DNA from: an uncultured Bacilli bacterium
GTDB lineage: Bacteria > Bacillota_I > Bacilli_A > RF39 > UBA660
NCBI GenBank assembly: GCA_944371325.1
Contig: CALVXO010000001.1
Span: 62,001 to 126,000 of the forward strand
Reading direction: 5' to 3'
DNA: 64,000 nucleotides
Made by a program: the position numbers and the translations under genes. Under the pieces are notes generated by a model. That model made no database searches. It saw nothing but the letters and a program-made list of their open reading frames with translations, and was not told the origin of the DNA. Within the stretch, counting starts at the first letter, position 1. The number at the start of each line of letters is the position of its first letter. This document shows, piece by piece, positions 1-64,000 of this stretch.

Positions 1-166
1 CATAATTATCTATAATACTATTAATTTGATTTTGTCTAATAGTAGAAAAAGCAAGACCAACAGTAAAAAGTAATATACAAGATAATAAGACACTTATAAA
101 ACATAAAGTAAAGTTTTTCTTATTATTCAATATTTCCTTTAATGTTAATCTTGCCATTATTTTCAT
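1..166 (-). CDS. ABC transporter permease, N-terminal part (cut by window edge)
   Basis: Only the first 55 codons lie in the window; the rest is to the left of base 1. The start is the ATG at 164-166, with an AGGTGA ribosome site just upstream. The visible part has a short basic head (MKIMARLTLKEILNNKKNF) followed by one hydrophobic segment (residues about 20-38). This layout is the usual beginning of FtsX/MacB-type permeases. Family assignment rests on this layout alone and is an inference. The gene diverges from the glmS unit, so the region 167-299 serves as a two-sided upstream region. Confidence 0.5.
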   Translation of the reverse strand, partial: MKIMARLTLKEILNNKKNFTLCFISVLLSCILLFTVGLAFSTIRQNQINSIIDNY

Positions 167-226
167 ATTATTCACCTAGAATAATTATATAATATTTATT
201 TTAGTTTGACAATTATTTTTTAAATC

Positions 227-255
227 TTCACAAATAATTTAATTTATAATATAAT
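227..255 (+). promoter_or_regulatory. Promoter of the glmS ribozyme/glmS transcript
   Basis: A -35 box TTCACA (227-232) and a -10 box TATAAT (250-255) are separated by 17 bases. Transcription would start near 262, about 38 bases before the ribozyme cleavage site. A second TATAAT-like sequence overlaps at 245-250. Confidence 0.6.
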
Positions 256-299
256 AATTATATAAAACTTAATAATGAAAGGAGTTATTTATTAAGTTA

Positions 300-430
300 G
301 CGCCAGAACTAATTAGTTGACGAGGATAACAGTTATCGAAATATTCGGCGGATGCTGTTACGGGATGTGCTCTCGCAAATATATTACAAACCATAAAATC
401 AAGATTATGACAAAAAATATATTACGCATG
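300..430 (+). ncRNA. glmS ribozyme (glucosamine-6-phosphate-activated)
   Basis: The self-cleaving ribozyme lies in the leader of glmS, as in other Firmicutes. Visible core elements in order are GCGCCAGAAC at 300-309, GTTGACGAGG at 316-325, TTATCGA near 333, TCGGCGGATGC near 344-354, and the P3/P4 part with the hairpin CATAA/TTATG. Cleavage is expected between A299 and G300. Known family behaviour: glucosamine-6-phosphate acts as coenzyme for cleavage, and the cleaved glmS mRNA is degraded, giving feedback control of amino-sugar synthesis. The 3-prime border is approximate. Confidence 0.93.
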
Positions 431-452
431 TTTTTTTATAATGGAGGTTTTT

Positions 453-2162
453 ATGTGCGGTATATATTGTTATGTGGGTAAAAAGAAGTCTATCCCTATT
501 CTACTAGACGGATTAGCTAGTTTAGAATATAGAGGATACGATTCAGCGGGTATTGCTTATGTAACTGATAAAATAAATATAGTTAAAGAAAAAGGAAGAT
601 TAGATAATTTAAAAAAAATATTAGATTTAAATACTGATACTTACTTAGGTATTGGTCATACGAGATGGGCAACTCATGGTAAACCCAACAAAAGAAATGC
701 TCATCCTCATCATCAAGGCAAAGTTACATTAGTTCATAATGGAATAATTGAAAATTATCAAGAATTAAAATCATTATTGAAAGAATATAAATTAAAAAGT
801 GAAACTGATACAGAAGTATTATGTTGTTTAATTGATAAATTATTAAAAGAAAATAATAATATATTAAAAGTACTATCTAAATTAAATGAATTAGCTAAAG
901 GTAGTTATGCCTTAGGAATTATATTAAATGATGATTTAAATAATATATATGGTATTAAAAAAAATAGTCCTTTAATTTTGGCTAAATCAGATATTGGTAA
1001 TTTTTTAGCTAGTGATATCCCAGCTATATTAAAATATACTAATGAATATATATTATTAGATGATAATGATATTGTTAAAATGACTAAAGATGAAGTTACA
1101 ATATATGATTCAAAATTAAACATATTAAATAAAAAAATAAATACTTTTGATGGTAATGTTAATAAAATATCAAAAGGAAAATATGAACATTTCATGTTAA
1201 AAGAAATATTTGAACAACCTGATGTTTTATATAAAACTTATTTAGAAAATCAAAATTTACCAGATTTAAAAAAATATAATAAAATTCATATTGTTGGCTG
1301 TGGTAGTGCTTATCATGCTGGATTAGTTGGAAAATATTATATTGAAAAATGTTGTAATATTGAAGTTAATGTTGAAATAGCCAGTGAATATAGATATAAG
1401 AATAATTTTATCGATGAAAAAACTTTAGTTATCTTTATATCACAATCAGGCGAAACTGCTGATACCTTAGCATGTGTTAAAAAAGTAAAAGATAAATGTG
1501 ATACTTTAGGAATTATTAATGTAATTGATTCTTCAATTGCAAGAGAAGTTAAAAATGTAATTTATACTAAAGCAGGATGTGAAATAGCTGTTGCTACTAC
1601 TAAAGCATATAGTTGTCAAGTTTTAATATTAATGATGATGGCTTTAAAAAATGATATTTCTAATTTAATATCTAAAATAAATAATTTGTTTAAAAACAAT
1701 TATGAAGAAATTGCTAAAAAAATATATAAATCAGAACACTTATTTTATATTGGAAGAAATATTGATTATTATTTAGCGTTAGAAGGATCATTAAAATTAA
1801 AAGAAATATCATATATTCACAGTGAAGCTTATGCAGCCGGTGAATTAAAACATGGGACCATTTCTTTAATTGAAAAAAATACTATTGTTATTGCTATTGC
1901 AACTGATAAAGATTTAGTTGAAAAAACTATCAGTAATATTAAAGAAGTTAAAGCAAGAGGTGCTTATGTTATATATATTACAACAACTAGTCTAGATCAA
2001 GAAAGTGATTTTTATGATGATAAAATAGTTATCGAAGAAGATATATATCAGCCTTTATTAACTATTATTCCAATTCAATTAATCGCTTATTATGTTGCTA
2101 AATTAAGAAAATGTGATATTGATAAACCTAAAAATTTAGCAAAATCTGTTACAGTTGAATAA
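453..2162 (+). CDS. glmS: Glutamine--fructose-6-phosphate aminotransferase (isomerizing)
   Basis: GlmS makes glucosamine-6-phosphate from fructose-6-phosphate and glutamine, the entry step to UDP-GlcNAc and peptidoglycan. The protein has 569 residues. An N-terminal class II glutaminase domain starts with MCGIYCYVGKK and contains HTRWATHG; two SIS domains follow, with CGSAYHAG, SQSGETADT and the sugar-binding region AYAAGELKHG near the end. The start was moved from 441 to the ATG at 453, because Cys2 must become the N-terminal nucleophile and because GGAGG at 443-447 is the ribosome site of this ATG. The family usually has about 600 residues, so this is a slightly compact form. It is controlled by the ribozyme upstream. 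Confidence 0.97.
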   Translation: MCGIYCYVGKKKSIPILLDGLASLEYRGYDSAGIAYVTDKINIVKEKGRLDNLKKILDLNTDTYLGIGHTRWATHGKPNKRNAHPHHQGKVTLVHNGIIENYQELKSLLKEYKLKSETDTEVLCCLIDKLLKENNNILKVLSKLNELAKGSYALGIILNDDLNNIYGIKKNSPLILAKSDIGNFLASDIPAILKYTNEYILLDDNDIVKMTKDEVTIYDSKLNILNKKINTFDGNVNKISKGKYEHFMLKEIFEQPDVLYKTYLENQNLPDLKKYNKIHIVGCGSAYHAGLVGKYYIEKCCNIEVNVEIASEYRYKNNFIDEKTLVIFISQSGETADTLACVKKVKDKCDTLGIINVIDSSIAREVKNVIYTKAGCEIAVATTKAYSCQVLILMMMALKNDISNLISKINNLFKNNYEEIAKKIYKSEHLFYIGRNIDYYLALEGSLKLKEISYIHSEAYAAGELKHGTISLIEKNTIVIAIATDKDLVEKTISNIKEVKARGAYVIYITTTSLDQESDFYDDKIVIEEDIYQPLLTIIPIQLIAYYVAKLRKCDIDKPKNLAKSVTVE

Positions 2163-2167
2163 ATTAC

Positions 2168-2196
2168 TTGTAAATTATAAATAAATATGCTATAAT
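2168..2196 (+). promoter_or_regulatory. Promoter of the antisense (antitoxin-like) RNA
   Basis: A -35 box TTGTAA (2168-2173) and a perfect -10 box TATAAT (2191-2196) are 17 bases apart, six bases after the glmS stop. Transcription would start near 2203 and run toward the opposed peptide gene. No protein gene with a ribosome site follows on this strand. Confidence 0.7.
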
Positions 2197-2202
2197 GTAT
2201 AT

Positions 2203-2310
2203 AGATGAGAAATTCTCATATAATAAAAAGGAATACCTAATGCGCTTTTTTAGGTACTATCCCTTAATTTTATGGATTTAGTACCGACTTATACAGTTGG
2301 TACTATTTTT
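2203..2310 (+). ncRNA. Candidate antisense RNA of a type I toxin-antitoxin pair
   Basis: This roughly 108-base RNA is inferred from a strong promoter at 2168-2196 and a strong intrinsic terminator at 2279-2310. No open frame with a ribosome site is seen in it. It begins with a small hairpin (ATGAGA/TCTCAT, about 2205-2219) and contains a second hairpin at 2230-2263. It overlaps about 90 bases of the 3-prime end of the oppositely directed peptide mRNA, including the last seven codons of the peptide. This geometry matches type I antitoxins such as RatA and SR4 of Bacillus subtilis. Function is inferred; no sequence match to a named RNA is claimed. Confidence 0.6.
2221..2263 (-). terminator. Intrinsic terminator of the small-peptide mRNA
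   Basis: Read leftward, the sequence forms a stem between 2263-2250 and 2240-2230 around an AAAAGCGCA loop, followed by TTTTTATTA (2229-2221). The same arms are complementary to the 5-prime end of this mRNA at 2412-2436, so they can also take part in a long-range closure of the transcript. Confidence 0.72.
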
Positions 2311-2311
2311 A
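2279..2311 (+). terminator. Intrinsic terminator of the antisense RNA
   Basis: A ten-base-pair stem (2279-2288 with 2296-2305, one G-U pair) closes a seven-base loop and is followed by five T. The stop codon of the opposed peptide gene lies in the loop at 2289-2291. Confidence 0.8.
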
Positions 2312-2381
2312 TTAGCATAATTAAAATTATGACAATAAGGAGAATAATGATTAGAAAAAGACATTTTTCAGTTTGTTTCAT
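2289..2381 (-). CDS. 30-residue hydrophobic peptide, candidate type I toxin
   Basis: An ATG at 2379-2381 follows a strong ribosome site (AAAGGAGG, spacing about eight bases) and opens a 30-codon frame ending TAA at 2289-2291. The peptide begins MKQTEKC, continues as an almost unbroken Leu/Ile/Val run of about 18 residues that would span the membrane once, and ends KIVPTV. A Lys at each end of the hydrophobic run fits a single membrane helix. It has its own promoter (2443-2471) and terminator (2221-2263), and an opposed RNA covers its 3-prime end. Size, hydrophobicity and antisense layout match type I toxins such as TxpA, BsrG or Fst, although no residue-level match is claimed. It could instead be a harmless small membrane peptide. 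Confidence 0.62.
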   Translation of the reverse strand: MKQTEKCLFLIIILLIVIILIMLIKIVPTV

Positions 2382-2442
2382 TATATCAACCTCCTTTCAC
2401 ACTAAGCGAAAGGAATAGTACCTCATTAAGTATTCCAAAATA

Positions 2443-2471
2443 ATTATAACATATAATTAATTTAGTATAAA
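2443..2471 (-). promoter_or_regulatory. Promoter of the small hydrophobic peptide
   Basis: On the minus strand a -35 box TTTATA (2471-2466) and a perfect -10 box TATAAT (2448-2443) are 17 bases apart. The start point would be near 2436, exactly where a 25-base element (2436-2412) begins that can fold on itself or pair with the transcript's 3-prime end. Confidence 0.68.
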
Positions 2472-2475
2472 CAAT

Positions 2476-2501
2476 AAAAACTCTCTAGATAGAGAGTTTT
2501 T
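2476..2501. terminator. Bidirectional terminator hairpin
   Basis: CTCTCT (2481-2486) and AGAGAG (2491-2496) form a stem around AGAT, flanked by five A and five T. It ends the leftward YtxH-like gene, whose stop lies at 2505-2507, and separates it from the toxin-like cassette. Confidence 0.8.
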
Positions 2502-2504
2502 ATA

Positions 2505-2660
2505 TTACATCATTTCTTCTAATTCTTTGTTCATTTTTTTCATTGTTTTATTAGCAAATTTTTCCATTTTTTTCATAACGGGTTTACTATATTTTTGATA
2601 TGCCATAGTAGCACCTACACCAATACCTATTAACATCATACTTTTTGCGACATTCTTCAT
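2505..2660 (-). CDS. Small YtxH-like membrane protein
   Basis: The product has 51 residues: one short glycine-containing hydrophobic segment (LIGIGVGATMAYQ, about residues 8-21) and a highly charged amphipathic Lys/Glu tail. This is the layout of YtxH-family stress-associated envelope proteins, though shorter than most, so the family name is tentative. The start was set at the ATG 2658-2660 because AGAGGTGA lies eight bases upstream; a longer reading from 2705 has no ribosome site and would run through that site. Role unknown. Confidence 0.6.
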   Translation of the reverse strand: MKNVAKSMMLIGIGVGATMAYQKYSKPVMKKMEKFANKTMKKMNKELEEMM

Positions 2661-2716
2661 ATAAATCACCTCTTTATTAGAAAAAACGAAGGTATGTATA
2701 AACATACATTATTATT

Positions 2717-4903
2717 CTAACCTTTATTTAAAATATTATTCTTTAATTGTTCTAATAAATTAGTTTTTCTTGTTCTTTCATTACTATTATTTACAGCATA
2801 TAAAAATGCATCTGGTTCACCTATTAAAATTAATTTTTTCTTAGCTCTAGTAATACCTGTATAAATTAATTTTTTATAAAGCATTCTTTTATAACTATTA
2901 CATATAGGCATAATAACTACTTCAAATTCACTGCCTTGTGATTTATGGATTGAAATAATAAAACCATGAGTTATTTTATTTAAATCTTTTGTTTCATATT
3001 TAACTAAATTCCCATCGAAATCAATATAAATAAAAGTTTTATTTTGAATTTTAACAATATTTTTAATAATACCAATATCACCATTATAAATATTTTCTTC
3101 AGGTAGATTTACTAATTGTAATACTTTGTCATTTTCTCTATAAACAACATCACCATATTTAATTTCATTTTGGTTTGTTTTAGGATTAAATATATTTTGT
3201 AATTCTTTATTTAAATTATCAATTCCATTAATACCCGCATACATTGGAGCCATTATTTGAACTCGTTTATAATCATAACCTTTTTCCTTTAATTGTAAAC
3301 ATAAATTTTTTAAATTGTCTTTAATTGAATGACATTTTAAAAATGTATAATCACTTTTAGTTTCTAAGAAAGATTCACTTAAATTATTATCTTTTATTTC
3401 ATGTGCTAAAGTAGTTATATAAGAATTTTCATCAGTTCTATATAATGTATCTAAATAAATAGTATCAATCAAATCACTTTCAATTAAATCTTTTAAAATA
3501 TTTCCTGGGCCTACTGAAGGTAATTGGTGATGATCACCTACTAGTACTAATTTAATATTTTTAGTTAACCCTTTAAATAAACTATCTAACAAATTTAAGT
3601 CAATCATACTAACTTCATCAATTATAATTAAATGATGATCATTTTTATTATATTCATTAACTAAAAATTCATTTGTTTCTTTATTCCATTTTAAAAATCT
3701 ATGAATTGTACTAGCTGGTAAATTAGTAGATTCACTCATTCTTTTACTAGCTCTTCCGGTTGGTGCAAGTAAAGCTATTCTATTAGTTAATTCTTCATAA
3801 GATAATTTAAATATATTTTGATATAATTCACATATTGCTTTGATAATAGTCGTTTTTCCTGTTCCTGGTCCACCAGTTATAATAGTTATATTATTTTCTA
3901 ATGATTTTTTAATTGCTTCTTTTTGTTTATCGTTATATTTAATATTATTAATCTTTTCTAACTCTTCTATTCTATTATCTAAAAATAATTTATCAATTTT
4001 TTTATTTGCTAAATATTTAATTGTATTGGTAATATTAATTTCTGAATCATACATTTCTTTTAAATAATACTTATTATCAATTAAAATTATTTTATTTTCA
4101 TTAATCAATTCTTCTAAATATAAATCAAAATCATCAACATTTAAATCAATTTTTAAATAATTAAAAACACTTTCTAATATTTCATCATATTCCAAGTAAG
4201 TATCACTATTAGCAAATAATAACTTATTCATCATATAAATAATACAAGCTTTAATTCTTCTTTCATCTGATACATCTACATTTAATTTTAAAGCTATTTC
4301 GTCAACTTTTAAAAATGATATAAAATCAGTTAAACAATAAGGATTATGTTCTATATGAATTATAGTTTCACTTTTGTATGTATTATATATATCTAATGCA
4401 TCTTTCATATTAAAACCTAATTCAGTTAAATAAACTATTATTTGATGACTTTCCTCATATTTCATCAATGTTTCATAAATTGTATGAGCTTTTTTATTAG
4501 TCATTTTAGGTACTAACAATAGACATGTTTCATCTTTTATTATTTCATCTAAAACATTTTTACCTAACGTATCAACTATGGATTTAGCCAATTTCTCTCC
4601 TACTCCTTTAAATAAATCACTTGATAAAAAAGCTACTAATCCATCTTCATCTTCTGGTTTTAATCGTTCATATTCTAATACATTAAATTGTAAGCCATAT
4701 TTAGGATGATCTACCACATCTCCTTTAAAAATATACATATCATCTAAATTTAATTCATGAAAATAACCAGTAAATGTTATTATTTTATTAACATAAATTT
4801 TTAATTCTTCGTTATCGGTTTCTTTTATTTTAAATAAGCCAATAACATATCCTTTTTCTGATGCAAAAATAGATTTGCGATAATTTCCTTTTATATATGT
4901 CAT
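2717..4903 (-). CDS. recD2: RecD2-type ATP-dependent DNA helicase
   Basis: RecD2 is a 5-prime to 3-prime superfamily 1B helicase acting in replication-fork repair without RecB and RecC. The 728-residue protein has an N-terminal OB-like part, helix-hairpin-helix stretches around residues 90-250, Walker A GGPGTGKTT near 345, the motif IIDEVSMID near 430, GDHHQLPSVGPG near 455, and a C-terminal motif THGFIISIHKSQGSEF with TGITRAKKKL near 695. The start is ATG 4901-4903 with AAGGTG six bases upstream; the GTG nine bases earlier lies inside that site. It ends with TAG. Confidence 0.93.
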   Translation of the reverse strand: MTYIKGNYRKSIFASEKGYVIGLFKIKETDNEELKIYVNKIITFTGYFHELNLDDMYIFKGDVVDHPKYGLQFNVLEYERLKPEDEDGLVAFLSSDLFKGVGEKLAKSIVDTLGKNVLDEIIKDETCLLLVPKMTNKKAHTIYETLMKYEESHQIIVYLTELGFNMKDALDIYNTYKSETIIHIEHNPYCLTDFISFLKVDEIALKLNVDVSDERRIKACIIYMMNKLLFANSDTYLEYDEILESVFNYLKIDLNVDDFDLYLEELINENKIILIDNKYYLKEMYDSEINITNTIKYLANKKIDKLFLDNRIEELEKINNIKYNDKQKEAIKKSLENNITIITGGPGTGKTTIIKAICELYQNIFKLSYEELTNRIALLAPTGRASKRMSESTNLPASTIHRFLKWNKETNEFLVNEYNKNDHHLIIIDEVSMIDLNLLDSLFKGLTKNIKLVLVGDHHQLPSVGPGNILKDLIESDLIDTIYLDTLYRTDENSYITTLAHEIKDNNLSESFLETKSDYTFLKCHSIKDNLKNLCLQLKEKGYDYKRVQIMAPMYAGINGIDNLNKELQNIFNPKTNQNEIKYGDVVYRENDKVLQLVNLPEENIYNGDIGIIKNIVKIQNKTFIYIDFDGNLVKYETKDLNKITHGFIISIHKSQGSEFEVVIMPICNSYKRMLYKKLIYTGITRAKKKLILIGEPDAFLYAVNNSNERTRKTNLLEQLKNNILNKG

Positions 4904-4928
4904 ACAATTCACCTTCTAAAATTATATC

Positions 4929-4951
4929 AAAAAAAGATAGAAAAATCTATC
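4929..4951 (-). terminator. Intrinsic terminator downstream of the broken pilin/DUF6273 gene
   Basis: Read leftward, GATAGA (4951-4946) and TCTATC (4941-4936) pair around a four-base loop, followed by seven T. It lies between the end of the interrupted gene at 4973 and the start of recD2. Confidence 0.75.
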
Positions 4952-4972
4952 AATTTAAAATGTAATTATCAG

Positions 4973-6109
4973 TTATCCTATTCGGAAAGCAGGAGCCACA
5001 CCCAAGATAGAATCAGCAAGATTATTATACCAATAACCTGAAGTTCCCACAAAATAGAAATTAAAAAAATCATTAGAAGTAGTTGAGCGCAACCACCAAT
5101 CATTTAAACTTCCTTGGTAATTTTTTACTACTCCTGAATAGGAATCCATAGTTACTCCATTATTTTTATAATAATCTAATTGTTTTGTTGAATCAGTGGC
5201 ACTATCAGATCCAATACTGCTTCCCCACACTTCTTTTGTTGACAACAAATATAATTTGTTTGTTGATGTAAAATTAGATGAATTATCACTACCGTGTCCT
5301 GAAATGGTGTACGTATTAATTATAATGTTTTGTAAATAACTTGGCAAGGCATTGTATATATCGATATTTACAAAACTATACATTTTACTTTCTGGCCATC
5401 CTCATGAATTAATAGCAGTTGAATTCATTATTATAATATCAACAAATTCTATTACAAATCCACAGGCTGTTTGCGAAAAGCCTTCTGCTCCACACTCTGA
5501 CGGTGTTGATATATTTGCTATTCTCACTGTAAACGTTTGTTCACTTCCATTTGTATATCCTTCTACAGTTACTTCTTTTTCATCACCGACATTGTAATAT
5601 TGATCTACTTTCCCTGATTTTACAATAGCAGCTATTGTTTTCCATGAATCCTCTGCAAATGATACTGATTCAGGAACACTTGGTTCAGTTGGAGTGTTTG
5701 TTACACAACCATCTGATTCTAATGCCATACTTCCATTTGAACATAATACATATCTATTTTGGTTACTTATAACTACTAAATTTGTTAATTTACCATTTGA
5801 ATAAGTATTTGATTCTACTGTTGCACTTCCTAGATTTACCATTTTACTTATTTCTTCTATTGTAAATGAAGTTTTACTTGAACAATCTACATCTTCATCA
5901 GTTAATGTTCCCAATTGTTTTTTCATTTCAATAGATGCACAATAATTATTTATTCCACTTAATATCATATTTGCTTCCGAAGAACCTGCTGATTTTCTTG
6001 CATCGTCTACTACATCTAATATGATTGGGATTGCTATTAATGCTACTATTGCTAATATAATTATTACTGCTAATAATTATATTAATGTAAATCCTTTTTT
6101 TAGATTCAT
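4973..6109 (-). pseudogene. Pilin-headed DUF6273-type surface protein, interrupted by two in-frame stops
   Basis: An ATG at 6107-6109 behind GGGAGG opens MNLKKGFTLI and then meets TAA at 6077-6079, exactly where type IV pilin signals carry the conserved Glu at +5 (GAA to TAA). The same frame continues through a hydrophobic helix, a Cys-containing middle and a C-terminal domain with SGHGS, KLYLLSTKEVW, DWWLRS and APAFRIG, typical of DUF6273/C-type-lectin-like domains. A second stop, TGA at 5402-5404, stands before GWPESKMYSFVN, where the family (from memory) has GGWPxS, so a Gly codon GGA to TGA is likely. No frameshift exists over 379 codons. Promoter (6161-6190), ribosome site and terminator look intact. 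Restart at ATG 5966-5968 could give a headless protein. Confidence 0.75.
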
Positions 6110-6160
6110 TTTATTTCCTCCCTTGCATCCTTTAAATTATTTTTCCACCTTACGGTAAAA

Positions 6161-6190
6161 ATAATACCATATTTTTTTATTTTTTTACAA
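6161..6190 (-). promoter_or_regulatory. Promoter of the interrupted pilin/DUF6273 gene
   Basis: On the minus strand TTGTAA (6190-6185) and TATTAT (6166-6161) are 18 bases apart. The leader contains a short ACC-GTAA-GGT hairpin and a GGGAGG ribosome site. That these signals survive while the frame carries stops suggests recent inactivation. Confidence 0.5.
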
Positions 6191-6222
6191 TATTATTAAT
6201 AAAAAATTAGTAAATAACATTA

Positions 6223-6645
6223 CTAATTTAAAGTATAATCATCATTTGATTTAAATATACCATTATTTAAAGACATTCTTTTCCCACTATTAGATAAACT
6301 ATTAGCTTTCTCACTAGCTCCTTGATGAATATTACTTGTTTCAGCGAACAAATTATCAACATCACTAGGAGTTTCCCATTCAGCTAAGTTTCTAATAAAT
6401 TTTTCTCTAGTTTGTGCAAATACATCGGCTTTATTTAATTGTATGAATCTTTCTTTATCTTGTTTAATATTTTGATATGCTTTTTTAGCATAAAATTTAG
6501 GTCTATATGGTTTTAAAAACGAAGTCTTAAATAAGTAATTAGTCGCTATAAAAACAGCTCCAATACTTTCTGTAATTCCTACATAATAATTTTTAAAATT
6601 AAATACAGGAATACTACCTTTTAAATTTACTCTTTCTAAAACCAT
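6223..6645 (-). CDS. Conserved-looking hypothetical protein, 140 residues
   Basis: I do not recognise this protein. The start is taken at ATG 6643-6645 with an AGGGTGA ribosome site; a longer reading to 6681 would overlap mtaB and has no site. A moderately hydrophobic part (VGITESIGAVFIATNYLF, residues about 22-40) may sit at the membrane. The rest is charged and basic, with a Ser/Asn-rich tail (SEKANSLSNSGKRMSL). It is the last gene of the leftward run that starts at dnaE, 14 bases after mtaB. Confidence 0.7.
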   Translation of the reverse strand: MVLERVNLKGSIPVFNFKNYYVGITESIGAVFIATNYLFKTSFLKPYRPKFYAKKAYQNIKQDKERFIQLNKADVFAQTREKFIRNLAEWETPSDVDNLFAETSNIHQGASEKANSLSNSGKRMSLNNGIFKSNDDYTLN

Positions 6646-6659
6646 AATAATCACCCTTT

Positions 6660-7922
6660 TTATATTAAACTCGAAACGCAATATGGATATTCAATTTTAT
6701 CTATTTTTACTTTTACAATATTATTTATTAATTCTTTACTTCCTTTTACTTTGATTGCTAAATAATTACCTGTATGACCATATAAATAACCATCTTTATA
6801 TGTTTCTGGAATAAATTCTATTTCTTTATCAATAAATTTATTCATATAATTTAATTCTAATTGTTTAGACAATTCTATTAAAACATGAGCACGTTTTTTC
6901 TTTGTTACATCATCGATTTGATTATCCATTAAATCTGCTTTAGTTCCTTCTCTTCTAGAATAAGGAAAGACATGTAATTTAGCAAAATTAATTTTTTTAA
7001 TGTTATTAATTGTTTCTTCAAATAATTTTTCTGTTTCAAAAGGAAAGCCAACAATGACATCAGTTGTAATAGAAATATCAGGTCTAATACTTCTTAATTC
7101 GTTTGTTTTATTAATGAAATAATTAATATCATATTTTCGATTCATTAATTTTAATATCTCATTAGATCCAGATTGCAATGGTATATGCATATGATCTACT
7201 AAAATATCATTATTTTTAATTACATCAATAACTCTTTCATTTATTTCTGTTATTTCAATAGAAGAAATTCTTAATCTTTTTAATCCTTTTATTTTTACTA
7301 CATCATTTAAAAGATCTGCAAAGTCATAATCTTTGTCGTGATAATTTCCAGTATGAATACCTGTTAAAACAACTTCCTTATGGCCATAATTAATTAAATT
7401 AGTTATTTCGTTTATTACATCTTCTTTTCTTTTACTTCTTACATTTCCTCTAGTATAAGGAATTATGCAATAAGAGCAAAAATTATTACAACCATCTTGA
7501 ATTTTAACAAATGCTCTAGTTTTATTAAAATTATTTAATTGCATATCTTCAAACTCAACATTAGATAAATCATAAATTTTGCTTATTTTTTCTTTGTAAT
7601 TATTAATATACTCAATTATTTTTGATTTATCTTTGTTACCCAATACAATATCTACGTCATCAATTGCTAATACATCTTTACTTTTCATTTGAGGCAAACA
7701 GCCGCAAACAATCACTAATTTAGGATTTTTCTTAACTGCTTTTCTAATCATTTGAAAAGATTTATGTTCAGCTACATTAGTAACAAAACAAGTATTAACA
7801 ATATATATATCAGCATTGTCAATACTTCCTTTTAAATAACCTTCATTATCAAGTAAATCGCTCATAACTTTTGCTTCATAAGCATTTACTTTACAACCTA
7901 AATTAATTATATAATATTTCAT
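6660..7922 (-). CDS. mtaB: tRNA t6A37 methylthiotransferase MtaB
   Basis: MtaB is a radical SAM enzyme that converts t6A at position 37 of ANN-decoding tRNAs to ms2t6A. The 420-residue protein has the N-terminal UPF0004 domain with cluster cysteines in LGCKVNAYE, VNTCFVTN and VCGCLPQ, and the radical SAM motif CNNFCSYCIIPYTRG near residue 145. A TRAM-like C-terminal part follows. Its ATG overlaps the TGA of the upstream membrane protein gene (ATGA at 7919-7922), which indicates translational coupling. Length and motif order are those of MtaB rather than MiaB or RimO. Confidence 0.93.
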   Translation of the reverse strand: MKYYIINLGCKVNAYEAKVMSDLLDNEGYLKGSIDNADIYIVNTCFVTNVAEHKSFQMIRKAVKKNPKLVIVCGCLPQMKSKDVLAIDDVDIVLGNKDKSKIIEYINNYKEKISKIYDLSNVEFEDMQLNNFNKTRAFVKIQDGCNNFCSYCIIPYTRGNVRSKRKEDVINEITNLINYGHKEVVLTGIHTGNYHDKDYDFADLLNDVVKIKGLKRLRISSIEITEINERVIDVIKNNDILVDHMHIPLQSGSNEILKLMNRKYDINYFINKTNELRSIRPDISITTDVIVGFPFETEKLFEETINNIKKINFAKLHVFPYSRREGTKADLMDNQIDDVTKKKRAHVLIELSKQLELNYMNKFIDKEIEFIPETYKDGYLYGHTGNYLAIKVKGSKELINNIVKVKIDKIEYPYCVSSLI

Positions 7923-8476
7923 AAATTATTTCTAAAATCTTTCAAATCTTTTAAAAATTTATCATTGTTATTATCTTTACCAAAGATTGGTGAAATAAAT
8001 TCACTATTTTTAAACTTCGGTTGAGTTTTTTCTGGTTGTTCTAGAGGTTCTTCTATTTCTAATACTGGTTCTACAGTTTCTTTTTCTACATCAACTTTTG
8101 AATCTTGATCTACATTAGGTTCTACAATAGAATCAACAATTGAACTTAATTTTTCATCAGTTTTGGTCTCTTTTGGTTCTAAATGTAATCTTTTTTCTTC
8201 AACTGCTTTTACTAATTCTTGATAACTTATTATTGCATTTGCTTCCTGTTCTTCTTCGAAAGATGTCATTACACGTTCATTTTTATTTTCTTCTAAAGCT
8301 TCAATAACTTTTTCTATTTCAGTTTTTTCTTTTGGCTCATCATCAATTGTAACTTCAATTGGTTTAACCTTCTTTGGCTTAAGGACAATTAATAAAATTA
8401 ATATTAATAATAAAACTGAAATTGAAATTATATAAATATATTTATATTCTAATATATGATCAATAATTATATCCAT
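7919..8476 (-). CDS. Single-pass membrane protein with acidic cytoplasmic tail
   Basis: The 185-residue product has one N-terminal transmembrane segment (IIISISVLLLILILLIVL-like, about residues 15-35), then KPKKVKP and a long Glu/Lys/Pro-rich, low-complexity tail that is probably disordered. No enzyme motif is visible. The start is ATG 8474-8476, with GGAG nine bases upstream overlapping the end of rsmE; a GTG nine bases earlier is in frame but badly placed. It sits between rsmE and mtaB with overlaps on both sides. Function unknown; a scaffold or septation-type role would be guesswork. Confidence 0.72.
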   Translation of the reverse strand: MDIIIDHILEYKYIYIISISVLLLILILLIVLKPKKVKPIEVTIDDEPKEKTEIEKVIEALEENKNERVMTSFEEEQEANAIISYQELVKAVEEKRLHLEPKETKTDEKLSSIVDSIVEPNVDQDSKVDVEKETVEPVLEIEEPLEQPEKTQPKFKNSEFISPIFGKDNNNDKFLKDLKDFRNNL

Positions 8477-8481
8477 AACAA

Positions 8482-9174
8482 TCACTCCATCTCATAATTC
8501 AAAACACTTAATAAATAAATTGGTACAGTTTCAACTCGCATTATATTTTTACCAAGAGTAATAGGAACAAAATCTAATGATTTTAATTTATTTTCTTCTT
8601 CAGTAGTTAACCCACCTTCTGGGCCAACAATCATAACTATTCTATCGTAATTTGTAGTTTTTTTTAATTCTTTTTTTAAAGTATTTTCTTTTTCTTGAGT
8701 ACTACACAATAATTTTAAACCATCTATTTTTAAATCATCTATTTTAGTTATTTTTTTAATAACAGGAATATCTAATCTTTTAGATTGTTCACTTGCTTCC
8801 TTGCAAATTTTGTTCCATCTTTCTATTTTTTTATTTTCCTTATCAGTAATTCTAACGATGCTTCTAGTAGTTAAAACTGGAATTATTTCATCTACTCCTA
8901 GTTCTGTTGCCTTTTGTAAAACAAAAGACATTTTTTGTTCCTGTAATAATGGTATACATAAGGTATACTTTAATTTTTTATTATTTACATCATCTTTTAC
9001 ATCTACAATTAAAGCATTATAATCTTTATCTAATTTACATATGTGTAACTTATTTTGATAAACTACTTCGATATAATCTTCTTTCATTCGCATAACAGTT
9101 TTAATATGATATAAATCATCACTATTTAATATTAAACAATTATCTTTTTTTATATCCGAAAAATATCTTTGCAT
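8482..9174 (-). CDS. rsmE: 16S rRNA (uracil(1498)-N(3))-methyltransferase
   Basis: RsmE methylates U1498 of 16S rRNA in the decoding region. The 230-residue protein begins MQRYFSD, as the family does, with an N-terminal PUA-like domain and a C-terminal SPOUT knot carrying IVMIVGPEGGLTTEEE and LGKNIMRVETVPIYLLS near residues 175-225. The start codon shares a base with the trxA stop (TAATG at 9172-9176), so translation is probably coupled. It ends with TGA just before the next gene. Confidence 0.94.
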   Translation of the reverse strand: MQRYFSDIKKDNCLILNSDDLYHIKTVMRMKEDYIEVVYQNKLHICKLDKDYNALIVDVKDDVNNKKLKYTLCIPLLQEQKMSFVLQKATELGVDEIIPVLTTRSIVRITDKENKKIERWNKICKEASEQSKRLDIPVIKKITKIDDLKIDGLKLLCSTQEKENTLKKELKKTTNYDRIVMIVGPEGGLTTEEENKLKSLDFVPITLGKNIMRVETVPIYLLSVLNYEME

Positions 9175-9479
9175 TATCTATTACTATCTATCCACTCATT
9201 TAATAATGGTTCGGCTGTAAAACCCACCTTAGTTGCAACTACTTGCCCATTTTTAAATAAAATAAGAGTTGGAATAGACATAACTCCATAAGTACGAGCT
9301 AAAGATTCAAATTTATCTACATCTACTTTAGCAATTTTAATTGTATCCCTATTAGATGCAACATTTTCTAATACCGGTCCCATCATTTTGCAAGGTCCAC
9401 ACCAAGTTGCAAAAAAATCTATTAAGGCATAATCACTATTTATAATATTTTTAAATTCTTGTTCACTTTTAATTTCCAT
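9174..9479 (-). CDS. trxA: Thioredoxin
   Basis: This 101-residue thioredoxin carries the active-site motif WCGPC at about residues 27-31 and the cis-proline loop MSIPTLILF near 68-76. It is a general protein disulfide reductant in the cytoplasm. A ribosome site AGGAGA precedes the ATG. It lies directly between cvpA and rsmE in the same leftward run. No thioredoxin reductase is in the window. Confidence 0.95.
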   Translation of the reverse strand: MEIKSEQEFKNIINSDYALIDFFATWCGPCKMMGPVLENVASNRDTIKIAKVDVDKFESLARTYGVMSIPTLILFKNGQVVATKVGFTAEPLLNEWIDSNR

Positions 9480-9480
9480 T

Positions 9481-10203
9481 TTAATCTTCTCCTTTATAAG
9501 TTCTTATTAAATCACCATAATTATTGAATGGTTCTATTTTACCACTATCTATTAATTTTCTCAATGATTCTGGTGTTATAACATCATATTTTAAGAATAA
9601 TTCAATAGCTTGATAATTAAATTCATCTTCACTTATTGTCTTATCACTATATTTATCTTTTAATTCCATAAAATCGTGGACTACATTAACACTTTTATCA
9701 GCAAAGTTAGAAAGAATTGGTGTATCGTTTAATATCTTATCTTTATATTTTGAGTTGTTAAAAAATGAAACATCGTAAAAAACTAAAGAGAATATATATA
9801 ATGTGATAAATACAAATATGTAGTGATATACAATTCCAACTACAGCTCCAGCTAATTTAGATGGAATACTCAAAATAATTGTTGCATTTAAAATCTTTTC
9901 AAAAATAGAAGTAACTACTAATAACATTCTTAAAATTAAAAACAATACGGCTAAACAAAGAAGAAAAGCTAAAGCTTCATAAACTAGTATATTTAATATT
10001 TCAATATTTTTTAACAATCCAAACTTAAAAAATGGTAAATATTCATACATAATTACAGATACAGGATTTTTTAAAAAATAAGCTAAGATAACTACAACAA
10101 TAAATCCAATCGTTTCTACTAATTCTTTTGTAAATCCTCTTTTAAAGCCTAAAAGAGCTCCAAATAGTAAAAATATTATTATTAATATATCTAAAACGTT
10201 CAT
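9481..10203 (-). CDS. CvpA family membrane protein
   Basis: The 240-residue protein starts with the family-typical block NVLDILIIIFLLFGALLGFKRG and has four hydrophobic segments in its first 160 residues. The C-terminal part is charged and lacks the serine-protease domain of longer relatives. CvpA proteins are named for colicin V production and are linked to envelope function in other bacteria; the reaction is unknown. It lies next to trxA, 18 bases after the pilin-like gene. Confidence 0.85.
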   Translation of the reverse strand: MNVLDILIIIFLLFGALLGFKRGFTKELVETIGFIVVVILAYFLKNPVSVIMYEYLPFFKFGLLKNIEILNILVYEALAFLLCLAVLFLILRMLLVVTSIFEKILNATIILSIPSKLAGAVVGIVYHYIFVFITLYIFSLVFYDVSFFNNSKYKDKILNDTPILSNFADKSVNVVHDFMELKDKYSDKTISEDEFNYQAIELFLKYDVITPESLRKLIDSGKIEPFNNYGDLIRTYKGED

Positions 10204-10221
10204 AATTCACCTCTATATATT

Positions 10222-10578
10222 TTATTCGATAACTTCATATTTATAATTGTTATCAACTTTTGTTATTTTTACTTTTAAATCATTACTAAATAATTCATTA
10301 GTTTTTGGATTTGTAATATCATTTTCAACAAATCCTGATTGTTTTAATTCTGCTAAAGTTAATGTAATTGATTCTCCATCTTGATCAGGTAATTCAAACA
10401 CATGACTACTAGCCCATGTTTTAGCACCTACAATAATATTATTTATTTGAATTTCATACAAATCTTCTTTATTCTCTTTCATTGTATTTGTAACAGTTAC
10501 GATTGTAATTAAAGCAATAACCCCTAATATTATAATAACTCCTAATAATTCCGCTAATGTAAATCCCTTATTTTTCAT
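10222..10578 (-). CDS. Type IV pilin-like (pseudopilin) protein
   Basis: The 118-residue protein carries an intact prepilin signal, MKNKGFTLAELL, with Gly before the cleavage point and Glu at +5, followed by a 20-residue hydrophobic helix. The small globular part has no DUF6273 domain. Size and form resemble ComGC-type or minor pilins. It overlaps the end of dnaE by 11 bases and has an AAGGTGG ribosome site inside dnaE. No assembly ATPase, platform protein or prepilin peptidase is in the window, so they must be encoded elsewhere if it is used. It serves as an intact comparison for the two interrupted pilin-headed genes. Confidence 0.85.
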   Translation of the reverse strand: MKNKGFTLAELLGVIIILGVIALITIVTVTNTMKENKEDLYEIQINNIIVGAKTWASSHVFELPDQDGESITLTLAELKQSGFVENDITNPKTNELFSNDLKVKITKVDNNYKYEVIE

Positions 10579-13396
10579 AATCCACCTTCTTTATTCTATT
10601 TATTATTATTTGGTATTTATCGTATCTTCTTTCAACTTTGCCATCTACAATATATACACTACCTAATATTATATCACAAAATTCGTTTGGAAACAAAACA
10701 AATTCACAATTTTTTGTTTCATCACTACCAACAATAAAATACATATCCTTATTATTCTTAGTTTTAATTTTTTTTATTTGTTCTACATACATTAAAACTC
10801 TTATATTCTTATTAAAATATCTTTCAATATCTACTAAATTTATTACATTTATTTTACTTTTTAAACTAGATAATGGATGCTCACTTAGATAAGTTCCAAA
10901 AACTTCGATTTCTCTACTCATCAATTCTTGTTTAGAATATTCTTTCATATTAATTAATTCTGGTTTTAAACTATCTTCTAATAACCCACCTAATTCACTA
11001 TAATTTAATAATATTTCTAAATTTTCATCAAATGTTTTTTGATTAATAAATTTTTCAAAACAACCTGCTTTATTTAAACTTTCTAAAACATTTTTATTTA
11101 TATTTTTACATCTTGAAATAAAGTCAAAGATATCTTTAAAATCACCTTTTTTTCTTTCTTCTATAATTAATGAAGCATTGATGCTACCTACATTTTTAAT
11201 ATTAGTTAAAGGATAAACTATACTATCATTATAAATAATATAATCCATACCACTAATATTAATATCTGGTTTTAAGATTTTTAATTTACATATATTTATA
11301 TATTCTCTTGTTTTTATCTCACTACCTATTACCATCGATAATAAATTTTTCATAAAAACATTATAATAATGAGCCTTTAAATAAGCCATTTTATAAGCAA
11401 TCATTGCATAAGATACTGAATGAGCTTTATTAAAGCCATATTCGGCAAACTTCAATATCAAATTATAAATATTAGTAGCTACATCCTTATTATATCCATT
11501 TAAAACACTTTGATTAATAAATTTATCCTTTTCTTTTAATAGTATTTCTTCTTTCTTTTTACTCATTGCTTTTCTTAATAAATCAGCTTCCGCTAAAGAA
11601 TAATTTGCCATAATATTAGCAATTTGCATTATTTGTTCTTGATATACAATTATACCATAAGTTGAACTTAATACAGACTTTAAGCTATCAATTATTTCAT
11701 ATTTTTTATTATTTTTTCTTTCAATATATGTATCAATATTATTCATAGGACCAGGTCTAAATAATGCAATAGCAGCAACAATATCATCAAAATTAGTAAT
11801 TTTAAACTTTCTTAGAAAATTAATCATTCCACTAGATTCAAATTGAAATATTCCAATTGTATCTACTTTTGTAAATATTTCGATTGTTTTATTATCATTT
11901 ATTGGAATATCTTCTAATTTTAAATTTACTTCTTTTAAAACGTTATTTAATAAAGTTAAGTTTTTTAAAGCTAAAAAATCCATTTTTAGTAGTCCTATTG
12001 TTTCTAAATATTCCATTGAATAACCTGTTATATAATAATTATCATGATAAACTAAAGGAATAATTTCATCTAAATCATACTTAGATATAACTACACCAGC
12101 CGCATGTATGGAAGTATGTCTTTTTAATCCCTCTAATTTTAAAGAAATTTTATATAGTTTTTTTAATTCGTTGGTATTTAAATATTGTTTTACTTTTTCT
12201 AAATTTTTGTATAAACTTAATTTTGAATCTATTTTTTTAGCGAGTGAATCAATAATTTTAGTATCCATATTTAAACATTTACCAACATCCCTTATTACTT
12301 GTTTACTTCCTAAAGTACCAAATGTAATAATTGGTGCAACTTTTTTAACACCATATTTATTAATGCAATATTTTAATACATCATCTCTTTTTGTATATTC
12401 AAAATCAATATCAATATCGGGCATACTTATTCGTTCTGGATTTAAAAACCTTTCAAATAATAAATTATATTTAATCGGATCAATAGTGGTAATTCCTAGA
12501 CAATATGATACTAAAGAACCAGCAGCACTTCCCCTTCCAGGTCCTACTAATATATCATGTTCTTTAGCATATTTAACATAATCCCAAACTACTAAAAAAT
12601 AATTACAAAATCCCATTTTATTTATTATATTTAATTCATATTTTAATCTATCCAAATATACTTTATTTACTTTATCACCAAATATCTTTTTTAATCCAGC
12701 AACAACTAACTTTTTTAAATAAGCAAAACTATCTAAATTATCTGGACATTCATAAATAGGTAATAAATCTTGATGAAGCGGTAAATCTAAATTACATAAT
12801 TCAATTATTTCTTCATTCATTTCATCTTGATACATTTGATAACTTAATAAATAATTATCATGTTTATTTAAATTTATTTCATTAACAGTTACCCCTTTTT
12901 TTATAGCATATAAATACTTTAAATAATCTTTATCTTTTTCTTCTAAATATAAAACTTCATTTAAATATACCTTTTTACCATCTATACTATTTTTTTCATC
13001 TAAATTTGTATATCCTTTGTATAAGTATTTATAAAATTTATAATCATCATAATTATTTAAATTATAATATGGCACGATACATACCAAATCATCACTATAT
13101 TTTCTTAATATATTAATGTTTATTTCTTCTTTTGATTTAATAGTACTTAGTTTAATCAAATTTTTATACCCATTATAGTTAATAGCATATAAAACAACAT
13201 TATTTATTTCTAAACCAATAATTGGTTTAATATTATTTTCCTTACATTTAATATAAAATTCAATACAGCCATACATTGAATCATCCGTAATAGCTAAGGC
13301 ATTTATATTATTTTTTTTAGCGTATTTAATTAAATCATCTATTTTAATTAAACTACTTAATAGACTATTATCTGTTTTTATATAAAGTGGTCCCAT
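10568..13396 (-). CDS. dnaE: DNA polymerase III subunit alpha, DnaE type
   Basis: This 942-residue C-family polymerase has a PHP domain (residues 1-230), the palm with GPGRGSAAGSLVSYCLGI near 285 and the catalytic PDIDIDFEYTKR near 330, fingers with FRPGPMN near 550, a helix-hairpin-helix region near 770, and a C-terminal OB domain. It is shorter than the usual 1050-1160 residues. The PHP start reads MGPLYIKTDNSLLSS, where active PHP domains have an HxH metal motif (HxHxxYS), so PHP chemistry is probably lost. Start ATG 13394-13396 has AGGAGT upstream. In Bacilli, DnaE usually works beside PolC. Confidence 0.94.
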   Translation of the reverse strand: MGPLYIKTDNSLLSSLIKIDDLIKYAKKNNINALAITDDSMYGCIEFYIKCKENNIKPIIGLEINNVVLYAINYNGYKNLIKLSTIKSKEEININILRKYSDDLVCIVPYYNLNNYDDYKFYKYLYKGYTNLDEKNSIDGKKVYLNEVLYLEEKDKDYLKYLYAIKKGVTVNEINLNKHDNYLLSYQMYQDEMNEEIIELCNLDLPLHQDLLPIYECPDNLDSFAYLKKLVVAGLKKIFGDKVNKVYLDRLKYELNIINKMGFCNYFLVVWDYVKYAKEHDILVGPGRGSAAGSLVSYCLGITTIDPIKYNLLFERFLNPERISMPDIDIDFEYTKRDDVLKYCINKYGVKKVAPIITFGTLGSKQVIRDVGKCLNMDTKIIDSLAKKIDSKLSLYKNLEKVKQYLNTNELKKLYKISLKLEGLKRHTSIHAAGVVISKYDLDEIIPLVYHDNYYITGYSMEYLETIGLLKMDFLALKNLTLLNNVLKEVNLKLEDIPINDNKTIEIFTKVDTIGIFQFESSGMINFLRKFKITNFDDIVAAIALFRPGPMNNIDTYIERKNNKKYEIIDSLKSVLSSTYGIIVYQEQIMQIANIMANYSLAEADLLRKAMSKKKEEILLKEKDKFINQSVLNGYNKDVATNIYNLILKFAEYGFNKAHSVSYAMIAYKMAYLKAHYYNVFMKNLLSMVIGSEIKTREYINICKLKILKPDINISGMDYIIYNDSIVYPLTNIKNVGSINASLIIEERKKGDFKDIFDFISRCKNINKNVLESLNKAGCFEKFINQKTFDENLEILLNYSELGGLLEDSLKPELINMKEYSKQELMSREIEVFGTYLSEHPLSSLKSKINVINLVDIERYFNKNIRVLMYVEQIKKIKTKNNKDMYFIVGSDETKNCEFVLFPNEFCDIILGSVYIVDGKVERRYDKYQIIINRIKKVDYEK

Positions 13397-13451
13397 GCTA
13401 TCAACTCCTATTACTATTTTACTATATTTTGTATATTTTTTAAAGAAATAT

Positions 13452-13480
13452 TTGACTTATTTAAAATAATATAGTAAAAT
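13452..13480 (+). promoter_or_regulatory. Promoter of rpmB
   Basis: TTGACT (13452-13457) and TAAAAT (13475-13480) are 17 bases apart; transcription would start near 13487, giving a leader of about 25 bases with a GGAGG site. Confidence 0.75.
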
Positions 13481-13511
13481 GTAGTAGCGAAGAAAAACAA
13501 GGAGGAATAAC

Positions 13512-13682
13512 ATGGCTAAAAAAATAACAAGTAAAAAACCTTTAACTGGTAATTTAAGATCTCATTCTTGTAAAGCAACTAAACATGCAAGAAAACCAAA
13601 TTTACAAAAAGTAACTTTAGATAATGGTCAAACAGTAAGAATGAGTGCTAGAGAATTAAGAACATTAAACAAAGCTGCTTAA
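13512..13682 (+). CDS. rpmB: 50S ribosomal protein L28
   Basis: The 56-residue frame begins MAKKITSKKPLTGNLRSHS and contains KPNLQKVTLDNGQ and VRMSARELRTLNK, the conserved blocks of bL28. It is short but complete, as in other Bacilli. GGAGG (13501-13505) stands ahead of the ATG at 13512. It is a single-gene unit with its own promoter and terminator, transcribed against its leftward neighbours. It falls below a 60-codon cut-off and is easily missed. Confidence 0.95.
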   Translation: MAKKITSKKPLTGNLRSHSCKATKHARKPNLQKVTLDNGQTVRMSARELRTLNKAA

Positions 13683-13685
13683 CAT

Positions 13686-13709
13686 ACTACAATTATGTAG
13701 TTTTTTTTT
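13686..13709 (+). terminator. Intrinsic terminator of rpmB
   Basis: ACTACA (13686-13691) pairs with TGTAGT (13696-13701) around a four-base loop, followed by eight further T. Confidence 0.82.
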
Positions 13710-13714
13710 GCAAA

Positions 13715-13743
13715 TAAAAATCAAGAAAAATTTTTTTCTTGAT
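13715..13743 (-). terminator. Intrinsic terminator of the large secreted protein gene
   Basis: Read leftward, TCAAGAAAAA and TTTTTCTTGA (13742-13733 with 13730-13721) form a long stem with a two-base tip that would open into a larger loop, followed by TTTTTAT. It abuts the stop codon at 13743. Confidence 0.7.
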
Positions 13744-16700
13744 TAATATCTACAACTTTCAAATTGTTGAGTTCCATTAGTCATATTACTTCTATATGAA
13801 CTATCCATACAAGTACCAGTAAGTGAAGTTATTCCAGTTAAATAATCTAAGAATTCACTTCTACAATTTCTACCAGTACCCTTTGTACAAACAAAGTCCA
13901 TAAATTTATTTGCAGAAGTTAATTTTCCTGTATAAGAATCATAATTATTTTCATCGTTATAACTTCTAATTGCACCTATTATTTTTGGCGTCAATATTAA
14001 AGTATACATAGGTTCTTGTTCATACAATTCATAGTCTTTAACATTTCTATTATTATTTATATATGTTTTTACAACTTCATTATTATAACTACAATTACCT
14101 GAACTATCGCACCAATTTGAGCCTGTATTTCTATTTGTTGCATCAGTATCAGGGAAAGGATCAATTAAATCGATTACTCTATAAACAACATCAATATCGC
14201 CTTGACCGTTTCCACCTCCGCCACCACCAGGGTTATTAGGGTTAGGATTAGATCCACCATTTGGATCTTCTGGTAACAAATCTGTATAAACGTTATATTC
14301 ACAAATCCATTTTCCATATTCATTTCCACCTTCAACTGCTTCTAATATAGAATCAACTGCCGTTGAGGAATTTCCGCTAACATGTCCCAAATTAGAATAC
14401 ATTACATCATAATTTCCTCGACCATGAGTACTACCATATTTACCTGCTGGAGCAGAATAAGAAACTGGAAAATTAGAGAAACCAACATCTATAAAGTTAG
14501 TTGTAAAATTGGCTTGGTTATACTTACTTAAATCATTAGGATGAATTGATAAATGAGTAGATTTTAAAATATATCTAAATACATTTTCTTTAAGAAGGAA
14601 CGATGTAGACGCAGATTTTTCCATCATTACATATCTATCATCTCCACCACAATTTTTCATAGATACTGGAGTATTAGGACAACTTCTTCCACTACAACCT
14701 TTTATTTGATTAACAGTTTCTGCAACACAAATTGATTGATCGTTTACTCCAGAATAAGTTGTTGAAGAATTTAATTTATCTTCATAAGTATAATTAATTC
14801 CATCACTATATTTTATAGTAGCAGTAGGATCAACTTTGTATAAAAGTGATTCATCCCATGTGTAACATTTTTTCATTTCATCAACTAGATATTGAGCATA
14901 TTCGACATAACTATTGTATGTTGCTTGAGCTCCTGCGACATTTGCTGTATGAGCGGTTTCGTTAGAACACCAACCACTACTACCACCACTTGCTGAATAA
15001 GAACCATCGGAAAGAGAAAATCCATCCCAAGAATAGTTATATCTATCATATCTCTCCGTATTTGTTTTTGTACACTTATATTCTGTTTCTGGACAAGATT
15101 TTGAAGTACAAGTATTTACAGTTTTACCAGTCAAAGGGTTTGTGACATAACAACTTGGACAATAATCATATTTTGTTACTTCTATCTCCTCTTCACAACC
15201 ATCAAAATGAGCTGTATTATGAACATAATCACAACTGCTACTATTTGATACTTTAGTTGCACTATTTATACCTTTTTGTTTATTTATTTCTAATTGCCAA
15301 TTGACATAGGATTTCTTTATATTATTATTAGTTGTTTTTAATTCAGTTGTAAATTCATTCCATTTTACCTCTTTAGTACGGCATGTCCTTGAACCGTCAA
15401 CATGACTATATCCCCAAGTAAAAAATCTACCTGCTTCAACATTAACATTAGGTTGTGAAAAATTTGCACTTAGTGTTTCAATGCAATATACTTCACAAAA
15501 TTTACTACTGCCTAACTGACTTTCATAATATGTAAGATTAGAATTTTTATTAGAATTTTTATGGGGAGTAATATCATATCTTCCATTATCATTAAATACA
15601 CAATTATCCCAATAGTCCTCACTTATTTCTCCATAAGCTGAATCTTGATATTCTACACTTCCACCACTTATACATGTACCAATATTGTATCTTGGAGTAC
15701 AATTAAAGTTTCCACCGCTTGGATCATCAGGTGGATTAACACCTGACCCTGTTCCATCGAAAATATCGTTTATCCAAATAACACCCATTCCAACGCCATA
15801 TGGACCAGTTGTTACACTAGTAGATAAATTTTTTTTACTCGCACATACAGCTTTCGTATTAGCATACACTATTTGAATTGAATTATTAAAATAAGAAGTT
15901 GGTGAAAAAGATTGAATTAAAACTGTAGAATTTTTTTCAGCAAGACTGTTATATAATGTACCCTCTAAATAAGTTGCACATGGAACTTCTCTGCTTAGTA
16001 CACCTGATAAATCACAAAGTGCTCCTAAAGAACTACTACGACATACAGCTAATCCTGATCCTCCACTTGGAGAAGCAGCAGCTATGTTAGCTAACTCGTA
16101 CGAATTACCATAATACAAAACACCTTGTATTCTAACAACTGTAATAGGTTCAAAAACTAAAAACAAATCATACAATTGTTCTGATTCACCGGGAACTATA
16201 TAATCATCAATAGTTCCAAGACCAAATTCACGTAACAAATTATTAAATAACTCAGTTGTGTATTGTTGATAGGCACTTTCTGATAAACCAGCGTTTTCTT
16301 TATATAATCCATTAAAAGCATTAGTATAACTTTTATTTGCAACAGAAGTCATAATATTTACAGGAAATCTATAACCACTTACAGAAAACAAACTATTAAA
16401 AGTATTCAAGCTTTGAGCTAACGAAGTTACACTTTGCCCCATTGTCCAAGAATATTGGCACTTACCACTTGTATAACTTGGTCTACTACATCTTTGACTT
16501 GTAGCAGCAACTGTCCATCCTCTAATAACATTTAAATCTTCTTGCAAAATATAATCTTTACTAGCTAAATTAGTACCATCTGCTCTAATAAATGAAATTC
16601 TAACTCCTGCCACTTGTGGACTTGGATAATTAGTATTCCCACTTACTCCAACCATGGTACTACCAGATCCTCCTTGATAATCACCACCTACGCCAGCTAC

Positions 16701-16772
16701 TGCATTAACGTTTAAAGGAAGAAAAACTATCAAAAATGCTAGTGAAAACAACATTATTTTTATAAACTTCAT
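13743..16772 (-). CDS. Large secreted Cys-rich protein of unknown function
   Basis: The 1009-residue product has a clear signal peptide (basic MKFIK, hydrophobic core, cleavage likely after VNA at residue 24) and no later membrane segment or LPXTG motif, so it is probably released or held non-covalently. Its composition (Ser, Thr, Gly, Asn, Tyr, many Cys) differs sharply from the Lys/Ile-rich neighbours. Cys-rich stretches lie at about 440-470 and 540-610; Gly/Pro/Asn-rich linkers lie near 345-355 and 860-885. Paired cysteines suggest disulfide-linked folds. I do not recognise a domain. It is a single-gene unit with AAGGTGA before the ATG and a terminator behind. Adhesin or envelope roles are only guesses. 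Confidence 0.8.
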   Translation of the reverse strand: MKFIKIMLFSLAFLIVFLPLNVNAVAGVGGDYQGGSGSTMVGVSGNTNYPSPQVAGVRISFIRADGTNLASKDYILQEDLNVIRGWTVAATSQRCSRPSYTSGKCQYSWTMGQSVTSLAQSLNTFNSLFSVSGYRFPVNIMTSVANKSYTNAFNGLYKENAGLSESAYQQYTTELFNNLLREFGLGTIDDYIVPGESEQLYDLFLVFEPITVVRIQGVLYYGNSYELANIAAASPSGGSGLAVCRSSSLGALCDLSGVLSREVPCATYLEGTLYNSLAEKNSTVLIQSFSPTSYFNNSIQIVYANTKAVCASKKNLSTSVTTGPYGVGMGVIWINDIFDGTGSGVNPPDDPSGGNFNCTPRYNIGTCISGGSVEYQDSAYGEISEDYWDNCVFNDNGRYDITPHKNSNKNSNLTYYESQLGSSKFCEVYCIETLSANFSQPNVNVEAGRFFTWGYSHVDGSRTCRTKEVKWNEFTTELKTTNNNIKKSYVNWQLEINKQKGINSATKVSNSSSCDYVHNTAHFDGCEEEIEVTKYDYCPSCYVTNPLTGKTVNTCTSKSCPETEYKCTKTNTERYDRYNYSWDGFSLSDGSYSASGGSSGWCSNETAHTANVAGAQATYNSYVEYAQYLVDEMKKCYTWDESLLYKVDPTATIKYSDGINYTYEDKLNSSTTYSGVNDQSICVAETVNQIKGCSGRSCPNTPVSMKNCGGDDRYVMMEKSASTSFLLKENVFRYILKSTHLSIHPNDLSKYNQANFTTNFIDVGFSNFPVSYSAPAGKYGSTHGRGNYDVMYSNLGHVSGNSSTAVDSILEAVEGGNEYGKWICEYNVYTDLLPEDPNGGSNPNPNNPGGGGGGNGQGDIDVVYRVIDLIDPFPDTDATNRNTGSNWCDSSGNCSYNNEVVKTYINNNRNVKDYELYEQEPMYTLILTPKIIGAIRSYNDENNYDSYTGKLTSANKFMDFVCTKGTGRNCRSEFLDYLTGITSLTGTCMDSSYRSNMTNGTQQFESCRY

Positions 16773-16856
16773 ATAATCACCTTTATCATCTAGTAGTATT
16801 TTACCATATTTTTTTCATCTTATCAATTATTTATATTATATTTTGACAAGTTTTTA

Positions 16857-16891
16857 GCAAAAAAAAAGAACTTATCTTCTTTTTCGTTCTT
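16857..16891 (-). terminator. Intrinsic terminator of the rimM-trmD unit
   Basis: Read leftward, AAGAAC (16891-16886) and GTTCTT (16871-16866) pair around an A-rich loop and are followed by at least seven T. The stem overlaps the stop codon of the last gene at 16872. Confidence 0.62.
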
Positions 16892-17300
16892 CTTGATAAC
16901 TTAATTCTTCTTTTTCTAAATTGTTAATTAATTCCCTTTCAATTACATTTATTTTTTTATTCAATAGTGCCATATATTTTTCATCTAAATAAATTGAATA
17001 TCTTTCTTTAATTACTTTTTTATATCTAGCTAAATCATCTAATGCTATTCTAGTATCATCGTCAGAATCACTATCTAAATTATCTATAATTATTTTTAAA
17101 TAAAAGTCTAACCTATTTTTTATTTTTCTTTTGATAATTTTTTCTATTAACGAAGGTTTAATAATAATCATTTCATTTACCTTTATACCTTCATAAGGAT
17201 AATTATTTTTAGGATTAAATTTATAACCTTTTACTTTGTCACAATTAACAAAAACAACTTCTCCATTATAATTCTTTTTTGAAATAAAATATTGTTTCAT
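16872..17300 (-). CDS. Hypothetical basic protein, 142 residues
   Basis: I do not recognise this protein. It starts MKQYFISKKNYNGEVVFVNC, has a beta-rich beginning and, from about residue 50, long Lys/Arg/Glu-rich helices (KIIKRKIKNRLDF, ERELINNLEKEEL) likely to form a coiled or helical bundle. No membrane segment is present. It begins two bases after trmD ends, so it is cotranscribed with rimM-trmD and may belong to translation-related functions; that is inference from position only. Confidence 0.7.
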   Translation of the reverse strand: MKQYFISKKNYNGEVVFVNCDKVKGYKFNPKNNYPYEGIKVNEMIIIKPSLIEKIIKRKIKNRLDFYLKIIIDNLDSDSDDDTRIALDDLARYKKVIKERYSIYLDEKYMALLNKKINVIERELINNLEKEELSYQEERKRR

Positions 17301-17301
17301 A

Positions 17302-17970
17302 TTAATCTTCCCCCAACAAATCCGGCCTACGTTCTTTAGTTCTTTTTAAGCTTTGATCGTAACGCCATTTTTTTATATTTTCATGATGTCCCGAAAGTAA
17401 TACATCTGGTACTTTCATTCCATTATAATCTGCAGGTCTAGTATAAACCGGATAATCTAATAAGTTATTATTGAATGAATCGTTTAAATGAGAATTAGTA
17501 TTTATTACTCCATCAATTAATCTTACTACACTATCAGTTATTACCATACTAGCTAATTCGCCACCTGTTAAAATAAAATCACCTATTGATAATTCTAAAT
17601 CAGCTAAAGATCTTATTCTTTCATCAAATCCTTCATAATGTCCACATATAATGATTAAATGTTTTTTATAACTTAATTCGTAAGCTTTTTTTTGGTTATA
17701 TTTAACTCCCTGTGGTGTCATTAAAACAATAAAAGAATCATCAGTTTTTAAATCATTAACAGCATCAAATATTGGCTGTGGCATTAAAACCATACCTTCT
17801 CCACCGCCAAAAGGATAATCATCAACTTTTTTATGAGGATCTTTAGAATAATCTCTTATATTATGAATATTTATTACAACTTTATTATCAGCAATTGCTC
17901 TTTTAATAATCGATTCAGTTAAAAAATTATCAAACATTTTAGGAAATAATGTTAAAATATCAATTTTCAT
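17302..17970 (-). CDS. trmD: tRNA (guanine(37)-N(1))-methyltransferase
   Basis: TrmD makes m1G37 in tRNAs for Pro, Leu and Arg and prevents frameshifting. The 222-residue SPOUT protein has [18 protein letters not shown] near 50-70, [12 protein letters not shown] near 105 and the knot region [13 protein letters not shown] near 130. Its ATG lies inside the end of rimM (11-base overlap at 17960-17970), the usual rimM-trmD arrangement. The length is slightly under the typical 240. Confidence 0.96.
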
Positions 17971-18445
17971 CTAATAATCCTTCTATTACATTAATGCTTA
18001 ATATTTTTTTATCTAAATCAATATTTTTAATAAATTCTGGAACAAAAGGTACTAAATAATTTTTGTTTCTATTTTTTATAACTAATATTTCTTGTTTATT
18101 TTTAATAATATTACTTACTTTACCAATAAGTTTATCTTCATTATAAACTTTTAGGCCTATTATATCTTCATCAACATAACCATCAATATCCAAATCTTCT
18201 CTTTTGACGTATACTTCGTCTCCTTTAAATATAATTGCATCATTTATATCGTTTATATCATTAAACTTAACCATATCAAAATTTTTATGTTTTCGGTAAG
18301 ATGCAATAATAACTTTTTGCTTTCTTTTTCCTAAATAAAGTTTATTACCTAAAAAAAACACTTTATCTTTATATTTAAAATCAGATACAATTCTTAATTC
18401 ACCTTTAATACCATGCGTATTTACTATTTCTCCTACGTATACCAT
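17960..18445 (-). CDS. rimM: Ribosome maturation factor RimM
   Basis: RimM helps assemble the 30S head by binding S19. The 161-residue protein has the N-terminal RimM domain beginning [16 protein letters not shown] and a PRC-barrel-like C-terminal part with [18 protein letters not shown]. Order rlmB-like - rimM - trmD is typical. It ends with TGA, which overlaps trmD and supports UGA being a true stop here. Confidence 0.95.
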
Positions 18446-18453
18446 ATAAATCC

Positions 18454-19179
18454 CTACTTATCTAATTCATACAAAATAATACTAGTTGCAACTCCAACAT
18501 TTAAACTTTCACATTTGTCATTCATATCTATATATATAAATTCATCGCATAATTCACTACTTAGTTCGCTGATGCCATTTCCTTCATTGCCCATTATTAT
18601 AACAAATTTAGAAACTTTTTCAATAGTTTTTAAATTTTTTCCATGAGTTACCTTTGTTCCGTATATTTTATATCCATCATCTTTTAAAGATGGACCAAAT
18701 TCATTAATATCTGCTATAACAATATTTAAATGAAATATTAATCCTTGACTAGCTCTAATAACTTTCGAATTATATAAATCAACTGTATCCCTACTTAATA
18801 CTAAAGTATCAATATTAAAAGCCACACAACTTCTAATAATCGTACCTAAATTTCCTGGATCTTGAATACAATCTAAATAAACTATTCGATTACCTTTAAT
18901 TGTTCCTTCTTTTTTATTACAAACTCCAATTACATTTGTTGGAGTATCTAACTGACTTAAATAATTTTTAACATTGTTTGTCATATAGTAAGTCATAACA
19001 TCTAATGGAAATAATTCATTTTCTTCTAATAGCATTTCTTTTAAATAGCCTGTTTTATATGCTTCTAATACAAGATGTTTACCTTCAACTAAAAACATAT
19101 TTTTCTTATCACGATACTTTTTAGTTTGTAATTTTTTTAAATCTTTAATTTTACTATTATCTACTGAACTATATAACAT
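18454..19179 (-). CDS. TrmH/SpoU-family RNA 2-prime-O-methyltransferase
   Basis: The 241-residue protein has an N-terminal substrate-binding domain (KKYRDKKNMFLVEGKHLVLEA) and a SPOUT catalytic domain with motif 1 DCIQDPGNLGTIIRS near 125, motif 2 VIIMGNEGNGIS near 195 and motif 3 CESLNVGVATSIILYEL at the end. It is close in form to RlmB and to 23S rRNA methyltransferases of Firmicutes; the exact target nucleotide cannot be read from the sequence. It lies eight bases upstream of rimM in the same unit. Confidence 0.9.
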   Translation of the reverse strand: MLYSSVDNSKIKDLKKLQTKKYRDKKNMFLVEGKHLVLEAYKTGYLKEMLLEENELFPLDVMTYYMTNNVKNYLSQLDTPTNVIGVCNKKEGTIKGNRIVYLDCIQDPGNLGTIIRSCVAFNIDTLVLSRDTVDLYNSKVIRASQGLIFHLNIVIADINEFGPSLKDDGYKIYGTKVTHGKNLKTIEKVSKFVIIMGNEGNGISELSSELCDEFIYIDMNDKCESLNVGVATSIILYELDK

Positions 19180-19237
19180 ATAACCACCTTATTAATCATA
19201 TCAAAAATAAAAAAAAAAGTAAATTATTTTCTTTAAA

Positions 19238-19269
19238 TTTAAAAGAACTATTAGTAAAAACTAATAGTT
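19238..19269 (-). terminator. Intrinsic terminator of the Hpt-receiver gene
   Basis: Read leftward, a ten-base-pair stem (AACTATTAGT with ACTAATAGTT, 19269-19260 with 19255-19246) closes a four-base loop and is followed by CTTTT. It starts 11 bases after the stop at 19280. Confidence 0.75.
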
Positions 19270-19279
19270 TAAAATAATT

Positions 19280-20035
19280 TTATAATTTAATTGTTTTTTC
19301 AACTACTTTCCTAATATCTCTTTCATTAAACGGTTTTCTTAATACATCTACAATAGGATACTCAAATGTTTTTTTAACAATATCATCATTCCCTACTCCT
19401 GTTATGATTGATACAGGTATTTTATCAAACAGATTATTTTTATTCATATATTCTAATACAACAAAACCATTAACGTTTGGCATATTTAAATCTAATAACA
19501 TTCCTACTATAGATTCATTATCTAAATTATTTATTGCTTCCATACCATCTTTAGCTAAAATAACATTATATTCATTATTAAATAATTTTTTAATAAAAGT
19601 ACTAATAACCTCTGAATCATCAACTACTAAAATTGTTTTATCTTTAACAACATTTATTTCTTCTTTTTTTACTGTTTCTTTACCTAAATATTGTCTTACT
19701 ATATTTAATATTCTATCTGTCTCATCCATTAATTCATCAAAATGATCATAAATATAATAAATATGATTTGCTTTACTTTCTAATTCATGGTTATAAGAAA
19801 GTTCAGCTAATTTATCAAAGCCAAAGTATTTAGCATCACTTTTTAAAGAATGCACTAAAATAGCATAATTAGCCATATCAGCAATTTCCTTATATTTTTT
19901 AATATTGTTTATTTTATCATTGGCTTCAGTCAAAAATGTTTCTAATGTTTCATCATAAGTTTGCATATCACCAAATAATTCTAAACTTTTTTCAACATTA
20001 ACACCATTATTTTTTAATATATTAACATCTTTCAT
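19280..20035 (-). CDS. Histidine phosphotransfer (Hpt) - receiver fusion protein
   Basis: The 251-residue protein joins an N-terminal Hpt domain (residues about 1-115; phosphorylatable His in VHSLKSDAKYFG near 62) to a C-terminal receiver domain (about 130-251; TILVVDDSEVIS, acceptor Asp in MLLDLNMPNVNG, and Lys in LRKPFNER). No output domain exists, so it is likely a phosphorelay intermediate or a protein-protein regulator. No cognate kinase is adjacent; the two-component pair at 31141-33041 is a separate unit. ATG 20033-20035 has a GGTGATA site. It is a single-gene unit. Confidence 0.88.
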   Translation of the reverse strand: MKDVNILKNNGVNVEKSLELFGDMQTYDETLETFLTEANDKINNIKKYKEIADMANYAILVHSLKSDAKYFGFDKLAELSYNHELESKANHIYYIYDHFDELMDETDRILNIVRQYLGKETVKKEEINVVKDKTILVVDDSEVISTFIKKLFNNEYNVILAKDGMEAINNLDNESIVGMLLDLNMPNVNGFVVLEYMNKNNLFDKIPVSIITGVGNDDIVKKTFEYPIVDVLRKPFNERDIRKVVEKTIKL

Positions 20036-20100
20036 ATTATCACCTATAATTAGTATACCACATTTTTAATATATATTATATATTTATTATAAATAAAAAA

Positions 20101-20583
20101 TTAAATTTTTTTATAGGTTTTATCTTTGTTATTTGTTTTTTCAATACATACATTTAATAGTTCTTCTAAAGAATCAATTGGTTCTTCATTATAGTCTAGT
20201 TTATATAGCCAATCTAAATACTTAATTTTTTCAGCATCATTAGGTCTACCATAAACTACTTTGCCAGTATGTAACCAATAACCAAATTCAACATTTGTTG
20301 TAAAAGCTGGCATATCAGGAAGATGTCTAGGTATCCAAAAAGCAATTATAGTAGCATTACTCAAACCGACTCTTTCCCACATTGCTTGATCTACATAATC
20401 AGTTTTTGGTTTCCAACTAGAATATTCTGGAACATATACGATTCCGTCAAATCCTAAATTTTCTAATATTTTAATTGCTTCATTTCGCCATGAAATAATA
20501 TCTTTTTCTCTTGGCGTTGGGCCTGCTAAAAAGATTGATTTTTCACCTTTTATAATTTCTTGATCAGAATAATTTACTATCAT
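20101..20583 (-). CDS. Nucleoside 2-deoxyribosyltransferase-like protein
   Basis: The 160-residue protein has the marks of the small Nuc_deoxyrib_tr-like family: the N-terminal IFLAGPTPRE strand-loop, an Asn/Trp-rich middle, and TNVEFGYWLHTGKVVYGRPND near 100-122 with the Glu expected at the nucleophile position. Such enzymes cleave or exchange N-glycosidic bonds of nucleosides or nucleotides; the substrate here is unknown. Its ATG overlaps the ASCH gene stop (ATGA), and it is the last gene of a five-gene operon. Confidence 0.78.
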   Translation of the reverse strand: MIVNYSDQEIIKGEKSIFLAGPTPREKDIISWRNEAIKILENLGFDGIVYVPEYSSWKPKTDYVDQAMWERVGLSNATIIAFWIPRHLPDMPAFTTNVEFGYWLHTGKVVYGRPNDAEKIKYLDWLYKLDYNEEPIDSLEELLNVCIEKTNNKDKTYKKI

Positions 20584-20975
20584 TTTATATCTCCTTCATA
20601 ATTCCAAATACCTAATTTACCTTTCACTTTAATTGGATTTATTATTTCAATATTATCTAATATCCAAGCATATCTCCCAATCTCATATCTCCCACATATA
20701 TATTCTTGATGATTGATATTTTTAATAAAATCTTCATCCATACAAATACAATCTTTTAAATAAGCCTTACAAATTATATTACCATAATGCATATCTAAAT
20801 TTTCAAATAACTTAACCAACTCTTTTCTTTCATATATTTCTTTTTTTATTTTAGAAATCGATGCTTGAATATATATTTGTCCTCGATAATTAGTTTTCCA
20901 ACTTCTCGTTTCAATATGTTTAATTTTATTCATAATAAGCGTTGCGAAAGGTTCTTTAATTGTTAATACTTTCAT
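20580..20975 (-). CDS. ASCH domain protein
   Basis: The 131-residue protein begins MKVLTIKEPFATLIMNKIK, followed by IETRSWKTNYRGQIYIQAS, the conserved start of ASCH domains (PUA-like beta barrels). Known relatives bind RNA or hydrolyse modified pyrimidines such as N4-acetylcytidine. The Lys and Glu expected for catalysis are compatible with KHIETRSWK. It overlaps the ferredoxin gene by 20 bases upstream and the deoxyribosyltransferase-like gene by four bases downstream, so these proteins are probably made together. Confidence 0.82.
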   Translation of the reverse strand: MKVLTIKEPFATLIMNKIKHIETRSWKTNYRGQIYIQASISKIKKEIYERKELVKLFENLDMHYGNIICKAYLKDCICMDEDFIKNINHQEYICGRYEIGRYAWILDNIEIINPIKVKGKLGIWNYEGDIK

Positions 20976-21156
20976 CTAACACCAATGCTTTTTTAGGACA
21001 AAAATTAGCACATTTGCCACATTTAATACATTTGTCATAATCAACTATAGGAGCATCAAATCCTTTTTGTGACAAAGCATTAACAGGACATACTTTAATA
21101 GCTGGACATTTATGATTTTGAGGACATCTTTCTATAATAACTTTTAGTTTTTTCAT
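20956..21156 (-). CDS. Small 4Fe-4S ferredoxin-like protein
   Basis: The 66-residue protein has two cysteine clusters: CPQNHKCPAIKVCPVNAL (first, with an unusual wider spacing) and CIKCGKCANFCPKKAL (second, classic CxxCxxCxxxCP). Such proteins carry electrons or stabilise partner enzymes. The start is ATG 21154-21156 with AAGGTG upstream; the in-frame GTG nine bases earlier lies inside that site. It sits between an unknown gene and the ASCH gene, an unusual place for a ferredoxin. One or two 4Fe-4S clusters are possible. Confidence 0.85.
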   Translation of the reverse strand: MKKLKVIIERCPQNHKCPAIKVCPVNALSQKGFDAPIVDYDKCIKCGKCANFCPKKALVLDESINN

Positions 21157-21161
21157 TATTT

Positions 21162-21653
21162 TCACCTTTTCTTAAAAATACTTAAAATTTTTGATTTCAT
21201 ATTATTTTTCTCGTCAGTAGCACTAATTATTTTCTCTTGATTAAGTGAAACTAAAAAACTTATTTCTTTAGTTAATTCATTTTTTCTACACAAATCATTT
21301 TCAACATTTTCAAAAAAATCAATAATTTGTTTTGACATTATATTAATTATCTTTTGAGCAAAATTACCTGATTTAGCTTCAGCATGTAAATAAATATCAC
21401 AACAAACATTTTTATTTATTATTTCGCCACTTATAAATGTACTACAACCAAAAACCATATAATTTGATATATCATTTTTATTTCCATTTATTAATTGAAT
21501 CGCTAATATACTAGTACCATTTTTCTTTCTTTCATAATACAAATATTTATTACTATTATCTATATTAATTCTATTTAAAGTTTTTATTATTTCAGGTATT
21601 ATCTTTTCAAACCATTTATAATTGTCTATTTGAGTTAAATTTTCAATTTGCAT
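21162..21653 (-). CDS. Unknown protein, 163 residues, of the five-gene operon
   Basis: I do not recognise this protein. It appears soluble, with an alpha/beta first half (IIPEIIKTLNRIN, TSILAIQLINGN) and a helical second half ending in KSKILSIFKKR. Four cysteines (in VFGCSTF, NKNVCCDIYLH and NDLCRKNE) are present, but no metal motif is clear. It begins two bases after the 316-residue gene ends and stops six bases before the ferredoxin start, so the five genes form one transcript. Confidence 0.72.
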   Translation of the reverse strand: MQIENLTQIDNYKWFEKIIPEIIKTLNRINIDNSNKYLYYERKKNGTSILAIQLINGNKNDISNYMVFGCSTFISGEIINKNVCCDIYLHAEAKSGNFAQKIINIMSKQIIDFFENVENDLCRKNELTKEISFLVSLNQEKIISATDEKNNMKSKILSIFKKR

Positions 21654-21654
21654 A

Positions 21655-22605
21655 TTATTTTAATCTTAATGTTTTCCCTTCTAAACTATTTTTAGAATTT
21701 GTCATAGTTTCAAATTGTTCTTGTGCTAATTTAAAGTATTCATTTTTATTAGAATTAATTATTTTTTCTATTTCTTCTAATGGTTTATCAATTAAAACTT
21801 TTGGTGATAATGGATTTAATGATTCTTTAATTATACCTTTCTTTATAGATAATTTGTTAACAAAATTATTTAATTCCTCTAATGAAGTTGATAAAAAAGC
21901 ATTGTCTTTTAATTTATTTTGTATCAACAATATTATATTACTTAATTCATCAATAGTTATATTACCTTTAGATAAAATTGGTAAATTAAATTCTTTATCT
22001 TCAACCACTTGTGTTTCAATATAATATTTATTACTTTCAATTGGTTTTTTTGATTTATAATTTATACTAATTTTATTATCATCTTTTATTATTTCTAAAT
22101 TATGGCTTATTTCATCTAATGTTTTTCCTTTAAAAACTATTGCTGAATTTACATTTTTATTTGCTAAATTTAAATAATCATACATATCAAAACAAAAAGG
22201 CAAATAATTAAACACAGGTTTCCCTTCAAAACATATACCATTAAAAAATCTAAATAAATCTTTTTTTATTATTTCGTTAATTCCGTAATTAACAGTATTA
22301 TTACTAAAATATACATACTTATCTTGGCTGTCATGACGTGGAATAAAGCAACGTGAACCATAAGTATATTCTTCTTCAAATTCATTTATCATTTTTTCTT
22401 TTTTAAAATTTCTTTCATAAATTTTTGTTAATAATTGTTGTTCGACTTTATTATTCCCATACCTAACATTTTTTAAATATCTAAAAATTATTTTGTGTCT
22501 ACCACACAAAAAATTTGAATCATATATTGATTCTTTTTCCAAAATTATTTTATACTCTCCTAAATTAAAAATTAATTTATTTTTTTTGAAATTACTTTTT
22601 TGCAT
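21655..22605 (-). CDS. Unknown protein, 316 residues, first gene of the five-gene operon
   Basis: I do not recognise this protein. It is soluble and Lys/Asn-rich, with beta-strand-like segments (LIFNLGEYKIILEKES, KIIFRYLKNVRYGNN) in the first third and helices later. A possible active-site-like stretch is YGSRCFIPRHDSQDKY near residue 85. No membrane segment or nucleotide-binding loop is seen. It follows a promoter at 22628-22657 and a GAAGGAGATG ribosome site. Confidence 0.72.
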   Translation of the reverse strand: MQKSNFKKNKLIFNLGEYKIILEKESIYDSNFLCGRHKIIFRYLKNVRYGNNKVEQQLLTKIYERNFKKEKMINEFEEEYTYGSRCFIPRHDSQDKYVYFSNNTVNYGINEIIKKDLFRFFNGICFEGKPVFNYLPFCFDMYDYLNLANKNVNSAIVFKGKTLDEISHNLEIIKDDNKISINYKSKKPIESNKYYIETQVVEDKEFNLPILSKGNITIDELSNIILLIQNKLKDNAFLSTSLEELNNFVNKLSIKKGIIKESLNPLSPKVLIDKPLEEIEKIINSNKNEYFKLAQEQFETMTNSKNSLEGKTLRLK

Positions 22606-22627
22606 AAGTCATCTCCTTCGCCTAGAT

Positions 22628-22657
22628 ATTATATCATAAAAAAGAAGATTTAAACAA
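22628..22657 (-). promoter_or_regulatory. Promoter of the five-gene operon
   Basis: On the minus strand TTGTTT (22657-22652) and TATAAT (22633-22628) are 18 bases apart. The -35 box lies in the loop of the terminator hairpin of the preceding permease gene, so termination and initiation signals share bases. Confidence 0.6.
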
Positions 22658-22663
22658 TCTTCT
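22637..22663 (-). terminator. Intrinsic terminator of the ABC transporter unit
   Basis: Read leftward, AGAAGATT (22663-22656) and AATCTTCT (22650-22643) pair and are followed by six T. The stem touches the permease stop codon at 22663-22665. Confidence 0.78.
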
Positions 22664-25600
22664 TACTCAACAGATTTTAACGATTCAATCATATCTATTT
22701 TTTTAAGTGAAAAATGAGTTATTATTTGAACTAAAACAGTAAAGAAAATCATAATTAAGAATGTATATAAAAAACTTAATATGTTAATATTTTTAACGAA
22801 TAATATTTCATCAGTTTCAGCTATAGTTAAAACAAAATTATTTAAAATAACTCCTAAAAATAAGCCTATTATTATACCAATAGATGTTAATATAAGAGTT
22901 TCTCTATAAACATAAGTAGATACTTCTTTATCTTTAAAACCTAATACTTTTAAAGTAGCTATTTCTCTTTTTCTCTCATTTATGTTAATTGTTGTTAAGT
23001 TATACAAAACTATAATAGTTAATAAACTAGATGAAACAATGATTAAATAAACAATATTATTCATACCACTTATAATATCATTAAACACATCTAGGCTATC
23101 TGTTGTAAATTGAATATTACTAAAGAATCCAGTATCCATTAAAGTTGTAGCTAAAGATTCATCTACGTTAGCAATAATAGTGTTATAAATTATTTCATTA
23201 AATATTTTATTATAATAATTACTACTCATGTAGATATAACTATTAACGTAGTTTTCACATATACCTTCTACTTTTAAAATAAATAATTCATTTTCACTAT
23301 TTCTAATACTAATTGATTTACCTACTTCAGCATTTAATAATTCTGCCATTTTCGAAGTAATGATAACACCATTATTAGATATTTCTAATTTATTACCATT
23401 TAAATCATTTATTTTAATATAGTTATCTACTAAAGATAAATCATCAAAAGCTAATAAATAAGTATCAATATTTTTATTATCAGCATTAAAGGTAAATGTT
23501 TCCATATGAGTATATAATAAATTATTTATATTATTATCATTTAACACTTTATTAATATCTTCATTAATTGTTTGTTCTTCATTTAATATAAGCATCGTAT
23601 CATAAACATGTATTTTATCATATTGAATACTTACTAACGAACTAACACTATCTCTTATCCCAAAGCCGGTTAATAATAAAGCTGTACATCCAGAGATGCC
23701 TAATAAAGTCATAATAATTCTTTTTTTATACCTAAATAAATTTCTAATAGTTACTTTCCAAGTAAATGATAATCTTTTCCAAATAAATTTAATTCGTTCT
23801 AATAATACTTTTTTACCATTTTTAGGTGGTTCTGGCCGTAATAATGTTGCAGGAACATATTTGAAATCTTTTAAAACAGTTAATAATGTTACTATTACCA
23901 TTAAAGATATTGTCACTAAAATAATCGAAACACAAGGTATTACTTCGGCATAAGTTTTTAATTCTGGTATTACAAAATTAGCGTGATATATACTATATAA
24001 AACATGTGGAACATAAGCATATCCAATTGTTAAGCCAATAGATAATCCAATAGAAGTAGCTATTAAAACATAAAATAAATAACTTGATACAATTTTTATT
24101 TTACTAATACCTAAAGATACATAAGTTCCTATTTCACCTCGTTCTTCTTCTATCATTCTTGTCATTGTATTTAAGCTCATTAAAAATACTACTAACATAA
24201 AAAATATTGGGAAAACAGCAGCAATCGCATCTATTTTAACAGCACTTTCATAAAAATTGGTATAACCACTATTATCTTCTCTTGATAATAAATACCATTT
24301 AGGCTTTTCGATATTGTTTAATTCTTCTTTAGCATCATTTATTTCATTTTCAGCATTGGTTATTTCTTCAATATATTTGTTATAATTTTCTTCATATTCT
24401 TTATAACCATCTTCTAATTCTTTTTTTGCACTTTCTAACTTATCATAATTTTCATTTAAAGTATTTACTTGCTTTTCAAATTCTTCATTCCATAAATCAA
24501 TGTTATTATTTAATTCTTTTTCTTGTTTATTTAATTCTTCTTTAGTATTTATTAATAATTCTATATTATCTTTATTTTTTTCTAATGTTTTTAATTGATT
24601 GTTATAAGTTATATATTCTTCACTACTTGGATCTAAATTATTTAATAAATTCTTTAAATTAGTAATTTGTTCATTTAATAAACTTAAATTAGATTCTAGT
24701 TCATTTTCTTTTAAATTATATTTTTTTAATGTATCACTATATTCTTTTTTAGCTTCATCTAATTTAGTATTAGCGTCATTAAATGTTCTTTCCATTTCTT
24801 TGTTTGTTTCATTTAATTTATCTTTACCATCTTGCCACTGTTCAAATGAATTATCCAATTTTTCTTTATTTTCATCTAATTCTTTTAAAGCATCTTCTAA
24901 TTTTTTACCATTAGTTTCTTTTTCATTTAATAATTTATCTTCAGCTTCATTGATAATATTCATTGCTTCTTTTAATATTTCTTCATATCTAATTGTTTCT
25001 CTAATTGGTTTTAATTCTTTTAACTTACTATCTAAAGCATTAATAACTTCTTTGTAATCATCTAAGTAGGAAGTCTTATCAATACTATTTTTATCAATTA
25101 TATATATTTCAGTATAGTATTCAATTTCAAAGTTATTAATTGGTATATAAATATAAGTATCTAATTTACCATCACCAATAGTAGAAATACCTTTTGATTT
25201 ATAGGTATATAACGAACTTGTAATCGTACCAGATACAGTATATTCTTTAACTTTTAAATTATCACTTTCAATTTCTATTTTATCCCCTATTTGATAAGTA
25301 CCATCTTCTACTAAGCATTCATTATCATTAGGCATTTTACCACTTACCAAATTAACTTTATTAACTTCCGTAATAGCATGAACTCTTGTTACATCACCGT
25401 TTAATAAAATATCAAATGAATAAGATGGAACAACGATTAAATCAGATGATATTTCTTTTATCGATTCTACATCACCTTCTGTTAATCCCATAGTACTTAC
25501 AATTTTATAATCCATTAAAGCTGTTTCATCATAATATTCATCCATTGTTTTTATCATATCAGTCGCGGATTCTCTAATGCCAGAGAAAAAAGCACTACCT

Positions 25601-25677
25601 AACATAACTATAAAAATTAATGATAAAAATCTTCCTAAGGATTTTTTTATTTTTCTAAAACTATTTTTATATATCAT
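22663..25677 (-). CDS. FtsX/MacB-family ABC transporter permease with long coiled coil
   Basis: The 1004-residue protein has an N-terminal membrane helix (residues about 15-35), a large extracytoplasmic region with a Glu/Lys/Asn coiled coil of some 230 residues (about 215-450), three membrane helices (about 485-600), a further helix near 665 with a second extracytoplasmic domain, and three C-terminal helices (about 870-990). Two FtsX-type domains in one chain are typical of Firmicutes YxdM/BceB-like or lipoprotein-handling permeases. Start ATG 25675-25677 overlaps the ATPase stop (TAATG). Together with the ATPase it forms one mechanotransmission-type transporter; the substrate is unknown. Confidence 0.88.
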   Translation of the reverse strand: MIYKNSFRKIKKSLGRFLSLIFIVMLGSAFFSGIRESATDMIKTMDEYYDETALMDYKIVSTMGLTEGDVESIKEISSDLIVVPSYSFDILLNGDVTRVHAITEVNKVNLVSGKMPNDNECLVEDGTYQIGDKIEIESDNLKVKEYTVSGTITSSLYTYKSKGISTIGDGKLDTYIYIPINNFEIEYYTEIYIIDKNSIDKTSYLDDYKEVINALDSKLKELKPIRETIRYEEILKEAMNIINEAEDKLLNEKETNGKKLEDALKELDENKEKLDNSFEQWQDGKDKLNETNKEMERTFNDANTKLDEAKKEYSDTLKKYNLKENELESNLSLLNEQITNLKNLLNNLDPSSEEYITYNNQLKTLEKNKDNIELLINTKEELNKQEKELNNNIDLWNEEFEKQVNTLNENYDKLESAKKELEDGYKEYEENYNKYIEEITNAENEINDAKEELNNIEKPKWYLLSREDNSGYTNFYESAVKIDAIAAVFPIFFMLVVFLMSLNTMTRMIEEERGEIGTYVSLGISKIKIVSSYLFYVLIATSIGLSIGLTIGYAYVPHVLYSIYHANFVIPELKTYAEVIPCVSIILVTISLMVIVTLLTVLKDFKYVPATLLRPEPPKNGKKVLLERIKFIWKRLSFTWKVTIRNLFRYKKRIIMTLLGISGCTALLLTGFGIRDSVSSLVSIQYDKIHVYDTMLILNEEQTINEDINKVLNDNNINNLLYTHMETFTFNADNKNIDTYLLAFDDLSLVDNYIKINDLNGNKLEISNNGVIITSKMAELLNAEVGKSISIRNSENELFILKVEGICENYVNSYIYMSSNYYNKIFNEIIYNTIIANVDESLATTLMDTGFFSNIQFTTDSLDVFNDIISGMNNIVYLIIVSSSLLTIIVLYNLTTININERKREIATLKVLGFKDKEVSTYVYRETLILTSIGIIIGLFLGVILNNFVLTIAETDEILFVKNINILSFLYTFLIMIFFTVLVQIITHFSLKKIDMIESLKSVE

Positions 25678-26378
25678 TACCAATCAATCTCCTCAACTAG
25701 TTTTGGATTTTTATTAATAATAATATCTTTTACTGTACCATTTTTTATTTTAATTACTTTATCAGCTATATCAGCAATTATAGCATTGTGCGTAATTATA
25801 ATTGTTGTCATATTAGAATCATGACATGTTTTTTGAAGTAGTTCTAAAATTAACTTACCTGTTTTAGAGTCAAGTGCTCCTGTTGGTTCATCACATAATA
25901 ATAATTTAGGGTTTTTAGCTAAAGCACGAGCGATACTAACTCTTTGTTGTTCTCCACCAGATAACTGAGCTGGAAAATGATTTATTCGATCTTCCAAACC
26001 AACACTTTTTAATGTTTCTTCACTATCTTTAGGATTTTTACATATTTGACTTGCTAAAGAAACATTTTCTAAAGCAGTTAAATTACCAACTAAATTATAA
26101 AATTGAAAAACAAAACCAATATCATATCTACGATAATTAGTTAATTGTTTTTTATTATATTTAGCAATATCTTCTCCATCTATTATGATACTGCCAGTAT
26201 CAGTTGTATCCATACCACCTAAGATATTTAAAACTGTTGTTTTACCAGCTCCTGATGGACCTAAAATGACTACTAGTTCACCTTTTTCAATTTCAAAAGA
26301 AACATTTTCTATTGCTTTAATAGAAACTTCACCCATTTTATAAGTTTTACTTATATTTTTAACATCAATATATGCCAT
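25677..26378 (-). CDS. ABC transporter ATP-binding protein (LolD/MacB type)
   Basis: The 233-residue ATPase shows Walker [10 protein letters not shown] near 40, the Q-loop in FVFQFYNLV, signature LSGGEQQR near 140, and Walker [13 protein letters not shown] near 160, followed by the H-loop TIIITHN. The short loop after the signature and the DEPTGALDS motif are those of the LolD/MacB/BceA group. It is the first gene of the two-gene transporter unit and is translationally coupled to the permease. It has GGTGATA before the ATG. Confidence 0.93.
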
Positions 26379-26413
26379 ATTATCACCTACTTATATTATA
26401 CCATTAAAAATAA

Positions 26414-26438
26414 GAAAAAAACTGAAATAATTCAGTTT
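26414..26438 (-). terminator. Intrinsic terminator of the YfcC-type gene
   Basis: Read leftward, AAACTGAA (26438-26431) and TTCAGTTT (26426-26419) pair around a four-base loop, followed by a T run. The gene's stop codon at 26437 lies in the stem. Confidence 0.78.
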
Positions 26439-27891
26439 AAATCATCATATTAGCAATAACAGAAATTACAATTGAAATACCAAAGATAATTAGTAAATAT
26501 TTGTAAATATATTTTACCCATTCTTTATAAGGTATTTGTAAATATGATAAACCTGCTATTAAGAAAATACTTGTTGGTGCTATTAACATTACTAAACCAT
26601 ACATAGTTTGGAACATTAAAGACACAATTAGAATAACATTTCCTTCAAATACACTAAATGGACTTGCCATAGTTGCTATTAATGTATAAAAATCATTGTA
26701 GAAGAAACTAGAAACTAAAGTTGCAGCCGTAGTTCCACCGATAGAAAATTCTTCTCCAACAAATAAATGTACAATAGTATTTACAAAATCTGTACCATTC
26801 ATATTTAAAATTACTGCGAAAATTACACATGATAAAGTTGCATAAACAGCCGGTGCAATCATTTCTTTCATACCATTTATATAGCCTTCTATTGCATCAC
26901 TTAATTTAACACTATAAATCCAAGTTAAAATTAAAGATACTATTGTTAATAAAGCGATAACATCATAATTTCCCCATGAACCTAACGAAGGAGCATCTCC
27001 TAAAATGTTAGAAAAAATTGAATAATTTCCTATTGTCGCACTCATCAAATATTCATGGAAATCTTCTAAGAAAGTTATACCAAATGTATATGATAAATTG
27101 TAACTTCCAACCATCAATATAATAAAAGTAATTGCTACAATTAGAACAAGTGGCAAAATACCTTTTTCACTTCTTGTTTCCTTATATAAAGGAATATTAA
27201 TTTTTTCTTCTTTTACTTCTACTGTTTTTTTAGATTTCTTATCCTTAACATTAACAACTTCATTTTTAATTACACTCTTTTTACTTACTAATATAATAAA
27301 TAACGTAGTTATAATGATAAGCATAATTATTCTTACTAAAACTAAGCTAGTCATTGTAAATGAAGTATTTAATTGACCAAAAACAATCTTTAAATAACCC
27401 CAAGTTCCAAAACCGATAGTAGATCCAATTTGGCCTACTAACATAGCTCCAATTGTAGAAGCTAATGCATTGATTTTACTATATCCTAATTTCAAAATAA
27501 TTGTTACGAAAAAAGGTACTAAAATCAATATTACATTAAGAGTTCCTACTATAGAAGATAATAAAGCAAATATTATAATAGTAATAATTAAGAATTTTTT
27601 ACTATTATCCTTATATTTTTTTACAATTCCTTCAACTATTTTAGTATAAACTCCTGTCTTATTTAAAACTCCATAAAATCCACCAATAACTAAAATCAAC
27701 AATAAATATTGTATAAAAGTAGCAATTGAGATAAAAGGTAATCTAATAAGATCATAAATACCTACTGCAACAGCAGTTTCTGCAGAACTAAACGAACTAC
27801 TAGAATAGCTACCAGCTGGAACAAACCAACTAATCAATAATACAGCTAAAAATGTTATTCCAAAAACTTTTAACAAATCATATTTCTTCAT
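26437..27891 (-). CDS. YfcC/DcuC-type membrane carrier
   Basis: The 484-residue protein has about twelve hydrophobic segments. It begins with KVFGITFLAVLLISWFVPAGSY, the conserved start of the YfcC (C4-dicarboxylate/basic amino acid carrier-like) family, and has GQIGSTIGFGTWGY and FFYNDFYTLIATMASPF further on. A charged cytoplasmic loop rich in Lys and Glu lies near residues 205-235. Relatives are ArcD-, DcuC- or peptide-uptake-like; the substrate cannot be read from the sequence. It is a single-gene unit. Confidence 0.8.
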   Translation of the reverse strand: MKKYDLLKVFGITFLAVLLISWFVPAGSYSSSSFSSAETAVAVGIYDLIRLPFISIATFIQYLLLILVIGGFYGVLNKTGVYTKIVEGIVKKYKDNSKKFLIITIIIFALLSSIVGTLNVILILVPFFVTIILKLGYSKINALASTIGAMLVGQIGSTIGFGTWGYLKIVFGQLNTSFTMTSLVLVRIIMLIIITTLFIILVSKKSVIKNEVVNVKDKKSKKTVEVKEEKINIPLYKETRSEKGILPLVLIVAITFIILMVGSYNLSYTFGITFLEDFHEYLMSATIGNYSIFSNILGDAPSLGSWGNYDVIALLTIVSLILTWIYSVKLSDAIEGYINGMKEMIAPAVYATLSCVIFAVILNMNGTDFVNTIVHLFVGEEFSIGGTTAATLVSSFFYNDFYTLIATMASPFSVFEGNVILIVSLMFQTMYGLVMLIAPTSIFLIAGLSYLQIPYKEWVKYIYKYLLIIFGISIVISVIANMMI

Positions 27892-27954
27892 TTTCTATAC
27901 CTCCAAAATAATTATAATAAAAAAAAATAATTATTACAAGAAAAACATAAAAAT

Positions 27955-27984
27955 TTCACAATATTTTTACAAAAATGGTATAAT
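27955..27984 (+). promoter_or_regulatory. Promoter of the radical SAM gene
   Basis: TTCACA (27955-27960) and TATAAT (27979-27984) are 18 bases apart. The start point near 27991 leaves a leader of only about ten bases with GGTGA, which supports the start codon at 28001. Confidence 0.62.
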
Positions 27985-28000
27985 TTATATGGTGATTTAT

Positions 28001-28915
28001 ATGAATTTTATATATTCTAACTCAAATAAAAGATATCATACGTTAGATTATTACTATAAAAAAATGTTCGATTGTAAAATTATTAAGATTAGTTTAAATG
28101 CCGGATTTAGTTGTCCACACCTAAAAAGCGGTGGTTGTATTTACTGTAGTAATTTAGGTAGTGGTGAATATGCGGGAGATAAAAAAGATGATTTAATTAC
28201 TCAATTTAATAAAGGTAAAGAAATGATGAATAAAAAATGGCAAGGTAAATATATTGGATATTTTCAGGCAAGAACAAATACTTATGCTCCACTAGAAATA
28301 TTAAAAGAAAAATACGAAACAATTTTAAAATTAGATGATGTAATAGGATTGGCAATCGCTACAAGGCCTGATTGTATTAGTGATGAATGTTTAGAATACT
28401 TAAGTGAATTAAATAAAAGAACTTTCTTAACTATTGAATTAGGTTTACAAACAATTCATGAAAAAACAGCTCTACTAATAAATAGAGGCCATGATTTAAA
28501 TTGTTTTGTTAATATGGTAAAAAAATTAAGAGAAAAAAATATTAACGTTGTTGTACATATTATTAATGGGCTACCATACGAAACAAAAGAAATGATGTTA
28601 GAAACTGTAAAATTTTTAAACAAACTAGATATTCAAGGAATAAAAATACATATGTTACATATATTAAAAAATACTAAATTAGAAAAAATCTATAAAAAAG
28701 AACAATTTAATTTATTAACTAAAGATGAATATATTGAAATTGTATGCGAACAACTAGAATATTTAAGGCCAGAAATTGTTATTCATAGATTGACCGGTGA
28801 TCCAAAAGCTGATGATTTAGTTGCTCCAAATTGGGTAATTAAAAAAATTGATGTATTAAACGGTATTGATAAATATATGGCTAAAAACAATATTATTCAA
28901 GGTGATAAAATTTAA
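28001..28915 (+). CDS. TIGR01212-family (YhcC-like) radical SAM protein
   Basis: The 304-residue protein has the family's opening RYHTLDYYYKKMFDCKIIKIS, a radical SAM cysteine cluster (CPHLKSGGCIYC near residue 40), YFQARTNTYAP near 85, IATRPDCIS and LTIELGLQTIHEKT. The C-terminal part carries IHRLTGDPKADDLVAPNW. Members act on a still poorly defined substrate, probably an RNA or cofactor. The start was moved from 27989 to 28001, since GGTGA at 27991-27995 is the ribosome site and the earlier ATG would be nearly leaderless. Confidence 0.88.
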   Translation: MNFIYSNSNKRYHTLDYYYKKMFDCKIIKISLNAGFSCPHLKSGGCIYCSNLGSGEYAGDKKDDLITQFNKGKEMMNKKWQGKYIGYFQARTNTYAPLEILKEKYETILKLDDVIGLAIATRPDCISDECLEYLSELNKRTFLTIELGLQTIHEKTALLINRGHDLNCFVNMVKKLREKNINVVVHIINGLPYETKEMMLETVKFLNKLDIQGIKIHMLHILKNTKLEKIYKKEQFNLLTKDEYIEIVCEQLEYLRPEIVIHRLTGDPKADDLVAPNWVIKKIDVLNGIDKYMAKNNIIQGDKI

Positions 28916-28966
28916 TTTTATATATTTTTTTATTTTATTAAAAAAAAATATTTATATTTAATAAAT

Positions 28967-29001
28967 ATTAAAAATTGGCTAAACTAATTTTTAATTTTTT
29001 T
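28967..29001 (+). terminator. Intrinsic terminator of the radical SAM gene
   Basis: ATTAAAAAT (28967-28975) pairs with ATTTTTAAT (28987-28995) around an eleven-base loop and is followed by T5AT. Confidence 0.6.
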
Positions 29002-29035
29002 ATTTAAATCTAACTTAAATTTAAAAATCAGTCAT

Positions 29036-29063
29036 TTGAATTATATTTTTATTAAAGTATAAT
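29036..29063 (+). promoter_or_regulatory. Promoter of the 68-residue protein gene
   Basis: TTGAAT (29036-29041) and TATAAT (29058-29063) are 16 bases apart, about 22 bases before the ATG and its GAAGGAGGA ribosome site. Confidence 0.6.
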
Positions 29064-29084
29064 TATAAGTGAAGGAGGATTTAT

Positions 29085-29291
29085 ATGGAAAAATTTATTC
29101 AAAAAAAATCTCATCTTTCTAAAGATGAGATAAACGAGTTATTATATTATTACGAGCAAGGAATTAGTATTGGGAAAGAAGATGTTTTATTAACTGTCAT
29201 AAATAATATGATAAATTTAAAATTTGATACTAAAACGATTGCTAAAATAATTAATAAAAGTGAAAAACAAGTAATGAATTATCTAAATTAA
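29085..29291 (+). CDS. Small HTH-like protein, 68 residues
   Basis: I do not recognise this protein by name. The first half is helical and charged (SHLSKDEINELLYYYEQG). The last 25 residues (FDTKTIAKIINKSEKQVMNYLN) look like a two-helix DNA-binding element, similar in feel to the C-terminal end of Rpn/PD-(D/E)XK transposase-like proteins. It has its own promoter, a very strong GGAGG ribosome site and a bidirectional terminator, so it is an independent small gene. Confidence 0.72.
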   Translation: MEKFIQKKSHLSKDEINELLYYYEQGISIGKEDVLLTVINNMINLKFDTKTIAKIINKSEKQVMNYLN

Positions 29292-29312
29292 AAAAAGTCA
29301 ATTGACTTTTTT
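29291..29312. terminator. Bidirectional terminator
   Basis: A perfect palindrome with AAAAAAGTC (29291-29299) and GACTTTTTT (29304-29312) around AATT ends both the rightward small gene (stop at 29289-29291) and the leftward HerA-type gene (stop at 29311-29313). Confidence 0.8.
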
Positions 29313-31077
29313 ATTTTTTTTCAACAAACCAAGTTCCGCTAATATCACAACTATTACTTGCTGGAGCTGGATTTGGCATATCTAATTTTATCATTACAGG
29401 AACTTTAAAAGCCGAACCAAAAGCTATGCAATTTCCTGGTTGTAAAATACGCAATCTCTTAATAATCTCATTTGTAATGTTAGGCACCATTTTTCGTATA
29501 TATTCAACATCTACTGGGTGCAACATTTTAAATATTAAAAAATTATTACATTGTGATAATGAAGTTTCTGATAATTCACTAGGTCTTTGTGAAATAAGTC
29601 CTAATAAAACACCGTATTTTCTTCCTTCTTTAGTAATTCTCTCAAATATATTATAACCCAACAATTCAACATCAATATCATTTTGAACATATCTATGTGC
29701 TTCTTCTAGTATTATATGAAATGGTAAAGTTGCTCTTCTATCCATTGATTTAGCATAATCAAATAATAATTTAGAATATATTTTTGTTAATGTTTTAGCA
29801 AATCTATCATCAACATAATTAATATTAAAATTAATAATTTGGGCTTTTCTTCCATTAGTAGCGGTAAGTAGTTCTTTTATATATTGCTCTTTTGTAACAT
29901 ATTTATCATATTCAAAATATTTTTTATAATCACTATTTATTAAAGAATGTAATCTTACTTTTAAAACATTTGATTCATCATATACTTTTTCACTATTCAA
30001 AACACCTTCACTAATTAAAGCAAATTCAAATGCTTTTTCTAAATCTTCCAATCCATACATAAAGTCGCCATCTGGTAATTTTAATGACAAATCATTTTGA
30101 ACAAACTTCTCCATAAAATTTGTAAGTAATTCCATTTCTCGAATTTTACCGGACGCATCAATTAATAAACATTGCTTTAATGGCCTTGTATATCCCGGTT
30201 GAAAAATAGGTGTTTCCAAATTTAATTCAGGAGTGTTATAAAAAGACAATATAGAAAATATTTGATCTCTTATTTGAGCAGGAGGATTACCACTTGCTAG
30301 TATATCCAATAAAGATCTAGCAATTATATCATTTTGAAGTTTAACTACATCTGCTCCGTTTCTTGCAAAAATATTAACCAATTGTAATGCTTTTTCAATT
30401 ATTGGCAATTGTGATGAACTAGTTGCATTTAATAAAAGGGCCAAATCATCAACGCCTAATAACCAAGTTGGTATTCTTAATACTTCTGTTTCACTAAAAT
30501 GAGTATTGGTTGTATATGTTTTAAATGATATCTCATCTGTACTAATATTTTTAAAAGCATTATGATATTCACCATAAGCATCAAAAATAAATAAACTTGC
30601 TCTATATGGTATATATCTTTTTTTATCAAATACATTTTGAATTATCCTTGCAACTCCACATGATTTACCTGAACCAGTTGAACCTAAAATAGCAAAATGA
30701 TTACTAAAAAATTGATTAATATTAGCACCTATTTTAACGCCCTGATAAATTGGACTTGTTCCTAAATAAACATCAATGTTTTCTTGATAATTTTCTACTC
30801 CAATTATCATTGGAATTTTTTCTTTTGAAATTAATTTTACAATAGAACTAAAGGAAGGCTTTACAATAACACCAAATATAAATTTATTATTAATTATTTC
30901 ACCTAATAAATTTATATAAGCAACATTGTCTTTAATATCAATTATTTCACCAACAATCATTCTACCATTATCTTCCATTACCACATGAACATTTATTAGA
31001 TTTTCAAATTTATTAATGTCAATTGCTAATTTTAATAACACTTCATTTTCAACTATTCCTATAATATTCCCCAACAT
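29311..31077 (-). CDS. HerA/DUF87-type hexameric ATPase
   Basis: The 588-residue protein has an N-terminal HAS-barrel-like region (GNIIGIVENEVLLKLAIDI), Walker A ILGSTGSGKSCGVARI near 145, a Walker B-like LFIFDAYGEYHNAF near 185, and a late FHIILEEAHRYVQND near 455 with the arginine-rich GLISQRPSELSE. These fit HerA, a DNA-pumping AAA+ ATPase. The partner nuclease NurA is not adjacent. The start is ATG 31075-31077 with GGAGGGA; the longer reading to 31107 has no site. It is a single-gene unit. Confidence 0.85.
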   Translation of the reverse strand: MLGNIIGIVENEVLLKLAIDINKFENLINVHVVMEDNGRMIVGEIIDIKDNVAYINLLGEIINNKFIFGVIVKPSFSSIVKLISKEKIPMIIGVENYQENIDVYLGTSPIYQGVKIGANINQFFSNHFAILGSTGSGKSCGVARIIQNVFDKKRYIPYRASLFIFDAYGEYHNAFKNISTDEISFKTYTTNTHFSETEVLRIPTWLLGVDDLALLLNATSSSQLPIIEKALQLVNIFARNGADVVKLQNDIIARSLLDILASGNPPAQIRDQIFSILSFYNTPELNLETPIFQPGYTRPLKQCLLIDASGKIREMELLTNFMEKFVQNDLSLKLPDGDFMYGLEDLEKAFEFALISEGVLNSEKVYDESNVLKVRLHSLINSDYKKYFEYDKYVTKEQYIKELLTATNGRKAQIINFNINYVDDRFAKTLTKIYSKLLFDYAKSMDRRATLPFHIILEEAHRYVQNDIDVELLGYNIFERITKEGRKYGVLLGLISQRPSELSETSLSQCNNFLIFKMLHPVDVEYIRKMVPNITNEIIKRLRILQPGNCIAFGSAFKVPVMIKLDMPNPAPASNSCDISGTWFVEKK

Positions 31078-31140
31078 TTTATCCCTCCAATTATAATAAT
31101 TATACAATTTTTTTTAAAAAAAGTAAATTAAAAAAGGTAA

Positions 31141-32388
31141 TTATTTTATTATAAAACAAATACCTTTTTTTTCATTATTAACAGTTATTTCATACCCTAA
31201 TAAATTAAGGGTTTTTTTTACTATAGATAAACCTAATCCAAATTGACCTTTTATCCCTTTTTTGTAAGGAGTAAATATATTATTTAGGATATTAGGATCA
31301 ATATGGGGTCCATCATTATATAGTGTAATTTTATTATTTTTAATTGTTATTTTTATTTCTTTTAAAGCATATCTCATAAAATTATTTAATAAATTATCAA
31401 TTATTGTTTCCCACATATCTAATGTACCATTAAATATTGTTTTACCACTAACATTTACAGTAAATTTAACATCTGGGCGTTGTATTTTAAATTTATCAAC
31501 ACAGCTTTCAACAATTGGCGTTATATCAATTTTTTCATCTTTTTTTTCAATATCTTTGAGATATACTAATTTATTTAAGTATAAAAGGGAGTGTACTTTT
31601 ATTTCGAGTTTATTTATTTGTTCTTTAATAATACTTCCGCCAGTTTGAGGATCCATAATTCCATCCTCAATAGCTTCAATATGTGATTTTATAACAGTAA
31701 GTGGAGTTTTAAAATCATGAGAAATATTTTGATACATTTGATTCTTATATTCTTCTTGTTTTTTTAAGGTAGCTTTCATATCGTCAATTGCTTTATTTAA
31801 AGTACTTAACTCATCATCTACCATATATTCATATTTATCAACATAATCATCATTGTCTAAATTATCGACTTTTTCTTTTAGATGATATATTTTTGTTACT
31901 ATTTGATTAGCCCATAATATAATAATACCAATTGTAATTAATAATGTTCCAATTATTACGGGTAGTAAAGTTTTCATAATATCAGATCTTATCTCTAATA
32001 GATAATCATTATTAGTAATTGCAATCTTATTAATATATTCGGAATCAATATTATAATAATAATATGTTTTACCTAAATAAGTAAATTTGCCATATTCATT
32101 ATTTATTTTATCTAATATTTGTTTAGCATCAATATCAATTATATCTTTTAAGTTTTCTGATACTATAATTTTTCCATCAACAACATATAAGTAAGCAATA
32201 TCTTCAAAATCAGCTTGATCTACATTGCTTTCAATTAGTTCTAGTGGTTGTTTTAAATATTGATATATATTTTTTTCATAGATAGGGAGTAAAAGTTTTG
32301 GGAGGAGTAAGCCCAAACTTATAAATATAATTCCACATATAATAACCGCTAATGAAATCAATTGTCTATATAAAGTAGTCTTAATCAT
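31141..32388 (-). CDS. Sensor histidine kinase
   Basis: The 415-residue kinase has two membrane helices (about 8-32 and 140-162) around a sensory loop of some 105 residues, a HAMP-like linker, the His box NISHDFKTPLTVIKSHIE near 225, an N box NLLNNFMRYA near 340 and G boxes ending FGLGLSIVKK near 390. It is the partner of the response regulator just upstream, whose TGA overlaps its ATG at 32385-32388. The ligand is unknown. Confidence 0.92.
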   Translation of the reverse strand: MIKTTLYRQLISLAVIICGIIFISLGLLLPKLLLPIYEKNIYQYLKQPLELIESNVDQADFEDIAYLYVVDGKIIVSENLKDIIDIDAKQILDKINNEYGKFTYLGKTYYYYNIDSEYINKIAITNNDYLLEIRSDIMKTLLPVIIGTLLITIGIIILWANQIVTKIYHLKEKVDNLDNDDYVDKYEYMVDDELSTLNKAIDDMKATLKKQEEYKNQMYQNISHDFKTPLTVIKSHIEAIEDGIMDPQTGGSIIKEQINKLEIKVHSLLYLNKLVYLKDIEKKDEKIDITPIVESCVDKFKIQRPDVKFTVNVSGKTIFNGTLDMWETIIDNLLNNFMRYALKEIKITIKNNKITLYNDGPHIDPNILNNIFTPYKKGIKGQFGLGLSIVKKTLNLLGYEITVNNEKKGICFIIK

Positions 32389-33041
32389 GTCAAACGATAA
32401 CCAAAACCATAAATTGTATTAATATTTAATTTAGGCATTTTCTTTCTTAATCTTCTAATTAAATCGTCAACTACCCTATCACTACCAAAATAATTTTCAC
32501 CCCAAATGATATTCAATATATCATCACGGCTATATGATTTACCTTTATTACTTAAAAACATATATAGTAAATCAAATTCTAAAGTAGTTAAATTGATTTC
32601 TTTATTATTATGTAAAACTATTCTTTTATCAATATCAATTTCATAATCATCATATTTTATTTTATTGGAATTAGTATAGACTCTTTTTAATATGTTATTG
32701 ATTCTAAGCATTAATTCTTTTGGTGAATATGGTTTAGCGATATAATCATCACTTCCTAGCTCAAGACCTAAAATTTTATCCAAATCTTGATCACGAGCCG
32801 AAGTAAATATTACAGGAACATTTTTATCTAAACTTCTTATTTTTTTGATTAAGTCATATCCACTAACTGAATCGCCTAGCATAATATCTAAAACCCAAAG
32901 ATCTATCTTTTCTTTGCCTATATATTCTAAAGCATCATTTCCTTTATAAAATTGGATTACATCATATCCCTCTTTCTCCATATAGGACTTTATTAAATTA
33001 TTTAATGATATTTCATCTTCTACTAAACAAATCTTATACAC
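32385..33041 (-). CDS. OmpR/PhoB-family response regulator
   Basis: The protein has an N-terminal receiver domain (ICLVEDEISLNNL; acceptor Asp in LWVLDIMLGDS near 53; Lys in DYIAKPYSP near 103) and a C-terminal winged helix (DLIRRLRKKMPKLNINTIYGFGYRLT). The start is uncertain: an ATG at 33045-33047 directly abuts the AGGTG site, while a GTG at 33039-33041 has a normal spacing of six bases and gives the family-like start (V)YKICLVEDE, so the GTG is preferred. It is coupled to the kinase gene. Confidence 0.9.
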   Translation of the reverse strand: MYKICLVEDEISLNNLIKSYMEKEGYDVIQFYKGNDALEYIGKEKIDLWVLDIMLGDSVSGYDLIKKIRSLDKNVPVIFTSARDQDLDKILGLELGSDDYIAKPYSPKELMLRINNILKRVYTNSNKIKYDDYEIDIDKRIVLHNNKEINLTTLEFDLLYMFLSNKGKSYSRDDILNIIWGENYFGSDRVVDDLIRRLRKKMPKLNINTIYGFGYRLT

Positions 33042-33056
33042 ATTCATCACCTATTT

Positions 33057-33123
33057 TTAGTATAACATAAATTTATTCATATACCACCTTCTTTCTTTAT
33101 AATTTTTTAATTTATATCTTCAT
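33057..33123 (-). other. Two very short leader frames upstream of the two-component operon
   Basis: Two tiny frames follow near-perfect ribosome sites: ATG AAG ATA TAA (33123-33112) after CGGAGGTGAT, and a seven-codon frame coding MNKFMLY (33080-33057) after AAGGTGG. Both are too short for proteins. They could be leader peptides that affect translation of the response regulator, or chance. A -10-like TATTAT lies at 33154-33149. Confidence 0.35.
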
Positions 33124-33197
33124 CTATCACCTCCGACATGTTAAGTATATAATATCTTTGTGGTAATATTTTGATAAAAATATGGAAAAATGTGGTA

Positions 33198-35645
33198 TTA
33201 AATATTTTCGGTATAATTACATCCTTTATGATAATTAGTACAACCTATAAAATCATAATTCTTTTTATTACTATGTTTTACAATCAATTCTCCATCACAT
33301 TTTGGACATTTCTTTATTTCTTTTTTATATTTTAAATTGTTAGTTTTAAAATTACATAATTCCTTATCATTAGAACAAACATATAAATTATTTATTTTAA
33401 AACTATTATATTTTCTTATTAATGGATAACCACATTTAGGACATATATGTGGCTTTTTTGATAATTTAATTCCTGTCTTATTATATAAGGATACATTATC
33501 ATATTTAACTATTTCTAAAATAAAATCAGATGGTTTATTAACGGGTGTTAAAATATAAACTTTATTTTTTGTTCTAGTTAATGCTACATAAAATAATCTT
33601 CGCTCTTCGGCAAATATAAATGATCTATCTTCTACATTAATTATTTTCATAATTGGATCATCTTTAATTTGGGATGGAAAGCCATAAGTACCATCATCAC
33701 CATTTAAAATAATTACTTGGTCATAACCTAATCCTTTAGAAGAATGAGCTGATAAAAAATCGATTTCAAAATTAGTAAACTTTTTAGATTTTATTTTATC
33801 ACTACTTATTTCATAAAAGTCTTCACTGTTTATTAAATAATATTTTTCAAAATTATATCTACCTATTAATAATATCTTTTGTTTATTACCAAATTTATTT
33901 TGAATATCTTTTAAACACTTATTCAACATACTAATTTTATTTTTTAATTTATTACTTGAATCATCATAAGCAATAACCATAACCGGATTTTTTAATCTCT
34001 TAGGAGATACCAACTTTTTTTTAATTTGTTTATTATTAGTCATAACAAACTTACCTGCTACATCGATTAACTGCTGACTATTACGATAAGTATGAGTTAT
34101 TTGTAATAATTCTGCATAACCCATTAAATCTTTAAATTCTGTAAATAATGATATATCACTTCCTGCAAAAGCAAATATACTTTGAAAATCATCACCAACA
34201 GCTATTATTTTAGAATCACTTACTTCCCCTATTTTTTTTGTTAAATTAAATCGTTGCATCGAGATATCTTGATACTCATCAATAATCACATATTTATAAT
34301 TTAATTTAGTATTATCTAATTTGTAATAAGCTTCATTTATCATATCTTCAAAATCAATATAATTATTTATTTTTAATTGTTCTTGATAATAATCATATAC
34401 TCTTTCAATAAAATTTAAAAATAAATTAGTTCTTTCATCAGTATATATATGTTTTAATTTAGAAAAATCATCCTTAGTATAACCCTTTATTTTAAATCCC
34501 TGAATAAAATTTAAACAGAATATTATAAATCTCGTATAGTAAACATCTTTAGAGGTGTCAACTAACTTAGAATATATTTCAATATCTTTTTTCGGTTTTA
34601 ATATAATATTATGTTTTAATAATTGTTCTTTTAAATCTTTTAACAAATCACTACTTGAATAAGTTTCAATTAAAGTTGTATTATTTAATTTATGTATTTT
34701 TCTTTTATTATTTATTTGATATTTATATTTTAAACTATTTAAATAACCATATAATTTATTATATCCATTTTTATTTAAACTGTAATGTTCTAAATAAAAT
34801 ATTCTTTCTCCTTGATAAATAGTAAAATCTGGTAAATAAGTTTTACTTTTATCTAATTTAGGATAAGGCTTTTCATATTCATAATCAATATTATTTAAAT
34901 ATAAAAAGTTAGCTATCATTACTTCTTCATTTGATTTTAAAAACTCACCTAAAATAGTATACCTTTTATTAGTTCGTTCATCAATTACTTGTTTATTATA
35001 ATCGTTTAATCTTGATTTTAAAGTAATATAATCATTTCTTTTCTTATAATTAAAATATTCATTTAAACTATTAAATTTTAAAGCAAAATTAGGTATATCA
35101 AAATAAAACACAAAAAATTTTAAAAACTCTTTCAATTTTTTATTATCATTACATAACTCTTTATCAAAATAATCTTTAACTAAATTATAAGAATTAGTTA
35201 ATACTTTTAAATGTTCATCCGTATTACTTTTTAATATTTCAACACCAAATTTATGAAATGTACAAACTAAAGACGGTATTTTAAAATCTTTATTAATTCT
35301 TTGTTTTAACTCTGATACAGCTTTATTTGTATATGATATTAATATAATATTTTTAGGATCTACTTTTTTTATATCAACTAAAAACTTAACTTTAGCAGCC
35401 ATAGTAGTAGTTTTACCAGCACCTGCTCCAGCTATTATTAAGTTATAATCTTCATCAGTTAGTATCGCTATTCTTTGTTCTTCATCTAAAATAATATTAT
35501 CATCTATTCCTTTATACATATTATCAAAATAATCTTTATATTTAATTAATGCTTCTTTAATATATTTTTGATTATGTATTTTTACTTTATCATAATCTAA
35601 ATTATATTTTTTTATATCTTTAACCGAAATATATTCAAAAGGCAT
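33198..35645 (-). CDS. UvrD-like superfamily 1 helicase with nuclease-like insert and C-terminal zinc ribbons
   Basis: The 815-residue protein carries Walker A IIAGAGAGKTTTMAAK near 72, YTNKAVSELKQRI, Walker B YVIIDEYQDIS near 455, GDDFQSIFAFAGSD, THTYRNSQQL and VALTRTKNKVYIL near 700. Between helicase motifs, around residues 240-300, lies SNEEVMIANFLYLNNIDYEYE followed by PDFTIYQ and YLEHYSL, a PD-(D/E)XK-like fold also seen in helicase-IV-like proteins. The end has two zinc ribbons (CPKCGYPL...C, CPKCDGEL...C) of topoisomerase type. It probably handles damaged DNA ends. It is a single gene behind the two-component operon. Confidence 0.88.
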   Translation of the reverse strand: MPFEYISVKDIKKYNLDYDKVKIHNQKYIKEALIKYKDYFDNMYKGIDDNIILDEEQRIAILTDEDYNLIIAGAGAGKTTTMAAKVKFLVDIKKVDPKNIILISYTNKAVSELKQRINKDFKIPSLVCTFHKFGVEILKSNTDEHLKVLTNSYNLVKDYFDKELCNDNKKLKEFLKFFVFYFDIPNFALKFNSLNEYFNYKKRNDYITLKSRLNDYNKQVIDERTNKRYTILGEFLKSNEEVMIANFLYLNNIDYEYEKPYPKLDKSKTYLPDFTIYQGERIFYLEHYSLNKNGYNKLYGYLNSLKYKYQINNKRKIHKLNNTTLIETYSSSDLLKDLKEQLLKHNIILKPKKDIEIYSKLVDTSKDVYYTRFIIFCLNFIQGFKIKGYTKDDFSKLKHIYTDERTNLFLNFIERVYDYYQEQLKINNYIDFEDMINEAYYKLDNTKLNYKYVIIDEYQDISMQRFNLTKKIGEVSDSKIIAVGDDFQSIFAFAGSDISLFTEFKDLMGYAELLQITHTYRNSQQLIDVAGKFVMTNNKQIKKKLVSPKRLKNPVMVIAYDDSSNKLKNKISMLNKCLKDIQNKFGNKQKILLIGRYNFEKYYLINSEDFYEISSDKIKSKKFTNFEIDFLSAHSSKGLGYDQVIILNGDDGTYGFPSQIKDDPIMKIINVEDRSFIFAEERRLFYVALTRTKNKVYILTPVNKPSDFILEIVKYDNVSLYNKTGIKLSKKPHICPKCGYPLIRKYNSFKINNLYVCSNDKELCNFKTNNLKYKKEIKKCPKCDGELIVKHSNKKNYDFIGCTNYHKGCNYTENI

Positions 35646-35667
35646 AATATCACCAAAATTATTATAT

Positions 35668-35697
35668 CAAAAAAAGAGCTACTTTTCAGTATGCTCT
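35668..35697 (-). terminator. Intrinsic terminator behind the coiled-coil gene
   Basis: Read leftward, AGAGC-A-TACT pairs with AGTA-GCTCT (35697-35688 with 35683-35675) around a GAAA loop, followed by six or seven T. The stop codon of the 56-residue gene (35679-35681) lies in the stem. Confidence 0.78.
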
Positions 35698-35849
35698 AAT
35701 TCTTTTTCAATCAACTTTGACAAAATTATTTCTTTTCTTTCAATTCTTTGTTTTAATTCATCTATTTCTACTTCTAAATTTTCTACTATTTTAGATAACT
35801 TTTTCATCTCTAAATCTAAATTTTCTATGGCATCATTTTGTTCTTTCAT
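35679..35849 (-). CDS. Small coiled-coil protein, 56 residues
   Basis: The ATG at 35847-35849 overlaps the end of the preceding gene by 17 bases and uses a GGTGA site inside it. The frame gives a highly charged chain with Leu/Ile at heptad-like spacing (AIENLDLEMKKLSKIVENLE, IDELKQRIERKEIIL), so an almost complete coiled coil is expected. No membrane segment is present. The preceding protein also ends in a coiled coil, so the two products may pair. It falls below a 60-codon cut-off. The ribosome site, overlap and terminator support a real gene. Confidence 0.72.
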   Translation of the reverse strand: MKEQNDAIENLDLEMKKLSKIVENLEVEIDELKQRIERKEIILSKLIEKELEHTEK

Positions 35850-36807
35850 TTTGTTCACCAGCCATAAATTCCAGTTGTTTTAATATATTATTTATTTCTT
35901 CATCTAATTGTTTTTCACGTAGTTCTAAAGATTCTTTTTCTTTAATTAAAGAACGATACTTTCCTAACAAATTTTCTTTTTCTAAAACTATTTGACTTGT
36001 TTCAGTTTTAATAATTTGTGCCTGTTGATTATGTTCATTATAATTAATTTTAACAAATTTTCCATTTTTTACAATATAATTGCATTGTGATAATAATTCA
36101 GTTAACATAGAAATATCTCCCAAAATCATTCCATAAGTATTAATTAATTCATCGTATGAAATTTTAACGATATCACCTATTGTTTTTATTTTTGTATGAC
36201 GAAAATATTTTAAAATTATGCTTCTAAATAATGGCGAGTCACTTAAAGCTCCTAATGGCAATGTTCCTTGGTTTATCATATATTCTCTTTTTTTAGCAAT
36301 TGTTTCTTCTATTTTTTTTGTAGTACCGATACCAAAAATACTGTCTATAGTATATGAATTACGCTTAACTATTTTGGAAAGATGATACAATTCATCACCT
36401 TGAATATTATCAGTAACACTAAGCATGCTAATATTGCCTTTTATAATTTGTTTTTCTTCATTGGAATTTAATTTTAAAACATCAGTTAGATCAATTTCAC
36501 CGTTAGATAACAATTGTCTATGTGAATCATAAAATTCATTTTCCCCATTGAATTTTAATCCCAATGTATGAATAAAATTAACAATTGAATTGTATAACAA
36601 ACTAGATTGAACTTTATTTTTACTTTTATCATTTCTTTTTAGCAACAAAAATAATTCTTCATATTTTTTTTGAATAATGTCATTTATCGTTAATAAATTA
36701 GTATTAAAAATTATTTCCCATTCTTTATTTGTAAATTCAAAAATATCTACGATATTTAAGTTACCTATTTGTTTTAAATCTTTAGTACTTAATTTTTTTA
36801 ATTGCAT
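35833..36807 (-). CDS. RpoA-CTD/HhH-like repeat protein with C-terminal coiled coil
   Basis: The 324-residue protein is not recognised by name. Short helical modules resembling RNA polymerase alpha C-terminal (helix-hairpin-helix) domains appear at the start (LSTKDLKQIGNLNIVDIFE) and near residues 200-250 (LGALSDSPLFRSIIL, IKTIGDIVKISYDELINTYG). The last 50 residues form a Glu/Lys coiled coil. The start ATG 36805-36807 has GGGGTGG upstream; a longer reading to 36900 would overlap the hydrolase gene without a site. DNA or protein binding is an inference from the module type. Confidence 0.68.
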   Translation of the reverse strand: MQLKKLSTKDLKQIGNLNIVDIFEFTNKEWEIIFNTNLLTINDIIQKKYEELFLLLKRNDKSKNKVQSSLLYNSIVNFIHTLGLKFNGENEFYDSHRQLLSNGEIDLTDVLKLNSNEEKQIIKGNISMLSVTDNIQGDELYHLSKIVKRNSYTIDSIFGIGTTKKIEETIAKKREYMINQGTLPLGALSDSPLFRSIILKYFRHTKIKTIGDIVKISYDELINTYGMILGDISMLTELLSQCNYIVKNGKFVKINYNEHNQQAQIIKTETSQIVLEKENLLGKYRSLIKEKESLELREKQLDEEINNILKQLEFMAGEQNERTK

Positions 36808-36862
36808 ATATGCCACCCCACAAATTTCTTTTATTATATCATCCATATTAAATTTGTCAAAT

Positions 36863-37390
36863 TTAATATTTCCCAAAATAAATGTTATTTTCTTTTTCAT
36901 ATCCTAAATTAGTAATTTCTCCATGACCTGGATATAATATTATATCATTAGGATATTTTTTTATCTTATTTATTGATTCAAACATATCTAATTTATTACT
37001 ATTTTCTAAATCAATTCTACCTATAGAATCTTTAAATATAAAATCACCAACAAACATTAATTTATCTTTTTCAAAATAAATAGTAATGCATGTATCATCA
37101 TGTCCTTTAGTATGAATAATTTTAAATTTAAAATTATTTATCCTATATTCTTTTTCTTCTAATTTATAATCATATACTTTTATATTATATTTATTAACTA
37201 ATTCCTTTAAAGCCCCAATATGATCAAAATGATAATGTGTAATTATAATTCCAACTGGTTTTAAATTACCAATTTCATTTACAATTTTATCTACTTCATC
37301 ACCAGGATCAATTATCAAACATTCATTATCAATACTTGCAATATAACAATTAGTTTCTAAATATCCAACCTTAACTGTTTTTATTTTCAT
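36863..37390 (-). CDS. Metallo-beta-lactamase-fold hydrolase (glyoxalase II-like)
   Basis: The 175-residue protein is a short MBL-fold enzyme with the metal motif THYHFDHIG near residue 52, a second His in HTKGHDDTC near 115, Asp in FVGDFIF near 130 and a final His in LYPGHGEITN near 155. Short relatives hydrolyse hydroxyacyl thiol esters; the substrate is not determined. Its ATG directly follows the GNAT gene's end, and it is upstream of the RpoA-CTD-like gene. Confidence 0.88.
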   Translation of the reverse strand: MKIKTVKVGYLETNCYIASIDNECLIIDPGDEVDKIVNEIGNLKPVGIIITHYHFDHIGALKELVNKYNIKVYDYKLEEKEYRINNFKFKIIHTKGHDDTCITIYFEKDKLMFVGDFIFKDSIGRIDLENSNKLDMFESINKIKKYPNDIILYPGHGEITNLGYEKENNIYFGKY

Positions 37391-37849
37391 TTATAACTCC
37401 TTTTTCATTTTATACATTTCAATATCATTGCCTAGTTTCTTATATAAATTATAAGCATCAATATTATCTTTAAACACTGATATTTCAACTATTTTAACAT
37501 TATTATCTTTGCACCATTCATAAAACTTGTTTATTAAAGATGTAGCGATTCCTTTTTTACGATAACTATCTAGTACATATAAAGCATCTATTTGAGCTAC
37601 CGTTTTATAAAATAAATTGCTTGTAGCAGATTTTATATAACCATAAATAAATCCCACCGGTTTATCATTATCATAAACTATAAATAAAATATTATTTTCT
37701 TTTTTATATATATTAACATAGTTATTTGAAACAACAAAATCTTCTTTTATATTATTATCAAATTTTCTTTCATATTGAACTAATTTAGTTAATAGATTAT
37801 CACAATCCTTAGCCATTTGATCATTAATTACTTTTTTTATTTCAAACAT
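37391..37849 (-). CDS. GNAT-family N-acetyltransferase
   Basis: The 152-residue protein has the GNAT acyl-CoA site RKKGIATSLINKFYEWC near residue 95-110, preceded by the strand AQIDALYVLDSYR and followed by EISVFKDNIDAYNLYKKLG. The start is ATG 37847-37849, which shares a base with the stop of the upstream DUF4143 gene (TAATG); the longer reading has no start of its own. The acceptor substrate is unknown. Coupled translation with the ATPase gene is likely. Confidence 0.85.
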   Translation of the reverse strand: MFEIKKVINDQMAKDCDNLLTKLVQYERKFDNNIKEDFVVSNNYVNIYKKENNILFIVYDNDKPVGFIYGYIKSATSNLFYKTVAQIDALYVLDSYRKKGIATSLINKFYEWCKDNNVKIVEISVFKDNIDAYNLYKKLGNDIEMYKMKKEL

Positions 37850-39042
37850 TATTTTTCTAACAACCAATCTATAATATTTTTATGAATAATTCCATTTCTT
37901 GAAAAATTTTCTTTATCAAGTGATAAAACATATTTTGGATAATTATCATCGATACTATCAAACGCACTAAATTCTCTATTAATAACTGTATTGCTATTTA
38001 ACATATAACAAACTTGATAATATTCTTTTTTACCTTCTTTTACTGCAATAAAATCTACTTCACCATCTTTAGTTTTTCCAATATATAAATCATATCCTCT
38101 TATTAATAATTCATTATAAATAACATTTTCAAGAGCAAAACCTTTATTTATTTCAAAATTATTATTTTTTATTTGAGCAATGCCTAAATCAGTCATATAA
38201 TATTTATTTAAAGTTTTAAGAATAGTTTTTCCGTGAATATCATAACGATAAATTTTTTTTATTATCAGAGCTTTGCAAAGAGCATCTAAATAAATATATA
38301 AAGTTTCAGTTGAAACTGATTTTCCTTCCTGTTTTAAGAATTTTATAACATTTTCTGCTGAAAATTCTCTTCCAGTTGTATCAACAACATATTGCAATAA
38401 CAAATCAAATAAAATTGTATCTTTTAAACCTAATCTATCGACAACATCTCTTAATATGATTGAATCAAATACACTATGTAAATAATCTTTTATATTTATT
38501 TCAGAATTAAATTCACATCTATTAGGAAGTCCACCCCATTTTACAAAATTCCAAAATGATTCTTCACTATTAGAATTTTTATTAGTTAATTGTATAAATT
38601 CTTTATAAGACAATGGGTATATATTAAATAAAACATATCTTCCCGATAATACTGTAGATAATTCTTGAGATAATAATTTACTATTTGAACCAGTTATAAA
38701 TATACTAACATTTTTAACTGATGCTCTAATTGAATTTATTACTTCTTCAAATTTATCAACTTTTTGAATTTCATCTAAGAAAAGATAATATTTATCTTTA
38801 TCAATTATTTTTTCTTTTATATATCTATTTAATTCTTTATAATCCTTTAAATGTTCATATTCAATATATTCAAAATTAATCCAAATAATATGATCATCAG
38901 AAACATTTTTTTCTTTTATTTCGTCAATTATTTGATTTAAAATTACTGATTTACCACATCTTCTTATGCCAACTAAAATTTTTATTAAATCACTATCATA
39001 AAAACCTCTTATTCTTGATAAATAATTTTCCCTTTTCAACAT
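37849..39042 (-). CDS. AAA ATPase with DUF4143 domain
   Basis: The 397-residue protein has Walker A VGIRRCGKSVILNQI near 30, Walker B KYYLFLDEIQKV near 90 and sensor-like IFITGSNSKLLS near 122. The C-terminal part is of DUF4143 type with the nuclease-like signature GEVDFIAVKEGKKEYYQVCY near 335. Such proteins are common, often multi-copy, in gut Firmicutes; their role is unknown. The start is ATG 39040-39042 with GGTGATTA. A strong promoter lies at 39059-39087. Confidence 0.88.
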   Translation of the reverse strand: MLKRENYLSRIRGFYDSDLIKILVGIRRCGKSVILNQIIDEIKEKNVSDDHIIWINFEYIEYEHLKDYKELNRYIKEKIIDKDKYYLFLDEIQKVDKFEEVINSIRASVKNVSIFITGSNSKLLSQELSTVLSGRYVLFNIYPLSYKEFIQLTNKNSNSEESFWNFVKWGGLPNRCEFNSEINIKDYLHSVFDSIILRDVVDRLGLKDTILFDLLLQYVVDTTGREFSAENVIKFLKQEGKSVSTETLYIYLDALCKALIIKKIYRYDIHGKTILKTLNKYYMTDLGIAQIKNNNFEINKGFALENVIYNELLIRGYDLYIGKTKDGEVDFIAVKEGKKEYYQVCYMLNSNTVINREFSAFDSIDDNYPKYVLSLDKENFSRNGIIHKNIIDWLLEK

Positions 39043-39058
39043 ATTAATCACCATTTTC

Positions 39059-39087
39059 ATTGTATACTTTTAAATAATTTTTGTCAA
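39059..39087 (-). promoter_or_regulatory. Promoter of the DUF4143 ATPase - GNAT - MBL operon
   Basis: On the minus strand TTGACA (39087-39082, consensus) and TACAAT (39064-39059) are 17 bases apart. The leader is only about ten bases long. An inverted repeat at 39086-39113 touches the -35 box. Confidence 0.78.
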
Positions 39088-39113
39088 GTTATTTCTCTTT
39101 TACGAAATAACTT
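39086..39113. repeat. Ten-base inverted repeat next to the -35 box
   Basis: AAGTTATTTC (39086-39095) is the exact reverse complement of GAAATAACTT (39104-39113), with eight bases between. There is no T run on the minus strand, so it is either a weak terminator of nrnA or an operator for the DUF4143 promoter. Confidence 0.6.
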
Positions 39114-39115
39114 TG

Positions 39116-40003
39116 TTATTCTATATTAATAATTGCTTCTTTAAATATTTCTTTAATTATTTTTTCTTTTAAATCAATTGGTATAGGACTACCTGAAGCA
39201 TTAAAATGGCCACCACCATTATATTTTTTAGCTATTACACTTAAGTCAACTTTATTATTACCACGATAACTAATACTTTTATCAACATTAATTAATATAA
39301 CATAATCTAAATAATCATATTTATTAACTAAATAATTACCTAACTCACTCATATTTCGCTCAGCAAATACTACTCCTACTTTTTTATTATCTAAAGATAT
39401 TTCAATTATTTCTTTTTCTTCTATATATCTTTTTATTCTTAAATTTTCTAGTTCAATTAAATTTAAGTCTTCCCTACAATATAATTCATTACTATTAATT
39501 ATTACATTATAAAATTTGTCTATAAATAATTCTCTACCATAAATTTTAAATAATACTACAATATTATTAGCTTCCTCTTTACTTGTGATACTAAAATCAT
39601 AAGTATCCATTGTTCTTACATGTTCAACTAATTTTTTAGTTACATCTTTATTTAATAAATCATTATTATACTTTTCTTTCAAATATTTATAATACAAAGT
39701 AGTTCCAGATTGTTTAATACCATCAAAGTCAACTACTTTAATAAATGGATATTTATTCATATGAATATTGCTTAAATGATGATCAAATACTAAAACATTT
39801 TTATTATTATTTAAAATATAATTAGCAGTTTCCTCACTAATATTTAAATCAACTACAATAATTTCTTCATCAATATTATCCATTACAAATTTATCAACTT
39901 CATCTATATCAGCTAAAATATATTTAAAATCCTTAAATACTAATTTAGATAATATAACTGGTGTAACACCATCTGGATCTGCTTTATGACTAATTATTAG
40001 CAT
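39116..40003 (-). CDS. DHH-family phosphoesterase (NrnA-like)
   Basis: The 295-residue protein has DHH motifs: SHKADPDGVTP at the N-terminus, VVDLNIS near 50, the name-giving VFDHHLSN near 75, and the DHHA1-type C-terminal GGGHFNASG near 265. NrnA-like enzymes degrade short RNA (nanoRNA) or pAp. It overlaps the rnhB end by 14 bases, which places it with RNA/DNA-hybrid turnover. The Asp residues needed for metal binding are in place. Confidence 0.88.
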   Translation of the reverse strand: MLIISHKADPDGVTPVILSKLVFKDFKYILADIDEVDKFVMDNIDEEIIVVDLNISEETANYILNNNKNVLVFDHHLSNIHMNKYPFIKVVDFDGIKQSGTTLYYKYLKEKYNNDLLNKDVTKKLVEHVRTMDTYDFSITSKEEANNIVVLFKIYGRELFIDKFYNVIINSNELYCREDLNLIELENLRIKRYIEEKEIIEISLDNKKVGVVFAERNMSELGNYLVNKYDYLDYVILINVDKSISYRGNNKVDLSVIAKKYNGGGHFNASGSPIPIDLKEKIIKEIFKEAIINIE

Positions 40004-40607
40004 CTAATACCTCCTTTACTGGACCATAAGATTTTCTATATCCGTCAATTAATCCATATTTATGAATTGCTTCAATATGTTTTTTAGTAGGATATCCTTT
40101 ATGAGAAGCAAAACCATACATAGGATATTTTTGATCTAATTCATACATCATACTATCACGAGTTACTTTGGCAATTACACTAGCTGCTGCAATAGAAATA
40201 CTTTTAGCATCCCCCTTAATAATACTAGTAGTTGGAATATCTAAATTAATTGGCATAGCATCGATTAAAACATGCTCTAAATTAATTTGTTCTCTTACTT
40301 TATTTATAGCTATAATCATCGCTTTTCTACTTGCTTCATAAATATTTATTTCATCTATCTCTTCTGGTGATACAATACCTACTGCATAAGCTATACAATG
40401 ATTAATTATATAATCATAAAATAAATTTCTTTTTTTTTCGGATAGTTTTTTTGAATCTGTTAACCCTTCTAGTACAAAATCTTTTGGTAATACAACACAA
40501 CTAGCAACAACAGGTCCTATTAAAGGGCCACGGCCAACTTCATCTACTCCGCCTATATACTTAATACCTTTATCATATAATTCATTTTCATATTCATATA
40601 AATCCAT
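39990..40607 (-). CDS. rnhB: Ribonuclease HII
   Basis: RNase HII removes ribonucleotides from DNA and RNA primers. The 205-residue protein has GGVDEVGRGPLIGPVVA near 20-36 with the catalytic Asp-Glu pair, further acidic residues in VLIDAMPI and AAASVIAKVTRD, and a C-terminal RKSYGPV. The start is ATG 40605-40607 with AAGGTGA upstream. It is the first gene of a two-gene unit with the DHH phosphoesterase. Confidence 0.95.
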   Translation of the reverse strand: MDLYEYENELYDKGIKYIGGVDEVGRGPLIGPVVASCVVLPKDFVLEGLTDSKKLSEKKRNLFYDYIINHCIAYAVGIVSPEEIDEINIYEASRKAMIIAINKVREQINLEHVLIDAMPINLDIPTTSIIKGDAKSISIAAASVIAKVTRDSMMYELDQKYPMYGFASHKGYPTKKHIEAIHKYGLIDGYRKSYGPVKEVLDANN

Positions 40608-40707
40608 TTTTATCACCTTTTTTATTATATCATTTTTATGTGTAAAATTTTAAATTTTTTTAAAATTTGCTATTACACGAAAAATTTTTTTGTACTATAA
40701 TCGATAA

Positions 40708-40860
40708 ATTTATTTAATTTATATACATTATAAATTCCATACCAATAGTGATTGGCATGATTTAAATCATTATGATATTGCTATTAATGTTGATTCATTA
40801 GGTGTTGAAAAAACAGCTGAATTATTAAAAAATATTATATTAGAAAAAAACTTACATTAA
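40708..40860 (+). pseudogene. C-terminal remnant of a cytidylate-kinase-like protein
   Basis: An open frame without a start codon or ribosome site codes KFHTNSDWHDLNHYDIAIN, then VDSLGVEKTAELLKNII, and stops at 40858-40860. This resembles the C-terminal end of cytidylate-kinase-like (AAA_26) proteins, which read roughly Y-T-x-K-x-W-G-x-x-x-N-Y-D-L-x-x-x-S-x-L-G-x-E-K-T. The upstream part of the gene is gone; a stop at 40705-40707 blocks it. The terminator behind it survives, with the remnant's stop codon in the loop. It marks a deletion between rnhB and the YhcG-type gene. Confidence 0.62.
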
Positions 40861-40874
40861 TTTGTAAGTTTTTT
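40845..40874. terminator. Bidirectional terminator
   Basis: AAAAAACTTACA (40845-40856) pairs with TGTAAGTTTTTT (40863-40874) around TTAATT. It ends the remnant on the plus strand and can end the leftward YhcG-type gene, which stops at 40899. Confidence 0.82.
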
Positions 40875-40898
40875 GTTTTATTCTTTTTAAATATAATT

Positions 40899-41933
40899 TT
40901 AATTCTTTTCTAACACTTTTTCAACTTCACTAATTAATTCTTCCTTATTTGGAATATAATACGTATAAGTAGATGCAAATATGTTATTAGATAGTCCACC
41001 TAAAGCATATTCCATAGTTACACCTTTTTTACCAGTACAAAGAATAATTCCTACTGTTTCATTATCAAATTCATCTTTAATTTCTTTATTATAGTAATTT
41101 ACATACATATTCATTTGTCCAGCATACTCTGGTTTCATATCATCCATTTTTAAATCCATTAAAACATATGATCTTAATATCTTATTATAAAAACAAAGAT
41201 CAACATAATAATGAGTATTATTGTCTAATGTAATTCTAACTTGGTTCCCAACATACATAAACCCTTTCCCTAATTCCATTAAAAATGCAGATAAATGATT
41301 TATTAAATTCTTTTCTAAATCACTTTCAAGAATTGGTTTATTTTCTCTTATACCTAAAAATTCAAAAACATAAGGTTCTTTTAATACATCAGCTGGGTTA
41401 TTAATAGTTTGCCCCTTTTTAGATAATTCTAATACTTTTTGCTTATTTGCTTTTCCATCTGATAATAATAATCTATGAAATAATGATGAATCAATTTGCC
41501 TTTTTAATTCTCTTTTTGACCATTTAGAATTAATACATTCTTTTTCATAAAATTTTCTTTCATCGTCATCATCGATGTAAATCAAATAACAATAATGACT
41601 CCAACTTAAATTTCCAGCCAGTGGTTGGAAATTTTTATATCTAATATAAAATAGTCTCATATTGTACAATCCAGATAAACTAAATCCTGTTCCAAATTTA
41701 TTAGTTAATTTTTTAGATAATTTTTTTAATATATCTTTTCCATAATCTGCCCTAATATTTCCATTTTGTTCATTTTCTACAATAATTTTACCAATCATAA
41801 AATTTGTTTCTACCAAAGTATTATTTATTTGATAAACCATTTTTGTTTTATTTTGAGTAATCACATTTGATATTTGATTATACATATTAGTTATTACTTT
41901 GTCACTATTTTTTTCTATTACATTTGTTAGCAT
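40899..41933 (-). CDS. YhcG-family (DUF1016) PD-(D/E)XK nuclease domain protein
   Basis: The 344-residue protein has the DUF1016 N-terminal domain (TNFMIGKIIVENEQNG, GFSLSGLYNMRLFY, LSWSHYCYLI) and a C-terminal PD-(D/E)XK-like nuclease domain (THYYVDLCFYNKILRSYVLMDLKMDD near 250-275, then VGIILCTGKKG). Relatives often travel with restriction-modification and other mobile defence genes. Here it stands alone next to a gene remnant, which fits a small accessory insertion. It ends with the bidirectional terminator at 40845-40874. Confidence 0.9.
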   Translation of the reverse strand: MLTNVIEKNSDKVITNMYNQISNVITQNKTKMVYQINNTLVETNFMIGKIIVENEQNGNIRADYGKDILKKLSKKLTNKFGTGFSLSGLYNMRLFYIRYKNFQPLAGNLSWSHYCYLIYIDDDDERKFYEKECINSKWSKRELKRQIDSSLFHRLLLSDGKANKQKVLELSKKGQTINNPADVLKEPYVFEFLGIRENKPILESDLEKNLINHLSAFLMELGKGFMYVGNQVRITLDNNTHYYVDLCFYNKILRSYVLMDLKMDDMKPEYAGQMNMYVNYYNKEIKDEFDNETVGIILCTGKKGVTMEYALGGLSNNIFASTYTYYIPNKEELISEVEKVLEKN

Positions 41934-42089
41934 TTTTTATTTCTCCTAAAATTGTAATGTTTGTTATTTTCTTACACTAATTAACATTTTTTATGTAATA
42001 TAATTTTATCACAAATTTATAGTTCTAAAACATTTTCTTTACTGATTTTAATATATTTTTTAATTAATACGATACATAAATATTTTTAA

Positions 42090-42118
42090 TTGCAATATCG
42101 CTTATTTAATGATAAAAT
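42090..42118 (+). promoter_or_regulatory. Promoter of the 244-residue membrane protein gene
   Basis: TTGCAA (42090-42095) and TAAAAT (42113-42118) are 17 bases apart, followed by a TAGGAG ribosome site and the ATG at 42142. Confidence 0.62.
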
Positions 42119-42141
42119 AATAGTCATTAGGAGTTGATAAA

Positions 42142-42876
42142 ATGAATATTTCTTATACTTATATAGATGGCAAAGCTATTATTTTTGATGAAAATGGTAA
42201 TCAAATACCAACTAAATATTATGATAATTTAGATGAAGTATTAGTCCAAGAAAATGTGGTAGAAACCATTGAAAATGGCATTAAATATTTAGGGGATATT
42301 AAAACTTTACCAAAGAAAAAATTTGTTCCATTTAAGACAATTGGTGTTATATTAACAATATTAGTTGCACCAATAATTATAAATTTGATAAGCGGTATAA
42401 ATATATATACAATGCCTTCTAACCCGACATCTGGTGAAATGAGTTTATTTAAATTTATAGTTATCAATTCAGCAATAACAATTGTTCCTTTAAGTTTATT
42501 GATAGATATTGGAGATCATTTAATCTATAAATCAAAGGTAAAAAAACAAAATGCAAAAAAATGTGAATTAGAATTTTTAAAAAAACAATTAGTTGAAGAA
42601 AAGCAAAAATTAGAAAGTTTAAAAAATGAAAAGAATAAAGAAAAAGAAGATTTTACTTTTTCAATTGTAAAAGTAAATGATGTAGAACAATTAAAGCAGC
42701 TAAAACATTACATAGAACTATATTATAGTTTAGGATATGATATAAAAAAATTATATAAACATTTAGAAAATGGTACTTTGGAAAAATTTTTAAATAAGTC
42801 TTATAATACTGACGATGTTCAATTAGCTAAAGATTTTTTAGAAGAAAATGGACCAAAATTAATAAAAAGAAATTAA
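42142..42876 (+). CDS. Unknown two-helix membrane protein with coiled coil
   Basis: I do not recognise this 244-residue protein. It has a soluble head with a repeated YIDGKAIIFDENGN-type beta strand, two membrane helices (about residues 72-92 and 110-130), then a long Lys/Glu coiled coil (about 133-170) and a helical tail. It ends in ENGPKLIKRN, which resembles the end of the opposed 383-residue protein (AGPKLVKTIKPLR). It has its own promoter and shares a terminator with that neighbour. The resemblance suggests a lineage-specific family; function is unknown. Confidence 0.72.
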   Translation: MNISYTYIDGKAIIFDENGNQIPTKYYDNLDEVLVQENVVETIENGIKYLGDIKTLPKKKFVPFKTIGVILTILVAPIIINLISGINIYTMPSNPTSGEMSLFKFIVINSAITIVPLSLLIDIGDHLIYKSKVKKQNAKKCELEFLKKQLVEEKQKLESLKNEKNKEKEDFTFSIVKVNDVEQLKQLKHYIELYYSLGYDIKKLYKHLENGTLEKFLNKSYNTDDVQLAKDFLEENGPKLIKRN

Positions 42877-42908
42877 ACTTATAAATTATAATTTATGTTT
42901 TATATAGC

Positions 42909-42939
42909 AAAAAAGAGAAAAATCACTTTTCTCTTTTTT
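42909..42939. terminator. Bidirectional terminator between convergent genes
   Basis: A stem of A-rich AAAAGAGAAAA (from 42910) with TTTTCTCTTTT (to 42939) around about five bases has A and T runs on both sides, and ends the convergent genes at 42876 and 42941. Confidence 0.8.
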
Positions 42940-42940
42940 G

Positions 42941-44092
42941 TTATCTTAAAGGTTTTATTGTTTTTACTAATTTAGGTCCTGCAGGTTCACCTATTAAAGA
43001 TTCATTTAACTCTTCTTGCACAGCAGGTTTTTGTAAACTTAGATTTTGTGAATTTGTTTTTTCTTCTTTAACTCCATCATTTGATGATAAACTTTCTAAT
43101 GTTTGTTTTTTCTCTAACAATAATAATTGAGATGAACTAATATCTTCTATCTTTGAATTTATTAAAGATTTAATCTTATCTGTTTCACTATATAATTTTT
43201 TAGGTGATTCGCTTAATTCATTAATTAAAGTTGTATCCCCTAATTCATCCTTTATTTTATTAAATATAGTTTTCAAATTATGATTTTTTTTGCTCATTAT
43301 AGAACCAGTTATTAAACTACCAAGTAATGAAATCGAACCTATAGGTAATAAAAACAAATCAGTTATAACAGTATTAGTTATTTTAGTTGCCAAATATAAG
43401 GATAAACCAAGATACATAGATATAGAAGTAAATGTCGCTATGACAAAACTTACTAACATATGTTTTTGCATTGTACAAGATAATATATCACATAAAACTT
43501 TCTTTGTTGTAAGTTCATCTAATTCAATTTTTTGTCTTTTTATTTTGTCATTTATATTATTTATATCATTTTCTAACATTTCCTTGCTTTTTGATTCATC
43601 TTTATTAATTAAATAATAATTATTAGAAACTTTATTTAAAATTTTACTATTTGTTTCTAAATCAGTAATTGTTTTATCAATTAAATTATTTTTACTATTC
43701 AATTTTTCATATTCAATTTGATAACGAATTTCTTCTTCTAATTTTTCTTGTTCTGTTTTTGCTTTTGAAAATTTTTTGATTCTTTCTTTTATTTGAAATT
43801 TTTTATTAATAATTTTATTAATTATTGCTCCCGTTCCAAATGTAGTACCTATTAATAAAGCCGCCACACTAAATGCTGATAAATTACTTATAATTAATCC
43901 TCCAGCAGATGCAAGCATTAGAGCTAAATTAAATACAATCATAGGAATTGAAGAAAAAGCTAACAAAAGGACTATTTTGAAATCTAATTGACGAATACGA
44001 GACATTCTTATTTTCTCATTTAAAATATCCATTAACTTTTTATTTTTTTCTTTTTTTGTATTAAACTTCTTTATAATTTCTTCTTTATTCAT
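42941..44092 (-). CDS. Unknown multi-helix membrane protein with coiled coils
   Basis: I do not recognise this 383-residue protein. Two pairs of membrane helices lie at about 40-90 and 205-265, separated by a long Glu/Lys/Asn coiled-coil region of about 110 residues; a Ser/Gln/Glu-rich tail ends AGPKLVKTIKPLR. The start is ATG 44090-44092 with AGGAGCAATAAT; the longer reading to 44164 would overlap the upstream gene. It follows the 472-residue gene by four bases, so both are cotranscribed. Confidence 0.72.
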   Translation of the reverse strand: MNKEEIIKKFNTKKEKNKKLMDILNEKIRMSRIRQLDFKIVLLLAFSSIPMIVFNLALMLASAGGLIISNLSAFSVAALLIGTTFGTGAIINKIINKKFQIKERIKKFSKAKTEQEKLEEEIRYQIEYEKLNSKNNLIDKTITDLETNSKILNKVSNNYYLINKDESKSKEMLENDINNINDKIKRQKIELDELTTKKVLCDILSCTMQKHMLVSFVIATFTSISMYLGLSLYLATKITNTVITDLFLLPIGSISLLGSLITGSIMSKKNHNLKTIFNKIKDELGDTTLINELSESPKKLYSETDKIKSLINSKIEDISSSQLLLLEKKQTLESLSSNDGVKEEKTNSQNLSLQKPAVQEELNESLIGEPAGPKLVKTIKPLR

Positions 44093-44096
44093 ATAA

Positions 44097-45506
44097 TTAT
44101 TGCTCCTTTCGTATTTTGTAAGACATTTTTTTCTCTTGTTCATTTTTAGAAACAATCTTATCAATTCTTTCTTGTAAAATTGGTAAAGGAATTTCTTCTT
44201 TTAATTGTTTTAAAAAATTTATAATTTGTTTTTCTTGTGTCAAAATATCAAAATCATTAAAAATTATTTGATTTTTAGAAAAGTCTTCTTTTTTATTAAT
44301 GATAGAAATAACTTTGCCAATAATTTCATTAATCATTTCAAATGTAATTTTTCCTTCAAATTTAGAAACTTCATCTACCCCAAAAAGATCAGTTTTAAAA
44401 TCAATATTTCCTTTTCGACTAACAAATTTTAAAGAACAGCTATCAATACTAGAAGAATTTAACCTTAAAATATGTATCCCATTAATTCTGCCATTACCTT
44501 TATGCGTTCTAAAATCAATATTACATTTTTCAATTTCATTTGATTCATTTACCCAAATATCCATAGCTATTGAAAAATTATCTATTATAGGACTAACATA
44601 AGTGATAAATTTTCTTTTATTCTCTTTTCCTTGTAATATGTTAACTTGTTTTGTTCTTATATTTGTAAAATACTTATTATCATCAACAATTAAATCTTTA
44701 CCATTAACTCTTAATTTAAAACCTTCATTCATAACATTATAAGAAAGTTCATAATTAGATCCATCTTTTTTTAATGTTTTAGAAAAAGCTATATCACCAG
44801 TTCTTGAAAAAGCAATAAATCTAGTCGCATTTTTAGAAGCAATATTTCTCCATATTAATGTTTTAAATTTACTAAATAATTCTGGATAAGTAACAGTTCC
44901 ATTATCAATCGCATTAATAAGTTCTCGATCAAAATTATAATGCAATTCATGATTTTCTAAATCCTGCCACCATGATTGTCTCCAATCAGTTAATTTCTTC
45001 TCAGCACTAATTACTTCTTCAATTAGTTTTGGAATTAAATTATTTTGTTCATTAAAACACTTATAAATATTTAAATTGCCATCTTCTTTATGATAATTTT
45101 GGCAATCAATCATAGATAAATCTAGATCATTTAACAAATTAATTTCAATATTTTTTTTATCATAAAAGAATAACTTTAACGATGTAATTATTTGTTCTAT
45201 TATGTCAAATATTTGTTGTTGTGAAGTAATATATTTTTCATTTAATTGCACTTTTACTTCTAATTTTTCTAAATCTTTAGCATCTATTATAATAGCACCT
45301 ACACAATTATACTCACCTTGAAAAATCATATAACTTTGAATGTTACTTGTTTCATCATAAATTAATGAATATTTTAAAACTAATTCTGTTAATTCTTTAT
45401 TCATTTTATTTAATTCGATTAAATAATCTTGATACCATTTATTATATTTTACTAAACTGTAACGACGTCCTTGATTATCATTTAAACTAATACTTCTATA
45501 TTTCAT
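44097..45506 (-). CDS. Unknown soluble protein, 469 residues
   Basis: I do not recognise this protein. The first 130 residues (SYMIFQGEYNCVGAIIID, LEVKVQLNEKY, EQIITSLKLFFYDKKN) have an order of strands and helices reminiscent of a GNAT fold, but no acyl-CoA loop is clear. The rest is beta-rich (FRTHKGNGRINGIHILRL, KFVSRKGNIDFKTDLFG) and ends in basic helices. The start is ATG 45504-45506 with AAGGAGTG. It leads the two-gene unit with the membrane protein downstream. Confidence 0.7.
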   Translation of the reverse strand: MKYRSISLNDNQGRRYSLVKYNKWYQDYLIELNKMNKELTELVLKYSLIYDETSNIQSYMIFQGEYNCVGAIIIDAKDLEKLEVKVQLNEKYITSQQQIFDIIEQIITSLKLFFYDKKNIEINLLNDLDLSMIDCQNYHKEDGNLNIYKCFNEQNNLIPKLIEEVISAEKKLTDWRQSWWQDLENHELHYNFDRELINAIDNGTVTYPELFSKFKTLIWRNIASKNATRFIAFSRTGDIAFSKTLKKDGSNYELSYNVMNEGFKLRVNGKDLIVDDNKYFTNIRTKQVNILQGKENKRKFITYVSPIIDNFSIAMDIWVNESNEIEKCNIDFRTHKGNGRINGIHILRLNSSSIDSCSLKFVSRKGNIDFKTDLFGVDEVSKFEGKITFEMINEIIGKVISIINKKEDFSKNQIIFNDFDILTQEKQIINFLKQLKEEIPLPILQERIDKIVSKNEQEKKMSYKIRKEQ

Positions 45507-45555
45507 ATGATTCACTCCTTAGTAAATATTCTATCATATAATTTAAATTTTTAAA

Positions 45556-45590
45556 CAAAAAATATCAATTTTATTGAATTGATATTTAAA
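45556..45590 (-). terminator. Intrinsic terminator of tRNA-Cys
   Basis: Read leftward, AATATCAATT (45586-45577) and AATTGATATT (45570-45561) pair around a six-base loop, followed by a short T run. It lies about 35 bases behind the tRNA. Confidence 0.65.
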
Positions 45591-45624
45591 AACTAAAATA
45601 TAAAATTTTAGAAATATTATTAAT

Positions 45625-45699
45625 TGGAGGGCCCAGCCGGACTTGAACCGACGCTCGGGGAGTTGCAGTCCCATGCCTTACCAACTTGGCTATGGACCC
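45625..45699 (-). tRNA. tRNA-Cys (anticodon GCA)
   Basis: The 75-base sequence folds as a cloverleaf: acceptor GGGTCCA with TGGGCCC (one G-T pair), a D arm, an anticodon stem GGGA/TCCC with loop CTGCAAC (anticodon GCA at 45666-45664), and a T arm with GGTTCAAGTCC. The discriminator base is T, as is typical for tRNA-Cys, and CCA is encoded at 45627-45625. It is a single-tRNA unit. Confidence 0.96.
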
Positions 45700-45709
45700 G
45701 TGTAAATAA

Positions 45710-45738
45710 ATTATAGCAAAATAATTTTACTTAATCAA
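45710..45738 (-). promoter_or_regulatory. Promoter of tRNA-Cys
   Basis: On the minus strand TTGATT (45738-45733) and TATAAT (45715-45710) are 17 bases apart, placing the start point within a few bases of the mature tRNA 5-prime end. Confidence 0.72.
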
Positions 45739-45760
45739 GTATTTTACTATAATTTATTCA

Positions 45761-47509
45761 TTATTTAAATAAATTATACCTAATTATATTATTTGATGTT
45801 TCAATTAAGTTTCTAGCATATTCTTCTTTTTCTTTTATATAATTGGAATCTACACTTTCATACATTTTATATTCACTTAATTGATTATTATAATATATTT
45901 TATCTGTTAACCAATTACCATTTGGAAAAACTACAATATTGTCTTCTACACTAAATATATCATTACCTAAAGCATATTTTGTATCAACACCAAACATATT
46001 ACCAATAGTAGGCATAACATCAATAGCTCCCATTACTTTATCTACTTCTTGATGTTTAATATCTTTACTCCATATTATTAAAGGAACTTTAGTTAGTTTT
46101 TCATATTCATAAAAATCGATTTTCTTACCTAAATATTCTTCATATTCTTTTTGAGAAAATTTTGCATCGTGATCACCATAAATAACTAATACTGTATTAT
46201 CAAGATTTACTCTATTTATAAATTCACCTATTGCTTCATCAGCATAATGAACTAATTTAATATAATCCCCTATTCTAGTACCTTCAGCATCTCCTACATT
46301 AAAATCAATTCCTTCAGTATAAAATGGAGTATGATTAGATAACATAATTAAAGTTCCATAATATTTATCATATTCTAAATTATTAATTATATCAGCTGAT
46401 TGAATGAAAAATGATTTATCAGATAATCCTAAACCTAATTGTTCAGTTAAATCATAAGTATCATAACAATAATAATGATCATACCCTATTTTTTGATACA
46501 TTTTATCTCTATTCCAATAATTACATGTATTACCATGCATACTAAAAGTATAATAGCCATTATTTTTAAATGATTTAATTAACGAATTATATTCATTTTT
46601 ATCATAACTAGTAAATACTGTACCTGTTCCTATTGGAAGTAATGAATTAGTAATAGCTAGTTCGGTATCACTACTTGTTCCAACACTTTCTTCAGAATAA
46701 TAATTATTAAAATAAATTCCTTCATTTTTCAATTTATATAGGTTTGGTGTTATAGTTTCATTTATAAACATACTTTGAATACTTTCAGCATGAATAAACA
46801 AAATATTTTTATCTTTAAATATATTAGTATATTCATTTGTTTTAGTTTCTTTATTACTATAAAATTCTTCCACTTCTTCTTTAGCTTCAGTATATCCACA
46901 TTTTGGACACATAAATTTAGATGCTACATAAAATATATCATTTAATTGATAGGTATAAACACCTAAATTTCTTACAACATACGCTTTATTCCAATCATGT
47001 TTTAACCTGTATATATCATTAGAATTAATTGTTAATAAAGATATTACTAAAATAGTAAAATAAACTATAAAACTTTTTTTAAACATATTAATATCTTTAG
47101 TTTTATTACTTTTATTATATAAAACAATCATTAAAACTATTTGCCAAAGAAAAATAAAATCAATTATTTTAAAAGTTCCAGTTATTGCTTCAGAAGGAAG
47201 TCTTAAAGCTTGAATAAAGGCTTCTATTAAATAAATAGAGGCAAAGTCATTAAAATTATTATAGTATAATGAATTAATGATACAAATAGCTGTTAAAACA
47301 ATAGAAAATATTAAAAAATATAAATTTCTTTTTTTAATTAAAAATGAAAAACTATAAATAAAAAGTAATAAAGTTAAATCAAATAATAAATATTTTAAAC
47401 TTATAAAACCCGTCGTTAAATAAATTAATATACTACTATTTATTAAACTAGATATAATAAATATAACACCATAATCTTTTAATGATGATGAAATATTAAA
47501 CTTATGCAT
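45761..47509 (-). CDS. LTA synthase family sulfatase-like membrane protein
   Basis: The 582-residue protein has five membrane helices in its first 165 residues and an extracellular sulfatase-like domain with FIHAESIQSMF near 235, SVGTSSDTE near 280 (position of the catalytic Thr/Ser in LtaS), HGNTCNYWNRDKMY near 320 and YGDHDAKFS near 450. LtaS-type enzymes transfer glycerol phosphate from phosphatidylglycerol to glycolipid-anchored polymer. Whether this organism makes lipoteichoic acid cannot be told from here. It overlaps the ZIP gene end by 31 bases, with GGAG ahead of its ATG inside that gene. Confidence 0.87.
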   Translation of the reverse strand: MHKFNISSSLKDYGVIFIISSLINSSILIYLTTGFISLKYLLFDLTLLLFIYSFSFLIKKRNLYFLIFSIVLTAICIINSLYYNNFNDFASIYLIEAFIQALRLPSEAITGTFKIIDFIFLWQIVLMIVLYNKSNKTKDINMFKKSFIVYFTILVISLLTINSNDIYRLKHDWNKAYVVRNLGVYTYQLNDIFYVASKFMCPKCGYTEAKEEVEEFYSNKETKTNEYTNIFKDKNILFIHAESIQSMFINETITPNLYKLKNEGIYFNNYYSEESVGTSSDTELAITNSLLPIGTGTVFTSYDKNEYNSLIKSFKNNGYYTFSMHGNTCNYWNRDKMYQKIGYDHYYCYDTYDLTEQLGLGLSDKSFFIQSADIINNLEYDKYYGTLIMLSNHTPFYTEGIDFNVGDAEGTRIGDYIKLVHYADEAIGEFINRVNLDNTVLVIYGDHDAKFSQKEYEEYLGKKIDFYEYEKLTKVPLIIWSKDIKHQEVDKVMGAIDVMPTIGNMFGVDTKYALGNDIFSVEDNIVVFPNGNWLTDKIYYNNQLSEYKMYESVDSNYIKEKEEYARNLIETSNNIIRYNLFK

Positions 47510-48186
47510 ATTATCAAAGCTCCTATTATAAATCCTATTATATTATTTTTTTTATTTTGATGTTTTAAATGTTCTAATAACTCAAAAAACACAATATATA
47601 CTAACATACCTAATGTTATAGCAAACATGACCCCAATAAAGAATTCACTAACATCACCTATCAAATATAATATAAATGATCCAATAAAAGTAGATAGTGA
47701 TATTACAAAACTTATTAAAATTATTTTTATTTTACTATATTTCGCATCTTTTAATGTACTACCTATTACCATTCCCAATGGAATATTATGTAAACCAATA
47801 CCTATTCCTAATAAAATACCTAAATTAAAGTTTTTATTTAAAGTAGAATATAAAATCATTCCTTCAATTAAATTATGAATAATTAAAGCAATAGAAGACA
47901 TTAATCCGATATGAAAAACATGTTCTTTATGATTAGAGTGTTCATGATCTGGAATAAATATATCTAATAATTTTAATAATACAAATCCTATTAAAGCAAA
48001 TATTATCATATTAAAATAATTAATATGTTCTAAAGTATGAGGTATTACTTCTAAAAAAATTAAGCAAAATAATACACTAAAAGCAATACTAATAGATAAT
48101 TCTGATATTTTTTTCTTTCTTTTAAATAATAATATAATAATAGTACCTAATAAAACTGTTAATCCAAATAAAAATGTAATAAACAT
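47479..48186 (-). CDS. ZIP-family divalent metal transporter
   Basis: The 235-residue protein has eight hydrophobic segments and ZIP signatures: LMSSIALIIHNLIEGMILY near 115 (His-Asn-x-x-Glu) and GIGLHNIPLGMVIGS near 145 (His-Asn-x-Pro). A His-rich loop PDHEHSNHKEH lies between the third and fourth segments, and the protein ends FHHH. It probably imports Zn or another divalent ion. It follows a P-type ATPase gene by four bases, suggesting joint metal handling. Confidence 0.92.
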   Translation of the reverse strand: MFITFLFGLTVLLGTIIILLFKRKKKISELSISIAFSVLFCLIFLEVIPHTLEHINYFNMIIFALIGFVLLKLLDIFIPDHEHSNHKEHVFHIGLMSSIALIIHNLIEGMILYSTLNKNFNLGILLGIGIGLHNIPLGMVIGSTLKDAKYSKIKIILISFVISLSTFIGSFILYLIGDVSEFFIGVMFAITLGMLVYIVFFELLEHLKHQNKKNNIIGFIIGALIICISLIFHHH

Positions 48187-48190
48187 ATAA

Positions 48191-50440
48191 TCACTCCTTA
48201 AACAACTTAGGATATTTTTTAATTAATTTATCCACAAAAATACTCATCAGACTAAATATTATAGTCGATATAAATACTAATATCAAGATAAAAATAAACA
48301 TTTTTAAATTTAAAATTGTAAGTGAGAAAAATTCTCTAAAACCTACTGTTGAAAAAATAAAGCCTAATATTAATGATGTTATTAAAACAAATCTTAATTT
48401 ATTTAAAGGATAACATATTTTAAATAAAAGCAAAAATCCTGTAAACCCTGTCATCAACACACACAAAGTTGATATTTGATTATTAGATAATTTAATTAAA
48501 TTTCCTAAAATAGAAATTATAATTATATTTAAAACAATTGTTAATGATGTTGGCAATGATTTACTAAATACATTTTTTAAAAAATTACCTTTTATTCTAC
48601 TATTATTAGGTTCCAAAGCTAAAATAAACGAAGGAACCCCGATTGTAAAAAAATTAGTAAGCGATAGTTGAATTGGTTCAAATGGATAATTTAAATTTAC
48701 AAACATAAAAATCAAAACTAATAAAAAGGCATAAGTAGTTTTTGCTAAAAACAAAGTAGCACTTCTTTCAATATTATTAATTGTTCTTCTTCCCTCTTTA
48801 ATAATACTTGGAATAGCATCAAAATCATCATCTAATAAAATTAATTGGCTGACATTTCTAGCAGCATCTGTTCCACTTTTAATAGTAATACTACAATCAG
48901 ATTGTTTTAAAGCTAAAACATCATTAACACCATCACCTGTCATGGCTACAAAATGATTATTACTTTGTAATTTTTCTATTATTTTCTTTTTTTCCATTGG
49001 TGTTACACGAGCAAAAACATTATATTTATTTATATCATCAATTTCATCTTTTGATAAATCAATTCCGTTAACAGTTAATCCAACATTATTAGCTATTTTA
49101 CTAATAGTTTTTAAATTATCACCAGATATAATTTTTATATCGACATTTTGATTTTTTAAATAATTTAACATCTTTTTAGCATTTTTTCTTATTTTATCTT
49201 TTAAAACAATAATACCAATTGGCAAATCATCTTTAGTTATCAATAATGTTCTATTATCTTGATTATCAATAACTTCTTTTATTTTCTTTTTACATAAAAA
49301 TTCTGGGGCACCAATTAAAAATTTACCTTCCTCAAACTCTACTCCACTATATTTATTAATAGGTGAAAATGGAATTTTTTTAATAACTTTATAATTATCA
49401 TATTTTTTAAAATAATTACCTAAAGCTTCACTAGTAGCATTATCAGAATCTAATATATTTACTATGTTACCCATTATTTCATCTAGATCATAATCTTCTA
49501 ATTTTATAACATTAATTACTTCCATTTTACCACTTGTAATAGTACCTGTTTTATCTAAACAAACTGTATCAACTCGAGCTAACATTTCGATACAATATAG
49601 TTCTTGAACCAAAACATTTAATCTTGCTAATCTAATTACGGAAACTGCTAGAACAGTACTAGTTAATAATACTAATCCTTCCGGTATCATGCCAAGTAAA
49701 GCAGCTACAGTATTAATTATTGAAGCCTCTAAATTTTTATCTAAATTATATTGATTAATAAATAATAAAATTCCTAAAGGTATTATGCATATAGAAACTA
49801 ATTTAATTATTTTATTTAACGAATTCATTAATATAGAATTTAATGGTTTTACATATTTAGCATCTTTACTTATTGTATTAACGTAATTATCATTTCCAAC
49901 ATGAATTACTTTAGCTATTACCTTACCTACTACTACAAAACTACCTGATTTTAATTCATCATTTTTTTTGTAACTTACTAAATCTGATTCACCAGTTATA
50001 AATGATTCGTTTACTTCAACACTACCTTCTAATATAGTACAATCTGTTACAATTTGATTACCAGCTTTTAAAATTATTATATCATCTAATACAATATCTT
50101 CATTATCAATATTTACAATTTTATTATCTCTTATTACTTTAGATTTCAAAGAAGTAATAATTGATAATTTATCAACTATTCTTTTAGATCTTATTTCTTG
50201 AACCATACTTATTAAAGTATTACATACTACAATACCCATAAATAATAAATTTTTATAAGAACTAACAAAAAATATTAATAAAGCTAAAACAAAATTTAAC
50301 AAATTAAATAAAGTAAAAATATTATCAGTTATTATTTTTAAAATACTTTTAGTTGGAACTACTTTATTTTTATTTGTTAAACCTTTTTTTACTCTTTCAC
50401 TTACTTCTTTACTATTTAATCCTTTATAATTATGTTCCAT
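48191..50440 (-). CDS. Cation-transporting P-type ATPase
   Basis: The 749-residue ATPase has the phosphorylation motif DKTGTIT near 297, the actuator motif FITGESDL near 150, and the hinge GDGVNDVLALKQSD near 500. About ten hydrophobic segments are present, with PEGLVLLTSTVLAVSVIRL in helix 4. No N-terminal heavy-metal CxxC domain exists. The form resembles CtpE-like or other P2/P3-type pumps for Ca, Mg or protons rather than copper pumps; the ion is uncertain. It leads the unit ATPase - ZIP - LtaS-like, all closely spaced. Confidence 0.9.
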   Translation of the reverse strand: MEHNYKGLNSKEVSERVKKGLTNKNKVVPTKSILKIITDNIFTLFNLLNFVLALLIFFVSSYKNLLFMGIVVCNTLISMVQEIRSKRIVDKLSIITSLKSKVIRDNKIVNIDNEDIVLDDIIILKAGNQIVTDCTILEGSVEVNESFITGESDLVSYKKNDELKSGSFVVVGKVIAKVIHVGNDNYVNTISKDAKYVKPLNSILMNSLNKIIKLVSICIIPLGILLFINQYNLDKNLEASIINTVAALLGMIPEGLVLLTSTVLAVSVIRLARLNVLVQELYCIEMLARVDTVCLDKTGTITSGKMEVINVIKLEDYDLDEIMGNIVNILDSDNATSEALGNYFKKYDNYKVIKKIPFSPINKYSGVEFEEGKFLIGAPEFLCKKKIKEVIDNQDNRTLLITKDDLPIGIIVLKDKIRKNAKKMLNYLKNQNVDIKIISGDNLKTISKIANNVGLTVNGIDLSKDEIDDINKYNVFARVTPMEKKKIIEKLQSNNHFVAMTGDGVNDVLALKQSDCSITIKSGTDAARNVSQLILLDDDFDAIPSIIKEGRRTINNIERSATLFLAKTTYAFLLVLIFMFVNLNYPFEPIQLSLTNFFTIGVPSFILALEPNNSRIKGNFLKNVFSKSLPTSLTIVLNIIIISILGNLIKLSNNQISTLCVLMTGFTGFLLLFKICYPLNKLRFVLITSLILGFIFSTVGFREFFSLTILNLKMFIFILILVFISTIIFSLMSIFVDKLIKKYPKLFKE

Positions 50441-50483
50441 AATATTACCTCTTTATTATTTTATCACACCAACAAAATTATAT

Positions 50484-50529
50484 CAAAAAAAACTAATATT
50501 TTTAATTACAAATTTGTAATATTAGTTTT
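50484..50529 (-). terminator. Intrinsic terminator of the repeat-protein gene
   Basis: Read leftward, AAAACTAATATT (50529-50518) pairs with AATATTAGTTTT (50500-50489), followed by more T. The loop carries the smaller ACAAATTTGT palindrome. The gene's stop codon at 50528-50530 touches the stem. Confidence 0.75.
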
Positions 50530-52417
50530 ATCTTTTTTTACTTGACATTACTAAATTAGCGTCTTTAACTAACGAAATTGGACCTTCTGGTATTCTATGA
50601 ACATTTGGGAAAACTTCACCCATACTTCTTAGCATTTGTTCATATTCTTTATTTAATCTTCCATTTTTATAATCTTGTCTACGGTTATTTTTCCAAACTC
50701 CTATTTTTATATCATTATACATGTCTTTTTGAGTTATATCTAAATATGAAACACCAGTTTCATTCATATATTCTTTAATTAAGTTTATCATCTCTTCAAA
50801 CGAAAAAATTTTTCTTTTTTCTTCAAACGTTTCGCCTAATTCTCTTAACACTTTTTCTTGATCTTTGCTTAGTTTTCCTTGCTTGTAATCACTTCTTTTC
50901 CCACTAATCCAAACTCCTATTTTTATCTTTTTATAAGTGGTTTTTTGCATTATATCAGAATATTTTTCTCCAGTTATTTTTAAATATTCTTTAATTAAAG
51001 ATATCATTTCTTCAAATGACAAATCTTTTCTTTTTTCTTCAAATGTTTCTCCTAATTCTCTTAATAGTCTTATTTGTTCTTGATTTAATTTACCATATTT
51101 ATAATCTTGTCTGCGATTACGTATCCAAGTACTTATATTTATTTTATTATAAACATCTGTCGAATTTATTTCATCATACTTTTTACCTGTTTGTTTCATA
51201 AATTCTTTAATTAAATTTATCATTTCTTCAAATGATAAATCTTTTCTTTTTTCTTCAAATGTTTCTCCTAATTCTCTTAATAATTTTATTTGTTCTTGAT
51301 TTAATTTACCATATTTATAATCTTGTCTACGATTACGTATCCAAATACTTATATTCACTTTATTATAAACATCCGTTGAATTTATTTCATCATATTTTTT
51401 ACCTGTTTGTTTCATAAATTCTTTAATTAAATTTATCGTTTCTTCAAATGATAAATATCTTCTTTTTTCTTCAAATGTTTCACCTAAATTTCTTAATATT
51501 TTTTCTTGATCTTTGCTTAATTTGCCTTTTTTATAATCTAATCTTTTAGTTTTTATCCATGACCCAATTTTTATAGATTTATAAATATCACGGGCTTTAA
51601 TTTTAATATACGGAGTATCTGTTTGTTTCATATATTCTTTTATTAATAATACCATTTCTTCAAATGACAATATAGGTTGATACATAAAATCTATTTGTTT
51701 TAATATTCCTATTATATCTTTTTGATATTCATGAATTCTTATTTTTTCTTTTAATATAGAAGGTATTCTTTTATCATCATATCCACTATAACCTAATTTT
51801 TTTAACATTTCTTCTCTTATATAAAATAAGTATTCATAGCTATCAACATTTTTTACAATATCGATTATAATTCTAATATCATTATTTTCTGTTAGAATTT
51901 GATCTAATTTATGTAATTCATCTTCATAAAAATCTACTGTTCTTAAAATTATTATTCCATCAAAATTTAATTTTTGTAGTTCTTCTTGTGATGTATTTGC
52001 TAAAAATAATAATTGTATTTTGTCAGTTGAATTCTGTAATTGTTCGTTATTAATACTTCCATCTAATATATAACTATCTATTTTTCCTAAATTTTGAAAC
52101 CATCTTAATACTTCATTTTGACTTTCATGTGCATGGTTTATATCTTTACAAATTATTAAATATTTACCTGCTTTTTTTGATAAATATTTTTGTATTATAT
52201 CTTCTATACTTTCAGAATTTAACATATAAAGTTTAGCTTGGTTAATTAATTTATTTAAATATTGTCTTTTCTTCTGATCACGTATTTTTTTTATTAAAAG
52301 TTCTTTTTTAACGATTTCATTCATCAATAAATATGAGAAACTAATAAAAATTGGAAGAGATAAAAAATTCCTATCTAAATCTATTTCATTAATTTGTTTT
52401 TTTTCTAAACTTTGCAT
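50528..52417 (-). CDS. Helicase-associated-domain repeat protein with orphan helicase C-like half
   Basis: The 629-residue protein has a helical N-terminus, then a segment (about 85-165) like the second half of a superfamily 2 helicase (YLIICKDINHAHESQNEVL, KIQLLFLANTSQEELQKLNF, DGIIILRTVDF), but no DEAD/Walker half. Residues 250-609 are five tandem units of exactly 72 residues, each shaped SFEEM-INLIKE...W-I-x-x-R-R-x-DYK-x-GKL...LLRELGETFEEKR, matching helicase-associated (HA) domains with their conserved Trp and R-x-x-Y-x-x-G-x-L. It is likely a nucleic-acid-binding protein, perhaps a shortened mobile-element helicase. It has its own terminator. Confidence 0.78.
   Translation of the reverse strand: MQSLEKKQINEIDLDRNFLSLPIFISFSYLLMNEIVKKELLIKKIRDQKKRQYLNKLINQAKLYMLNSESIEDIIQKYLSKKAGKYLIICKDINHAHESQNEVLRWFQNLGKIDSYILDGSINNEQLQNSTDKIQLLFLANTSQEELQKLNFDGIIILRTVDFYEDELHKLDQILTENNDIRIIIDIVKNVDSYEYLFYIREEMLKKLGYSGYDDKRIPSILKEKIRIHEYQKDIIGILKQIDFMYQPILSFEEMVLLIKEYMKQTDTPYIKIKARDIYKSIKIGSWIKTKRLDYKKGKLSKDQEKILRNLGETFEEKRRYLSFEETINLIKEFMKQTGKKYDEINSTDVYNKVNISIWIRNRRQDYKYGKLNQEQIKLLRELGETFEEKRKDLSFEEMINLIKEFMKQTGKKYDEINSTDVYNKINISTWIRNRRQDYKYGKLNQEQIRLLRELGETFEEKRKDLSFEEMISLIKEYLKITGEKYSDIMQKTTYKKIKIGVWISGKRSDYKQGKLSKDQEKVLRELGETFEEKRKIFSFEEMINLIKEYMNETGVSYLDITQKDMYNDIKIGVWKNNRRQDYKNGRLNKEYEQMLRSMGEVFPNVHRIPEGPISLVKDANLVMSSKKR
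50591..51670 (-). repeat. Five tandem 216-base coding repeats
   Basis: The units lie at 51670-51455, 51454-51239, 51238-51023, 51022-50807 and 50806-50591. Units 2 and 3 differ at only about four of 72 residues and are nearly identical in DNA; units 1, 4 and 5 are more divergent. This points to a recent internal duplication. Confidence 0.88.
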
Positions 52418-52494
52418 ATAAAATCACCTATTATTTACATTGTATATATAAATTATATCATATATTTTGATATTACTCTAATTTATTTATAAAG

Positions 52495-52529
52495 CAAATA
52501 AAAAGTTAAGATTCATCGCTTAACTTTTT
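52495..52529 (-). terminator. Intrinsic terminator of nifJ
   Basis: Read leftward, AAAAAGTTAAG (52529-52519) pairs with CTTAACTTTTT (52510-52500) around an eight-base loop, followed by ATTTG. The nifJ stop codon (52506-52508) lies in the stem. Confidence 0.75.
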
Positions 52530-55500
52530 ATAATATTCATAAGTTTTTATAGCATTTTCTTTGTTTAATTTTAATAATTCATCTGCCTCATTATTAACTT
52601 TATTTAATATTGTATATCTTGTTTGTTTAGTTAAAAAATCTTCATAAAGATTGAAATCAGGATTACAATCTAAACTAAATTTAGTTAGTGGATTTCTTCT
52701 AAATAATGGAAAATAGCCACATTTTACTGCTTGTTTTTCCATATCAATACTATTTACCATACCACCTTTAATTCCATGTGAGATACAAGGAGCATAAGCA
52801 ATTATAATAGCCGGTCCATTGTAACTATTAGCCTCATTAAATACTTTAATCAATTGCATTGGATTTGCTGCTAAAGATACTTGAGCTACATAAACATTAG
52901 GATATGTCATCATCATACGAGCTAAATCTTTTTTATTTGTTTGTTTACCAGAACTCGCAAATAAAGCAACACTTCCCATTGGCGTAGCTTTGCTTGCTTG
53001 ACCACCAGTATTAGAATATACTTGAGTATCAAGTACTAATATTTTAATGTTTTCACCACTTGCTAAAACATGATCAATACCAGAAAATCCTATATCATAA
53101 GCCCAACCATCGCCACCGATAGTCCAAATGTTTCTTTTAACAATGTAATCTTTATAAGGTAATAATTCTTTATATTTATTAAAATCAATACTATCATAAT
53201 ATTTTTTAGTTATATTATAATCATTAATATTATTAATATATTCATCAAATTCTTTATACTTACTCATAATATTAACTATTTTTTGTTTGTTAATTTTATC
53301 TGCTTGTAAGAAACCAAAACCATATTCAGCATTATCTTCAAATAATGAACTAGCCCAAGGTACAGTATAAGGAGTAGATGGTGCACTAGCTCCATATATT
53401 GAAGAACATCCTGTTGCATTAGCAATTACCATACTATCACCAAATAATTGTGTTAACAATTTAATATAAGCAGTTTGCCCGCATCCCGCACATGCTCCAC
53501 TAAATTCAAACTTAGGTTGTTTAAACTGTGTATTTTTAACATTGTTTAAATTATTTTCTTTACAAGTTATATTTTTAGATAAATAGTCAAATACTTTTTG
53601 TTCTTCTTCAACATTTATCATTTCTTTAAATTCTAAAGCTTTATCTTTAGCTAAACATGATTTTATACATAATCCACACCCTGTACAATCTTTAACACTT
53701 ATTCCAATAATATATTTATCAATACATCTTTCTTTAATATAATCTGGTGCCTTTTCATATTCTTCATCTGATAATTGGTAAGGTCTAATTACTCCATGAG
53801 GACATACAAATGAACACATATTACATTTTATACAGTTACTACTTATCCATTTAGGTACGAAATCAGAAATACATCTTTTTTCATCTTTACTAGTTCCTGC
53901 TTTAAATGTTCCATCTGGCATATCTTTAAAACTAGATACTTTTAATTCATCACCTTTACGATGACGCATTGCTAAATAAACATCAACATATTTAGGCCTT
54001 TCTTCATATTCATAATTACCATCTAATTTAATTTCTTTTAAATACTTAATAGCATTATCAATTGTAAATATATTAGCTTTAACGATTTCTTCACTTTTTA
54101 AACCAAATCTATTTTTAATATCATCTTTTAACTGATTAATAATATCATCATTTAATAGATTAGATAAATATAGTATTACTACTTCCATAATAGTACTTAT
54201 CTTATTTTTAATTCCAGCTTTTGAAGCTAATTCATATGCATTAATAATATAAAATTTAATATTTTTATTTTTAATTATATATTTAACATCATCAGGTAAA
54301 AAATCAATTACTTCTTTTTCAGATTTAACAGTATTTAAAACAAAAATACCATTATCTTCTATTTTATTTAATATTTCATAGTCATCTAAATAAGTATCTT
54401 TTGTAACCACTATTAAAGATGGATGCTCTACATAATAAGTTGACTTTATTTTTTTATCACTAAATCTCAAATGACAATTAGTTACTCCTCCTGATTTTTT
54501 AGAATCATATTGAAAATATCCTTGAACATATTTATTAGTATTTTTACCTACTAACTTAATTAATGATTTAGAAGCACTTACCATACCATCAGAACCATAA
54601 CCATAAACTAACATTTCTAAACTATTATTTAATTTATAATCAGATTCTTTTAAACTTAAGTTAGTAACATCATCATCAATTCCAATAGTAAAATTATTTA
54701 TAGGATTATCTAGCATATCATATATTGATTTAATTTGAGCAGGTGTTGTATTTTTACTTGATAATCCATATCTTCCACCCACAACACTAATATTTTTATC
54801 TTTTAATACATTTACAACATCTAAATATAATGGTTCATTATTAAACTCTTTAGTTCTATCTATTACAGCAATTTTTTCAACTGTATCAGGTAAAACATTT
54901 AAAAAGAATTTACTTGAAAATGGACGATATAAATGAACTTCAATTAAACCATATTCTTTTAAATCATCTATTACTTCTTTTATAGTTTCACAAACTGATC
55001 CCATTGCCACAATAACTTTTTTAGCATTCTTGCTTCCATAATAATTGAATGGTTTATAATTACTATTAGTTATTTTATTAATTTTTTCCATATAATTATT
55101 AACAATATCAGGAACTATATCATAATATTTATTTCTTATTTCAGTTGCTTGAAAATAAACATCATCACTTTGATTAGTTCCATAAGTTTTAGGATTATTT
55201 GGATTAATAGCCTTAGATCTAAACTCATTTAACTTATCATAATTAATTAAATTTTTGACATCATCACTCTCTAAAATATCTATCTTTTGTAATTCATGAG
55301 AAGTTCTAAATCCATCAAAAAAATGCATAAATGGTAAACTTGATTCAATTGCTGCTAAATGGGCAACTACACCTAAATAATTTGCATCACACACATTACT
55401 AGAAGCTAACATATTAAATCCTGTTGCTCTAGTAGCATAAACATCTTGATGGTCACCCAAAATTGATAATGCATGGGTAGATAAACTACGAGCTGCTACA

Positions 55501-55823
55501 TGCATAACACAAGGTAACATTTCCCCTGCTATTTTATACATATTAGGTATCATCAATAATAATCCTTGACTTGCTGTAAAAGTACTTGTTAAAATACCTG
55601 CTCTAAGTAATCCATGAACTAACCCACTAGCACCAGCTTCACTTTGCATTTCAATTACTTTTACTTTATCTCCAAATATATTAGTTAATCCTTTATTAGA
55701 CCATTCATCCATATGTTCCGCCATTGGACTTGATGGTGTAATTGGATAAATACCTGCTGCTTCAGTAAATAAATAAGCAGCATTACTACAAGCTTCATTT
55801 CCGTCAATAATAACTTTTTTCAA
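52506..55823 (-). CDS. nifJ: Pyruvate:ferredoxin (flavodoxin) oxidoreductase
   Basis: PFOR converts pyruvate and CoA to acetyl-CoA, CO2 and reduced ferredoxin in anaerobic metabolism. The single-chain protein of about 1105 residues has the N-terminal domain DGNEACSNAAYLFTEAAGIYPITPSSPMAEH, CoA and linker domains, two 4Fe-4S motifs (CIKCNMCSFVCPHG near 680, CTGCGLCIKSC near 735), and a thiamine-diphosphate domain with CAGCGQTAYIKLL near 815 and GGDGWAYDIGFSGIDH near 945. The start is probably TTG 55821-55823, six bases after AAGGTG; the in-frame GTG at 55832 is inside that site. It is a single-gene unit diverging from a lipoprotein gene. Confidence 0.95.
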   Translation of the reverse strand: MKKVIIDGNEACSNAAYLFTEAAGIYPITPSSPMAEHMDEWSNKGLTNIFGDKVKVIEMQSEAGASGLVHGLLRAGILTSTFTASQGLLLMIPNMYKIAGEMLPCVMHVAARSLSTHALSILGDHQDVYATRATGFNMLASSNVCDANYLGVVAHLAAIESSLPFMHFFDGFRTSHELQKIDILESDDVKNLINYDKLNEFRSKAINPNNPKTYGTNQSDDVYFQATEIRNKYYDIVPDIVNNYMEKINKITNSNYKPFNYYGSKNAKKVIVAMGSVCETIKEVIDDLKEYGLIEVHLYRPFSSKFFLNVLPDTVEKIAVIDRTKEFNNEPLYLDVVNVLKDKNISVVGGRYGLSSKNTTPAQIKSIYDMLDNPINNFTIGIDDDVTNLSLKESDYKLNNSLEMLVYGYGSDGMVSASKSLIKLVGKNTNKYVQGYFQYDSKKSGGVTNCHLRFSDKKIKSTYYVEHPSLIVVTKDTYLDDYEILNKIEDNGIFVLNTVKSEKEVIDFLPDDVKYIIKNKNIKFYIINAYELASKAGIKNKISTIMEVVILYLSNLLNDDIINQLKDDIKNRFGLKSEEIVKANIFTIDNAIKYLKEIKLDGNYEYEERPKYVDVYLAMRHRKGDELKVSSFKDMPDGTFKAGTSKDEKRCISDFVPKWISSNCIKCNMCSFVCPHGVIRPYQLSDEEYEKAPDYIKERCIDKYIIGISVKDCTGCGLCIKSCLAKDKALEFKEMINVEEEQKVFDYLSKNITCKENNLNNVKNTQFKQPKFEFSGACAGCGQTAYIKLLTQLFGDSMVIANATGCSSIYGASAPSTPYTVPWASSLFEDNAEYGFGFLQADKINKQKIVNIMSKYKEFDEYINNINDYNITKKYYDSIDFNKYKELLPYKDYIVKRNIWTIGGDGWAYDIGFSGIDHVLASGENIKILVLDTQVYSNTGGQASKATPMGSVALFASSGKQTNKKDLARMMMTYPNVYVAQVSLAANPMQLIKVFNEANSYNGPAIIIAYAPCISHGIKGGMVNSIDMEKQAVKCGYFPLFRRNPLTKFSLDCNPDFNLYEDFLTKQTRYTILNKVNNEADELLKLNKENAIKTYEYYKKLSDES

Positions 55824-55854
55824 TTTAATCACCTTTATTAATTATATCATAAAT

Positions 55855-55882
55855 TTGATTTTTTTTATTAAATTGATATAAT
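55855..55882 (+). promoter_or_regulatory. Promoter of the lipoprotein gene
   Basis: TTGATT (55855-55860) and TATAAT (55877-55882) are 16 bases apart, with AGGTGATG ahead of the ATG at 55902. Confidence 0.6.
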
Positions 55883-55901
55883 ATTTCTAGGTGATGATAA
55901 T

Positions 55902-56678
55902 ATGAAATTTAAAATAATTAATACAAAAAAATTAATATGCGTTTTATTGTCAGGTTTTATTATTATTTCTATGACAGGGTGTTCAAAGACCGATTCTAGT
56001 TTAAATAACTCTTATAATCAAGGTAATGAAGCTGAAACAGAATCTAAAGAAGATAATCTAGGTAATAGTCAAAATAACGATGTTATAATAGACTCTAAAG
56101 AAAATAATCAAAATAATAGTTCAAGTGAAATTGAAAATAATAATACAAAAAATAGCACAGTAAATTATTCTAATAAAGATAAAACGGCTATTCAAACATT
56201 TAATAATTTAAATGATGAAATAGATAACATCTTAAAAAATGAAAATGTAGAAAATGCTAAAGACAAAGCAAAAGGAACATTCATTACAATAGTTGATTTC
56301 ATTTTTTATGATAGTGAAATAAATGGTGTAACCTTTGACGAATTAACCGATTCAGGAAAACAAAAAGTTTTAGAAATAGCTAATAAAATTGATACAAAAA
56401 TTGAAAATAAATTTCCTAATTATAAAGATACTATATCAGATACAGCAAAAGAAGCCTTTAATAAAGCAAGTGAATTAATTAAAAAAGGTTCATATAATTT
56501 AAGTGAGTTTTCTAAAGAAAAATTAGGTGAAGATAATTATAATGCTATTATTAATGCTAAAGATGAATTTATAGATTATACAAAACAAGCTATTGATATC
56601 ATTGGAGATGTTGGTAGTAGTGTGTTTGAAAGTGGTAAAGAATATATTAAAAATTGGTATGAAAATTTAAAAAAATAA
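55902..56678 (+). CDS. Predicted lipoprotein of unknown function
   Basis: The 258-residue product has a lipoprotein signal peptide with lipobox SMTGC (Cys at residue 27). It is followed by about 60 Asn/Ser/Glu-rich residues that form a flexible linker and then a helical domain of about 160 residues with amphipathic repeats (NLNDEIDNILKNENVENAKDK, EKLGEDNYNAIINAKDEFID). No enzyme motif is seen. It is anchored to the outer face of the membrane. It has its own promoter and shares a terminator with the PH-domain gene. Confidence 0.85.
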   Translation: MKFKIINTKKLICVLLSGFIIISMTGCSKTDSSLNNSYNQGNEAETESKEDNLGNSQNNDVIIDSKENNQNNSSSEIENNNTKNSTVNYSNKDKTAIQTFNNLNDEIDNILKNENVENAKDKAKGTFITIVDFIFYDSEINGVTFDELTDSGKQKVLEIANKIDTKIENKFPNYKDTISDTAKEAFNKASELIKKGSYNLSEFSKEKLGEDNYNAIINAKDEFIDYTKQAIDIIGDVGSSVFESGKEYIKNWYENLKK

Positions 56679-56706
56679 TTATGCTATTTAACATAATTAT
56701 TTTTTT
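56669..56706. terminator. Bidirectional terminator between convergent genes
   Basis: AAAAATAATTATG (56671-56683) pairs with CATAATTATTTTT (56692-56704). The stop codons of both convergent genes (56676-56678 and 56697-56699) are within the stem. Confidence 0.85.
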
Positions 56707-57080
56707 GTTATTTCAGTATATAATAATCTCAATTCCTTTTTATCATTAGGTTTCATTCTAGAAAAATCTAGTCTTATTTGATAACCACTATCAAATGAAA
56801 TCAACAATTTTGCACGATTTAACCCAAACATAACAGCACTTGTAGAAATAGAATCATAAGGTAAAATATGTATTTTTTTATTTCGAGTATAAGGAGTTAC
56901 ATCAAATAAAATCATTCTTTTATCAGTAAAAACTGCATGATCTCTAGAAGTTTTATAAGCCGCTAAAATATTTTCATCATCTAAAACATAATCTAAAACG
57001 TATTTAGGTAATTCACCAACTTCAATTTTTCTGTTAAAATTGAAGTATTTTGTTAATTCTTTAAATTTAATATATGCCAC
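56697..57080 (-). CDS. Bacterial PH-domain protein
   Basis: The 127-residue protein is made almost wholly of a bacterial PH (bPH) fold: YIKFKELTKYFNFNRKIE, YKTSRDHAVFTDKRMILFDV, KIHILPYDSISTSAV and KLLISFDSGYQIRLDFSRM. Function is unknown; related proteins may bind membranes or peptides. The longer reading (TTG at 57122) overlaps lepB. A GTG at 57078-57080 with AGGTG five bases upstream gives the family-like start (V)AYIKFKELTKYFNF and is preferred. It is the last gene of the division cluster. Confidence 0.8.
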   Translation of the reverse strand: MAYIKFKELTKYFNFNRKIEVGELPKYVLDYVLDDENILAAYKTSRDHAVFTDKRMILFDVTPYTRNKKIHILPYDSISTSAVMFGLNRAKLLISFDSGYQIRLDFSRMKPNDKKELRLLYTEITKK

Positions 57081-57088
57081 ACTATCAC

Positions 57089-57622
57089 CTACTTCACTAA
57101 TTTGAATCCACTTAATGGCCAAATTCTAATAAATACTTTGCCAATAATATCTTCTTTTTTTATTAAACCTACTTCTTTACTCCTGCTATCTAAAGAATTA
57201 CCCCTATTATCTCCTAATACCAAATACATATCATCTGGTATTACTTCATAACCTAAATCCTCCAAATTAAAATCTTCGGTAACTAAACCTTCAACTATAT
57301 TTTCTTTATAAGGATTACCATTTATATATAAAATATTATCTTTATAATAAATTGATTCTCCAGGTAACCCAATTACTCTTTTTATTAAATATTTACTTCC
57401 ATCATATTTAAGTGAAATAACATCATTCCTTTTAACATCAAATAAATGATAATGAAATTTATTTAATATTAGAACATCACCTTCGTTTAATGTTGGTTGC
57501 ATAGAAGGACCAACTACTTGCTGTAAAGTTACTACATATATAACAACTATTAAAACAACCAAAATAACAATTATATATCCTAACATATCTTTAAAAAACT
57601 CTTTTATTTCTCTAAAATCCAT
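57089..57622 (-). CDS. lepB: Signal peptidase I
   Basis: The 177-residue protein has one N-terminal membrane helix (about 13-33), the catalytic Ser in VGPSMQPTLNEGD near 42, the catalytic Lys in YLIKRVIGLPGE near 82, and GDNRGNSLDSR near 143. It cleaves signal peptides at the outer face of the membrane, for example of the secreted protein at 13743-16772. It sits between the PBP and PH-domain genes, an unusual link of protein export with the division cluster. Confidence 0.95.
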   Translation of the reverse strand: MDFREIKEFFKDMLGYIIVILVVLIVVIYVVTLQQVVGPSMQPTLNEGDVLILNKFHYHLFDVKRNDVISLKYDGSKYLIKRVIGLPGESIYYKDNILYINGNPYKENIVEGLVTEDFNLEDLGYEVIPDDMYLVLGDNRGNSLDSRSKEVGLIKKEDIIGKVFIRIWPLSGFKLVK

Positions 57623-57674
57623 TATAATCGCCTTCCATAAATATTATTACTAAATATGGCTAAAAAGTCAATAT

Positions 57675-59813
57675 TTATTCATCTTGTTTTAATATTAATT
57701 TTATTTTATCTGTTATATTCTCTCCCGCTTTAATACTTTGCTCAGTAACAAAACCATATCCTTCTATTTCATAATCAATATCTAGTAATTCAAGTAAAGA
57801 TACAGCTTCTATTCTTGAATAACCAATTAATGATGGCATTTTAATATTAGTATCATTAGTTAGTAAAAATATTTTATCATCAGTTACTAATGTAGTATTT
57901 TTAGGATACTGATCTATTATTTTATTACCATTTCCTAAAACAACTACATCTAATCCATCTAATTTTTTTAAAACATCTTCTTTATTTAGATTAGTGTAAT
58001 CTTTTATTTCATATGATGAGACATCACTATCATCTTTCTTTTCTGTAATCATCCCTTTATATTTAGCTATTGATTCTATTATTGATTGAGTCATTGTTTT
58101 AAGACCTATGTTAGAACCATTATTAGGTCTTTTAACAGATACAAATATTATTATTTCTGGATCATCTTTAGGGAACATTCCAGAAAAAGAATATAATTTG
58201 TCTAACCATCCTGTCAAATATCCTCCATTAACTGAATCATATATTTCAGCAGTTCCTGTTTTTCCTAAAACATCTAATCCATCAACCATATAAGCTGTAC
58301 CTATAGCCCCACCTTCAACATCATTTACCGCATTATACATAAGTTCTTTTATTTTATCTACTGTTGCTTGACTAACAATTCTATCACTTTTTTTAACCTG
58401 TCTTTCATAAGTTGTTTCACCATTTGTTACTATCTTACTTACAATATTTGGTTTAACCATATAGCCATCATTAGCAATTATACTTAAAGCTTGTAAATGT
58501 TGAATTGGAGTTGTTGTAATACCTTGCCCATAAGAAGCAGCTGCAACTTCAACGGGATAGTTAAACACTAAGCTTCCTGATAATTCCCTTGGTAATTCAA
58601 TACCTGTTGTATTTCCAAAACCATATTTTGTAAAGCAATCTTTCAAATCATCTTTAGTTAGAAAATTTTGCATAATATTAACAGTCGCTACGTTACTAGA
58701 CATTTCAAAGCCATAATCATATGTTATACTTCCCCAACCATATTTATTCCAATCATAAATCTTTGTTCCTTCTATATCAATAACACCAGAATCATATTTT
58801 TGATCTCCCTTATATGTTCCTTTTTCTATTGCACACATATAAGTAAATATTTTCATAACACTTCCTGGTTCATAAACGAACGATGTTAAAGGGTTTTCAT
58901 AATTAACTAAATTTAATTTATTTGGATCAAACGAAGGAGAAGCTGATGAAGCTAAAATGTCACCTGTTTTAGCATCCATAACATTAACAGTTACCCATTC
59001 AGGTTCATATTTATCAACCATTTCATTTAATTCTGCTTCTACTATTCTTTGAACGTTAGAATCAATTGTTAAATAAATGTCACTACCATCAACTGCATCA
59101 ACTTTATCTTCTTTTGTATCAGGAATTTTATATCCATATCGATCTTGTTGATAGCTTATATATCCATTAATTCCTTTTAATATTTCATCATATTTTACTT
59201 CAATACCTAATTCCCCTTCAATAACAACTTCTGTTTTTTTCACATCATCTACAACAACTTCTACTTCCTTTTTTTTAGCATAGCCAACTATATAAGAAGC
59301 AAAATCACCATTTGGATAATATCTTTTGTAACTTTCAATGAAATCTATGCCTGGTAAATTTAAATCTTCAATTTGTTTTTTTAATATTTCAGAAATACCT
59401 CTACCACCTGGGCCTAATTCAACTTGATATTTATCTTGATTTAATAATTCTAATAAAGTATCAACTTCCATATTTAATAAAGGAGATAACATTTCTGCCG
59501 TTCTTTGTTTATCTTTAACATGATATAAAGTTTCAGATGATCCAGTTCTACTTTCATCTAAATATGCTATTACAGTATAACTAGATACATCATTAGCCAA
59601 AATATCACCTTGTGAATCATAAATAGTACCACGTTTAGCATGCAAAGTAGAAGAATAAGTATTACGATTAGATGCAAATTCTTGCATATTTATTCCATAT
59701 ACATTAGGAGATAAAGAAAGATATAAATATTGTAAAAATAAGACAAAAATAAAAACAAGAAATATACAAAAAACTATCATGGGAGTTCTCCATTTAATAC
59801 TTCTTGTTTTCAT
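57675..59813 (-). CDS. Class B penicillin-binding protein (FtsI/SpoVD-like) with PASTA domains
   Basis: The 712-residue transpeptidase has an N-terminal membrane helix, a dimerisation domain with HAKRGTIYDSQGDILA near 53, and a transpeptidase domain with SVMK (in YEPGSVMKIFTY near 315), SSN (in EMSSNVATVN near 370) and KTGTAE near 518. Two PASTA-like repeats follow (about 600-712). It cross-links septal or side-wall peptidoglycan. Position directly behind ftsL suggests the septal role of PBP2B/FtsI. AGAGGTGA precedes the ATG. Confidence 0.94.
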   Translation of the reverse strand: MKTRSIKWRTPMIVFCIFLVFIFVLFLQYLYLSLSPNVYGINMQEFASNRNTYSSTLHAKRGTIYDSQGDILANDVSSYTVIAYLDESRTGSSETLYHVKDKQRTAEMLSPLLNMEVDTLLELLNQDKYQVELGPGGRGISEILKKQIEDLNLPGIDFIESYKRYYPNGDFASYIVGYAKKKEVEVVVDDVKKTEVVIEGELGIEVKYDEILKGINGYISYQQDRYGYKIPDTKEDKVDAVDGSDIYLTIDSNVQRIVEAELNEMVDKYEPEWVTVNVMDAKTGDILASSASPSFDPNKLNLVNYENPLTSFVYEPGSVMKIFTYMCAIEKGTYKGDQKYDSGVIDIEGTKIYDWNKYGWGSITYDYGFEMSSNVATVNIMQNFLTKDDLKDCFTKYGFGNTTGIELPRELSGSLVFNYPVEVAAASYGQGITTTPIQHLQALSIIANDGYMVKPNIVSKIVTNGETTYERQVKKSDRIVSQATVDKIKELMYNAVNDVEGGAIGTAYMVDGLDVLGKTGTAEIYDSVNGGYLTGWLDKLYSFSGMFPKDDPEIIIFVSVKRPNNGSNIGLKTMTQSIIESIAKYKGMITEKKDDSDVSSYEIKDYTNLNKEDVLKKLDGLDVVVLGNGNKIIDQYPKNTTLVTDDKIFLLTNDTNIKMPSLIGYSRIEAVSLLELLDIDYEIEGYGFVTEQSIKAGENITDKIKLILKQDE

Positions 59814-59824
59814 ATTATCACCTC

Positions 59825-60112
59825 TTAATCACCTATAACAACTATATTATCATTATTATACGCCAATCCTAAATCTTTTACAACTTTTGATACATTATCA
59901 AATGATGTTAATTCATTTACTTGCATAGTTAAACTTTCAACTGTTTTTTCTTCACTTGAAATTTCATATCTAATCTTTTCATTACTCATTTTGTAATTTC
60001 CAATACTAGCCCCAAAAAATATTTTAATAACTACAGCTAATGTAAAACATAATACACCACAAAAATATAATAATTTTTCTCCTTTAGTTATCCCTTTTTT
60101 CTTTCTTGCCAT
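59825..60112 (-). CDS. FtsL-like cell division protein
   Basis: The 95-residue protein is a small bitopic membrane protein: basic head (MARKKKGITKGEK), one membrane helix (about 14-34) and an extracellular coiled coil (NEKIRYEISSEEKTVESLT). This architecture and its place between rsmH and the PBP gene identify an FtsL-like protein; FtsL sequences themselves are weakly conserved. It would join the FtsQLB-type complex. It starts three bases after rsmH ends. Confidence 0.82.
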   Translation of the reverse strand: MARKKKGITKGEKLLYFCGVLCFTLAVVIKIFFGASIGNYKMSNEKIRYEISSEEKTVESLTMQVNELTSFDNVSKVVKDLGLAYNNDNIVVIGD

Positions 60113-60115
60113 AAT

Positions 60116-61024
60116 TTATCTTACCCTTTCAATTATTCTTAATTTAGCACTTCTTGCTCGATTATTATTATTTAATTCATCATCACTTGGATCAATATTA
60201 CCAACGATCTTATATTTAGGTTGGTATTCAATAGGTATAATTGGTAAATTTTTCAAATTTTTATCTACTTTACTTACTTCATCAAATATTCTTTTACATA
60301 TTTTGTCTTCCAAAGAATGAAAAGTAATAACTTCAATTCTACCACCAACTTTAATTAAATCTAATGCTTGTCTTAAACTTTTTTCAAATACATTTAATTC
60401 ATCATTAACTTCGATTCTAATAGCTTGAAATACTTTTCTAGCTGGATGCTTTTCCTTTTTATAACTAAATGGCACATTATTTTTAATTACTTCAGTTAAT
60501 TCTAAAGTAGTTGTGATTGGTCTATTTTTAATAATACCTTTAGCAATTGATAAAGCATATTTTTCTTCACCATATTTTTTAAAAATATCAACTAATTTAG
60601 TTAAATCATAATTATTAACTACATAATAAGCATCTAATTCTTGATCTTGATTCATTCTCATATCTAATCTTGCATCTTGATGAAAACTAAATCCTCTTTC
60701 TTTTTCATCTAATTGTGGACTAGATACTCCTAAATCATATAAAATAGAATCAACTTCATTAATATTTAATTTGTTTAATTCATCTTTCAAATTAACAAAA
60801 TTACTATTAATTATTTTATAATTTTCACCTATTTCTTTTAATTTTAAGTTAGCTTTATTAATAGCTTCCTTATCTTGATCAAACGCATATAAATATCCCT
60901 TTTTTATTCTTTTTAATATTTCACTACTATGTCCAGCATACCCTAAAGTACAGTCGACAACAATACTATCTTCTTTTAAATTTAAATTATTAATACATTC
61001 TTTTAATAAAACACTTATATGCAT
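60116..61024 (-). CDS. rsmH: 16S rRNA (cytosine(1402)-N(4))-methyltransferase
   Basis: RsmH (MraW) methylates N4 of C1402 in the 16S P site. The 302-residue protein has VVDCTLGYAGHSSEIL near 24, YDLGVSSPQLDEKERGFSF near 95, DARLDMRMN near 118, HPARKVFQAIRIEVNDELN near 200 and VITFHSLEDKICK near 240. It follows mraZ by eight bases, as in nearly all bacteria, with AAGGTGATTT before its ATG. Confidence 0.96.
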   Translation of the reverse strand: MHISVLLKECINNLNLKEDSIVVDCTLGYAGHSSEILKRIKKGYLYAFDQDKEAINKANLKLKEIGENYKIINSNFVNLKDELNKLNINEVDSILYDLGVSSPQLDEKERGFSFHQDARLDMRMNQDQELDAYYVVNNYDLTKLVDIFKKYGEEKYALSIAKGIIKNRPITTTLELTEVIKNNVPFSYKKEKHPARKVFQAIRIEVNDELNVFEKSLRQALDLIKVGGRIEVITFHSLEDKICKRIFDEVSKVDKNLKNLPIIPIEYQPKYKIVGNIDPSDDELNNNNRARSAKLRIIERVR

Positions 61025-61032
61025 AAATCACC

Positions 61033-61461
61033 TTAAATATTTGGAGCGAACAACTTATCAGCTATATCAGATATAGAATCTTCATTATCTAATAAGAATT
61101 GTTCAAATCTTTCCTTACTCCATATTTCCAATCTATCATTAACACCGATTATAACACATTCTTTTTTTAAATCAGCATATTTAATAAGTGGACTAGGTAT
61201 ATTTAATCTTCCTTGTTTATCAAATTCTCCTATAATAGCTCCTGATAAGAAAAATCTTAAATAGTTTCTAGCGTCTTTAGTGTTTGGTAATTCTTTATAT
61301 TTATTAGCAATATTATTCCATTCTTCTTTCGGATAAATAAATAAACAACCATCTAAACCTTTAGTTACAATAAATTGTTCACCTAATTCATATCTTAATT
61401 TTGATGGAATAGTTATTCTTCCTTTATCATCAATTGTATGATGATATTCCCCCATAAACAT
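61033..61461 (-). CDS. mraZ: Transcriptional regulator MraZ
   Basis: MraZ controls the division and cell-wall cluster by binding repeats upstream of itself. The 142-residue protein has two SpoVT/AbrB-like halves with DDKGRITIPSKLR near 14 and DKQGRLNIPSPL near 86. The start is ATG 61459-61461 (MFMGEYHHTID, the family-typical opening) with GGGTGATAATT upstream. Four ten-base repeats at 61468-61507 are its likely operator, so it probably regulates itself. Confidence 0.96.
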   Translation of the reverse strand: MFMGEYHHTIDDKGRITIPSKLRYELGEQFIVTKGLDGCLFIYPKEEWNNIANKYKELPNTKDARNYLRFFLSGAIIGEFDKQGRLNIPSPLIKYADLKKECVIIGVNDRLEIWSKERFEQFLLDNEDSISDIADKLFAPNI

Positions 61462-61467
61462 AATTAT

Positions 61468-61507
61468 CACCCACTTTTTGACACCTTATACCACTCTATA
61501 CCAACAT
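61468..61507 (-). promoter_or_regulatory. MraZ operator of four ten-base tandem units
   Basis: Read toward mraZ, the units are ATGTTGGTAT, AGAGTGGTAT, AAGGTGTCAA and AAAGTGGGTG, at 61507-61498, 61497-61488, 61487-61478 and 61477-61468. Three carry GTG at the same place and the first is degenerate. Exact ten-base phasing and the AAAGTG core match MraZ boxes known in Mollicutes. The block covers the start point and the ribosome site. Confidence 0.78.
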
Positions 61508-61534
61508 TTTACTCTTTTTATTAATATTTGTAAA
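61506..61534 (-). promoter_or_regulatory. Promoter of the mraZ cluster
   Basis: On the minus strand TTTACA (61534-61529) and TAAAAT (61511-61506) are 17 bases apart. The start point near 61499 falls in the first operator unit. Confidence 0.62.
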
Positions 61535-61602
61535 GATATTTGTGTAAACTTTTACAAAATAAAAAAGCATAACCAGTTATTTTTTTTACTTTAAACTTTT
61601 TT

Positions 61603-61633
61603 CAAAAAAAAGATGCGCAATTAACGCATCTTT
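61603..61633 (-). terminator. Intrinsic terminator downstream of the second pilin/DUF6273 gene
   Basis: Read leftward, AAAGATGCG (61633-61625) and CGCATCTTT (61617-61609) pair around seven bases, followed by a further T run. It lies about 60 bases after the stop at 61694. Confidence 0.82.
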
Positions 61634-61693
61634 AACATTGAATATAAAGTTTTAAATTAGCAAATAAATTAATATAGTATATTTTAATCACGT

Positions 61694-63334
61694 TTATTTT
61701 AGTGTATATGGTGATTGAGCAGTACCTTCACCACCAGTGAAAGTTAAGCCTGATTTAAGATAAATAATCGGGCGAACTCCAAAAGATGTATCTTTTAGAC
61801 CAACTAACTTCCCGTTATAAACTGCTAAAATTTCAGTAGAACTAAGTCTATTCATTGTACAATAAAGATAAGATACTGTTGGATTTTCTATTGTATTTAC
61901 ATCTACAATTGTTTTGTCAATTGATGTTCCTAAATCGATGTCGTTAGAGCTAAACATTTCTCCTACTGTTGGCAATCCGACACTTGATTCTAAAAATTCA
62001 TCTTGAACATCCTTATAACTTGATGCTTGTGGATAATCTCCTATATAAAATGTTTTATTTTTTGTATATCTATACATATCACTTATTCCTTCTATAAATT
62101 TATTCAATGAAGTATATATTGTATGACTTGTAGTTATTGTAACAGTACTTCCATATTTACTAGTATTAGGTAGTAATCAATTTAGAACTACTTTAATGCT
62201 ATCATTATCTTTGCTTACAACCCTAAATGTACACATATTATCAACACCGCAAGCATTATCATCTCCGCTATATGGTACATTTATATACTCTCCTACTTGT
62301 ACTTCATTTGTATCCGATGTTTTATTTGTTGTACGATAACTGCTTGTAAGAGTTCCATCACCTTCAATGATGGTAAAATCAGAAATTTTTATTACGGCAC
62401 GAACTCCTTGAAAATTATTTGGTGAACCAACAAAAAATTTTTTTCCATTAATATCCATCTGACATAAATTAGAATTATCACAAAGATTTCCTACCATATA
62501 TTCTGGATTATTATTAATAAGAAATGAATCAAAATTTCCTGCACGTTCAATTTGTTGAATATCTGGCAAACCTACTTTTTGAATTGTCGTTACAGAATCA
62601 ACATCTGTGTACATTCCTATATTAAATGTATTATCTAATATATTGTTTTGTATACTACTATCTAAACTACTCAAAAAATAATCATTTAGCCATTGATTTA
62701 CATAACTTGATTCATATGATTCTTTTGTTTTCCATACTGTACTTGCTGCTTGTATTATTGTTAAAGGTTGCTGAGTTATTAATGTTAAGGTATTAGCTGA
62801 AGTATCAAATTCTATTACTCGCCATTGATGTCCACCATACCATAAGAAATTATTTGCTACTTCTTCATTTGTTCCAGTATAATAATATAAATTAGAATTA
62901 TTTTTATCTTTTACTAAACCAGTAGTATTAGAAGAATCGTACTGTTTTAATAGCGTTTTTATTAAACTGACAGGAACTTTACATTCTTCACTATATTCAT
63001 ATATATATTGATTTTTACTATTACTCCAATTATATACAATACAACCAGGCATTTTTTTACTTGAATCTCTCGGATCTAATATATCGCCATCTTTTAAATA
63101 TCCCGCATTAATTAATGTTTGAAAATCTAAAGATTTTATGTCAGTATCATAATTTCCATTTTCAGTTACATACATTCTTGCAGCTTCAATAATATTATCT
63201 TTTTGCCTTTCATACGCTTCATTTCTTGAATTAGTTAATGTATTATCAATTATTGGAAATGTTATTAATGCTATGACAGCTAATAACAACAAAACTCCCA
63301 ATAATTCAATTAACGTAAATGCATTTTTCTTCAT
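61694..63334 (-). pseudogene. Pilin-headed tandem DUF6273-like surface protein, interrupted by one in-frame TGA
   Basis: From ATG 63332-63334 (GGAGAG site) the frame codes MKKNAFTLIELLGV, an intact prepilin signal with Ala before the cut and Glu at +5, then a pilin helix and a DUF6273-like repeat (FLWYGGHQWRVIEFD, YVNQWLNDYF, VGLPDIQQIERAG). A second repeat starts with VGEYINVPY and TFRVVSKDNDSIKVVLN, then meets TGA at 62177-62179. The same frame continues (LLPNTSKYGS, TFYIGDYPQAS, VGLPTVGEMFS, FGVRPIIYL) to 61694, 547 codons in all. A near-consensus promoter is at 63360-63388. Translation may give a 385-residue truncated but pilin-competent protein, so functional loss is not certain. Confidence 0.75.
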
Positions 63335-63359
63335 AATTATCTCTCCTATTCTTACAATA

Positions 63360-63388
63360 ATTATATAATATTTTTTTATTATTTGCAA
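63360..63388 (-). promoter_or_regulatory. Promoter of the second pilin/DUF6273 gene
   Basis: On the minus strand TTGCAA (63388-63383) and TATAAT (63365-63360) are 17 bases apart, about 26 bases from the ATG. Confidence 0.7.
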
Positions 63389-63421
63389 GAAATGATTTAC
63401 TATATAAGATAACTTTACAAA

Positions 63422-63444
63422 ATAAAAAGAGGAATTTTCCTCTT
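63422..63444 (-). terminator. Intrinsic terminator of the tiny membrane peptide genes
   Basis: Read leftward, AAGAGGA (63444-63438) and TCCTCTT (63433-63427) pair around four bases, followed by TTTATT. The stop codon of the 34-residue peptide (63443-63445) overlaps the stem. Confidence 0.78.
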
Positions 63445-63547
63445 AATAAAGACATGCACCTAAAATAATAGCCAATAAAATATATAATACTATTATGATA
63501 ACATAATTGTTATTATTTTTGCATGTACACGTATTTTTTTCACACAT
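63443..63547 (-). CDS. Tiny Cys-containing membrane peptide, 34 residues
   Basis: An ATG at 63545-63547 behind AAGGAG opens a frame with a short Cys/Asn-rich head (MCEKNTCTCKNNNN) and one membrane helix of about 18 residues (YVIIIVLYILLAIILGACLY). It follows the 28-residue peptide gene by 17 bases, so both share one transcript ending at 63422-63444. Its helix resembles that of the neighbour (ILLxIILGA), suggesting duplication. It is in the style of YjcZ-type tiny membrane proteins of Bacilli, but is more divergent. Confidence 0.7.
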   Translation of the reverse strand: MCEKNTCTCKNNNNYVIIIVLYILLAIILGACLY

Positions 63548-63564
63548 ATAATTTACTCCTTATC

Positions 63565-63651
63565 TTAAATATAAGCTCCAAGTATAATTATTAAAAGAAT
63601 AAAAAGTACTAAAACAATAGCAGCACCAGAAATTCCGTTATTACAACACAT
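63565..63651 (-). CDS. YjcZ-like tiny membrane peptide, 28 residues
   Basis: The frame from ATG 63649-63651 codes MCCNNGISGAAIVLVLFILL followed by IIILGAYI. This matches the pattern of the YjcZ-type conserved tiny transmembrane proteins of Bacilli (head with Cys/Gly/Asn, then G-x-A-x-I-V-x-L-F-I-L-L-I-I-x-G-A). Their role is unclear; several are linked to spores in Bacillus. AAAGGAGG lies nine bases upstream; another in-frame ATG (63658-63660) directly abuts the site and is less likely. It is too short for normal gene cut-offs. Confidence 0.75.
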   Translation of the reverse strand: MCCNNGISGAAIVLVLFILLIIILGAYI

Positions 63652-63728
63652 ATAAATCATCCTCCTTTTTGTCTTTTCACATTATTGTATGGAATTTTGA
63701 AAGTTTTGTGATAGATATTAAAAAAATA

Positions 63729-63757
63729 TTGTTTTTTTTCTTTTATTTTGTTATAAT
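63729..63757 (+). promoter_or_regulatory. Promoter of the PrsA-like gene
   Basis: TTGTTT (63729-63734) and TATAAT (63752-63757) are 17 bases apart, with GAAAGGA ahead of the ATG at 63794. Confidence 0.6.
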
Positions 63758-63793
63758 TATTTTGCAAGTAATAAAAGAAAGGATTTAGAAAGT

Positions 63794-64000
63794 ATGAAAA
63801 AGAAATATTTATTACTATTATTATGTTTACCACTTTTAGTGACAGGTTGTAAATATGAACCAAAGCTAGTTGATGGTAAAGAAGTTGTTGTAGAATTAAA
63901 TGGTAAACAATTTACTGCAGAAGAATTTTATGAGGAAATGAAAGACATCAATGGTACAGGAGTATTAATTAATTTAGTTAATAATTATATTACAGAACAA
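63794..64000 (+). CDS. Lipoprotein, probably PrsA-like foldase (cut by window edge)
   Basis: The frame runs from ATG 63794 to the window end (69 codons) without a stop. It has a lipoprotein signal MKKKYLLLLLCLPLLVTGC with Cys at residue 19, then DGKEVVVELNGKQFTAEEFY and NLVNNYITEQ. The V-x-x-x-NG-x-x-x-T-x-x-E-x-Y pattern is that of the SurA/PrsA N-terminal chaperone domain, so an extracytoplasmic peptidyl-prolyl isomerase is likely. The catalytic domain is outside the window. It is transcribed away from the tiny peptide genes. Confidence 0.72.
   Translation, partial: MKKKYLLLLLCLPLLVTGCKYEPKLVDGKEVVVELNGKQFTAEEFYEEMKDINGTGVLINLVNNYITEQ

Follow-up and report, generated by a model that had tools for sequence, protein, structure and literature searches.

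A candidate type I toxin-antitoxin cassette with a predicted self-closing toxin mRNA in a family of uncultured Bacilli

What is encoded in the short stretch between glmS, which ends at position 2162, and a terminator-like hairpin at 2474-2503 in the genome of an uncultured Bacilli bacterium (GCA_944371325.1; 1.57 Mb in 77 contigs)? This genome belongs to an order which we take to go by the name RF39, and the window analysed here comprises 64,000 nucleotides of its contig CALVXO010000001.1. A preliminary description had proposed a type I toxin-antitoxin cassette in which the mRNA of a small hydrophobic peptide closes on itself and is opposed by an antisense RNA. Our analysis makes it likely that a chromosomal cassette of this kind is present, with transcription, toxicity and antitoxin action all being inferred.

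Each of the elements proposed for the cassette was present at its position in the sequence, the list of open reading frames, the promoter and terminator scan or the predicted folds (Table 1). The putative toxin had been described as a single-helix hydrophobic peptide with a strong ribosome site, and both a short single-span peptide and a strong site (AAAGGAGG) upstream of its gene were confirmed. The two opposed promoters were also found. Because single promoter-like matches are expected by chance in AT-rich DNA (55 such sites found versus 57 in shuffles), support for these promoters comes only from their conservation in relatives. Among 127 loci the toxin -10 was a perfect TATAAT in 103, where 8% would be expected in random sequence of the same composition. 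The distance from the -10 to the first closing base was 6-7 nt in 113 of the 127, and with this spacing the toxin mRNA should begin on the first closing pair.

Of the two proposed terminators, that of the antitoxin was detected by the terminator scan (2279-2305 plus T-tract), and that of the toxin appeared in the predicted folds only, as the hairpin 2263-2230 followed by UUUUUAUUA. The scan missed it because of a loop that was too long and a small gap ahead of the T-run. The antitoxin terminator forms a clean 11-pair stem on the plus strand only; read on the minus strand, 2279-2305 contains an A.C mismatch and lacks a U-run, and the two terminators are therefore staggered and not shared. An A-tract between the 5' hairpin and the second hairpin of the antitoxin was found in all peptide types and reads on the other strand as the U-tract of the toxin terminator.

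Table 1. Features of the cassette, with positions counted from the first nucleotide of the window.
Feature	Position	Strand	Remark
Whole cassette, about 300 bases	2170-2477		Missing between glmS and its terminator in two same-genus genomes, G010 and G017
Antitoxin promoter, TTGTAA-17-TATAAT, TG before -10	2168-2196	+	10/12 matches; -10 and start region kept in relatives
Antitoxin RNA, about 109 nt, three hairpins (predicted)	2203-2311	+	Covers the 3' UTR and last codons of the peptide mRNA in antisense
Antitoxin 5' hairpin, ATGAGA-AAT-TCTCAT	2205-2219	+	Outside the toxin mRNA; stem kept among relatives, sequence varies
Toxin terminator U-tract (A-tract on +)	2221-2229	-	Conserved in all peptide types
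3' closing arm of toxin mRNA (predicted)	2230-2263	-	On the + strand, second hairpin of the antitoxin
Antitoxin terminator	2279-2311	+	Overlaps last peptide codons (IVPTV, stop)
30-residue hydrophobic peptide, putative toxin	2289-2381	-	MKQTEKCLFLIIILLIVIILIMLIKIVPTV
Shine-Dalgarno AAGGAGG	2390-2396	-	Read in the sequence
Local leader hairpin over Shine-Dalgarno	2391-2415	-	Predicted to hide the Shine-Dalgarno with or without closure
5' closing arm of toxin mRNA (predicted)	2412-2436	-	First base is the predicted transcription start
Toxin promoter, TTTATA-17-TATAAT, TG before -10	2443-2471	-	10/12 matches

The toxin-strand RNA (2436-2221) was predicted to fold at -65.6 kcal/mol, compared with -34.2 kcal/mol (sd 4.1) for 200 dinucleotide shuffles, none of which was as good (z -7.6). 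This fold contained the same helices by which the 5' end of the peptide mRNA had been proposed to pair with its 3' end, namely 2436-2424 with 2242-2230 (13 pairs) and 2423-2412 with 2263-2252 (12 pairs). The antitoxin RNA (2203-2311) folded at z -5.0 into its 5' hairpin, second hairpin and terminator.

A blastn search of 60 genomes recovered full, syntenic copies from five genomes of the genus (92-95% identity), copies reduced to the antitoxin half from two, and diverged ones from other genera of the family; the same-genus genome G008 carries the same locus. In a scan of GTDB genomes the terminator motif was hit in 95 stretches, which with few exceptions were labelled as uncultured Bacilli, Tenericutes, Clostridia, Erysipelotrichaceae or similar; they contained 96 places, most of them encoding a peptide of 29-30 residues that ends in KIVPTV behind a strong ribosome site. 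Sixty-one complete loci passed, and 60 intact homologous loci were aligned over both RNAs. L052 matched the terminator only and was excluded. Co-conservation in related genomes had been suggested as a check, and it was borne out in this alignment, where 99.0% of the cells in the 26 closing pairs held standard pairs compared with 24-45% when the columns were slid by 1-3. Double-change cells in these pairs numbered 13 versus 5.8 in shuffles, a count that is inflated by the relatedness of the sequences. Two closing pairs were changed on both sides, which is not above shuffles (2.1), and covariation is thus modest inside the KIVPTV family. Columns 7-217 and 11-213 run through C-G, U-G, U-A and G-C, G-U, A-U, with no breaking combination seen.

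A stronger test of closure is the comparison across cassettes that differ in both peptide and arms. We grouped the peptides into types A (KIVPTV), B, C, D, E and G, a grouping of our own. Thirteen of 15 representatives had pairing energies of about -32 to -38 kcal/mol between the leader and the 3' arm of the same mRNA, the exceptions being D3 (leader clipped by the 110-nt limit) and D5 (leader lost); between peptide types, leader and 3' arm paired at a mean of -17.3 kcal/mol. Closure of -25 kcal/mol or lower was predicted in 122 of 123 distinct peptide-bearing loci (99%) versus 2% with shuffled arms, and the mean closure energy was -34.7 versus -16.4 kcal/mol. These loci were ascertained by the antitoxin module or the KIVPTV terminator and not by closure, and the lone failure, L004, had lost its leader arm. 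The first 12 nt were paired with the last 70 in 134 of 134 predicted mRNA structures, a set that had been pre-selected for a strong arm duplex. A loose inverted-repeat search without the 5' module gave many chance matches and was not used. A lack of compensatory changes in the arms would have refuted the proposed cassette; instead, two pairs in the KIVPTV family vary on both sides without being broken, and the arms of the other peptide types are wholly replaced and still complementary.

Closure had further been likened to that of the inert full-length toxin mRNAs of hok and AapA1. The likeness held for the shape, with both ends closed, and failed for the block of translation. In KIVPTV-type mRNAs the predicted mean unpaired probability of the Shine-Dalgarno was 0.09-0.12 for nascent, complete and trimmed transcripts alike; a further comparison gave 0.08 at full length and 0.11 after removal of the last 60 nt, a removal that also left access nearly unchanged in types C, D and E, the larger of the other types. 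Closure as a mask of the ribosome site was therefore rejected, as predicted access was the same without the 3' arm and the local leader hairpin is predicted to hide the Shine-Dalgarno. Fst-like pairing between antitoxin and leader was likewise rejected as being at background level: the leader and the second hairpin of the antitoxin paired at a mean of -16.6 kcal/mol, equal to shuffled arms (-16.4), versus -34.6 to -34.7 kcal/mol for the leader and its own 3' arm. With Shine-Dalgarno access unchanged and leader-antitoxin pairing at background, what selection on the arms appears to preserve is the joining of the toxin mRNA's 5' and 3' ends, rather than masking of the Shine-Dalgarno or binding of the antitoxin at the leader. 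Since closure does not affect predicted access to the ribosome site, its role is only inferred.

In 13 loci the peptide was broken or missing, and all 13 had a scoring antitoxin module. These loci were found via the antitoxin terminator, which could favour antitoxin retention. Around peptide matches in other genomes of the family, the module was found in cis in 36 of 40 stretches; three of the others (L237, L265, L275) were cut by contig ends and in one (L272) the peptide N-terminus was lost, so that 36 of 37 matches not cut by a contig end had the module. Relatives that had the peptide but no longer the opposed promoter would have spoken against the cassette; within these 40 stretches, no intact peptide was seen without antitoxin except at contig ends. 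In two genomes (L014, L015) other DNA takes the place of the toxin half beside glmS, with an identical breakpoint in both, and the antitoxin half was retained with 96-98% identity.

A covariance model of the antitoxin 5' module, built from 28 sequences and 85 positions, found 14 copies in the genome of the window. Sampling of the family gave the cassette in 205 of 291 genomes (about 70%), spread over 113 of the 150 genera. A sample of the order had it in 210 of 288 genomes, all matches listed falling in the same family, and a sample of the class in 37 of 395, of which 36 belonged to this family and one to another. Copies per genome reached at least 15 among the matches listed, and since 15 was the number scored per genome, copy counts are lower bounds. 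The one cassette from another family of the class (L222 in G586) had a complete E-type peptide and a predicted closure of -38.5 kcal/mol, and represents either a transfer or a misbinned contig. In G010 and G017, which lack the cassette beside glmS, the flanks were otherwise syntenic and no target duplication was seen. Plasmids gave no cassette match. Viral contigs gave no exact match to two cassette patterns, and a phage origin was rejected on this ground.

Some cassettes were arranged in tandem. C-type cassettes were repeated at L030 1-1307 (G000:C9) with a period of 349, 3.7 copies and 84% matches, and D-type arrays of about 380-410 bp with peptides of 20-22 residues were seen at L028, L029, L040 and L050. 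In these D-type loci a leader ORF with a stronger ribosome site starts upstream of the peptide and overlaps it, an arrangement that suggests translational coupling. Many copies (L024, L036, L025, L059, L090 and others) lie on or close to the end of a contig, as if short-read assembly tended to break there, and copy numbers may be underestimated.

Constraint on the peptide was only moderate, with a pN/pS of 0.49 over codons 2-23 and 0.36 over codons 9-23 compared with 0.54-1.72 in the five other frames, the lowest of these values belonging to an antisense frame. The last codons, which double as antitoxin terminator, hardly vary (pS 0.02). The earlier remark that no family with this peptide was known to its author agreed with our searches of Pfam, NCBIfam, PHROGs and PADLOC. 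At their curated cut-offs, Pfam and NCBIfam gave no match for any peptide type, neither Hok-type nor txpA/RatA or bsrG/SR4 peptides being matched; no Fst-type family appeared even at E 10, and no match was found in PHROGs and PADLOC at E 0.1. Rfam gave only glmS and a tRNA for the whole window and nothing at or above gathering in 2100-2600. Several peptide types are alike in composition and may therefore be diverged relatives rather than unrelated.

Among the neighbouring features, the glmS ribozyme (288-433; Rfam RF00234, 79 bits) lies upstream of glmS as expected. A 66-aa ORF (2505-2705, minus strand) without Pfam match at cut-off is located between the cassette and a helicase-like ORF (2717-4912), and is found in the same place in relatives. 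At 4973-5968 on the minus strand an in-frame TGA near 5400 splits a gene into two ORFs, probably a case of pseudogene, recoding or sequence error; an altered genetic code was rejected because TGA serves as a normal stop in the window, where it ends 10 other ORFs with 120 aa or more.

How might such a cassette work? Both RNAs would be made, and the peptide, once translated, would harm the membrane. Going by the sequence comparison, transcription of the toxin mRNA (about 212 nt) should set in at the first base of the 5' closing arm, whose partner is the 3' end of the same molecule, and the ribosome site is predicted to sit in a local hairpin; the sequence of the convergent RNA is fully antisense to the 3' region of this mRNA, closing arm included. 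Closure would keep the full-length mRNA inert and shield its 5' end from 5' exonucleases. The antitoxin, perfectly antisense to the 3' arm, would compete with closure, pair with the 3' region and open it, and opened mRNA and antitoxin would form a long duplex cut by RNase III, so that the mRNA would be removed while antitoxin is made. Translation would then need both loss of the antitoxin and opening or trimming of the mRNA. We tentatively suggest, as a possibility and without claiming it to be probable, one conserved RNA chassis, made up of the antitoxin promoter, the 5' hairpin, the antisense RNA and a self-closing toxin mRNA whose very first nucleotide is already paired; it would carry at least six hydrophobic peptide types and be spread family-wide, and closure would act as a removable 5'-end shield, lifted by the antitoxin from the 3' side to trigger decay.

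The same RNA anatomy could also serve a non-toxic, antisense-regulated membrane micropeptide in signalling or envelope stress. Toxicity is only inferred, and at least 15 copies per genome among the matches listed would be a heavy toxin load; toxin-dead copies nevertheless keep the antitoxin, no intact-looking peptide lacks it outside contig ends, and type I toxins typically come as multicopy, tandem and patchily spread cassettes whose hydrophobic peptides can be swapped. We therefore regard a non-toxic role as unlikely. More doubtful still is an Fst/par-like mode of action, in which the ribosome site would be blocked by antitoxin bound to the leader through the end repeats, in the manner of DRa and DRb in par of pAD1, and closure would be a palindromic by-product. 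Convergent layout, similar mRNA length, a ribosome site in a 5' stem-loop and a sequestered 5' end (PMC7472228) fit such a mode, whereas leader-antitoxin pairing no stronger than that of shuffled arms, repeats that are inverted and not direct, and a terminator that is not shared do not.

Inverted repeats of about 25-35 bases, many copies, an empty site in relatives and contig breaks at copies would also fit a mobile element, such as a MITE, in which terminal inverted repeats merely resemble closing arms. The empty site, however, sets the limits of the unit outside the repeats, with both promoters included and no target duplication, and on this point a mobile inverted-repeat element was rejected. 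Its repeats would also have to differ wholly between peptide types and still be complementary, to begin 6-7 nt after a -10 and to enclose a peptide under some coding constraint, all of which leaves very little room for this explanation. Chance, that is, AT-rich DNA with a spurious ORF, promoters and hairpins, can hardly be entertained: promoter-like matches are indeed no rarer in shuffled sequence, but the combination had been called unlikely by chance, and the toxin mRNA fold together with conservation over more than 100 loci and over 113 of 150 genera agrees with this, conservation having already refuted a chance origin.

These cassettes form a large unannotated class of candidate type I loci in gut bacteria for which we found no such report in the literature consulted. 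Pairing between the two ends of a toxin mRNA has been studied in hok and aapA; in the present loci the predicted closure is conserved many times over and uncoupled from masking of the Shine-Dalgarno, which opens its own role, in stability, as decay trigger or as antitoxin target, to testing. A single regulatory chassis shared by several peptide types would reveal the way in which type I toxins are exchanged.

Type I systems have been described in Proteobacteria, Firmicutes and Tenericutes, and in 2025 in a cyanobacterium (PMC12390103); a literature search for RF39 together with toxin-antitoxin found no report. The general criteria of a short single-span hydrophobic peptide with strong ribosome site and of an antisense RNA with its own promoter and terminator were met, the latter on sequence evidence and without a transcript having been shown. 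Among the known families, Fst/par of Enterococcus and other Firmicutes is alike in its convergent promoters, the small hydrophobic peptide encoded on an mRNA of similar length (about 230 nt in par of pAD1), the ribosome site in a 5' stem-loop, the sequestered extreme 5' end and the existence of chromosomal relatives (PMC7472228). The cassette differs in that its repeats are inverted where those of par (DRa/DRb) are direct, its 5' end is held by the 3' end and not by a local upstream helix, its terminators are staggered whereas par shares a bidirectional one, its antitoxin has no specific match to the leader, and its peptide matched no Fst-type family.

With hok/sok and aapA/IsoA the cassette shares a full-length toxin mRNA that is closed end to end, by prediction in our case, and local hairpins covering the ribosome site; their peptides were not matched. 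While sok acts on the leader region, the antitoxin described here is antisense to the 3' end of the mRNA. In the aapA3 mRNA of 225 nt the closing interaction carries an anti-Shine-Dalgarno (PMC6733600); neither this feature nor a Shine-Dalgarno freed by 3' trimming was met in the cassette. The txpA/RatA and bsrG/SR4 systems are convergent with a 3' overlap and form an extensive duplex, with RNase III as the likely executor (PMC8167048). The cassette shares with these and related Bacillus systems the convergent genes overlapping at their 3' ends, and differs in its peptide, TxpA having 59 aa and family searches giving no relationship. We know of no end-to-end closure in the txpA/RatA and bsrG/SR4 family. 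As single features are shared with par, aapA3 and txpA/bsrG and a defining feature of each is lacking, the cassette is not a member of a named family, and we call it a putative new variant of type I toxin-antitoxin system.

Follow-up and report, generated by a model that had tools for sequence, protein, structure and literature searches.

The window, as we call the whole 64,000-nucleotide stretch of DNA analysed here, carries on its minus strand (50528..52417) the gene for a motor-less descendant of an SF2 helicase. The encoded protein keeps one half of the helicase motor fold and a tail of five helicase-associated (HA) repeats, is present in truncated form in three species, evolves under purifying selection in one pair of them and has a repeat array that turns over. 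We consider it probable that this is an ATP-independent nucleic-acid-binding protein, derived from a decapitated helicase whose motor was lost in the common ancestor of the three species. The original prediction was that a helicase tail had become a protein of its own; this central idea proved largely right, half of the motor fold still being attached, given a syntenic full-length orthologue and a truncated form that appears to be maintained. New here are that orthologue, the probable single origin of the truncated proteins, the selection acting on them and the observation that the bacterial family uses HA arrays more widely.

Five HA repeats and the remnant of a motor

The open reading frame (genome G000; 629 aa, ATG start) is a truncated HA-helicase gene, of which Pfam recognizes the HA part. 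Its HA array begins at residue 244 and comprises five units of exactly 72 residues each, all on the minus strand. Single-unit Pfam searches and an alignment of the units place unit 1 at 51473..51688, unit 3 at 51041..51256 and unit 5 at 50609..50824; between them lie unit 2 (51257..51472) and unit 4 (50825..51040), the latter being the source of our single-unit structure model. The exactly spaced 72-residue repeats seen from the letters alone are thus evident as a 216-nt DNA period and as five stretches of the Pfam HA family. Direct repeats start 216, 216, 216 and 216 nt apart, and TRF assigns the period of 216 a score of 913, the top one among the 29 rows listed for the window; PF03457 matches the frame with E=2.2e-38 (130.8 bits, against a gathering cut-off of 28.4). 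Searched alone, 5 of 5 units were found; unit 1 (24.9 bits) fell short of the family cut-off, which the other four exceeded. RPN6_N and Peptidase_M3_N, barely above their Pfam cut-offs in the array region, we reject as chance matches to K/E-rich helices. After the array comes a conserved C-terminal tail of 26 residues (50531..50608, minus strand), common to the full-length orthologue and to a relic elsewhere in the genome.

The ATP-binding half is missing, as had been claimed: no Walker A (motif I), DExH (motif II) or RecA1 was found in the frame, and the RecA1 half of the full-length orthologue had no match in the genome of the window at E up to 1, in a search of a 92% complete draft with no positive control. 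The predicted helicase C-like segment stands in part. It is backed by orthologue alignment and predicted fold, which place a RecA2 remnant with eroded motifs V and VI at residues about 20-231 (51725..52360, minus strand), and it fails as a Pfam match, Helicase_C not being reached in the 629-aa protein and residues 1-243 having no Pfam helicase match. Those same residues 1-243 align with the RecA2 domain of the full-length orthologue of a sister species (G001), whose motif VI, QQLGRCL, reads HKLDQIL in the window protein; in the two other truncated orthologues (G014 and G009) the stretch reads KIDQLI, with deletions on both sides. Since motifs V and VI are lost from RecA2, the protein cannot be a motor.

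An AlphaFold2 model of the whole protein, built from a five-sequence alignment, has a mean pLDDT of 74.9 and a pTM of 0.39, so that the relative placing of the units is unreliable. Its residues 17-231 match helicase C domains by the second of our structure aligners at modest Z-scores of 9-10, for example 1t5i (Z 9.3, rmsd 3.9, 145 aligned), and many of the matches are RNA helicases. With the whole protein as query, the sole Foldseek match at E<0.001 was an unrelated-looking HDAC-PC chain with a TM score of 0.16.

A full-length orthologue at the same locus

We compared the locus across the genus of 18 genomes, all 18 of which were searched with the truncated G014 protein, while the genus and outgroups were searched with the window protein. 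The gene is present in 4 of the 18 (G000, G001, G009 and G014). Profiles identify its flanking genes as PFOR (TIGR02176) and a P-type ATPase (TIGR01494 above cut-off, with no finer equivalog reached), and these are the flanks in G000, G001 and G014. Between them, the sister species G001 encodes a full-length helicase of 999 aa with an SF2 motor and eight HA units (Pfam: ResIII 1.7e-17, Helicase_C 2.1e-12 and eight HA stretches). Descent from an HA-tailed helicase, which the original prediction had proposed, is borne out by this syntenic protein, and the motor half that it had suggested looking for near homologues is found there, at the same locus. The same interval holds truncated forms of 629 aa in G000 and 579 aa in G014; in G009, where a contig start leaves only the ATPase side visible, a truncated form of 578 aa adjoins the same ATPase gene. 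The G014 and G009 proteins start at nearly the same domain border as the window protein and have five units by alignment, of which Pfam alone passes only 3 and 4 HA stretches. A border so nearly the same in three genomes with different sequences rules out an assembly artefact.

Elsewhere in the genus the interval varies. In G013 and G007 it is a gap of only ~126-140 nt without a gene, and in G008 the same spot is occupied by a gene of opposite orientation (L078 3843-4733, minus strand) from the PD-(D/E)XK transposase family, which marks the locus as a variable site. In G004, G006, G010, G011, G012 and G017 the interval of about 390-970 nt shows no helicase similarity between PFOR and ATPase, and in G002 and G003 no PFOR adjoins the ATPase within the stretch examined; the locus comparison covered the genus apart from G005 and G016. 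An HA relic lies on the far side of PFOR in G012, and G015 has a different HA helicase on a separate contig.

Flanking signals were read by eye. They are an extended -10-like element, TGATATAAT (52452..52460, minus strand), 35 nt upstream of the start; AGGTGA, a possible ribosome-binding site (52424..52429, minus strand); and an AT-rich hairpin with a T run 3' of the gene (50485..50525, minus strand). TGnTATAAT also stands upstream of the truncated and full-length orthologues, and the hairpin follows 4 of 4 orthologues. A promoter scan gave 20 sites against 22.9 in shuffles, the -10 in TGATATAAT not being among them, and a G+C-demanding scan did not pick up the AT-rich hairpin. In G013, which has no gene, the hairpin is mostly retained and a promoter-like TGATATAAT stretch similar to that of the truncated genes remains; these remnants suggest that the gene was lost there, so that gene loss seems to have occurred in at least one close relative.

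A probable single loss of the motor

In a tree of RecA2 domains, the three truncated proteins are set apart from the full-length G001 protein and outgroups by a branch with support of 98/100; both other placements are rejected, with p-AU values of about 0.009. The truncated proteins thus form one clade, and the motor was probably lost once. Two independent truncations are disfavoured by the AU test, although faster evolution of the truncated genes might have biased it. In an unrooted species tree of PFOR and ATPase, G000, G008, G009, G013 and G014 are separated from G001, G007 and more distant species with support of 78 (protein) and 99 (DNA).

The full-length orthologue itself (G001, L003 991-3990, plus strand) may have an impaired motor. 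Its motif I ends in GKM, against GKS or GKT in 29 of 29 family helicases read, a possible sign that catalysis was weakened already in the G001-type protein; if this protein has no ATPase activity, catalysis would have been lost ahead of the truncation.

Selection on the truncated form and turnover of its array

The one close pair of truncated genes, G014 and G009, has a dN/dS of 0.26 [0.19-0.35]; by part, the estimate is 0.17 [0.09-0.34] for the RecA2 remnant and 0.30 [0.21-0.42] for the HA array, with overlapping intervals. The neighbouring PFOR and ATPase genes have values of 0.06-0.13 over all pairs. Neutral simulations, with substitutions only, no indels and an AT bias chosen by hand, left the frame open in 0 of 500 runs at d=0.207 (equal to the dS of the ATPase gene; mean of 21 stops) and in 1 of 500 at d=0.05; for the G000 frame, 0 of 500 remained open at d=0.162. 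Comparisons of G000 with the other species give a dN/dS of about 0.67-0.69, which suggests weak constraint there; with single genomes compared, this high value may reflect either relaxed constraint or a spell of rapid change once the gene had been truncated. The earlier claim of an independent protein gains from the occurrence of the truncated form in three species and from purifying selection in the close pair, and as judged from these substitution patterns the truncated form looks like a maintained protein rather than a decaying stub.

Units have been duplicated or converted in some lineages. Units 2 and 3 of the window protein share 94% DNA identity, against 63-72% for the other nine unit pairs, in keeping with the near-identity first noticed in the letters; inner units of G001 are up to 97% identical, and units 1-5 of G014 and G009 correspond one to one. 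The further claim of a recent change in array length held in one respect: units 2 and 3 stem from a recent duplication or conversion, and there are eight units in the full-length orthologue, but the number is five in each of the three truncated species. A C-terminal relic of a second HA gene lies at G000:C3 (L002 1498-1608, minus strand), adjoining the CTP synthase gene. Its DNA similarity stops at the stop codon, and it is 83% identical to the tail of G009 and G014, against only 71% for the tail of the window gene itself, so that a second copy probably once existed.

The HA unit and its likely target

The HA domain is a three-helix unit, and the model of unit 4 agrees, with a pLDDT of 88.8 and helices at 9-23, 41-53 and 59-68. 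This single-unit model found no PDB fold match and no DNA-binding relative in the fold search. By sequence, the best solved chain for an HA unit is 2KTA ('Putative helicase'), a weak match over unit residues 39-69 (E=0.02), which we take to be the NMR structure of an HA domain. Across 46 arrays with 278 units, the columns that vary most within arrays are model columns 38, 41, 42, 25 and 45, and the same five lead in the 42 arrays from outside the window's genus. Four of the five lie on one face of helix 2 with the spacing i, i+3, i+4, i+7, around a near-invariant Trp; matched by that Trp, they are columns 43, 46, 47 and 50 of the 72-aa unit. Such a variable face would fit contact with a different target by each unit, and unconstrained exposure would look similar; conservation of the face between orthologous units was not significant (p=0.11, p=0.94, pooled 0.51).

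The array is net positive (76 K+R against 60 D+E). From this charge, the fusions to sigma factors described below and the helicase ancestry, we infer that the window protein binds nucleic acid; its target would be DNA, to which the sigma-factor fusions point, rather than RNA.

HA arrays across the family

HA matches (E up to 0.001) occur in at least 79 of 386 family genomes. Our census covers 83 open reading frames with at least two HA units, taken from regions selected among the matches listed and from 14 helicase loci, with motors and sigma parts recognized by family-derived profiles. Of these frames, 23 have a motor, a class that is undercounted because the helicases of at least G118, G140, G150, G206 and G264 lie outside the census; a further 6 have a sigma-70 part and 54 have neither. 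Genomes G173 and G259 lie outside the census as well. Among these 54, nine reach the end of the stretch examined and one is lengthened by an N run, and 46 contain no single non-HA stretch of at least 130 aa. In 38 of the 41 regions of the motor-less class no motor or sigma frame lies within the stretch examined, so that most do not represent helicases of that type broken by a frameshift. Within the family genomes covered, HA arrays that lack a motor are common.

All six sigma-70/HA fusions are Pfam-confirmed and carry C-terminal HA arrays of 2 to 12 or 13 units (minus strand: L101 5528-8785, L097 6314-8491, L111 6002-7153, L104 6585-9371 and L144 4476-5699; plus strand: L096 5100-9365). An ordinary sigma-70 frame (363-374 aa) is present as well in each of the five genomes that have them, which makes the fusions look accessory.

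Three further arrangements were seen. A frame of 1390 aa (L095 4505-8674, minus strand) consists mostly of 17 HA units and has a second HA frame directly upstream. HA-array genes lie in tandem with gaps or overlaps of a few bases, operon-like, at L098, L100, L102, L104, L107, L124 and L117. Two frames (L109 4118-5683 and L103 4762-6216, both minus strand) have two HA units after a similar N-terminal domain of ~275 aa that has no Pfam match and is RelE-like by eye only.

Mobile-element and defence connections

Whether the gene derives from a mobile-element helicase has evidence both ways. For such an origin speak the match of the full-length orthologue to PHROG 16 'DNA helicase' (E=4.6e-40), remote matches in 165 plasmid records, all below 60% identity, and the transposase-family gene in the same intergenic spot in G008. 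Against it stand PFOR and the P-type ATPase as immediate flanks in three genomes, another full-length relative adjoining thrS, the absence of relatives from viral_contigs searched with two peptide patterns, and a single match, of 21.7% identity, among phage records. On these last two results we reject a phage origin. PADLOC has no family for the window protein or the G014 protein at E up to 1, and a role as a defence gene is likewise rejected; the motor part of the full-length orthologue (residues 103-348) matches a type IV restriction enzyme model (3.2e-23).

Discussion

We propose that, in the common ancestor of the G000 species and its two relatives, a chromosomal HA-tailed helicase at the PFOR/P-type ATPase locus would have lost RecA1. 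Motifs V and VI would then have disappeared from RecA2, whose fold was kept together with the array of five units and the 26-residue tail. HA units may line up along DNA, with the RecA2 remnant and the tail as structural or protein-contact parts, and the cellular role of the truncated protein might be to mark, regulate or block sites formerly acted on by the full-length helicase.

Were the gene instead a decaying helicase whose open frame is a temporary survivor, the high dN/dS of G000, the lost motifs, the empty locus in G013 and G007 and the relics at G000:C3 and in G012 would all be expected. But the other two truncated orthologues are constrained, the frame is open in three species and neutral simulations leave it open in at most 1/500, and we regard a pseudogene as unlikely. 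Alternatively, the truncated protein might act against the full-length HA helicases of rival elements or phages, blocking their sites or partners by occupying these itself. Retention of just RecA2, array and tail, the last common to the full-length orthologue, would suit such a competitor, as would the G008 spot with its PD-(D/E)XK gene, as at accessory loci, and the remote relatives on plasmids; viral contigs searched with two peptide patterns yielded no relative, phages one remote record and PADLOC no match to the truncated proteins, and this account, too, seems improbable to us.

That the protein is one part of a split helicase, with the motor half supplied in trans, we hold to be very unlikely indeed: the lower point estimate of dN/dS for the RecA2 remnant is compatible with it, but its interval overlaps that of the array, no relative of the orthologue's RecA1 was found elsewhere in the draft genome, and motif VI, needed for a composite ATP site, is gone. 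The many RNA helicases among the fold matches of RecA2 would agree with a structural or RNA-binding protein rather than a DNA binder, a quite doubtful reading given that the fusions of HA arrays to sigma factors point to DNA. We thus retain, as the probable explanation, a helicase-derived protein that binds nucleic acid independently of ATP.

A bolder idea, which we offer tentatively and think somewhat unlikely, is that HA repeats are modular DNA readers in which columns 43/46/47/50 set the preference of each unit, after the principle of TALE or PUF proteins, where one unit reads one base or step through variable residues. The family would then move arrays between helicases, sigma factors and free adaptors, and the window protein would be an intermediate after motor loss, a programmable DNA binder with an array that changes in length and in unit composition by recombination.

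The locus offers a syntenic case of a molecular motor that has given rise to a protein lacking one. Because a sister species retains the full-length form, the steps of the change are open to direct comparison. HA repeats emerge as a portable module: within the same family they form stand-alone arrays of as many as 17 units and are also attached to accessory sigma factors, which makes the question of what they bind directly testable. Among the literature titles listed we saw no functional study of HA repeats and nothing on sigma-HA fusions, titles being no proof of absence.

Of known systems, the closest are the HA-tailed SF2 helicases (ResIII/DEAD, Helicase_C and PF03457), with which the window protein shares its locus, RecA2, the type of HA unit and the C-terminal tail; it differs from them in having no RecA1, in the loss of motifs V and VI and in having five units rather than eight. 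Stand-alone HA-array proteins likewise combine HA units with no motor, and such HA-only proteins are already annotated elsewhere, for example on Gordonia plasmid pG135 (by annotation only, 'helicase associated domain-containing protein'); a RecA2 remnant was found in 0 of the 54 family frames profiled, whereas the window protein has one. The sigma-70/HA fusions resemble it in using the array as a motor-less module, but there the array is joined to sigma-70 regions and not to RecA2.
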